Translations under genes and position numbers: made by a program | Source: a virus | IMG/VR virus record: IMGVR_UViG_3300031578_000345 | Span: 1-23,285 of that record | Reading direction: 5' to 3' (one strand) | Length of the DNA stretch: 23,285 nt | Notes under the pieces: model-generated | The model's database searches: none | Seen by the model: the letters and a program-made list of their open reading frames with translations, nothing else | Told to the model about the DNA's origin: nothing | Shown: positions 1 to 23,285 of the stretch, piece after piece | How positions within the stretch are numbered: position 1 is the stretch's first letter | Layout of the letters: each line of letters opens with the position of its first letter

Positions 1-84
1 GACTTTTAGAAAACTTTCTTTAGGACTATACCCCATCGGGGTATCGAGTGTTGTATCCCCTATTGAGATTGTTCCTTCTGCCAT
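1..84 (-). CDS. Start of tail protein downstream of tape measure (partial)
   Basis: This is the first 28 codons of a gene that runs off the left edge of the window. It begins with ATG at 82-84 after a perfect AGGAGG ribosome binding site, and it starts 10 bases after the tape measure stop codon. The visible protein begins MAEGTISIGDTTLDTPMGYS. In siphophages the gene after the tape measure usually encodes the distal tail (Dit-like) protein, so that role is inferred from position only. No domain can be recognised in so short a piece. Confidence 0.65.
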   Translation of the reverse strand, partial: MAEGTISIGDTTLDTPMGYSPKESFLKV

Positions 85-94
85 AATCTACCTC

Positions 95-1837
95 CTAATA
101 AGACATTTCAAAGCCTTTACGACCATACTGTCTGATAAATTCTTCAAAAGCTATTCCTACTTGCTGTTTAATTTTAGATATATCACTATCATTCCGGACT
201 ACAGGATTATTGATATTGATGGTTAAAGATTTTGCACCAGCTTGATAGGCCTTGTTCTGTTCCGGGTTCAATACTCCTTCACCTTGATGTAATAAGGCCA
301 AGCCAGTCCGAGGTACATAACCGATTCCTGTTTGATGTGAAGGAATACTTGTTCCACCTATACCAAAACCCTCAGGGGTTGTTGGTCCAACAATTGCCCC
401 TTCAATAACTACTTTTCCTATTCCTGCAACTGCCTTTTTAATAAAATCTATAACTTTTTTTAATCGTTCAAAACTATCGCTTATAAATTTCACAAGTTTA
501 TCAAAAACACTTTTTACGAAATCAATAACTGATTTCGTTATATCTCTTATACCTAAGAAATTAGTTGCCCAAGCAGTTGCTAAACCTGCAACAGCAATAA
601 CAACCAATCCAATCGGACTTAATAATGTGGTAATAGCTGTAGCTAAAAAACCTAAACCCATTAAAATGGGACCACCTACAGCAAGAACTAAACCTATTTT
701 CCCCACAGTTTCAACTAATGCTGGATTGGCTTTTGCCCATTCTGCTATCTTTACAACTATATCTGATATTTTATTGACCATTTCTGTAATCATAGGTGCA
801 AAATTTTCACCGACTGTAATAGAAAGGTTAGAAAGAGAGCTTTTTAATCCATCCATAGCAGCTTGTCCAGTTTCACTCCATTCAAGAAAGGCTTTTTTAG
901 CACCGCCAATGCCTTCACCAACTGAAACAATAGTATCATTTAAGGTCTTAAAGCCTTCAGCACCTAAAGCAGAAAAGCCTAACATTGCTTCTTTTCTACC
1001 GAATAAATCAGCCAAAGCCTGTGCACTCCCACCAGTATACTCTTCAAGTTTCTTTAAGACCTCAACGAATCCCATTTCTTTAATAGCAAGGTCTGCTGAT
1101 TCATAACCCATTTGAGCAAGGGCTTCCGTCATGGACTCAGTAGGTTTCATCATTCCAATTAAAACCGATTGAAATTGATTTGTAGCTTCTGATGTATTTC
1201 CTGCAGTTTTAGTAATAACTGCTAAAGATGCAGCCATTTTCTCTTGTTCGATATTCAAGTCAGAGGACATCTTTGCCAAGCCACCAATGACTGGGATTAA
1301 TTCACCGACTGTAGTCTGGCCTTCTTTTTCTATGCTAAATAATAAATCTGCGGCTTCACTTGCACTTTTAATTGCCCCCTCATAACCAGCCATCATTTTG
1401 GTTATACCTTTAACAACTTCTGATTGCTCGACATGGGCAGCCTTTGCGGTTTCTGCTGCAGTCGTTAAAAGGTTTAATGCTTCAATAGGATCTTTTGCAC
1501 CTGCTGAGATCACCTGATAATAACCTTCCATGAGTTGAGTACTATTACCTAATATCGGGTCAATACCTCTTATATTATCTTCAATTTCTTTAAAGGATTG
1601 GTCGGTGACTTTGGCCATGTCCACAAGTTTTTCTTCATAGTCAGCATAGGCCTTATAAGTTCCAATTACAGCAGTAGAAATGCCTATTCCGATAAGAGAC
1701 ATATTCCTACCGATAGTAGCAACTTGCTTACCAAAACTACCGATTTTAGTAGCTGTTTGATTAAGTGCATTTTGAAGATTAGTGGCATCACCTATTATCT
1801 TTACTACTAATTCGCTTGTTATATTTTGGCCTAACAT
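95..1837 (-). CDS. Phage tail tape measure protein, TP901 type
   Basis: This 580-residue protein is expected to span the tail tube lumen and set tail length. Residues about 66-300 look like the TP901 tape measure core: a segment starting YEEKLVDMAKVT, then helical Ala/Glu-rich sequence and GELIPVIGGLAKMSSDLNIE. A long hydrophobic stretch (about 378-425) is typical of tape measure proteins and may act in membrane passage. Near the C-terminus is GYVPRTGLALLHQGE (506-520), a motif I recall from many tape measure C-termini. The ATG at 1835-1837 has AAGGGGTGATT upstream. At 580 residues it is short for the family; using the usual 1.5 angstrom per residue, the tail would be about 85-90 nm. The tail chaperone genes lie just upstream in transcription order, but a plus-strand gene has been inserted between them. 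Confidence 0.93.
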   Translation of the reverse strand: MLGQNITSELVVKIIGDATNLQNALNQTATKIGSFGKQVATIGRNMSLIGIGISTAVIGTYKAYADYEEKLVDMAKVTDQSFKEIEDNIRGIDPILGNSTQLMEGYYQVISAGAKDPIEALNLLTTAAETAKAAHVEQSEVVKGITKMMAGYEGAIKSASEAADLLFSIEKEGQTTVGELIPVIGGLAKMSSDLNIEQEKMAASLAVITKTAGNTSEATNQFQSVLIGMMKPTESMTEALAQMGYESADLAIKEMGFVEVLKKLEEYTGGSAQALADLFGRKEAMLGFSALGAEGFKTLNDTIVSVGEGIGGAKKAFLEWSETGQAAMDGLKSSLSNLSITVGENFAPMITEMVNKISDIVVKIAEWAKANPALVETVGKIGLVLAVGGPILMGLGFLATAITTLLSPIGLVVIAVAGLATAWATNFLGIRDITKSVIDFVKSVFDKLVKFISDSFERLKKVIDFIKKAVAGIGKVVIEGAIVGPTTPEGFGIGGTSIPSHQTGIGYVPRTGLALLHQGEGVLNPEQNKAYQAGAKSLTININNPVVRNDSDISKIKQQVGIAFEEFIRQYGRKGFEMSY

Positions 1838-1858
1838 TTAATCACCCCTTACCATGAT

Positions 1859-1886
1859 TTGACATTTGTATCTTTTTTGTTATAAT
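1859..1886 (+). promoter_or_regulatory. Near-consensus sigma-70/sigma-A promoter for the plus-strand moron
   Basis: A perfect -35 box TTGACA (1859-1864) is separated by 16 bases from a perfect -10 box TATAAT (1881-1886). Transcription would start near 1892-1894, just before the secreted plus-strand gene. The promoter lies in the short gap upstream of the tape measure start codon and points against the structural operon. Autonomous promoters of this kind are typical of phage morons. Confidence 0.85.
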
Positions 1887-1909
1887 ATAATTTTATGGAG
1901 GGTAAAATT

Positions 1910-2392
1910 ATGAAAATTTCTAGATTGTTCATATTTCTTCTTTTTTTCCTTTTAATCTGTTCAATTTCTATCTATCCCGGTGAAAAAACTTATCAACTTA
2001 ATAAAATAGGTAAGGTTATCGTTACTGATACTTTTAAATTCTCTCTTAACTCAGCCCGTTGGGATAATGGTGGTGAGTTTTTTACACCTGATGTTAATAA
2101 ACAATGGCTTACTCTTGACTGTACGATTCAGAATATAAGTAAAGATACTGTAGCTTTTTCCAGCATGCTTATGCTTGCTTTATTTGATAGTAAAGGTTAT
2201 TCTCAAAGCATGACACTTTTTGCCGATACCAAAGGCTCTATAGATGGTTACATTGCCTCATCCCAAATCATGCGTGGTGAAATTGCCTATGAAGTTGATG
2301 ACTCTTGTTTATATTGGGAATTTGTATTCAAGCCAAGCCTATTAGATACTAAACAATATTTTTATTCTATTAAAAAAGAACAGGTTAAATAG
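1910..2392 (+). CDS. Secreted DUF4352-like (telokin-like) protein, probable phage moron
   Basis: This is the only convincing plus-strand gene. Start choice: GGAGGG at 1897-1902 sits 7 bases before ATG 1910, giving 160 residues. The in-frame ATG at 1895 is almost at the predicted transcription start and lacks a ribosome binding site. The N-terminus MKISRLFIFLLFFLLICSIS is a signal sequence. A Cys is present, but its context does not match a good lipobox. The mature part has the beta-sandwich pattern of DUF4352 proteins: a WLTLDCTIQNISKD strand, then DSKGYSQS, KGSIDGYI, MRGEIAYEV and WEFVFKP. Its 3' end overlaps the converging tail chaperone frame by 8 bases. It carries its own promoter and breaks the chaperone to tape measure order, which fits a moron. 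A role at the host surface, such as lysogenic conversion or superinfection exclusion, is inference. Confidence 0.85.
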   Translation: MKISRLFIFLLFFLLICSISIYPGEKTYQLNKIGKVIVTDTFKFSLNSARWDNGGEFFTPDVNKQWLTLDCTIQNISKDTVAFSSMLMLALFDSKGYSQSMTLFADTKGSIDGYIASSQIMRGEIAYEVDDSCLYWEFVFKPSLLDTKQYFYSIKKEQVK

Positions 2393-2827
2393 CATCTATA
2401 TTAATTCCTAAATATTTAAGGATTGCCATTTCTAATACTACTTTTCGTTTATAATGCTTTGATGCACTTTCTTTTAATTTGCCAAGCTTGGGTAATGGAA
2501 TTTTTATGATTTTTTCTCTTTCCCAACCATAAGCAAAGGCAAAAAGTTCTACGATATCTTCTTCGTTTGTGTAAAATTTACGCCAATAATCCTATTGAGT
2601 TCTTTGGTTTTTTCTTCTACTTCTACCATTGGAAAAGATTTCATAAACTCTTCAAGATTCATCTTTATATCATCATTGAATAATTTAATAGCATATAAAT
2701 AAATAGTAAATGTTTGTTGTAATGTTGTTAGTTTTTTACCTTGATAACTTTCATAAATTATATCTAAATCATAAGAACTTAATGCATCAATTTTATATTC
2801 CTTTTTACCTATCTTTATCGTGGTCAT
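2385..2827 (-). CDS. Tail assembly chaperone G-T fusion made by -1 ribosomal frameshift
   Basis: Reading the G gene from 2827 and slipping back one base at AAATTTT (2573-2579) opens a second frame that continues to a TAA at 2385-2387. The product would be 85 residues from the G frame plus 62 from the T frame, 147 in total. The T part begins YTNEEDIVELFAFAYGWERE and ends KYLGINIDAI. The segment EDIVELFAFAYGW is like the downstream half of many siphophage tail chaperones. In lambda-like tails, G and G-T bind the tape measure protein and recruit tube subunits. The location between the tail tube and tape measure genes is exactly where this pair is expected. The 3' end overlaps the converging plus-strand moron. 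The T frame has no useful start codon of its own near the junction, so frameshifting is the simplest reading. Confidence 0.85.
2549..2827 (-). CDS. Tail assembly chaperone G (zero-frame product)
   Basis: This 92-residue protein is read without frameshifting. It begins MTTIKIGKKEYKIDALSSYD after the ribosome binding site AAAGGAG and ends at TAG 2549-2551, eight codons past the slippery site. It is a small, mostly helical protein with a short N-terminal beta segment. That layout, together with a position immediately downstream of the tail tube gene, is usual for the tail assembly chaperone. It would be the more abundant product, with the fusion made at a lower level. The sequence alone shows no domain I can name with certainty. 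Confidence 0.85.
   Translation of the reverse strand: MTTIKIGKKEYKIDALSSYDLDIIYESYQGKKLTTLQQTFTIYLYAIKLFNDDIKMNLEEFMKSFPMVEVEEKTKELNRIIGVNFTQTKKIS
2573..2579 (-). promoter_or_regulatory. -1 programmed frameshift slippery site AAATTTT
   Basis: On the minus strand the zero-frame codons are GTA AAT TTT. The heptamer A AAT TTT fits the X XXY YYZ rule for -1 slippage, and the shifted codons are AAA TTT TAC. The zero frame ends eight codons later, while the -1 frame stays open for another 62 codons. Confidence 0.85.
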
Positions 2828-2857
2828 AATTACTCCTTTCTTTTTAGATAATTTCTT

Positions 2858-4549
2858 TTAATATGCAATTTCTGCATTGATCAGTGTAAACAATGCTGCA
2901 TATTCTAAATCTGTATCATATTTAGCCTTTCCAGTTACCGCACAAGTTAATCTTCCCGGTCCACCGATGTTGATAGGATAAGCAGTATATTTTACTCTTG
3001 GTAAATCAATCTGTAAGGTATAAGAATGTCCGGTTTCAACTTCTACTCCTACAAATTTTACCTGGAAAGCCCGTTCTGTTCCCAAAATGAATAAATCAAA
3101 TTCGGTCTGATCAACAAATTCCGTTACAAAGTTAATTGGCATACTCCGATATCCGTCTCTAATAATCTTTCTCGGTATAACCGTCTGGTTGCAGGTATAA
3201 TGACCCCTGCAGGCGTTATCGATTTTTATTCCAAAACTTTCTATATCATAATCGACAGTTCCCGAAGCCCCTACATTATCTATAGTGATGGTTGCCTGAT
3301 TCCAGGTGAATGGATTAGTAGTTTCCAAACCTACATTGGTTTTCACTACACTTCCTAAATCTTTGGCAATTATTCCACAAGTAGCCCTTAATATCTTTTC
3401 GGCCGTACCGAAACTGAAAGCCAAAGTATTTACTGCTCCACCCAAGAATTGGAAGGCATCCCCTTGATCCCGGTAGACTTCCAAGGTATAAGGGTTAATC
3501 GGGCAGTCTGCATGAAAATCAGTTTGTCGGGGTGTAAATGTCCACTTTTTGGCTGTGCCGGCAGTATAAGCTCCTACCCTTCTTAAATCGTCTAAATGTA
3601 TAATACATTCCGCTTTGTCTACTACCATTTTTGCTCCTACGGAAATAACTGCATTGAAAGCATTCATGGCATTTAAGATTGCAGCACCTGCTGCCTCATC
3701 TCCGGGTAGAGTGGCAGTAGCCATAGTAAGAGTTTGAGCCGCTACTCCGGTAAGAAGATAATCTCCATCACTACTATCAGTCCCTGTAACGTGGATCGTA
3801 TCTCCTACTATAAATCCAGCGGCAACGAAATCACCGGCAACAGTAGTTATGGTATCATCACCACCACCTCCGTCTACGAATGCAATGTCCGTTCTGCTCA
3901 TATATCCCAGGGGAATAGTACATTCTGTCCAAACCCCGGCAACTAAAGCAGGTATATTAGCAAATTTAGGAGTGCCTGTACATCCGGCAATCTCACCTAG
4001 CATAAACTGTAAATCTCCAAGAGCACAATCCTTGTCACATTTGACCCATACTATTAAAGCAGTATCAAGATGCATATCAGTTGATGCTATCAGTTCGGTA
4101 GCTAAAGTCTCACCAGCTGCAACCCCAGCAGTAACGGTTAATTTAACTGCACTACTGCCTTTCTTTTTATCGGCTGAATCTATCCCTGAAATGACCCCGG
4201 CATTAACACCTTCTACCTGATCCCAGGCATCCTCGCAATCTTCTAAAGTTAATACGGTAGCATCGGCTGCTACTGGTCCGACAGGTACATTAATATTACT
4301 TCGTAAGATATGACCGATACTCGCAGGATGTACTTCCAAGACAACATCACCAGTAAAAGCCCGTTCACCCTGATAAGATACTGGCTCATCAGCTACTGCC
4401 CTTTGTGCGGCAGATAACACTTCTTCAATATTCGGTGTTAAGGATTCAGAAATAAACGGTAAAAAAACGTCATTATCCCCAACTCCATCTCTCGTTCCCC
4501 AAGTAACCTCTTTCTTAATTCCTATGTGTCCCCTTGCTCCAATTGGCAT
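2858..4549 (-). CDS. Major tail tube protein with nested inserted domains
   Basis: This 563-residue protein lies between tail-terminator-side genes and the tail chaperones, the place of the tail tube subunit. Residues about 1-95 (IGIKKEVTWGT opening) and 326-563 fit a phage tail tube protein. They are separated by a large insertion of about 230 residues. The insert (about 96-325) resembles a carbohydrate-binding jelly-roll: a DCEDAWDQVEG opening, GSSAVKLTVT, LIVWVKCDKD, AGVWTECTIPL, and a closing ECIIHLDDLRRV. Inside that lies a second module (about 219-295) starting DIAFVDGGGGDDTIT and containing DFVAAGFIVGDTIHVTG. The same module occurs in the beta-helix protein at 7824-10229 and, more weakly, in the adaptor at 6422-7213. 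Tail tube subunits are usually about 150-300 residues, so this one is greatly enlarged and probably displays the inserts on the tail surface. AAAGGAGATGAT precedes the ATG. Confidence 0.8.
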   Translation of the reverse strand: MPIGARGHIGIKKEVTWGTRDGVGDNDVFLPFISESLTPNIEEVLSAAQRAVADEPVSYQGERAFTGDVVLEVHPASIGHILRSNINVPVGPVAADATVLTLEDCEDAWDQVEGVNAGVISGIDSADKKKGSSAVKLTVTAGVAAGETLATELIASTDMHLDTALIVWVKCDKDCALGDLQFMLGEIAGCTGTPKFANIPALVAGVWTECTIPLGYMSRTDIAFVDGGGGDDTITTVAGDFVAAGFIVGDTIHVTGTDSSDGDYLLTGVAAQTLTMATATLPGDEAAGAAILNAMNAFNAVISVGAKMVVDKAECIIHLDDLRRVGAYTAGTAKKWTFTPRQTDFHADCPINPYTLEVYRDQGDAFQFLGGAVNTLAFSFGTAEKILRATCGIIAKDLGSVVKTNVGLETTNPFTWNQATITIDNVGASGTVDYDIESFGIKIDNACRGHYTCNQTVIPRKIIRDGYRSMPINFVTEFVDQTEFDLFILGTERAFQVKFVGVEVETGHSYTLQIDLPRVKYTAYPINIGGPGRLTCAVTGKAKYDTDLEYAALFTLINAEIAY

Positions 4550-4551
4550 AA

Positions 4552-4743
4552 TTAATCATCTCCTTTCTTTTTAGATTTTTTTCTTTTCTTAATTTTAATT
4601 TTTTCTTCTTTAATCTCATCAAAATATCCAGTTTCTATCATCATCTTTCCCATTTCTTCACTAACCTCTACTATTTTTTTGGGTTGATGGACTCCGAAAC
4701 CTACAACCCAAAGTTCGGTATCTCGATTAAATTTTAATCTCAT
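4552..4743 (-). CDS. Small basic phage protein, function unknown
   Basis: A 63-residue protein with a short beta-type N-terminal part (LKFNRDTELWVVGFGVHQPK), then IVEVSEEMGKMMIETGYFDE, and a very Lys-rich tail ending KKRKKSKKKGDD. Its ATG overlaps the stop codon of the upstream tail terminator gene as ATGA, so translation is probably coupled. The protein encoded at 14257-14469 has the same plan (a VEV/IEV strand, a helix with GK, then a basic tail) and may be a distant relative. The basic tail could bind nucleic acid or an acidic partner, but no function is known to me. Confidence 0.7.
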   Translation of the reverse strand: MRLKFNRDTELWVVGFGVHQPKKIVEVSEEMGKMMIETGYFDEIKEEKIKIKKRKKSKKKGDD

Positions 4744-5177
4744 GGTCCCATCCTCTTTATATAATTAACTAAAGTAACTGAAAACCGAATCGGTTTTTCC
4801 CCTTTTGATCCAAGAAGAAATTTAGTTTTCCCCATCTCGCTTAAATAACAATACCCGCCTAAAGGTTCTAATGGAGGTTTCATGTCTGCCCTTAAAGCAT
4901 TCCTCATTGTTTCGGTTAAAGACATAATTAGTTTCGCATTGGCCAATGTATCTGCAAACTCTACCATTATCACTATTCCGATGGTATATTGTTCATCATG
5001 GACAGCATATTGTGCTATGACTGGGAAGTTTTCATTTAATAAAAAATCTTCCCCTACTCCTACACAGGCCACAGGATAGGCACTATAACTCATTTGATCT
5101 CCAAAATAGACTCCCTTCAAAGTAACATCATTATTTACTATATCTATCACTTTGTCGATAACATCGGCTAAAGCCAA
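4740..5177 (-). CDS. Probable tail terminator / tail completion protein
   Basis: This 145-residue protein follows the gp10-like gene and precedes the tail tube genes, the usual place of the tail terminator (lambda gpU-like or SPP1 gp17-like). It opens MALADVIDKVIDIVNNDVTL. A central beta region, QYTIGIVIMVEFAD, and a C-terminal strand, KPIRFSVTLVNYI, fit the alpha/beta fold of these proteins. The start codon is TTG (5175-5177), preceded by GGGGGTGA at good spacing. Its stop overlaps the next gene as ATGA. The assignment rests mainly on gene order and size. Confidence 0.7.
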   Translation of the reverse strand: MALADVIDKVIDIVNNDVTLKGVYFGDQMSYSAYPVACVGVGEDFLLNENFPVIAQYAVHDEQYTIGIVIMVEFADTLANAKLIMSLTETMRNALRADMKPPLEPLGGYCYLSEMGKTKFLLGSKGEKPIRFSVTLVNYIKRMGP

Positions 5178-5191
5178 TTTTACTTCACCCC

Positions 5192-5605
5192 CTAGAATAC
5201 CTTCGTAAATCCTTTAAAATTATCCTTAATAAATTCGGTTAAACCTTTATGTAATATCATTTTTATCTCCATTTCTTTATCCTTTAAGGCAGGCTTCAAA
5301 AACGGATATGCTGCTTGATTATAAGTCCTTCCTAAACTATCGTCTCCTTTAAATCCAAATTCAATTCTTCGGGCATAAACTACGTTAGTACCTACCTGTG
5401 CATTTCTAGGAACTAACCGCGTGGCAATAGAAGCTCTCAATCTGCCGGTGTCGACATGGGGAGTCTGGTATATTTTGGCTGTCCGTTCCACTAGATAGCC
5501 AGCCTTCAGTAAAGCCTTATCGATTTTATTCTGGGCTTCCTTCCCTGCATGTCTAAATTTCTCGGCTAATGCCTTGCCTTCTTTTACTTCCATTTTAATT
5601 TCCAT
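5192..5605 (-). CDS. HK97 gp10-like neck/tail protein
   Basis: A 137-residue protein of the HK97-gp10 type, which acts at the head-tail junction or in early tail assembly. Recognisable features are the N-terminal helix (GKALAEKFRHAGKEAQNKI), then VDTGRLRASIATRL, the family hallmark T/DTGxLRxSI, then VGTNVVYARRIEFGF, and a final YPFLKPAL. Length and motifs agree with the family. The ATG at 5603-5605 is preceded by GGAG eight bases upstream. It lies between the small zinc-ribbon gene and the tail terminator in the same operon. Confidence 0.88.
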   Translation of the reverse strand: MEIKMEVKEGKALAEKFRHAGKEAQNKIDKALLKAGYLVERTAKIYQTPHVDTGRLRASIATRLVPRNAQVGTNVVYARRIEFGFKGDDSLGRTYNQAAYPFLKPALKDKEMEIKMILHKGLTEFIKDNFKGFTKVF

Positions 5606-5608
5606 TAT

Positions 5609-5803
5609 TTAATCTCCACCCCAATGTGACTTTGATATATCCATTTCTATATCAACATTACAAAATGGACAAATATCAATATATTTTCTTTTATAAGACA
5701 TTTTGTGTCTTATAGAATCAAATCGAATATTATCATGACTTTCATAATAATCTTTCATTTGTTTACAACAAAATTCTACTTCATCAATAATTTTTATTCT
5801 CAT
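5609..5803 (-). CDS. Small Cys-rich (zinc-ribbon-like) protein
   Basis: This 64-residue protein has a Cys-Cys pair near the N-terminus (VEFCCKQM) and a CPFC pair near the C-terminus. The spacing suits one zinc-binding site. Similar small phage proteins are common, with no known role. I start it at ATG 5801-5803 because this ATG overlaps the stop codon of the upstream membrane protein gene as ATGA and has GGGTGAT just upstream. The in-frame GTG at 5813-5815 would place the start inside that ribosome binding site. Confidence 0.7.
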   Translation of the reverse strand: MRIKIIDEVEFCCKQMKDYYESHDNIRFDSIRHKMSYKRKYIDICPFCNVDIEMDISKSHWGGD

Positions 5804-5997
5804 TTTATCACCCACAATAAATAGCCACTACCTAAAAATATTGCAAATACTAAAACATGTATTGCTAATGTTGAGGGCTGATTTATACTATCCCAATTTT
5901 CAGATATCCCACAATATATACCCAGAATATTCATTAACACACTAGCCCCAAAAACAAATGCAACGATTAATCTTATTAAAAATATACTAATTGTCAT
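5800..5997 (-). CDS. Small protein with two membrane segments
   Basis: A 65-residue protein with two hydrophobic stretches: about residues 4-28 (IFLIRLIVAFVFGASVLMNI) and 43-63 (LAIHVLVFAIFLGSGYLLWV), joined by a short polar loop. Size and topology would allow a holin-like or other small membrane protein. The position among neck genes is odd for a lysis gene, and no lysin gene is nearby, so no function is assigned. It overlaps the 41-codon gene upstream by 11 bases and the zinc-ribbon gene downstream by ATGA, so the three are probably translated in a coupled way. Confidence 0.65.
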   Translation of the reverse strand: MTISIFLIRLIVAFVFGASVLMNILGIYCGISENWDSINQPSTLAIHVLVFAIFLGSGYLLWVIK

Positions 5998-6112
5998 TAT
6001 CTTTTAACCTCTTTTCTACTTCTTCTCTGATTTCCTTGTTTGGTATATCTTCTAACTTCCAACCAAATTTCTTTATTTTATTAAGCCAGATATCAATTAT
6101 TCTGATGTCCAT
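5987..6112 (-). CDS. Small charged helical protein, 41 residues
   Basis: A short gene starting with ATG directly after the TAA of the head-closure gene (TAAATG). The GAGGTG in the end of that gene serves as its ribosome binding site. It encodes 41 residues beginning MDIRIIDIWLNKIKKFG and ending EVEKRLKDNDN, which looks mostly helical and highly charged. It overlaps the next gene by 11 bases. The tight packing on both sides supports it being real. Function is unknown. Confidence 0.65.
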   Translation of the reverse strand: MDIRIIDIWLNKIKKFGWKLEDIPNKEIREEVEKRLKDNDN

Positions 6113-6418
6113 TTAGGCCACCTCACATAAAAATATTTCATAGTAGTCAAGCCAATCGCTGGGTTTTCTCTTGACTAGATATTCATTACTTCCGTCAACA
6201 ATTTTATCGCCGGTCTGTATGTCCTCGCTGCTCCAGCAAAACATTCTATGGGTTACATTAGTTTGGATATAACTACTCATAGCCAAAGAATCCTGTGGTT
6301 TCAATGAATAGATACAACACCTTAAATTTATCTTCTCATTAACCCAAGCCTCAACGCTATCTCCGGTTGCCGATGCTTTTCGTTTTAAGGTTATAGATTT
6401 ATTGAAAAACTTTTCCAT
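6113..6418 (-). CDS. Probable head-closure (stopper) protein
   Basis: A 101-residue protein immediately after the head-tail adaptor, the usual place of the SPP1 gp16-like or head-tail joining protein that closes the portal channel. It has the expected small beta-barrel pattern: ITLKRKASATGDSVEAW near the N-terminus, LRCCIYSLKPQD, and ending with DKIVDGSNEYLVKRKPSDW, a strand-turn-strand found in many such proteins. Length fits the family. It starts four bases after the adaptor stop codon. Confidence 0.75.
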   Translation of the reverse strand: MEKFFNKSITLKRKASATGDSVEAWVNEKINLRCCIYSLKPQDSLAMSSYIQTNVTHRMFCWSSEDIQTGDKIVDGSNEYLVKRKPSDWLDYYEIFLCEVA

Positions 6419-6421
6419 TTA

Positions 6422-7213
6422 TTACACCGTCCAGTTAATATAAGAACTTAATTCCTTCCTGATATCATCAGTAATGTCGCCATCCTCAAAATAAGTTATA
6501 GAATGGGGACCCAAACTTTCCGATTTTACATTCCTGTCCTTATCATATATTTTCTTGATTACCCTTAAACAGCATTCCTCTACATCACTAGGAACAGTGG
6601 CATATCCTGCATAATAGGTTATCCTGATATTCTTATGCCCTTCCGAAAATCCCGATAAATAATAAATATTATCAATATCAACAAGATAATACTCACTGTC
6701 AATTTCTTCCTCGTTGATCCATAAACCCCTAAAATGACTGATAGTCACGTCATCATCATCTGTATCGGCTACAATGGTATCGTCAAAAGTCAAGACAAGA
6801 GCAGCTACTCCAGCAGTAGCTATAGTCAACAATCCGCTGTTCTCATCAGAATTTTGAACTAATACCTTATCTCCTGCCGTAAAGCCATCATCTACAAAGC
6901 TACCCCCATCATCACGAGTGACTTTTTTGGTGGCAGCATCCCAGACTAAATCATCAAGATTGACAGCCAAGACTGGATATTGCTTGAAATATAAGATTTC
7001 CTGTTCCTTGCCGTCATAACGTTCCTTGACATACAACCTTGCTAAAAATTTTCGATTCAAGGCATTCTCAATAGTCTTGGAGGCCTGATTGATTAACCCC
7101 TCAATATGATTATCCTCATCTCCGCCATCGGAAGTAAGGCCAAGTTCTTTATTCGCTTTGACTAATGTTGTTAAAGCATACGTATCTAATTGACTTACAA
7201 AATCGCCTGCCAT
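6422..7213 (-). CDS. Head-tail adaptor (gp6/gp15-like) with inserted beta module
   Basis: The N-terminal helical part (residues 1-60, ending SKTIENALNRKFLAR) and the C-terminal part (YLVDIDNIYYLSGF, then IRITYYAGYATVPSDVEECC and a final helix) match the phage head-tail connector family, HK97 gp6 or SPP1 gp15 type. These form a ring under the portal. Usual members are about 100-200 residues; this one has 263. Residues about 90-160 hold an extra segment, GGSFVDDGFTAGDKVLVQNS then VLTFDDTIV and DDVTISHF. It resembles the module in the tail tube protein and the beta-helix protein. AAGGAAGGTGATTAA precedes the ATG. Confidence 0.82.
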   Translation of the reverse strand: MAGDFVSQLDTYALTTLVKANKELGLTSDGGDEDNHIEGLINQASKTIENALNRKFLARLYVKERYDGKEQEILYFKQYPVLAVNLDDLVWDAATKKVTRDDGGSFVDDGFTAGDKVLVQNSDENSGLLTIATAGVAALVLTFDDTIVADTDDDDVTISHFRGLWINEEEIDSEYYLVDIDNIYYLSGFSEGHKNIRITYYAGYATVPSDVEECCLRVIKKIYDKDRNVKSESLGPHSITYFEDGDITDDIRKELSSYINWTV

Positions 7214-7217
7214 TTAA

Positions 7218-7268
7218 TCACCTTCCTTTTAATCTGCTCCATTCCATTCCTATTTCTATTACTCCCAT
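7218..7268 (-). CDS. Possible 16-residue microORF or translational leader
   Basis: A short frame encoding MGVIEIGMEWSRLKGR begins eight bases after a strong AAGGAG and ends one base before the start context of the head-tail adaptor. The end of the frame contains the adaptor's ribosome binding site. It could be a coupling leader, a remnant of a longer gene, or chance. Only the ribosome binding site and position support it. Confidence 0.3.
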   Translation of the reverse strand: MGVIEIGMEWSRLKGR

Positions 7269-7280
7269 GACATCATCTCC

Positions 7281-7814
7281 TTAAAAATTAATCCCAAAGA
7301 AGATCGCATTAGCTTCTTCTACCGCTACTCCTGACGAGCCCCCCAAACTAATAAAAGCATTAACATAAACGGCAAAACCTGTATCTACGCATTGCGTTTG
7401 ATTTCCTGCTTTATACCATATACCCGTAGAAGTGCCAGGAGTATTTTCCACTTCGCCACCCTCATAATATATCCCAATATAATCACCTTCTACTACGTCT
7501 AAATTAACTGAAACAATATTATAATCTACTACTAAAGCCCCTACATCCTCAAAGTCGTGAGCAGTCAAAGTGTTTCCATCCGCTGAAAAAATAGCAATTA
7601 TGCCTTTTGTAGCCGAAGCTCTCATATATACCTCAACAGTTGTAATAGTTCCTGTTCCATCTGCAGGAGTCAATTTATCAACTTGTGTATACCCAGTTGC
7701 GCCTGTTAATATATCGCCATTTATCGCTGGATTTCCGATAGTAATATCAACCGCCAAAACTATTAACTGAAATATACACAATGTAATAGCAAGTATTAAT
7801 AATATTTTTTTCAT
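7281..7814 (-). CDS. Exported beta-sandwich protein, function unknown
   Basis: A 177-residue protein with a clear signal sequence (MKKILLILAITLCIFQLIVL, probable cleavage soon after LAVD). The mature part is rich in beta strands: GTGTITTVEVYMRAS, GIIAIFSADGNTLTAHDF, IVSVNLDVVEGDYIGIYYEG and GIWYKAGNQ. This reads as a jelly-roll of the kind seen in tail-fibre or carbohydrate-binding proteins, but I cannot name a family. It is the last of four consecutive exported or membrane-anchored proteins in this operon and lies next to the head-tail adaptor. AAGGAG precedes the ATG at 7812-7814. A signal sequence is unexpected for a virion protein. Confidence 0.75.
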   Translation of the reverse strand: MKKILLILAITLCIFQLIVLAVDITIGNPAINGDILTGATGYTQVDKLTPADGTGTITTVEVYMRASATKGIIAIFSADGNTLTAHDFEDVGALVVDYNIVSVNLDVVEGDYIGIYYEGGEVENTPGTSTGIWYKAGNQTQCVDTGFAVYVNAFISLGGSSGVAVEEANAIFFGINF

Positions 7815-7823
7815 ATCTTCTCC

Positions 7824-10229
7824 TTATTGAAAATCTTTGGCTAATTGAGCATACCATTGCTTATCTGCGGTCTTATAAGTTAAAGCTAAAATATCTTCTG
7901 CACCTGCATCGGTTGTTAAAACTCCTAAAGTTCCACCTGACCACTTAACTAATTGTTGAACGGTTTGAGTATCTGTACCATCATCGCTTATGTTTACTGC
8001 TGTTCCAGCAATCGCCAATGCCTTTGTAGTTGCTACTTGAATATGATTCTCCGAAGTTCTGATAGCATAATAAATAGTATCTGCCACTAAAGGGGTTGGG
8101 ATAACACCAGAAGTTTTAAATCTAATCCTTGCACCTGTAGGAATATCAACAGTTAAATCTATAATTTCTGTATCTATATGAACCTCTGCTTCAATAATGG
8201 TTGCATCTGATTGAGTTACAATTTCATCAAGTATTCTTGAACCAGTACCGTCTTGGGTAATGATTACTTGAGCATTTAATGCACCAGTAGGAGCAGTTAT
8301 CGTAATAGTAGGATTATGTGCAGCGGTTAAGATTGCCTTATTGCTGTTTCCTAAATTCCAAGCTACGGCAGTTCCAGAAGTCAATACTTGTTCTGTAAAG
8401 TTAATACTGTGTGCTCCTGCTTGGAGTTGCCCACCTAAATCAGGGTCAGTATCTTCTTCTAAATTAGCCATTAAAGTTCCTGTGGTTGGTAAGGTTATAG
8501 CAGTAGCGGCGCTTGTGGTAATCGAAAGCGTATCAGCACCTACCATAGTGATAGTTTCACCTGCTATACTTAAAGTCCCTGGTATTACAAAGTCCCCATC
8601 TTCATCTACGCTAAACAATTGAGTCTTTGAGGCTTGTGTCCCTTTGGCCACCCCAAATACCTGTTGGTCAGCGGTAGGCGTAGCACCAACAATAATTTGA
8701 TACATTGCGTCAGTTGTAGCAGTACAGCCAGTACCGGCAGTAAGGAACAGTAACTGGTTATCAACACCCTCGTCATATTGAACTAACCAATCATCATCAG
8801 TACCAAAGACTAAATCAAGGTCATCATTCACAATACCCCATACTATGTCATCTTCTGCACCCCTATTAACCAGTTCACTGGTCTTATTCGGGGAGAAATC
8901 ACAATTTATTGTCTTGATTCTCGTATTAAAATCTCCGGTTAGATTTAATCCGTTTAATTGGAGATATTGAGTAATGGTAACTGTATCACCTGCTTCTTCA
9001 CTTTCAGCCAATTCTCCCGTAGCAAGAGTTATCGTTCCTGCCGCAACCGAAACAATGGTATAAGTACCATCATTAGAAGTAGACCCTGTAACAACAATAT
9101 CTTCTCCTTCTTCAAATCCAGCTACAAGGAATTGAGCAGCAGACTGGGTGATGGTATCTGCCCCTTCACCACCATCTACAAAGGCTATATCGGTTCCTAT
9201 GAGGTCTCTGTCATCATAAGATTTACAATTAGCAAGGGTTATATCATAACAATCTTCAAGGTTTATTCCCCTGTAATAATTATTGTATGATATAAGTCCT
9301 GTAGCAATAACATTGTCACAATCTGCAAAGTGGAATCCACCCCTAGTGGCAGGAGAGGGACTATTGAGTGTTGCTACACAATTAGTAATAGTAGAATCTG
9401 CAAGGCCCAAAATATTAAATCCGTTAAGACCGTTCCCATCAGCGATACAATTATCAATAACAGCCCCCGATTGGTAATTTATAGTAATACCATGATCTGA
9501 ATTATCCCAGGCTTTGATGTTACTATATGAATTATGTTGGTTAACTATTTGTTCGAGGGTGTTACTGCCCCTGTCGTTAAAACCACAACATCCATTATCC
9601 CAGCAATAGATATCTTGATAGGTATTATATTGACTTCTTCCTGCCGTATTAGTACTAGGATGGAATCCCTCATGGGCATTGTCATGCATATAGATATTTT
9701 TACATACGGCATTATTAACCTCAAAAAGACCTATACCATAATAACCACCATTTTTTGCCTCTACGTTTTCTATCAGCAAATAATTAACTGATTCGTGGGC
9801 AAATATGGGAGAAATGTATTCTGTATCATCTGTTTGAGCATCCCCGTCTATCGTCATATCTTTGATGGTAACGTAATCACAATCGTCAATACGAAAACCG
9901 TAGGCATCTGCAGTTATGACTATCGTTTTACCTATTCCCTCGCCGATAAAGCTAATTGATTTAGCAACCGATAATATATCATCCAGTTCATAATATCCTG
10001 CCCTTAAATAAATTGTATCTCCTGCACTTGCGGCATTATAAGCATCCTCAATACAATTACCAGCCCAGGGGTCAATATCCGTTCCTGTACCTGTGGCATA
10101 GTCTTGAGGATACACGGTATATTGTTGCTGATCTTCTCTATTTGCACCTAGTGGAATGACTGCAAAACCATTTATATCAAATAAACTTATTATTAGTAAA
10201 ATTATTAAAATTATATTTAATTTTTTCAT
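7824..10229 (-). CDS. Exported right-handed beta-helix protein, tailspike-like
   Basis: An 801-residue protein starting with a signal sequence (MKKLNIILIILLIISLF). Residues about 38-340 form a pectate-lyase-like right-handed beta-helix: DTIYLRAGYYELDDIL, SFIGEGIGKTIVI, YVTIKDMTIDGD, then repeated N-rich rungs such as IENVEAKNGGYYGIGL, NIKAWDNSDHGI and DNCIADGNGLNGFNILG. Residues about 344-421 hold an inserted module beginning DIAFVDGGEGADTIT, also present in the tail tube protein. The helix then resumes (LQLNGLNLTGDFN). The C-terminal half is fibre-like, with short repeats and a last part ending KTADKQWYAQLAKDFQ. Beta-helix proteins of phages usually bind or cut host surface glycans. I see no certain catalytic residues. 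The signal sequence suggests export through Sec, which is unusual for a tailspike. Confidence 0.82.
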   Translation of the reverse strand: MKKLNIILIILLIISLFDINGFAVIPLGANREDQQQYTVYPQDYATGTGTDIDPWAGNCIEDAYNAASAGDTIYLRAGYYELDDILSVAKSISFIGEGIGKTIVITADAYGFRIDDCDYVTIKDMTIDGDAQTDDTEYISPIFAHESVNYLLIENVEAKNGGYYGIGLFEVNNAVCKNIYMHDNAHEGFHPSTNTAGRSQYNTYQDIYCWDNGCCGFNDRGSNTLEQIVNQHNSYSNIKAWDNSDHGITINYQSGAVIDNCIADGNGLNGFNILGLADSTITNCVATLNSPSPATRGGFHFADCDNVIATGLISYNNYYRGINLEDCYDITLANCKSYDDRDLIGTDIAFVDGGEGADTITQSAAQFLVAGFEEGEDIVVTGSTSNDGTYTIVSVAAGTITLATGELAESEEAGDTVTITQYLQLNGLNLTGDFNTRIKTINCDFSPNKTSELVNRGAEDDIVWGIVNDDLDLVFGTDDDWLVQYDEGVDNQLLFLTAGTGCTATTDAMYQIIVGATPTADQQVFGVAKGTQASKTQLFSVDEDGDFVIPGTLSIAGETITMVGADTLSITTSAATAITLPTTGTLMANLEEDTDPDLGGQLQAGAHSINFTEQVLTSGTAVAWNLGNSNKAILTAAHNPTITITAPTGALNAQVIITQDGTGSRILDEIVTQSDATIIEAEVHIDTEIIDLTVDIPTGARIRFKTSGVIPTPLVADTIYYAIRTSENHIQVATTKALAIAGTAVNISDDGTDTQTVQQLVKWSGGTLGVLTTDAGAEDILALTYKTADKQWYAQLAKDFQ

Positions 10230-10243
10230 TATCCCTTCTCAAT

Positions 10244-10268
10244 GGGGGTAGAAATAAATCCTACCCCC
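10244..10268 (-). other. Intergenic perfect stem-loop
   Basis: The plus strand reads GGGGGTAG, nine bases, CTACCCCC, an 8-bp perfect and GC-rich stem. It fills the 46-base gap between the 435-residue and 801-residue exported protein genes. No T-run follows on either strand, so it is not a normal terminator. It could stabilise or process the mRNA and so set different levels of the two neighbours. Confidence 0.6.
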
Positions 10269-10275
10269 TCAATAG

Positions 10276-11583
10276 TTATTTATGATAGTAAATTGTTATA
10301 TCTTCATTTTGTACAATAGTGGCACAATCTAAAGTATTATTAGTTGTATCTGCTTTACCAGCTATTTCGCCAAATACTGCTACACCGTCAACTGTCTTGT
10401 AATATATATCTGCTTCTGCACTAATAGCATTAGGGAGTCCAATTATATCGCCTATACCTACATCCCAAGTTCCACCAGTACTAGCTGCAACAATAGCAGT
10501 TATATTACAAAATGCTTTAGCTCCAGCGGTAGTACCATTAACTAGATTTATTTCTTCAGTTTGTCCAGTAGTTCCATCAGCTAAAGTTCCAGTTATGGTA
10601 ATAGTTCCAGCAGCTTCACCGTCTCCAGTTGTAGTAATATTTCTTGCATAATCAGGCATTTTTATAATACTACCAATTTTATCCCCATCGCCCGTTGCAT
10701 CTTTAATGATATATTCGTTATCAGTAGCATCAATATCCATCAAATGTAATTCATGATTGATAGAAGTACCCGCAGCATCGTCAACATAGCCTTGAGTGAC
10801 TAATTTGTCGTTATCGCCTGCACCGGTAGAGATTGAAGCTATTGCAGATTCAACGCCAGCAATGGTAATTTTTAATTGATCATCAGTAGCCCAGCTTATC
10901 TTATTATCAGCATCCCTTCCGACATATAAAGCAGCGTTAATAATGCTTGTAATATCTGTATTTGCTCCACAAGCTGCAATGTCAGTACCGATTTCCAAAT
11001 CTAAATCTTCTTTTACTTGTGCAAGTGTTCTTACCGCATAGGTATCGTCAGCAGTCAATTTAATAAAACTTGCAGATGCATAAACTAATGCAGAGATATT
11101 CGTTAATGCTGTATCTAATGGTTGATAAGTTCCTGATATATCTGGAACATCTCCTGCTTCCAATGCCGCCCAAGTCGGAGCTTGTCCTGCCGCACCTGTT
11201 CCTATCATTCTTAAAAATTTATTACTTGCTGCGGTATTCGGAGCCAGTCTGGTCAGTACATTTGAAGCACCGCCATAATATGTATCAAATTCAGCATCAG
11301 AACCTAATGTCATGGTTACACCACCAATTACAAAACCCGTAGATGCTGTACCAGATGTCACCGTTCCTACAGTTGTTATACTTGCACTACCAGCAATTGG
11401 TGAATAGATTGTGCTTATTGCAACACTATTAACGTAATAATCAAATCCACTTGGTACATTGATATCTCCAGTTAAATCTGAAGTAGGACCTAGATTAACA
11501 GCACTGAATGCTGCAAAAACATTTGTGCCTACACTCATGAATAAGAGTGAAAACACCATTAAAAATACAATTAATTTCTTCAA
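10276..11583 (-). CDS. Exported fibre-like protein with duplicated C-terminal domain
   Basis: A 435-residue protein with a signal sequence (MKKLIVFLMVFSLLFMSVGT, likely cleaved after NVFA). The middle part has low-complexity, fibre-type sequence: GQAPTWAALEAGDVPDISGT, YQPLDTALTNISAL and DDQLKITIAG. These are typical of phage tail-fibre or adhesin proteins. Residues about 308-435 (PDYARNITTTG, then GTITITGTLADG, VGIGDIIGL, NEDITIYYHK) align with residues 60-195 of the protein encoded at 11989-12576, so the domain is duplicated in this operon. The start is TTG (11581-11583), preceded by GAGGTGAT. It lies between a membrane-anchored small protein and the beta-helix protein. Confidence 0.78.
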   Translation of the reverse strand: MKKLIVFLMVFSLLFMSVGTNVFAAFSAVNLGPTSDLTGDINVPSGFDYYVNSVAISTIYSPIAGSASITTVGTVTSGTASTGFVIGGVTMTLGSDAEFDTYYGGASNVLTRLAPNTAASNKFLRMIGTGAAGQAPTWAALEAGDVPDISGTYQPLDTALTNISALVYASASFIKLTADDTYAVRTLAQVKEDLDLEIGTDIAACGANTDITSIINAALYVGRDADNKISWATDDQLKITIAGVESAIASISTGAGDNDKLVTQGYVDDAAGTSINHELHLMDIDATDNEYIIKDATGDGDKIGSIIKMPDYARNITTTGDGEAAGTITITGTLADGTTGQTEEINLVNGTTAGAKAFCNITAIVAASTGGTWDVGIGDIIGLPNAISAEADIYYKTVDGVAVFGEIAGKADTTNNTLDCATIVQNEDITIYYHK

Positions 11584-11609
11584 TTTAAAATCACCTCATT
11601 TCTTTTATT

Positions 11610-11975
11610 TTAATTTTTCTCATCATTTCTTAATTCAATTAGAACAGTTATCTTATAGATATTGCCATCATAGAAGGTATTGCTATAGGTAAACATATCT
11701 TCGGCAATCTGCATTTCACCTACTAACTGCATGATACAATTTTTTAGTTTAATATTGCTTCCATTAATGTTATCAATTAAAAAAACAGTTAAATCTGTCT
11801 GTTTTTGTTCGGGTTCTTCTATTGCTTCTTCTTCGGTTTCTTGTAATGTAGTCGCTGGGACATTATATTTCATATCCCCATTCTGTCCGTTTCCATTCAC
11901 GCCTAAAAAACATAACATCATAATCAATATCGCGATTATAGTTATATTTCTTGTTTTTTTCCCCCACTTAATCAT
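11610..11975 (-). CDS. Small membrane-anchored or exported protein, unknown
   Basis: A 121-residue protein with a basic N-terminus and one hydrophobic stretch (NITIIAILIMMLCFLGV, about residues 10-26). An acidic linker follows (LQETEEEAIEEPEQKQ), then a C-terminal domain of about 60 residues ending NIYKITVLIELRNDEKN. The Cys in the hydrophobic segment is in MMLC, which does not fit a standard lipobox, so I favour a signal anchor or ordinary signal sequence. A perfect AAAGGAGGTGAAAA ribosome binding site precedes the ATG. It heads the run of four exported genes. Function is unknown. Confidence 0.65.
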   Translation of the reverse strand: MIKWGKKTRNITIIAILIMMLCFLGVNGNGQNGDMKYNVPATTLQETEEEAIEEPEQKQTDLTVFLIDNINGSNIKLKNCIMQLVGEMQIAEDMFTYSNTFYDGNIYKITVLIELRNDEKN

Positions 11976-11988
11976 TTTTCACCTCCTT

Positions 11989-12576
11989 TTAATTTCCTAA
12001 ATATAAAATAGTGATATCCTGCCATGCACCGATAGGTGAAAAATCTATCGTGCCATAAGTAGCATTGATTTTAGCGGGTACATAGGTAGATGTCACATCA
12101 ACAGCATTTATTTTTATTTTATAGACTTTATTGGCAGCGGATATCGTATCGATCAATCCCACCTTGTCACCAAAACCCACCTGTAAATTATCTCCAATTT
12201 CAAGGGTTGCGGGAATATTAATCTTGGTAACAGTATCAAAGGCTTTATTGCCCTGAACAGTCGCCCCCAGTGAAATGGTTATATCTTCCGTAGTAGATAC
12301 TCCCCTCACCAAACCGGTGATAGTGACTATACCGCTTGAGGCTGCCAGATTAGTACAAGTGATGGTTATATTTCTAGGCTCATCGGGATTGGTAATTGCC
12401 GTTGTTATCTCTTGGACTCCACCAGTTCCTGCAATCGCCGCATGAATGCCATCAGTATCAGCCACTTTTATATCAAGTATAAGCATGCGTCTCCGTACTG
12501 TAACTGGTGCTCCTCCGGTAAGTGTTACATTAATCGCTTCCATTTCGGTTATGGTTACATTAATATTTTCTGCCAT
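11989..12576 (-). CDS. Beta-rich structural protein sharing a domain with the 435-residue exported protein
   Basis: A 195-residue protein without a signal sequence, rich in Thr, Ile and Val strands. Residues about 60-195 match the C-terminal domain of the protein at 10276-11583. Shared landmarks in order are RNIT, a GI/GTVTITG strand, an E-I/D-I strand, a G-NKAF or G-AKAF turn, VGFGD or VGIGD, IGL or VGL, and a final DITI strand. The ATG overlaps the upstream stop as TAATG. A role as a virion surface or fibre-associated protein is inferred from composition and context; no family name is claimed. Confidence 0.68.
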   Translation of the reverse strand: MAENINVTITEMEAINVTLTGGAPVTVRRRMLILDIKVADTDGIHAAIAGTGGVQEITTAITNPDEPRNITITCTNLAASSGIVTITGLVRGVSTTEDITISLGATVQGNKAFDTVTKINIPATLEIGDNLQVGFGDKVGLIDTISAANKVYKIKINAVDVTSTYVPAKINATYGTIDFSPIGAWQDITILYLGN

Positions 12577-12923
12577 TATGTTATCTTCCTTGTTACTGCT
12601 ATAATTTGGATCATTCCTGATAATACGGTTTCAATGTCATCTGCTGCCTTCTTAGCTTGAATATCATAGAAATAATTGCCAGGTACTATATCGGTATCTG
12701 TAGGTGTCAATAATATTTTTGTCTGGCCATTTGGAGCATCATAATGCACGGTAATATCCTTGCTTATCGTTGCAACTGTATCTGCATAATTCTTTTTTAC
12801 TGTAAAATATATAGTCCACAAGCTAATATCAATTACCCCACCAAGACTATCCGTAAAAGTAAGAAGATATTCCCGCTTATTGCCTCTAAATATAGGATTC
12901 ATATCTACTATATTAGCTAACAT
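12576..12923 (-). CDS. BppU N-domain-like small beta protein
   Basis: A 115-residue protein with the pattern of the N-terminal domain of phage baseplate upper proteins (BppU/DUF2479-like): FRGNKREYLLTFTDSLGGVI, then ISLWTIYFTVKKN, TKILLTPTDTDIVPGNYFYD and a closing TVLSGMIQIIAVTRKI. This domain usually fixes receptor-binding proteins to the tail tip; here it stands alone. It overlaps the upstream gene by 7 bases and the downstream gene by one. The family match is from memory of the pattern and is moderate. Confidence 0.6.
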   Translation of the reverse strand: MLANIVDMNPIFRGNKREYLLTFTDSLGGVIDISLWTIYFTVKKNYADTVATISKDITVHYDAPNGQTKILLTPTDTDIVPGNYFYDIQAKKAADDIETVLSGMIQIIAVTRKIT

Positions 12924-13369
12924 TTATTCACCCTCTTTGATTTCTTGTTAACTAAATCCAACCATGCCTTGCTTTCTTCTTCCCAATCTTCAATGATTGG
13001 TTTTATCTTTATTAAATTCTCCATAGATATATAGGCTCTTCCAAAATCATTAAGTTTAAAAGTCCTTAGCTTTATATCTACTTCGGTTTCATATAATTCA
13101 TTAATTTCCTTATTAAATCCCCCTTCGTTTTCTATATCGTATGCTTTGCCTTCTTCTTTCAGTATCGGTTTGCCATCCTTGTCCTTTTTTACATACTTCA
13201 TGACTATCTCTATTCTCTTTTGTTCTAATCTTTTCCCTTCACTTTCCAGCCAATGCATATCCCTTACAAGCCAATAAGTAGTATTAGATGGTATAGGTTC
13301 CTTATACATTCCCATAAGTCCCTGCAATATTGTCGATATTTGTTTCACCGTAACTTTTGTAATTATCAT
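12917..13369 (-). CDS. Hypothetical phage protein, charged and helical (DUF1617-like?)
   Basis: A 150-residue protein dominated by charged helices: HWLESEGKRLEQKRIEIVMK, a turn DGKPILKEEGKAYDIEN, then EINELYETEVDIKLRTFKL. The plan, a helix with EKRIEIVKxY, a D-G-K/N-P turn and a helix with ELxExEVDI, resembles DUF1617 proteins found in tail regions of Gram-positive phages. That match is tentative. AAAAAGGAGAG precedes the ATG. Its end overlaps the BppU-like gene by 7 bases. Confidence 0.6.
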   Translation of the reverse strand: MIITKVTVKQISTILQGLMGMYKEPIPSNTTYWLVRDMHWLESEGKRLEQKRIEIVMKYVKKDKDGKPILKEEGKAYDIENEGGFNKEINELYETEVDIKLRTFKLNDFGRAYISMENLIKIKPIIEDWEEESKAWLDLVNKKSKRVNKC

Positions 13370-13390
13370 TTACTCTCCTTTTTTTAGTTA

Positions 13391-13415
13391 GGGGAGTAAG
13401 CTAAACAAACTCCCC
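13391..13415. other. Intergenic stem-loop, GGGGAGT/ACTCCCC
   Basis: A perfect 7-bp stem with an 11-base loop in the gap between 13369 and 13434. On the plus strand a run of six T begins six bases after the stem. On the minus (coding) strand it is followed by TAACTAAAAAAAGG, not a T-run. It may be a weak plus-strand terminator, or a transcript-processing or stabilising hairpin on the coding strand. Confidence 0.5.
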
Positions 13416-13433
13416 CAACCTTTTTTAACTTAA

Positions 13434-14201
13434 TTAGCTTCTATCCTGAAATACCCTGACATAATCGACAAGCATAGTTCCGACTCCAGTATTACCAGCA
13501 TTAGTTTTTGACACATTAAAGTAAGGTTGTACACACCAGATCGGAGTAACCAATCCAACCATACTACCAGTCCCGACCAATACACCGTCAACATAAAACT
13601 TGACTGCTGCAATATTACTTGCATCAATTCTGTAGATGTGATAAACACCGGCTACTAAAACGATACCTGCACAGACATTATCATCATCATTGGTGGCATT
13701 ATCGTCAGTTTCCCATAATAAAACAGTATTCGCGGTATGCTGAACCCTGAACCAAGCATTACAATCAACAGTATCAAGGTCAGCATTATGTGCCCCTGCA
13801 AGTCCCCATACTATTTCAGTCGTACCTGCTACTGCCTGAGTCGGTAATACAGAGATTGCCACTCTTGCCTCGAAGATAAGCCCTTGATTCAGACTTAATG
13901 ATTCCTGGTCATTCCAATCTAAACATGCAATATCCGCAGAAGCCGCAGCGGTTATAGCTAATGAAACAATCCCATTTATTCCGTCTGTTACCTTTGCTAC
14001 CACACCATTTCCTAAAATTAATGTAGACCACGGACATCCTGATTCTACTGTTCCCGTTGCTGGAATAACTACATCCCCTCCCAAGAAGTCATCATAGAAT
14101 ACTATTGGGAACATAGGCACTAAAGACTCTGCATTGGTATTATCACTTACCATTGGAAATCCGGTTTGAAACCAATTATAATTACCTCTACCTCTACTCA
14201 T
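13434..14201 (-). CDS. ConA/LamG-like beta-sandwich protein, possible capsid decoration
   Basis: The 255-residue protein begins MSRGRGNYNWFQTGFP. It then has a beta-sandwich pattern typical of concanavalin-like lectin domains: VFYDDFLGGD, IACLDWNDQESLSLNQGLIF, EARVAISVLP, CNAWFRVQHTANTVLLWETD, VYHIYRIDASNIAAVKFYVD and IWCVQPYFNVSK. Such domains decorate capsids or fibres and may bind glycans. Start choice: ATG 14199-14201 lies nine bases after GGAG, whereas the ATG at 14208-14210 is embedded in the ribosome binding site. It lies three genes after the capsid gene, so a head decoration role is plausible but unproven. Confidence 0.65.
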   Translation of the reverse strand: MSRGRGNYNWFQTGFPMVSDNTNAESLVPMFPIVFYDDFLGGDVVIPATGTVESGCPWSTLILGNGVVAKVTDGINGIVSLAITAAASADIACLDWNDQESLSLNQGLIFEARVAISVLPTQAVAGTTEIVWGLAGAHNADLDTVDCNAWFRVQHTANTVLLWETDDNATNDDDNVCAGIVLVAGVYHIYRIDASNIAAVKFYVDGVLVGTGSMVGLVTPIWCVQPYFNVSKTNAGNTGVGTMLVDYVRVFQDRS

Positions 14202-14218
14202 AATAATCATCTCCTTTC

Positions 14219-14266
14219 GCTTCCATTAAGGAAGCAACCCTTTTAAGGTCAAAAGGTTATTTTTTT
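14219..14266 (+). other. Two tandem hairpins, the second terminator-like on the plus strand
   Basis: The first hairpin is GCTTCC/GGAAGC (14219-14224 with 14230-14235). The second is AACCCTTTT/AAAAGGTT (14236-14244 with 14251-14258, one bulge), followed on the plus strand by a run of seven T. On the coding strand they fill the gap between the 70-residue gene and the lectin-like gene, and the first hairpin abuts the latter's ribosome binding site. The T-run is also the Lys-codon-rich end of the 70-residue gene, so the terminator reading is weak. Confidence 0.4.
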
Positions 14267-14469
14267 ATTATTTTGTTTTTAGGGGCATCCCTCAACATCT
14301 TGTCTTGGGATGCCTTTTTTACTTGTTTGGCCTTTATTGGCTTTTCCTTTTCGCAGAAATCGGCGATATTTTCTCGGATCAAGGCTTTCCCGGTATTATC
14401 TGCTACCTCAATAATCTCGCCCCTTTGATAACCTCGCCAGTCTACAAAAAGTTTAACGTACAAAGACAT
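14257..14469 (-). CDS. Small basic phage protein, unknown
   Basis: A 70-residue protein: VKLFVDWRGYQRGEIIEVAD, then a helix (KALIRENIADF) and a Lys-rich tail (KPIKAKQVKKASQDK to KNKIIKK). GGAG lies eight bases before the ATG. The protein at 4552-4743 has a similar plan, so both may belong to one family of small basic phage proteins. It lies between two capsid-associated genes. No known function. Confidence 0.62.
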   Translation of the reverse strand: MSLYVKLFVDWRGYQRGEIIEVADNTGKALIRENIADFCEKEKPIKAKQVKKASQDKMLRDAPKNKIIKK

Positions 14470-14493
14470 AGGACAAACTCCTTTTATTTATTT

Positions 14494-15000
14494 TTAATCA
14501 ATAGCCGTTTGTAAAATATCTTGCGGATATCTTGGCTCACTTAGGATTGCAATAACACAACCTATCTGTGCAGCAGCAGCAGTTGTATCTACTATATCTA
14601 AAGCACAGTGGTCAAAATTAGCACCTGCAGCAGCCACAACAGCGGCATCCACCTCGATTATAGCCATTCCACCCACCACAGAGGCAATCGTCGGAAATCC
14701 GGCGACGGTTGCATTAGTTAATGTAGTTGGCACATCCGAACCTACACCGGGAACAGCAGCGGCTGCCTGAGTTCTATATTTGAATGTTATTGGGGTTGCA
14801 CAAACTAAATTGGAAACTCCAGCGAATACCCTTACTGTTTGAACAGCGATAGAGGTAGCCCCCGTTATAATTATAAAGGTGCATTTCTTGTAATTCTCCA
14901 TGTGAACTATATCAGTAACTACTCCAGCACCAGTAGCAAAAGCATCCGCAACCGGTATTAAAACATTGACTACTTTGTTTCTCTCACTCCATGTATACAT
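14494..15000 (-). CDS. Capsid-associated protein, possible decoration or cement protein
   Basis: A 168-residue, Ala/Val/Thr-rich protein directly downstream of the major capsid gene. After an N-terminus MYTWSERNKVVNVLIPVADA it alternates short strands and Ala-rich turns (ATSIAVQTVRVFAGV, VGGMAIIEVDAAVVA). It ends with IGCVIAILSEPRYPQDILQT. Position, size and composition suggest a small virion protein that covers the capsid, but I recognise no family. AAAGGAGATGAT precedes the ATG. Confidence 0.6.
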   Translation of the reverse strand: MYTWSERNKVVNVLIPVADAFATGAGVVTDIVHMENYKKCTFIIITGATSIAVQTVRVFAGVSNLVCATPITFKYRTQAAAAVPGVGSDVPTTLTNATVAGFPTIASVVGGMAIIEVDAAVVAAAGANFDHCALDIVDTTAAAAQIGCVIAILSEPRYPQDILQTAID

Positions 15001-15039
15001 TTATATCATCTCCTTTCGATAATATTTTATTTATTTATT

Positions 15040-16221
15040 TTATGGTCTGCCTGCTAATGCAACGTAAGGGCTTCTGGTAGTAACTGCGTCTGCGGCTAAT
15101 ACGCCAGCATTCCATATTGGCTGACCGTCTATGCGTAATACAAACCTGAATACCTGTTCGTCAGTCATAAAGGCTACATGAATAGAACTTGCAGACTGTA
15201 TCCCACCGGCTCTTTCAACAAGGATATACTGACTCATATCGGCAAAGATTATATCTCCGACAGCACCAAGTGCAGGGCATTGCTCGATAGGTTGAATCGG
15301 TCTACCGAATAAAGTTCCATGAGGAGCATTGACAAATCCGCCAGCAGGTAAATATACCGGCAGTCCGCCTAATCCTGCAGGAACGAACATCCGCATTAAT
15401 TGGGGTTCTACATCCTGATTGATATACCATTTGGCATTGGTTCTATTTTTGGCAGGCATCAAATTCCACATACCCATTACATTTTCCGCTACAACGGTAG
15501 TAATAGGCTGTAAAGGTTCTGCGGCTTGCTGCACTAATCCACCGCCAAGTAAGATACCTAGAGGCATTCCTGCTCCGGTTCCGTTGATTATGGCATCGTC
15601 AATTCTCCATCCAAATTCGTCTGCAAATAATTTCGACACAATAGCCTCTAATGCAGTAGCATCTTCCAATAATTCATCGGTAGCATAGTATGCGCCGATA
15701 TGCTTATTGAGTTTCAAATCTATTTGTCTGAGGCTTGGTCTGGATGCTACTTTAGTTCCGGCTTCACATAACCAGTAAGTGCATAATGCACCACTTCTGA
15801 CTCCGGTAACTCTGGAAACTTCATTAATGGCATTTATGATTAATCTGTTGCTGGAAATAGGAACTTTCCAACAATCTCTGGTTACGATACCAGTTTCATA
15901 AGTCTGTGTTAATAATTGCTTTGAAAACTCCGGTGCAACTAAGAATCCGCCCTGTGCTCCAACACCTTCATTCATTCCCAGTTGTTTCTCTTGTTTATCA
16001 AAAACCTCATAAACCAATCTTGGATCTTTAATGTGTCTAGTCTCTACTCTTGCTACAGCCTGTAATTGCTCACCAAAAGATTTCCATGTTGGTTCGGGGT
16101 TATTTTTATCCCCGTCATCACTGACAGGTCTATCATTCGGATTAATTTTCACTAGTTCTTTTAGTTTTTCATCAATTGTCGTTTTAATCATCGCTACTAA
16201 TTCATCGGGTGTAAGTTTCAT
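15040..16221 (-). CDS. Major capsid protein, HK97 fold
   Basis: The 393-residue protein forms the icosahedral shell. Residues 1-80 are a charged helical N-terminal arm (delta-like, probably removed by the prohead protease). The capsid domain then opens GVGAQGGFLVAPEFSKQLLT (about 87-106), typical of HK97 gp5-like proteins. Later landmarks are LIINAINEVSR, LNKHIGAYYATDELLED (the spine-helix region), DEFGWRIDDAIINGTGAGMP, and a C-terminal AGVLAADAVTTRSPYVALA. The N-terminal arm is short compared with HK97 gp5, which fits a scaffold-like segment being carried by the upstream protease. It starts 7 bases after the protease stop with AAGGAAGTGATT upstream. Confidence 0.95.
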   Translation of the reverse strand: MKLTPDELVAMIKTTIDEKLKELVKINPNDRPVSDDGDKNNPEPTWKSFGEQLQAVARVETRHIKDPRLVYEVFDKQEKQLGMNEGVGAQGGFLVAPEFSKQLLTQTYETGIVTRDCWKVPISSNRLIINAINEVSRVTGVRSGALCTYWLCEAGTKVASRPSLRQIDLKLNKHIGAYYATDELLEDATALEAIVSKLFADEFGWRIDDAIINGTGAGMPLGILLGGGLVQQAAEPLQPITTVVAENVMGMWNLMPAKNRTNAKWYINQDVEPQLMRMFVPAGLGGLPVYLPAGGFVNAPHGTLFGRPIQPIEQCPALGAVGDIIFADMSQYILVERAGGIQSASSIHVAFMTDEQVFRFVLRIDGQPIWNAGVLAADAVTTRSPYVALAGRP

Positions 16222-16228
16222 TTTAAAA

Positions 16229-17734
16229 TCACTTCCTTTCGTTTTTTTTGTCGATTCTACCTACCACAAAATCAAACTTGCTATCTATCATGTCTTTAAT
16301 AATTGCTTCGTCTACTTCAAATGTATCTTCGTCTTTTTCTTCGACTATCGGTGGATCGTCTACTGTATCAGTTCCTAAATCTATTACTATATTGTCCTCT
16401 ATAACTTCTTTGGTATCCTCAATCTCCAAGCTATCTTCTACTATGGGTTCGGCAGAATCCAGTACATTTTGAATTTTATTCTGGGCATCCTTTAAGTCCT
16501 GTTTATTCCTTTTATTCAAGACTGCCCCAGCTTTCAATTCGAGTTCTTTATTTTCTTTTTCTAATTTATCGACCTTCTCTTTTAATTCTTTGTTTTCTTT
16601 AATAACCTCACTTACATTTAAAGCTAGAATCATATCTTCTAAACTTTTTATTAAAGCATCATATTCTTTGTTATCTTTTCCCTTAATAACCTCATCAGCA
16701 TCAGAGCCTTCACCCTTCTCTTCTTTTTCCTCTGTAAGAAAAGGCTCATCTAAATCAATATCTTCATATTCTTTGTTATGGTCCTTAACCCATTGTCTTG
16801 CAGACTCCAATGTCCACCCTTTAGACTTGTCAAATATGAATTTCTGTGTTTTAGTCGAACCTTGCGGATCGGATTTGAGCTTTCCGATTACTGCTTTGAT
16901 TCCTTTCTTGGCATCTATGTCAATCGTTCTGAATGAATCCTTTACAAAATCCCCTGCTGACCTTACCGGGATGTGTATAAATGCTTCGGTTTCTTCGGGC
17001 TTGAGAACTATTTCTTTTTCTAATTCTTTGTTAATTACATAACTATTTTCTTCTGTTAAATAACCACTCTTTTCATCAGTCACATAACCGCCTTCTTTTA
17101 TCTCTTCATCTAATTCAAATAATTCATCAGATTGCTTTTCTTCCTCTATTGCCTTTTCATCTATCTTTTCATTAATAATTTCATCCTCTATCTCAATAAA
17201 TCCAGCTTCCTTCAATGTATCAATATTGATACCTTTAGCCATCATGTTAGTTAAGGCCTCTGGATTAGAAGGAACAGTACAACCCGAATATTCCAATAAT
17301 TCAGAAGTTTTTATTCGTTTGCCTCTCCTGATATGATCTTCTTCATCTTTTCCTTTTTCATCTTCAATATCCTCAGTTTTCATAGGTATAAATCCGATAC
17401 TCCAGGCTCGCATAAATTTATCCTTGTAGAGTCTATAAACTGTGTCAGCAAGCGGATAGACACCTTCATCCGGAAATACCACATCCGAAGTAATACCATT
17501 ATCAGTTTTCTTTATATTTTCAGCTCTCGCAATAGGTAATCCCCTATAATCATGGGCCATAAGCACCACAGGATTTTTCCTATAATTAGTCAAACTTATT
17601 CCTTTTGGCTCGACTATATCGCCATCCCTATCCACAGTATTAGTGGTAATGGTAACGTTTAAAACACGTCTACCCTTGTCCTCAACTACCTTTGTCTCTG
17701 CCTCATAAGTCTTTATCATTATTTCTTCTGGCAT
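16229..17734 (-). CDS. Prohead protease (HK97 gp4/U35-like) fused to an extra domain and a scaffold-like coiled coil
   Basis: Numbered from ATG 17732-17734 (501 residues). Residues 1-165 are the serine protease: VDRDGDIVEPKGI, VVLMAHDYRGLPIARA with the catalytic His at about 61, RAWSIGFIPM with the catalytic Ser at about 112, and SGCTVPSNPEAL. An acidic linker follows. About 252-320 is a separate conserved-looking domain (IPVRSAGDFVKDSFRTIDID, KAVIGKLKSDPQGSTKTQKF, GWTLESARQWVKDHN). From about 358 to 425 is a coiled coil (ENKELKEKVDKLEKENKELE), then an acidic tail. The protease matures the capsid; the coiled coil probably supplies the scaffold or delta function. The in-frame GTG at 17744-17746 lies inside the GAGGTGA ribosome binding site, so I prefer the ATG. 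HK97 gp4 has 225 residues, so this is more than double. Confidence 0.9.
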   Translation of the reverse strand: MPEEIMIKTYEAETKVVEDKGRRVLNVTITTNTVDRDGDIVEPKGISLTNYRKNPVVLMAHDYRGLPIARAENIKKTDNGITSDVVFPDEGVYPLADTVYRLYKDKFMRAWSIGFIPMKTEDIEDEKGKDEEDHIRRGKRIKTSELLEYSGCTVPSNPEALTNMMAKGINIDTLKEAGFIEIEDEIINEKIDEKAIEEEKQSDELFELDEEIKEGGYVTDEKSGYLTEENSYVINKELEKEIVLKPEETEAFIHIPVRSAGDFVKDSFRTIDIDAKKGIKAVIGKLKSDPQGSTKTQKFIFDKSKGWTLESARQWVKDHNKEYEDIDLDEPFLTEEKEEKGEGSDADEVIKGKDNKEYDALIKSLEDMILALNVSEVIKENKELKEKVDKLEKENKELELKAGAVLNKRNKQDLKDAQNKIQNVLDSAEPIVEDSLEIEDTKEVIEDNIVIDLGTDTVDDPPIVEEKDEDTFEVDEAIIKDMIDSKFDFVVGRIDKKNERK

Positions 17735-17759
17735 TAATTTATTCACCTCACTTTCTTTA

Positions 17760-18002
17760 TTATTTATTTATTAATCTTGGGTCTGCTTTTGGTAAGGGTC
17801 TGATTTTGTATTTAGTACCGATACAGTAATCACCAAAAAAACGACCTTTATGATCTTTGTATTCTTCACTAATATAATTTTGTTCTTTAAAGTTGCATCT
17901 ATTAGATTTTGTACAATGTTGTGTATTAAAATACATTGGTTTAAAATCCTCACAATCTTGACCGGGTTTTGTTTTTTCTGTTTCTTTCACTTTAAAAGCC
18001 AT
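17760..18002 (-). CDS. Small Cys-containing protein, unknown
   Basis: An 80-residue protein with cysteines at 17, 30, 36 and 60 and His 29 (CEDFKP, QHCTKSNRC, GDYCIGTKYKIRPLP). They could form one zinc site. It has basic and aromatic residues and no membrane segment. AAAGGAGAGAAAG precedes the ATG, directly downstream of a terminator-like hairpin. It lies between the Vsr-like endonuclease and the protease. It is not clear whether it belongs to the head module or came in with the endonuclease. Confidence 0.65.
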   Translation of the reverse strand: MAFKVKETEKTKPGQDCEDFKPMYFNTQHCTKSNRCNFKEQNYISEEYKDHKGRFFGDYCIGTKYKIRPLPKADPRLINK

Positions 18003-18022
18003 CTTTCTCTCCTTTCATATAT

Positions 18023-18071
18023 AAAAAAAGAGCCATCAAGAAGTCTGTTTCAACTTCTTAAAATGGCTCTC
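18023..18071 (-). terminator. Intrinsic terminator or attenuator after the Vsr-like endonuclease gene
   Basis: On the minus strand the hairpin reads GAGAGCCAT, an inner stem AAGAAGT/GACTTCTT around TGAAACA, then ATGGCTC followed by seven T. This is a strong rho-independent terminator. It ends only 20 bases before the start of the 80-residue gene, so it may attenuate rather than end the operon. Sequence on both sides (GAG-TTCC-AGA before, TGAAAGGAGA after) matches the other hairpin at 21735-21780. Confidence 0.8.
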
Positions 18072-18117
18072 TAGGAACTCTTGGGTTATTCGGTTTTAGT
18101 TAAATGTTTACTCTATA

Positions 18118-18837
18118 TCATATATATTCTAATATTCTCTTTATACATTCATCGGGGTTCTTATTTATTTCTTTTTCCCATAAATGTAAAACTTTATAGC
18201 CTTCTTCTTCTAAAAATAATGTTTGCCTTTTATCTCTTTCCTTTACTTTAGGTAAATTGTGCCAATAGTCTCCATCAACTTCTATAATTAAATTAGGTTT
18301 AATAAAAAAGTCTGCTACCCCTAATTGATATTTAAATTGACATATAAATGATATTTTATTTTCTATTAAATAATTAGCTAATTTCTTTTCAATATTACTC
18401 GGATTATTTCGATGAGATGTTGTATAACAGCCCAAACATCTTCGGGAACAGAAATGACGTTCATACATTTTAATTTTTGCTGGTTTTTCTCTATATGTCT
18501 TTCCACAATAATCACAGGTAATATCTGATTTATTATATAATGGATGTTCCTCTCCTGTTATTCTTCTTTTGCTTTCATTTAAACATTCCTGACTGCAATA
18601 TTTAGAACTTTCATATCTACTTAATATTATAGGATATATATTTCCACAAATAATACATTCCTTAGTTAAATTTGTTTTATTCCAGGGTTTAGGCATTAAG
18701 CCTTTTGTATTCTTATTCCAAGGAATATTACCTTTTTTTACTCCACTATTACTTAATTGAGGATAATCTTCTTTTGTTTTACCTTCACACCAAGTCTTAT
18801 GACCTTTTTTAAATCTACCATCATTTATTTTTATCAT
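18118..18837 (-). CDS. Vsr-like (EDxHD) homing endonuclease with NUMOD3-type repeats and Cys-pair zinc fingers
   Basis: This 239-residue protein has three parts. Residues 1-55 hold DNA-binding repeats of the NUMOD3 kind (RFKKGHKTWCEGK, KKGNIPWNKN, PKPWNK). Residues about 61-85 and 108-134 each carry two Cys pairs (CIIC with CSQEC; CDYC with CSRRC), likely zinc fingers. Residues 145-239 are a very-short-patch-repair-like nuclease: Glu150 in NIEKKL, Asp176 in VADFFI, then IEVDGDYWH with Asp188, Asp190 and His193. This is the EDxHD pattern of phage homing endonucleases. It starts two bases after the portal-MuF stop, without a visible ribosome binding site. The gene is very AT-rich (17 of 60 G+C at 18241-18300, against 35 of 60 at 19081-19140 in the portal), which suggests foreign origin. 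Confidence 0.85.
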   Translation of the reverse strand: MIKINDGRFKKGHKTWCEGKTKEDYPQLSNSGVKKGNIPWNKNTKGLMPKPWNKTNLTKECIICGNIYPIILSRYESSKYCSQECLNESKRRITGEEHPLYNKSDITCDYCGKTYREKPAKIKMYERHFCSRRCLGCYTTSHRNNPSNIEKKLANYLIENKISFICQFKYQLGVADFFIKPNLIIEVDGDYWHNLPKVKERDKRQTLFLEEEGYKVLHLWEKEINKNPDECIKRILEYI

Positions 18838-18839
18838 TA

Positions 18840-20852
18840 TTATTTATCCAAGACAGGCAAAATTACACATCTACATTGAACGTGATTTGGAGGTGCGTCT
18901 ACCCCACTACTAAAATTTTCATCTAATCCAACAATCTCTTTATGCATAGCTGAACATTCCTCGCAAGTTCGTTCATCAAGGGCACAATACCATTCCTTTT
19001 TTTTAACTACTTCACTTTGCCTATAAGCCTCTATTGCTCCTTTATTACTTGCAGATAAAATTTCAGTTCTTGCTATCCTTGTAGCCCTGAATCCCTTGGC
19101 ATCCTCGTAGACCGCCTTGACCCTGCTGGCAAGTTTGGGTATGCTTTCCCCTGATTCAATCCCTTCAATTAAAGTCTTTCTTAATAAATCTTTGGTAGTG
19201 TCGGCTATGCCTTTAATAGAATTACCGCACCGCTTTTTAATCCATGCTACTACTTTGGGATTGGTTACATCGAAGCTACCCTCTACCCCCAACTCTATAA
19301 AACTTTCAGTGCCATTCAACCTTAATGTCTCGGTAATTCTGGGCAAGACAAATTCTATAAACTTGGCAATTTCTCTTTCATCGTGGGTGATCCGTAGTAC
19401 ATCGTCAACATCTTTTTCAACGATTGACTTGCCTTTCCGTAAAGCCCTTAAAGCCTCTATCTCCTGTTCCTGAAATAATTTGGTTATTCCCCTTCTAAAC
19501 TCATTCTCCAAAGGGGTAACTCGCCTGATAAATGCTTTCCAGTAATTCTCTTTATATTCCTCTGTTATTTTTTTTTTATGTACTTCCCTTAAATCTTCCG
19601 TAAATTCTGCCATTTTTTCAGGTGATAGTTCTACAGTTGGTTTTTTATCACCGGATAATGGCATAACATTAAAAGGCACAAGCGGGACTTTTCCCCATTC
19701 TGCCTCATCCATTCCATCTTCAACCCTAGCCTCATTAGGTGATATTACCCAATTCTTTAAATTGCTTTCCCTTTTCTTTAATAGAAATTCCTCATCTTCG
19801 GGAATGGGATTATCAAACTCGCAATGCAGGCCATCCTCTTTATATAGCGGAATCAGGAAAGTATTGAAAATCTCGGAAATCCTAATTAATCGCGGTAAGA
19901 TACATTCCCGGTTCCAGGCTGTATCAAGCGCCTGCATGTTGGCCAAGTTAGTATTCTCAGGATGGGATAGCTTTTGAGGCGGGGTATGATAGGCACTGGC
20001 CAACTGCCTCATGGTCCATTCGGCAAGCAGCATAAACTCCATGTCCTTGTTGGATATGCCGATATTCTTATATTTCAATCCACCGGTTAACACCCCGGTC
20101 TTATGTGCTTTGGCAGCACCGCCGTAAGTCTCTTCAAATAATGCCAATATCTTGTTGGCCTGATCCGGCTTTATAGTCAAATCAGATTCCAATACTCCCT
20201 TCAGATGTGCCCCATTCTTGAATACGTTCAACTGGTAAATCATATTATACTTATCGGTATCATAAGCATAGGCTTTTCTTTGGACCGGGCTTGCGCCTCT
20301 GTATGGATCGGAAGGATTAGAATAATGAAAAAATAAAATATCTTCGCGGGGATAGATAATCTCATGCATCCCTTCCCGGTATTTATAGCTCTCAATCATT
20401 CCCTTGCTTACTTTTGGAGTCATCTTTTCGGGACTCCTGAAGTAAAATTCTCTCGGTATGCCCAGCCTGTCTTTCAGCATTAATATATAGCATTCCCCGG
20501 TCAAGTCTTGATAAATTGAAATAAATTCTTTGCCCATAAATTGGGTGGTGTCGGGATTGAAATGCTTTAATAGGTCATAGAAGGGGTGTTCCTCGATTAG
20601 CTCGTCATCTTTGTTGTAAAGCCTTAAAGGGATTGAAGCGATCCTTTCGGCAATTAATGAGATGCAGTCCCCGGTCCATCCTGAATATGCCTTAATCTGC
20701 TCTGAAGTATTGCGGTAAGTATTATCACTATAAGAATTGGACTCACTGCCAGGCCAGTAACGAGGGTCGTTGATTCTTGAGGTTTCACTTGACTTAAATA
20801 AATTAATGTCAATATTGAATCTTCTCTTGGCAAATTGTATATCTAGTTTTAT
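18840..20852 (-). CDS. Portal protein fused to MuF/SPP1 gp7-like head morphogenesis domain, non-canonical start
   Basis: The portal forms the dodecameric DNA entry ring. The open frame extends upstream of the first ATG (20535-20537) to a stop at 20865-20867. The added residues are clearly portal: GWTGDCISLIAERIASIPLR, LYNKDDELIEEHPFYDLLKH, FNPDTTQF. No ATG, GTG or TTG occurs in that extension. The likely start is ATA (20850-20852) or ATT (20853-20855), seven or four bases after a GGGGG ribosome binding site; the first codons would read M/I-KLDIQFAKRRF. That gives about 670 residues. The portal core runs to about residue 390 (HTPPQKLSHPENTNLANMQA included). A helical linker follows, and the last 85 residues are a MuF domain: IARTEILSASNKGAIEAYR, DERTCEECSAMH, PPNHVQCRC. 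In many phages the portal and this minor head protein are separate genes. Confidence 0.88.
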   Translation of the reverse strand: MKLDIQFAKRRFNIDINLFKSSETSRINDPRYWPGSESNSYSDNTYRNTSEQIKAYSGWTGDCISLIAERIASIPLRLYNKDDELIEEHPFYDLLKHFNPDTTQFMGKEFISIYQDLTGECYILMLKDRLGIPREFYFRSPEKMTPKVSKGMIESYKYREGMHEIIYPREDILFFHYSNPSDPYRGASPVQRKAYAYDTDKYNMIYQLNVFKNGAHLKGVLESDLTIKPDQANKILALFEETYGGAAKAHKTGVLTGGLKYKNIGISNKDMEFMLLAEWTMRQLASAYHTPPQKLSHPENTNLANMQALDTAWNRECILPRLIRISEIFNTFLIPLYKEDGLHCEFDNPIPEDEEFLLKKRESNLKNWVISPNEARVEDGMDEAEWGKVPLVPFNVMPLSGDKKPTVELSPEKMAEFTEDLREVHKKKITEEYKENYWKAFIRRVTPLENEFRRGITKLFQEQEIEALRALRKGKSIVEKDVDDVLRITHDEREIAKFIEFVLPRITETLRLNGTESFIELGVEGSFDVTNPKVVAWIKKRCGNSIKGIADTTKDLLRKTLIEGIESGESIPKLASRVKAVYEDAKGFRATRIARTEILSASNKGAIEAYRQSEVVKKKEWYCALDERTCEECSAMHKEIVGLDENFSSGVDAPPNHVQCRCVILPVLDK

Positions 20853-21712
20853 AATATCACCCCCTTATTCATTCTCAACATATAATCTTCTTCACTATTT
20901 CCCCAATATCCCATCGTAAACATTCCATTAATTATGTTTTCATTAGGCAATAATAATCCAGTTTTATCATAAATTCTTGACCTAATGTTAAAATATGCCC
21001 ATTTCTTTCCTTCTTTGCTATGTATCCTATCATGACATTTTTCACACAATGTTATTCCATTATTTATATCCCATAACAATTTACATTTTATAGCTGCCTG
21101 AAAATCTATTATTTCAAAATATTGTATTATTTTAGAAAAAGATATTATATGATGAGAATTAAGATTGTGTCCTTTATTATTTCCACATATTTGGCAAGTA
21201 TAATTATCTCTTTTATACACTTTTCTTCTCCACTCATCATATTTTCTATAACTTCTAATTTTAATCATTAATGGAGTTATCCCACCTTTCCAATTATGAT
21301 TATTTAAACCTGCTACTTGAGGAAATTTATTATTTTTATTCCAAGGGTTCCCCCCATTTTCGTAAAATCTTTTCTGACCCTCAAGAAATTTTTGAACATT
21401 TTTCATTACCCTAATATCATTATCTCTTCTTAAACCTTTATTCCAAGGAATATGACCTTTTCTAAACACTTGGGAATTCCTACCCATTTTTTCTAATGTT
21501 TCTTTAGAATATACTCCTATTTTCCCTTTATTCCAGGGGATATGACCTTTATTTGTTTCAGATAAAGAACGAATGGGAATATTATATTTTTTGAGCCAAT
21601 ATAATATCGTTTTGGAGTTTACTCTTGATAATTTTCCAATCTTTACTGTCGATAATTTATCTACAATATATTTTTGGTATAACCATTCTTTATTCCTATA
21701 CAATTTTCCCAA
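20849..21712 (-). CDS. HNH homing endonuclease with NUMOD3-type repeats
   Basis: The 287-residue protein starts with TTG (21710-21712), nine bases after AAAGGAG. Residues about 10-50 form a helix-turn-helix-like region (WLYQKYIVDKLSTVKIGKLS). Then come three copies of a NUMOD3-type motif: KGHIPWNKGK, KGHIPWNKGL and GGNPWNKNN. Residues 165-232 are the HNH nuclease: CQIC (173-176), SHHI with His188, Asn218 in NNGITLC, and CEKCH with His227, followed by His231. Such enzymes cut phage genomes lacking the gene and so spread it. It lies between terminase and portal, is extremely AT-rich (11 of 60 G+C at 21121-21180), and has its own leader with a promoter-like sequence and a terminator hairpin. Its last codons contain the portal's ribosome binding site, and its stop overlaps the portal's presumed start. 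Confidence 0.9.
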   Translation of the reverse strand: MGKLYRNKEWLYQKYIVDKLSTVKIGKLSRVNSKTILYWLKKYNIPIRSLSETNKGHIPWNKGKIGVYSKETLEKMGRNSQVFRKGHIPWNKGLRRDNDIRVMKNVQKFLEGQKRFYENGGNPWNKNNKFPQVAGLNNHNWKGGITPLMIKIRSYRKYDEWRRKVYKRDNYTCQICGNNKGHNLNSHHIISFSKIIQYFEIIDFQAAIKCKLLWDINNGITLCEKCHDRIHSKEGKKWAYFNIRSRIYDKTGLLLPNENIINGMFTMGYWGNSEEDYMLRMNKGVIL

Positions 21713-21734
21713 TATTTAATTCTCCTTTCAAAAT

Positions 21735-21780
21735 AAAAAAAGCCAAAAACAAAATCGGTCAAGATTTCATTCTTGGCTTT
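21735..21780 (-). terminator. Terminator-like hairpin in the leader of the HNH gene
   Basis: On the minus strand AAAGCCAA and TTGGCTTT form an 8-bp stem around an inner AAATC/GATTT pairing with a TTGACC loop, followed by a T-run (TTTTTTTATTTT). It lies between a promoter-like sequence and the TTG start, only 22 bases from the start codon. It may stop read-through from the terminase gene or act as an attenuator for the endonuclease. Its outer sequences match the hairpin at 18023-18071. Confidence 0.75.
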
Positions 21781-21819
21781 CTGGAAGCTCACAAATTATA
21801 TATTCACATTCAGTTTATT

Positions 21820-21848
21820 ACCTTATCACACTTTTTATTATATGTCAA
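21820..21848 (-). promoter_or_regulatory. Probable promoter for the HNH endonuclease
   Basis: Minus-strand TTGACA (21843-21848) is followed after 17 bases by TAAGGT (21820-21825) with an extended -10 TG (TGA TAAGGT). The -35 is perfect; the -10 is weak but helped by the TG. A TATAAT also directly abuts the TTGACA, but no -35 sits at the right distance from it. The leader would contain the terminator-like hairpin before the start codon. Confidence 0.5.
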
Positions 21849-21857
21849 GAATTATTT

Positions 21858-21941
21858 TCAATTATTTTTAAACAGTGTTGCCGGTATAGCCCGCACTCTG
21901 CATTTGGCTATCTCGATATATTCCTTCTCGTTATCAATCAT
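21858..21941 (-). pseudogene. 27-residue ORF overlapping the terminase stop, possible remnant of an interrupted gene
   Basis: An ATG at 21939-21941, four bases after GGGAGGG, overlaps the last codons of the terminase gene. It encodes MIDNEKEYIEIAKCRVRAIP plus seven more residues and ends at TGA 21858-21860. Its base composition (for example AGAGTGCGGGCTATACCGGC) is like the phage genes, and becomes very AT-rich exactly at its end, where the HNH leader begins. I read it as the front of a gene broken by insertion of the endonuclease; it could instead be a real small protein. Confidence 0.45.
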
Positions 21942-23247
21942 CTGCCCTCCCGCTTGAAACAAAGAAACCAGGCTGAACCATCATATAATAAGCCGTATAC
22001 ATTACCATGCGAATACAATCCATTGCATGATCCATTCCCTTCTCCGGCTCTTCTACAATATTGCCTTCCCTGTCTTTCATTCTCTGATAGCTTTCAATCT
22101 CAGCTTTAACCTTTACACTTCTTTTGGTTATCTTAATTCTAAATTGCTGTACATAGTCAATCCCTGCCTTGACTGATCCTTTGCCCTTATTGCAGGGCTG
22201 GATATAGGGGAAGCCATTTTCCTCATAGGCTATTTCTAATTTGCCGGTTTCTTTATTGATTCTTTCTTCTTTGTAATACCAAGTTTCCAATTCTTTTATT
22301 TTTTCCGGTGCTTCGCTGTCGGCTATTATTGTAAGATTATTCAATTTCTTCCCATTCATATCTTTAGCCAACTCCGGTATAGTCTGCCGGGTCTTATAAG
22401 ATAACTCATCTACATAAATTATCTTTTCTTCCATATCTACTACGGTTTTTAATAGGCATTGTGGATTGATATACCCAAAATCAAGCCCCAAGGTCGGCTC
22501 ATCATCCGGGAACTCATTATCTTCTATTAATTCCCAGTTAGTATAGATAGCATTCTCCAACATGCCATATTGGCCTAAGGTAAATACAGTTCTCATATTG
22601 CCGGTATAGCCTTCCAATAATTTCTTGTAGGCCAAATCTTCCTTGATATAAATATTGTCTTTGTAGGTAGTGGTTAGTATAGTAATATCTTCTTTTTCTT
22701 CTTCGGTCAGGCCAGAGAAAAAACGTTTATAAGTCCAGTTGCTTTTCAGGATAGGATTGTAGGTTAATATAATCTGCATGTAAGTATGGAATATTCCTCG
22801 CAGTCTCCGGTCTAATTCCTCAAAATCCTTCAAGTATAATTCGGTGGCTTCTTCTATCCATATCCCAGTTATACGTTCAATCGATTTTAATTTTTCCTCT
22901 TTATCTAATCCTTTAAATAATATCTCATTCCCATTGCTTCTAAAGGTGATAGTCATGCTGGCTTCATTAATCTTAAATTCATCCCATAGATCCCATTTAA
23001 GAATATAATCTTTAAATAACTGAAATACTGATGTCCTGATAGTATCCTTGACTTTCCTGATAATTAAAAAACGATGGCGTTCTTCAGTCATTATTCTATG
23101 CAGTATCTTCTGACAGACAAAATGTGATTTACCTGCCCCGGCTCCACCCTTTAAGATCAGATATCTTTTCTGATTATAGAGCAATGGAATATATACAGGA
23201 TTTAGAACATTTTCAAATTGACTTAAATCAATTACAGTTTCTTGCAT
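21934..23247 (-). CDS. Terminase large subunit, PBSX/Terminase_3 type
   Basis: The 437-residue DNA packaging motor and nuclease. The ATPase part has the Walker A motif GGAGAGKS (34-41), Walker B IWIEEATE (129-136, Glu132/133) and a coupling motif IILTYNP (159-165). The nuclease part has LGLDFGY with Asp256, IIADSEAPEK with Asp310, and DHAMDCIR with Asp406/Asp410: the RNase H-like acidic triad. The length is normal for PBSX-type terminases. The gene appears intact. An upstream gene, probably the small subunit, overlaps its start. The endonuclease region follows directly. Confidence 0.96.
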   Translation of the reverse strand: MQETVIDLSQFENVLNPVYIPLLYNQKRYLILKGGAGAGKSHFVCQKILHRIMTEERHRFLIIRKVKDTIRTSVFQLFKDYILKWDLWDEFKINEASMTITFRSNGNEILFKGLDKEEKLKSIERITGIWIEEATELYLKDFEELDRRLRGIFHTYMQIILTYNPILKSNWTYKRFFSGLTEEEKEDITILTTTYKDNIYIKEDLAYKKLLEGYTGNMRTVFTLGQYGMLENAIYTNWELIEDNEFPDDEPTLGLDFGYINPQCLLKTVVDMEEKIIYVDELSYKTRQTIPELAKDMNGKKLNNLTIIADSEAPEKIKELETWYYKEERINKETGKLEIAYEENGFPYIQPCNKGKGSVKAGIDYVQQFRIKITKRSVKVKAEIESYQRMKDREGNIVEEPEKGMDHAMDCIRMVMYTAYYMMVQPGFFVSSGRADD

Positions 23248-23285
23248 TCTTCCTCTTCATCTTTCTTCTTGCCTATAATAATAAC
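23232..23285 (-). CDS. C-terminal end of upstream gene, probably terminase small subunit (partial)
   Basis: One minus-strand frame is open from the right edge to TAA 23232-23234 and ends VIIIGKKKDEEEECKKL. The other two frames are closed within 30 bases. It overlaps the start of the large terminase by 16 bases, a usual arrangement for the small subunit gene. Only 17 residues are visible, so the product is inferred from position. Confidence 0.5.
   Translation of the reverse strand, partial: VIIIGKKKDEEEECKKL

Follow-up and report, generated by a model that had tools for sequence, protein, structure and literature searches.

Tail tubes present a highly repeated surface on the virion, and why so many of them carry extra domains is unsettled. 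The locus described here poses that question twice over: is a tail tube protein really interrupted by one domain that is itself interrupted by another, and what might such a nest be for? We analysed a stretch of 23,285 bases, hereafter the window, which is an entire virus record; all features located in it below lie on the minus strand. The ORF at positions 2858-4549 reads in one frame without breaks and encodes 563 residues, which an earlier note had taken for a tail tube protein split by a carbohydrate-binding-like jelly roll. The tube identity was borne out: the ORF matches PF18906 (Phage_tube_2) over residues 4-541 (8.3e-15; 55.5 bits against a cut-off of 27) and PHROG 290 (7.8e-26), and its predicted fold matches the tube of P74-26 (8ed0; VIA Z 30.0, 2.7 Å, 308 residues), as well as those of SH-Ab15497 (Z 28.3) and T5 (Z 24.2). 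The gene is flanked by small neck-type genes on one side and by the gene for a 580-aa tape measure protein on the other (95-1837; PHROG 991 1.1e-49, PhageMin_Tail 5.6e-20), and this position before the tape measure, together with the Pfam and PHROG matches, supports the tube identity.

A full-length model of the 563-residue protein, built on an alignment of 59 rows, has a mean pLDDT of 82.6; averaged over blocks of 10 residues, pLDDT mostly exceeds 80 in the tube and the jelly roll. In this model the protein adopts the fold of a tail tube in which the tube domain is duplicated, like the tubes of P74-26 and T5. By coordinates and modelled secondary structure, residues 1-100 (4250-4549) would be the start of tube domain 1, ending soon after helix alpha1 (78-85), and residues 327-563 (2861-3571) the end of tube domain 1 followed by tube domain 2. 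This latter part matches 8xan by sequence (2.5e-5), and residues 409-558 match the phiCD508 tube 9gb2 by fold (Z 10.8). An hhalign comparison of the two halves, made with nine empty-site tubes, gave a probability of 0.2% against 0.1% for the reversed control, so that it is the fold from which the duplication of the tube domain is read.

Between the two tube parts lies the jelly-roll insert, from residue ~101 to ~326; the ~230 residues once proposed for it agree with its length of ~226 including the inner module, while the jelly roll proper has only ~149. Its first part, residues 101-216 (3902-4249), and its closing part, residues 294-326 (3572-3670), were delimited by alignment; the former is modelled mostly at pLDDT 83-96, and the latter supplies strands 300-308 and 315-325. 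In the protein, the motif EDCEDAWD stands at residue 103, FVDGG at 224 and NAFNAV at 296, and DDLRRV ends at 325. A Cys pair is common in this domain: both cysteines are present in 41 of 51 jelly rolls from tubes and in 51 of 61 from other proteins. The best fold match of the predicted jelly roll (pLDDT ~90) is the turret domain of HFTV1 (Z 13.7, 2.5 Å, 137 residues), followed by CBM30 (Z 13.4), CBM11 (Z 12.7) and CBM22 (Z 12.0); with CBM29 and CBM4, which also match, the CBMs span Z 11-13.4. By its predicted fold the insert is thus a CBM-type (galactose-binding-like) jelly roll, in agreement with the first reading. No named CBM family passed its curated cut-off when Pfam was searched to E 5 and NCBIfam to E 1, the sole exception being a sub-threshold match to Mann_GBD_bact (0.14), and no PDB sequence matched up to E 10. 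The Ig-like families Big_1, Big_2, I-set and FN3 likewise gave nothing above cut-off for the tube protein or the jelly rolls; the fold matches listed are of CBM type, a listing which gives no grounds for excluding Ig folds.

The jelly roll is in turn split at residue ~216 by a module of ~75 residues, which we call the FVDGG module after its motif. The location proposed for it, ~219-295, was right, and its borders are corrected to ~217-293 (3671-3901). The module HMM scores 7e-27 on the window protein, and the stretch is present in two contigs that carry one and the same tube protein, 94% identical to that of the window (L003 and L004). In the other tube relatives compared, whose best segment is 43-60% identical, the stretch is missing at a single clean position, always between the same pair of jelly-roll strands, wherever that position is covered. 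A clean empty site together with such an HMM score argues that the nest is not due to chance. Prediction of the whole protein served the tube and the jelly roll but not the module or its placement on the jelly roll: most of the module has a pLDDT of 38-51, and only three alignment rows had sequence across it. Since module fragments were misaligned when added to the full alignment, we excluded them and predicted the module separately from 46 rows, which gave a confident six-strand barrel (pLDDT 94.0, pTM 0.83). Its first and last strands are long, a shape that would lend itself to insertion into a loop. The poor modelling in the full protein is what might lead one to suspect an assembly artefact or a single undivided domain. 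Given that the module folds confidently by itself, that module-free relatives show the clean site, and that the nest recurs in five distinct tube ORFs on different contigs (the window, L003, L061, L073 and L228; L004 as well, if the repeated protein is counted), we find this explanation hardly credible, since one and the same error would have to recur in independent assemblies.

What the module is related to is less easily said. Its fold matches include the phi92 endosialidase (Z 8.0), the K1F endosialidase (Z 7.4), the FCWL1 connector (Z 7.2), residues 105-178 of the Mystique tail tube (Z 6.9) and the LKA1 tailspike, the set covering Z 6.9-8.0; according to the tool, a Z of 7-8 is in the range of common arrangements, and most of the top rows were ubiquitin E1 enzymes, which we took to reflect a common barrel arrangement. 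A comparison with predicted viral proteins showed similarity to portions of baseplate wedge and tail fibre proteins, with no more than 33% identity and none below E 0.001; by sequence the PDB gave matches at chance level, for example antibodies. Neither module nor jelly roll reaches the cut-off of any Pfam or NCBIfam family, and a collection of isolated phages gave no match to either and one weak match to the tube. The module often contains GGxGxDxU, an RTX-like motif (in A7, 41 of the 46 rows have it, and so do 48 of the 75 module domains; these counts are biased in that the search pattern itself required most of the motif).

How did the nest arise? We built a tree from the C-terminal parts of 64 tubes, of which 45 carry the jelly roll alone, 13 carry none, five are nested and one is a truncated ORF (L011). 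The 14 without a jelly roll comprise nine bare tubes, four with other inserts (L081, L086, L089, L090) and the truncated one, and in L067, L072, L074 and L077 the residues flanking the site are joined directly. The inserts would seem to be dispensable for the tube, as judged from the 13 relatives without a jelly roll and the smooth tube of P74-26. Most simply, the jelly roll entered the tube family once, at the alpha1 site. The nested state requires four changes on the tree. L073 holds the module in another loop of the jelly roll, which implies that the module entered the jelly roll at least twice. Other decorations occur in the family: at the site of the jelly roll, L081 (3275-4660) has a beta-rich domain of another kind, Pfam naming only the tube, while L086 (3461-4873), L089, L090 and L093 have small additional segments in loops elsewhere, which look barrel-like by eye. 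We also note that L227 (jelly roll only) and L228 (nested) are two contigs binned in one candidate division WOR-3 MAG, which offers a lead to the host.

The two insertions do not always share the history of the tube that carries them. Between the window and L228, synonymous difference (pS) is 0.49 for the jelly roll and 0.47 for the module, against 0.755 and 0.758 for the tube parts on either side. DNA identity is raised between residues ~104 and ~328, except for a weaker block at 179-203. A tree of 92 jelly-roll rows places L228 with the window and L003 (100/99), and the tube tree places it with L227, L061 and L062 (100/100). The lower pS in the inserts, the borders and the discordant trees together indicate an exchange of the stacked cassette at the jelly-roll borders: jelly roll and module moved together from tube lineage to tube lineage.

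Both domains are also found well beyond these tubes. The fetched loci contain 178 distinct ORFs with one or both of them, which, with the domains masked, fall into 34 groups (by single linkage, some truncated ORFs forming groups of their own); the jelly roll occurs in 19 groups, the module in 20 and both kinds in five. Only five of the 178 ORFs combine the two in one protein, and all five are tubes of the window protein's family. The jelly roll is present at three places in Phage_tube_2 proteins (near residues 27, 100 and 180), at residue 18 of another major tail protein family, and in tail fibre, beta-helix, baseplate-type and head fibre proteins. Within the window, a second FVDGG module (8970-9194; tblastn 53% identity, 3e-16; HMM 3e-27) lies in the beta-helix ORF 7824-10229, and a diverged one (6743-6937; module HMM 2e-13) in the head-tail connector ORF 6422-7213, PHROG 1236 matching the module region in all three proteins. 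A head-tail stopper-like protein of 101 aa (6113-6418) has no module; its relative in L015 (BLASTP 1e-30) has 188 aa with a module inside, at which the alignment is broken; the 101-aa protein is the empty version of the one in L015. Among the remaining carriers, L138 (2903-8056) encodes a tail protein of 1718 aa (Phage-tail_3) with a tandem pair of jelly rolls, and L173 (3350-4261) encodes a small tail-type protein with two modules, one of them at residue 22, near the jelly-roll site (~18) of grouped relatives. A separate 258-aa ORF of the window (13434-14210) has a weak, lectin-like Laminin_G_3 match (0.0087), under the cut-off.

In-frame copies across many unrelated ORFs, several of them within one genome, are what one would expect of neutral or selfish coding elements that spread through phage genes and serve no function in the virion. 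A module in L176 (3698-4360), within a 221-aa ORF whose start is DNA-binding (HTH)-like by eye and which has no Pfam match, would also fit, and the module is perhaps not confined to virion proteins. However, all nameable carriers are virion proteins, and dN/dS between the window and L003 is 0.118 for each insert, like the 0.10-0.18 of the tube parts, which suggests that both inserts are under purifying selection. Visual inspection of the DNA at the module borders, covering the window tube gene, L061, L073, the beta-helix ORF and L015, revealed no convincing target-site duplication or inverted ends, a weak ATGA match being all that was seen. We therefore think the selfish-element explanation improbable.

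The chief rival is a structural one. In YSD1, domain 2 of the tube protein is inserted between alpha1 and beta4, buries 950 Å2 on the next subunit and serves to stabilise the ring, not to bind hosts (PMC7385642, PMC8718954). By analogy, the jelly roll of the window tube might be a latch that stiffens the ring around the neighbouring subunit, with the module as a spacer or second clamp and no host binding involved. The modelled order agrees with this, in that helix alpha1 (78-85) is followed by the jelly roll (99-325) and then by the tube strand 334-338, the same place in order as in YSD1. Yet tube relatives exist without any jelly roll, the same jelly roll occurs in fibre, beta-helix, baseplate-type and head fibre proteins where a latch would not apply, and the fold matches listed for it are of CBM type, against the Ig type of YSD1. 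A latch is, in our judgement, unlikely, although less so than a selfish element.

We rather favour, with fair but far from complete confidence, a display scaffold. In this scenario a siphophage-type tail tube protein would carry a CBM-type jelly roll in the tube domain 1 loop that follows helix alpha1, and the jelly roll in turn a small beta-barrel in one of its own loops, both domains facing outward. Each ring, probably of three subunits with duplicated tube domains, would then bear three jelly rolls with one barrel on each, and the ~60 copies of each domain along the tail might make weak, multivalent and reversible contact with glycans on the host surface, ahead of receptor engagement by the tail tip. 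Both domains would be recombining cassettes, the jelly roll having entered once, the module at least twice, and the stacked unit having been swapped. The suggestion of glycan binding draws on the CBM fold and on four precedents: glycan binding proposed by the authors for the HFTV1 turret domain (PMC12494034), a polysialic acid site in the K1F endosialidase barrel (PMC12632334), experimentally demonstrated host-binding CBMs on tail proteins of 936 phages (PMC6669499), and CBM insertions in skunavirus Dit that confer adsorption to exopolysaccharide hosts (PMC10688798). The anatomy of the nest is well supported, and its function moderately so.

The number of displayed copies is expected to be smaller than first imagined. 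The earlier note had envisaged a hexamer and hundreds of copies along the tail; the match to the duplicated-domain tubes of P74-26 and T5, which form trimeric rings, 40 of them in T5, points instead to rings that are probably trimers. Scaling the ring count from T5 by tape-measure length (580 aa here) suggests ~19 rings and ~57 copies of each insert per tail.

Decorated tubes as such are already known, with CBMs in the 936 phages, Ig-like domains elsewhere, and a single insert at the alpha1 site in YSD1. The lactococcal 936 major tail protein with its TpeX extension likewise puts a CBM decoration on the tail tube; a GFP-fused domain bound host cells and the authors counted up to ~180 modules per tail (PMC6669499). 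There, however, the decoration is a C-terminal extension that follows an Ig-type adhesin and is made by programmed frameshift (PMC6669499), whereas the window tube, a single ORF of a different tube family, carries its two-level insert internally and in frame. The YSD1 / chi tube shares the insertion site found in the window model, between alpha1 and the next strand, but its domain 2 is described as a single-level Ig-type sandwich of the DE variant, latching the ring of a hexameric tube (PMC7385642). P74-26 and T5 pb6 share the duplicated tube domains (Z 30 and 24), the former tube being smooth and the latter bearing a C-terminal Ig-like domain. The N-terminal galactose-binding-like domain of the HFTV1 turret (8qpg), the best fold match of our jelly roll, is a proposed glycan binder on a virus surface as well; it belongs to a head turret of an archaeal virus, has no sequence match to the window jelly roll, and the accessible text reports no nested module in it. 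Evolved Dit of skunaviruses carries a CBM within a tail protein, as the window tube does, but is a distal tail protein at the baseplate, and those forms with two CBMs are not described there as nested (PMC10688798). The endosialidase barrels of K1F and phi92 are module-like in fold (Z 7.4-8.0, within the range of common arrangements, at 18% identity) but belong to enzymes, and their kinship with the module is unproven. In the open-licence PMC literature we found no description of a two-level nested insert in a tail tube; the nest and its two promiscuous domains would appear to be new.

This study adds two widespread phage domains that are unnamed in the Pfam and NCBIfam libraries searched. A more general idea, which we put forward tentatively as having somewhat less than an even chance, is that uncultured phages use them as two tiers of interchangeable display cassettes, able to insert in frame into numerous virion genes and to be stacked one within another, with the alpha1 loop of the tube as a landing site where exchange of whole stacks between phages retunes surface binding. 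Irrespective of that idea, the tube family offers natural tubes with none, one or two inserts, some sharing a site and others using different loops, and in the recombinant L228 a stacked cassette and a tube backbone of different histories. With parts so swapped by nature, the function of tail tube decorations becomes testable by comparison.

Follow-up and report, generated by a model that had tools for sequence, protein, structure and literature searches.

Most probably, translation of the portal gene in the window (the whole 23,285-nucleotide stretch of viral DNA analysed here) starts at an AUA codon secured by an extended Shine-Dalgarno (SD) sequence, the weak translation expected from such a start being kept by selection for portal scarcity. 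The gene (18840..20852, minus strand, from ATA to TAA) encodes a predicted protein of 670 amino acids with a portal domain (Pfam Phage_portal, 4.5e-57, residues 63-377) and a C-terminal MuF domain (Phage_Mu_F, 1.6e-21, residues 557-664); these domain matches exceed the curated cut-offs and the protein also has a PHROG 2662 portal match (3e-100). Upstream, an in-frame TAA (20865..20867, minus strand) closes the portal frame, which then reads GGG GGT GAT ATT ATA AAA CTA... and has as its first ATG, GTG, or TTG the ATG at 20537-20535 (minus strand), codon 106 counted from the ATA. The frame was re-read and the coordinates that the initial annotation gave for this start-free interval are correct. 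It had also recognized clear portal sequence upstream of the first ATG, in agreement with a Pfam match that opens at residue 63 and with invariant residues in the portal alignment from about residue 52 onward. A gap of 105 codons without any ATG/GTG/TTG has a chance of ~1% at the portal’s own codon frequencies; by itself such a gap would be weak evidence, and it is conservation among relatives that makes the observation real.

Portal searches in IMG/VR yielded some 60 relatives, with a readable start region in 52 loci in addition to the window and 45 sequences once near-identical ones were dropped. In these 45 non-redundant sequences (the window and relatives ~53-82% identical), the codon behind the SD helix, corresponding to the ATA at 20850..20852 (minus strand) in the window, is ATA in 29, ATT in 6, ATC in 5, and TTG in 5, so that the test of codon-class conservation gives isoleucine codons in 40/45, TTG in 5/45, and ATG or GTG in 0/45. 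Along the portal tree (41 rows) there are ~11 start-codon changes among the four states ATA, ATT, ATC, and TTG; the switch between the Ile box and TTG occurs three times and ATG or GTG is never reached. The codon preceding the start is random among relatives (ATT, ACC, CTT, AAT, CAT, GCT, CAA, etc.), and amino-acid entropy is 0.5 bits at the proposed start versus 3.0 and 3.1 bits at the two preceding codons. Portal coding conservation begins exactly at the proposed start codon. The rare AUA or AUU start suggested in the initial annotation is thus supported for the ATA but not for the ATT, whose codon is the one that varies at random. Clade II sequences carry an in-frame TGA or TAG 1-2 codons upstream (TGA TAG CAT ATA; TGA TTC AAT ATA), which leaves ATA as the only sensible candidate there, and the corresponding region of L016 reads TGA TGT CAA ATA. 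Leucine at the start position is encoded by TTG in 5/5 cases, whereas at an Ile/Leu codon four positions further downstream it is TTA in 9/9 and TTG in none (the rows are related and the comparison carries no formal probability); this exclusive use of TTG is as expected if the initiator tRNA reads the position. These sequence comparisons speak strongly for the start site; that initiation does occur at this codon, and that it is weak, we infer. Gene finders restricted to ATG/GTG/TTG would cut ~105 residues from the portal, or misplace its start, in this phage family.

A strong SD in the last codons of the upstream HNH gene, already remarked upon in the initial annotation, is indeed present: AAGGGGGTGAT (20856..20866, minus strand) lies just ahead of the ATA and forms a predicted duplex of -17.5 kcal/mol with a 16S-like 3′ end. 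All relatives possess a strong SD, the helix ending mostly 2-4 nt (range 1-6 nt) ahead of the start codon, and pairing can involve up to 11 bases of a standard 16S 3′ end. Across relatives the predicted duplexes range from -12.5 to -20.5 kcal/mol with the Bacillus-like 16S 3′ end used, which may not be that of the host. Initiator fMet-tRNA would start the portal at the AUA (20852-20850), held on this weak codon by the unusually long SD helix AAGGGGGUGAU. A phage-coded special initiator tRNA was looked for and rejected, 12 loci being free of tRNA genes.

Standard start codons in frame upstream of the proposed start are completely absent from 25/45 sequences (the window and 24 non-redundant relatives). 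Five more (5/45) have TTG at the start place itself, and in 3/45 the only ones are remote, located in the terminator or ahead of the SD. In the remaining 12/45, a standard codon in frame (ATG in 4, GTG in 8) falls inside the SD helix or at its edge, 2-3 codons ahead of the Ile codon, and could serve as start in those relatives, though its spacing to the SD core would be very short. Two other candidates were discarded: the GTG inside GGGGGTGAT does not lie in the portal's frame in clade I or in the window, with GCG or GGCGAT instead in L014 and L033, and in clade II the ATG of ATGAAAGGGG, further upstream, is mostly out of frame, with ACG in L022 and L044. We also rejected a hairpin that would sequester the SD by pairing with the codons CCC TTT of an IPF motif; it pairs in many relatives, the window itself being without it, but synonymous-codon randomisation lent it no support overall (mean z of -0.26, with p<0.05 in 2/45). 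At portal codons +5/+6, those relatives that have the IPF motif strongly prefer CCC for proline (26/37, versus 16% elsewhere), and its pairing with the SD would put the AUA in the hairpin loop.

Very few AUA/AUU/AUC starts have been secured, and those that we found in the literature belong to host genes, mostly regulatory. In Staphylococcus aureus, extended SD helices with AUA or AUU initiation have been experimentally shown for infC, ccpN, cvfC1, and citZ; for the last three, reporters tested in poor medium gave ~10% of the level obtained with AUG (PMC13009471). IF3 destabilises or represses initiation complexes on such non-canonical codons, and the weak start of sigR sets protein ratios inside an operon (PMC5472188; also PMC2268962). 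The gene for IF3 itself, infC, starts with ATT in E. coli and ATC in Streptomyces (PMC5472188) and with AUA in S. aureus (PMC13009471). The portal gene resembles infC in its conserved AUA/AUU/AUC start, exchanged inside the Ile box, and probably in the maintenance of a weak start by selection; however, infC is a regulatory gene of the host whose product exerts feedback on it, whereas the portal is a phage structural gene where UUG is also allowed. It shares with ccpN (AUA) and cvfC1 (AUU) of S. aureus and relatives an Ile-box start, a strong extended SD, and conservation across species (PMC13009471), although those are bacterial genes with experimental start mapping and the portal start is known from sequence alone. 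The likeness to Streptomyces sigR concerns a weak start that determines in what proportion the proteins of an operon are made; sigR differs by its GTC codon, its sigma/anti-sigma pair, and its demonstrated IF3 dependence (PMC5472188). The homologous portal of Geobacillus phage GBK2 (25% identity) has a strong SD and the gene order terS-terL-portal, but its annotated start is GTG and the Ile-box codon is absent. Our literature search, which covered only a minority of subscription papers and so does not prove absence, found no phage genes, structural ones included, with AUA/AUU starts. As the portal gene matches the class of conserved Ile-box starts on every sequence feature, we file it as a further member of this small known class, here a phage structural gene. 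A family-wide portal start that is AUA, AUU, AUC, or UUG and never AUG or GUG would represent a natural experiment in which weak initiation is under selection.

The minus strand of the window contains, in this order, terL, a short leader, the HNH gene, portal-MuF, a small DUF559/endonuclease-like gene, a prohead protease-like gene, the major capsid gene, and further head and tail genes. Three of them served as controls for start-codon use. The terminase large subunit gene terL (21934..23247, minus strand, Pfam Terminase_3) starts with ATG, as in 17/17 relatives. In the prohead protease-like gene (16229..17746, minus strand, PHROG 80), a conserved ATG occupies a fixed position and follows an SD of the same type as the portal's; the listed open reading frame (ORF) in the window opens with a GTG, and this ATG comes 4 codons later. 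The major capsid gene (15040..16221, minus strand, Pfam Phage_capsid) has its ATG behind GAAAGGAAGTGAT, and capsid starts are ATG in 25/28 cases on the same contigs. The difference can be seen within a single relative, L051, where the protease SD and start read AGGTGATTTAATATG and those of the portal AAAGGGGTGATTCAATATA. A scan of all ORF families on the relatives’ contigs detected no other sense gene family systematically devoid of starts, and the other large start-less ORF families lie antisense to known genes. AUG is therefore read normally in these genomes, with the portal singled out. A small ORF of ~27 codons (MIDNEKEYIEIAKCRVRAIPATLFKNN; 21857-21943, minus strand) overlaps the end of terL.

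The leader contains a promoter-like sequence, TTGACA-17-TAAGGT (21820..21848, minus strand), and, ahead of the HNH and portal genes, a hairpin with a U-run that resembles an intrinsic terminator (21737..21782, minus strand; 20-bp stem, -24.2 kcal/mol, z -5.05). Many relatives have a similar terminator hairpin directly before the portal SD, and those without the HNH gene usually have either a promoter or a terminator hairpin there. Within the 200 nt that precede the portal start, near-consensus promoters, usually with an extended -10, occur in 31/43 relatives, versus 0.8 expected from shuffles and a single one in equally long stretches inside the portal gene. This enrichment suggests that the portal probably opens a strongly promoted head operon with AUG-starting later genes. 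In relatives, the leader (21737-21848 in the window, minus strand) also has a small 5′ hairpin (GCTT-CCAGA-AAGC; GCGT..ACGC in L021 and L051, GCTC..GAGC in L005 and L008), which seems to covary and has bases in common with the terminator; this arrangement looks like a transcription attenuator of the head operon. L021 carries, at ~4770-4980, a structured insert of ~200 nt between the terminator and the portal SD (GGTCTCGTGGCTG...CCCCCGCTTCGGGG...GCCGAGACC), also found in L020 and L022; it has no Rfam match and is possibly a mobile RNA element.

Portal rings are dodecamers, whereas capsids need hundreds of subunits, so that a weak first start would be a simple way to set the ratio. Selection would keep the weak portal codon across the phage family because it lowers the output of a protein needed in ~12 copies per virion, while the downstream protease and capsid, needed in larger amounts, start with AUG, probably on the same strongly promoted transcript. 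We infer copy-number control as the reason for the weak start, and this points to a way in which the 12 portal copies of each head may be set on a shared mRNA; the five TTG relatives have a moderately strong start, so extreme weakness would not always be required. Alternatively, the AUA start might be real but serve the purpose of tying the portal to IF3 levels or to the growth state, as in infC, sigR, and ccpN, instead of fixing a low rate, in which case portal synthesis would follow the host’s initiation-factor supply. IF3 represses non-canonical starts and the AUA efficiency of ccpN varies with the medium (PMC13009471, PMC5472188), but we saw no regulator, and genes for IF3 or bS21 are absent from 10 phage records, most of them fragments; we consider this purpose unlikely. 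A more elaborate version, in which the IF3-gated AUA/AUU/AUC start would act as a checkpoint, with head assembly licensed by the host initiation machinery and the leader terminator as a second gate, is quite speculative and we give it little weight.

The portal codon would have no special role if the hosts used AUA, AUU, and AUC as ordinary start codons. This has in its favour that a search of genome contigs, with alignment and a single protein, gave no host genome, but it is very improbable given that the other genes on these contigs almost all start with ATG and that the portal start position is never ATG.

Explanations specific to the window involve the HNH endonuclease gene (20849..21712, minus strand, Pfam HNH, PHROG 8446), which is located between the leader with its terminator and the portal. 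Its TAA stop codon (20849..20851, minus strand) overlaps the portal start (ATAA) and may allow some termination-reinitiation coupling in the window, as a local addition. The HNH gene is also present in L002 and missing between terL and portal in L003-L008 and most other relatives. Since the relatives without it (L003-L008, L035, and most others) share the non-standard portal start, this start must be older than the HNH insertion, and neither boundary damage nor an HNH-portal frameshift, splicing, or a sequencing error can be its cause. Several possibilities raised in the initial annotation can be abandoned on this basis. An HNH-portal fusion produced by a -1 slip on the GGGGG run, or a start supplied by splicing, is scarcely credible, since, although the portal frame is indeed -1 relative to HNH over GGGGG, the upstream HNH frame is absent in most relatives, which have a promoter or terminator directly upstream, clade II has its in-frame stops directly before the ATA, and no intron RNA has a match in Rfam. 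A recent ATG to ATA mutation at the insertion boundary would require one transition and would keep the HNH stop (TGA to TAA), but both this and a simple sequencing error are extremely improbable, as the start region is the same in the independent contig L002, which shows 90 differences from the window over 5712 bp (98.4% identity), and ATG is found at the start codon in 0/45 sequences, most of them without HNH. Translation from the internal ATG (20535..20537, minus strand), the first standard start in the portal frame, can practically be dismissed because it lies inside the portal domain past many invariant or nearly invariant residues, so that the first ~40 residues of the domain would be lost, and relatives have no conserved start there.

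Related phages have relatives of the HNH gene elsewhere, at G016:C1:5301-5786 (the record of L016) and in G002 (the record of L009), one of which has an in-frame TGA, fitting a mobile homing-type gene. Directly after the portal, the window encodes a DUF559/MTES_1575 endonuclease-like gene with IPWNK-type repeats (18118-18837, minus strand), and the portal is thus flanked by two endonuclease genes.
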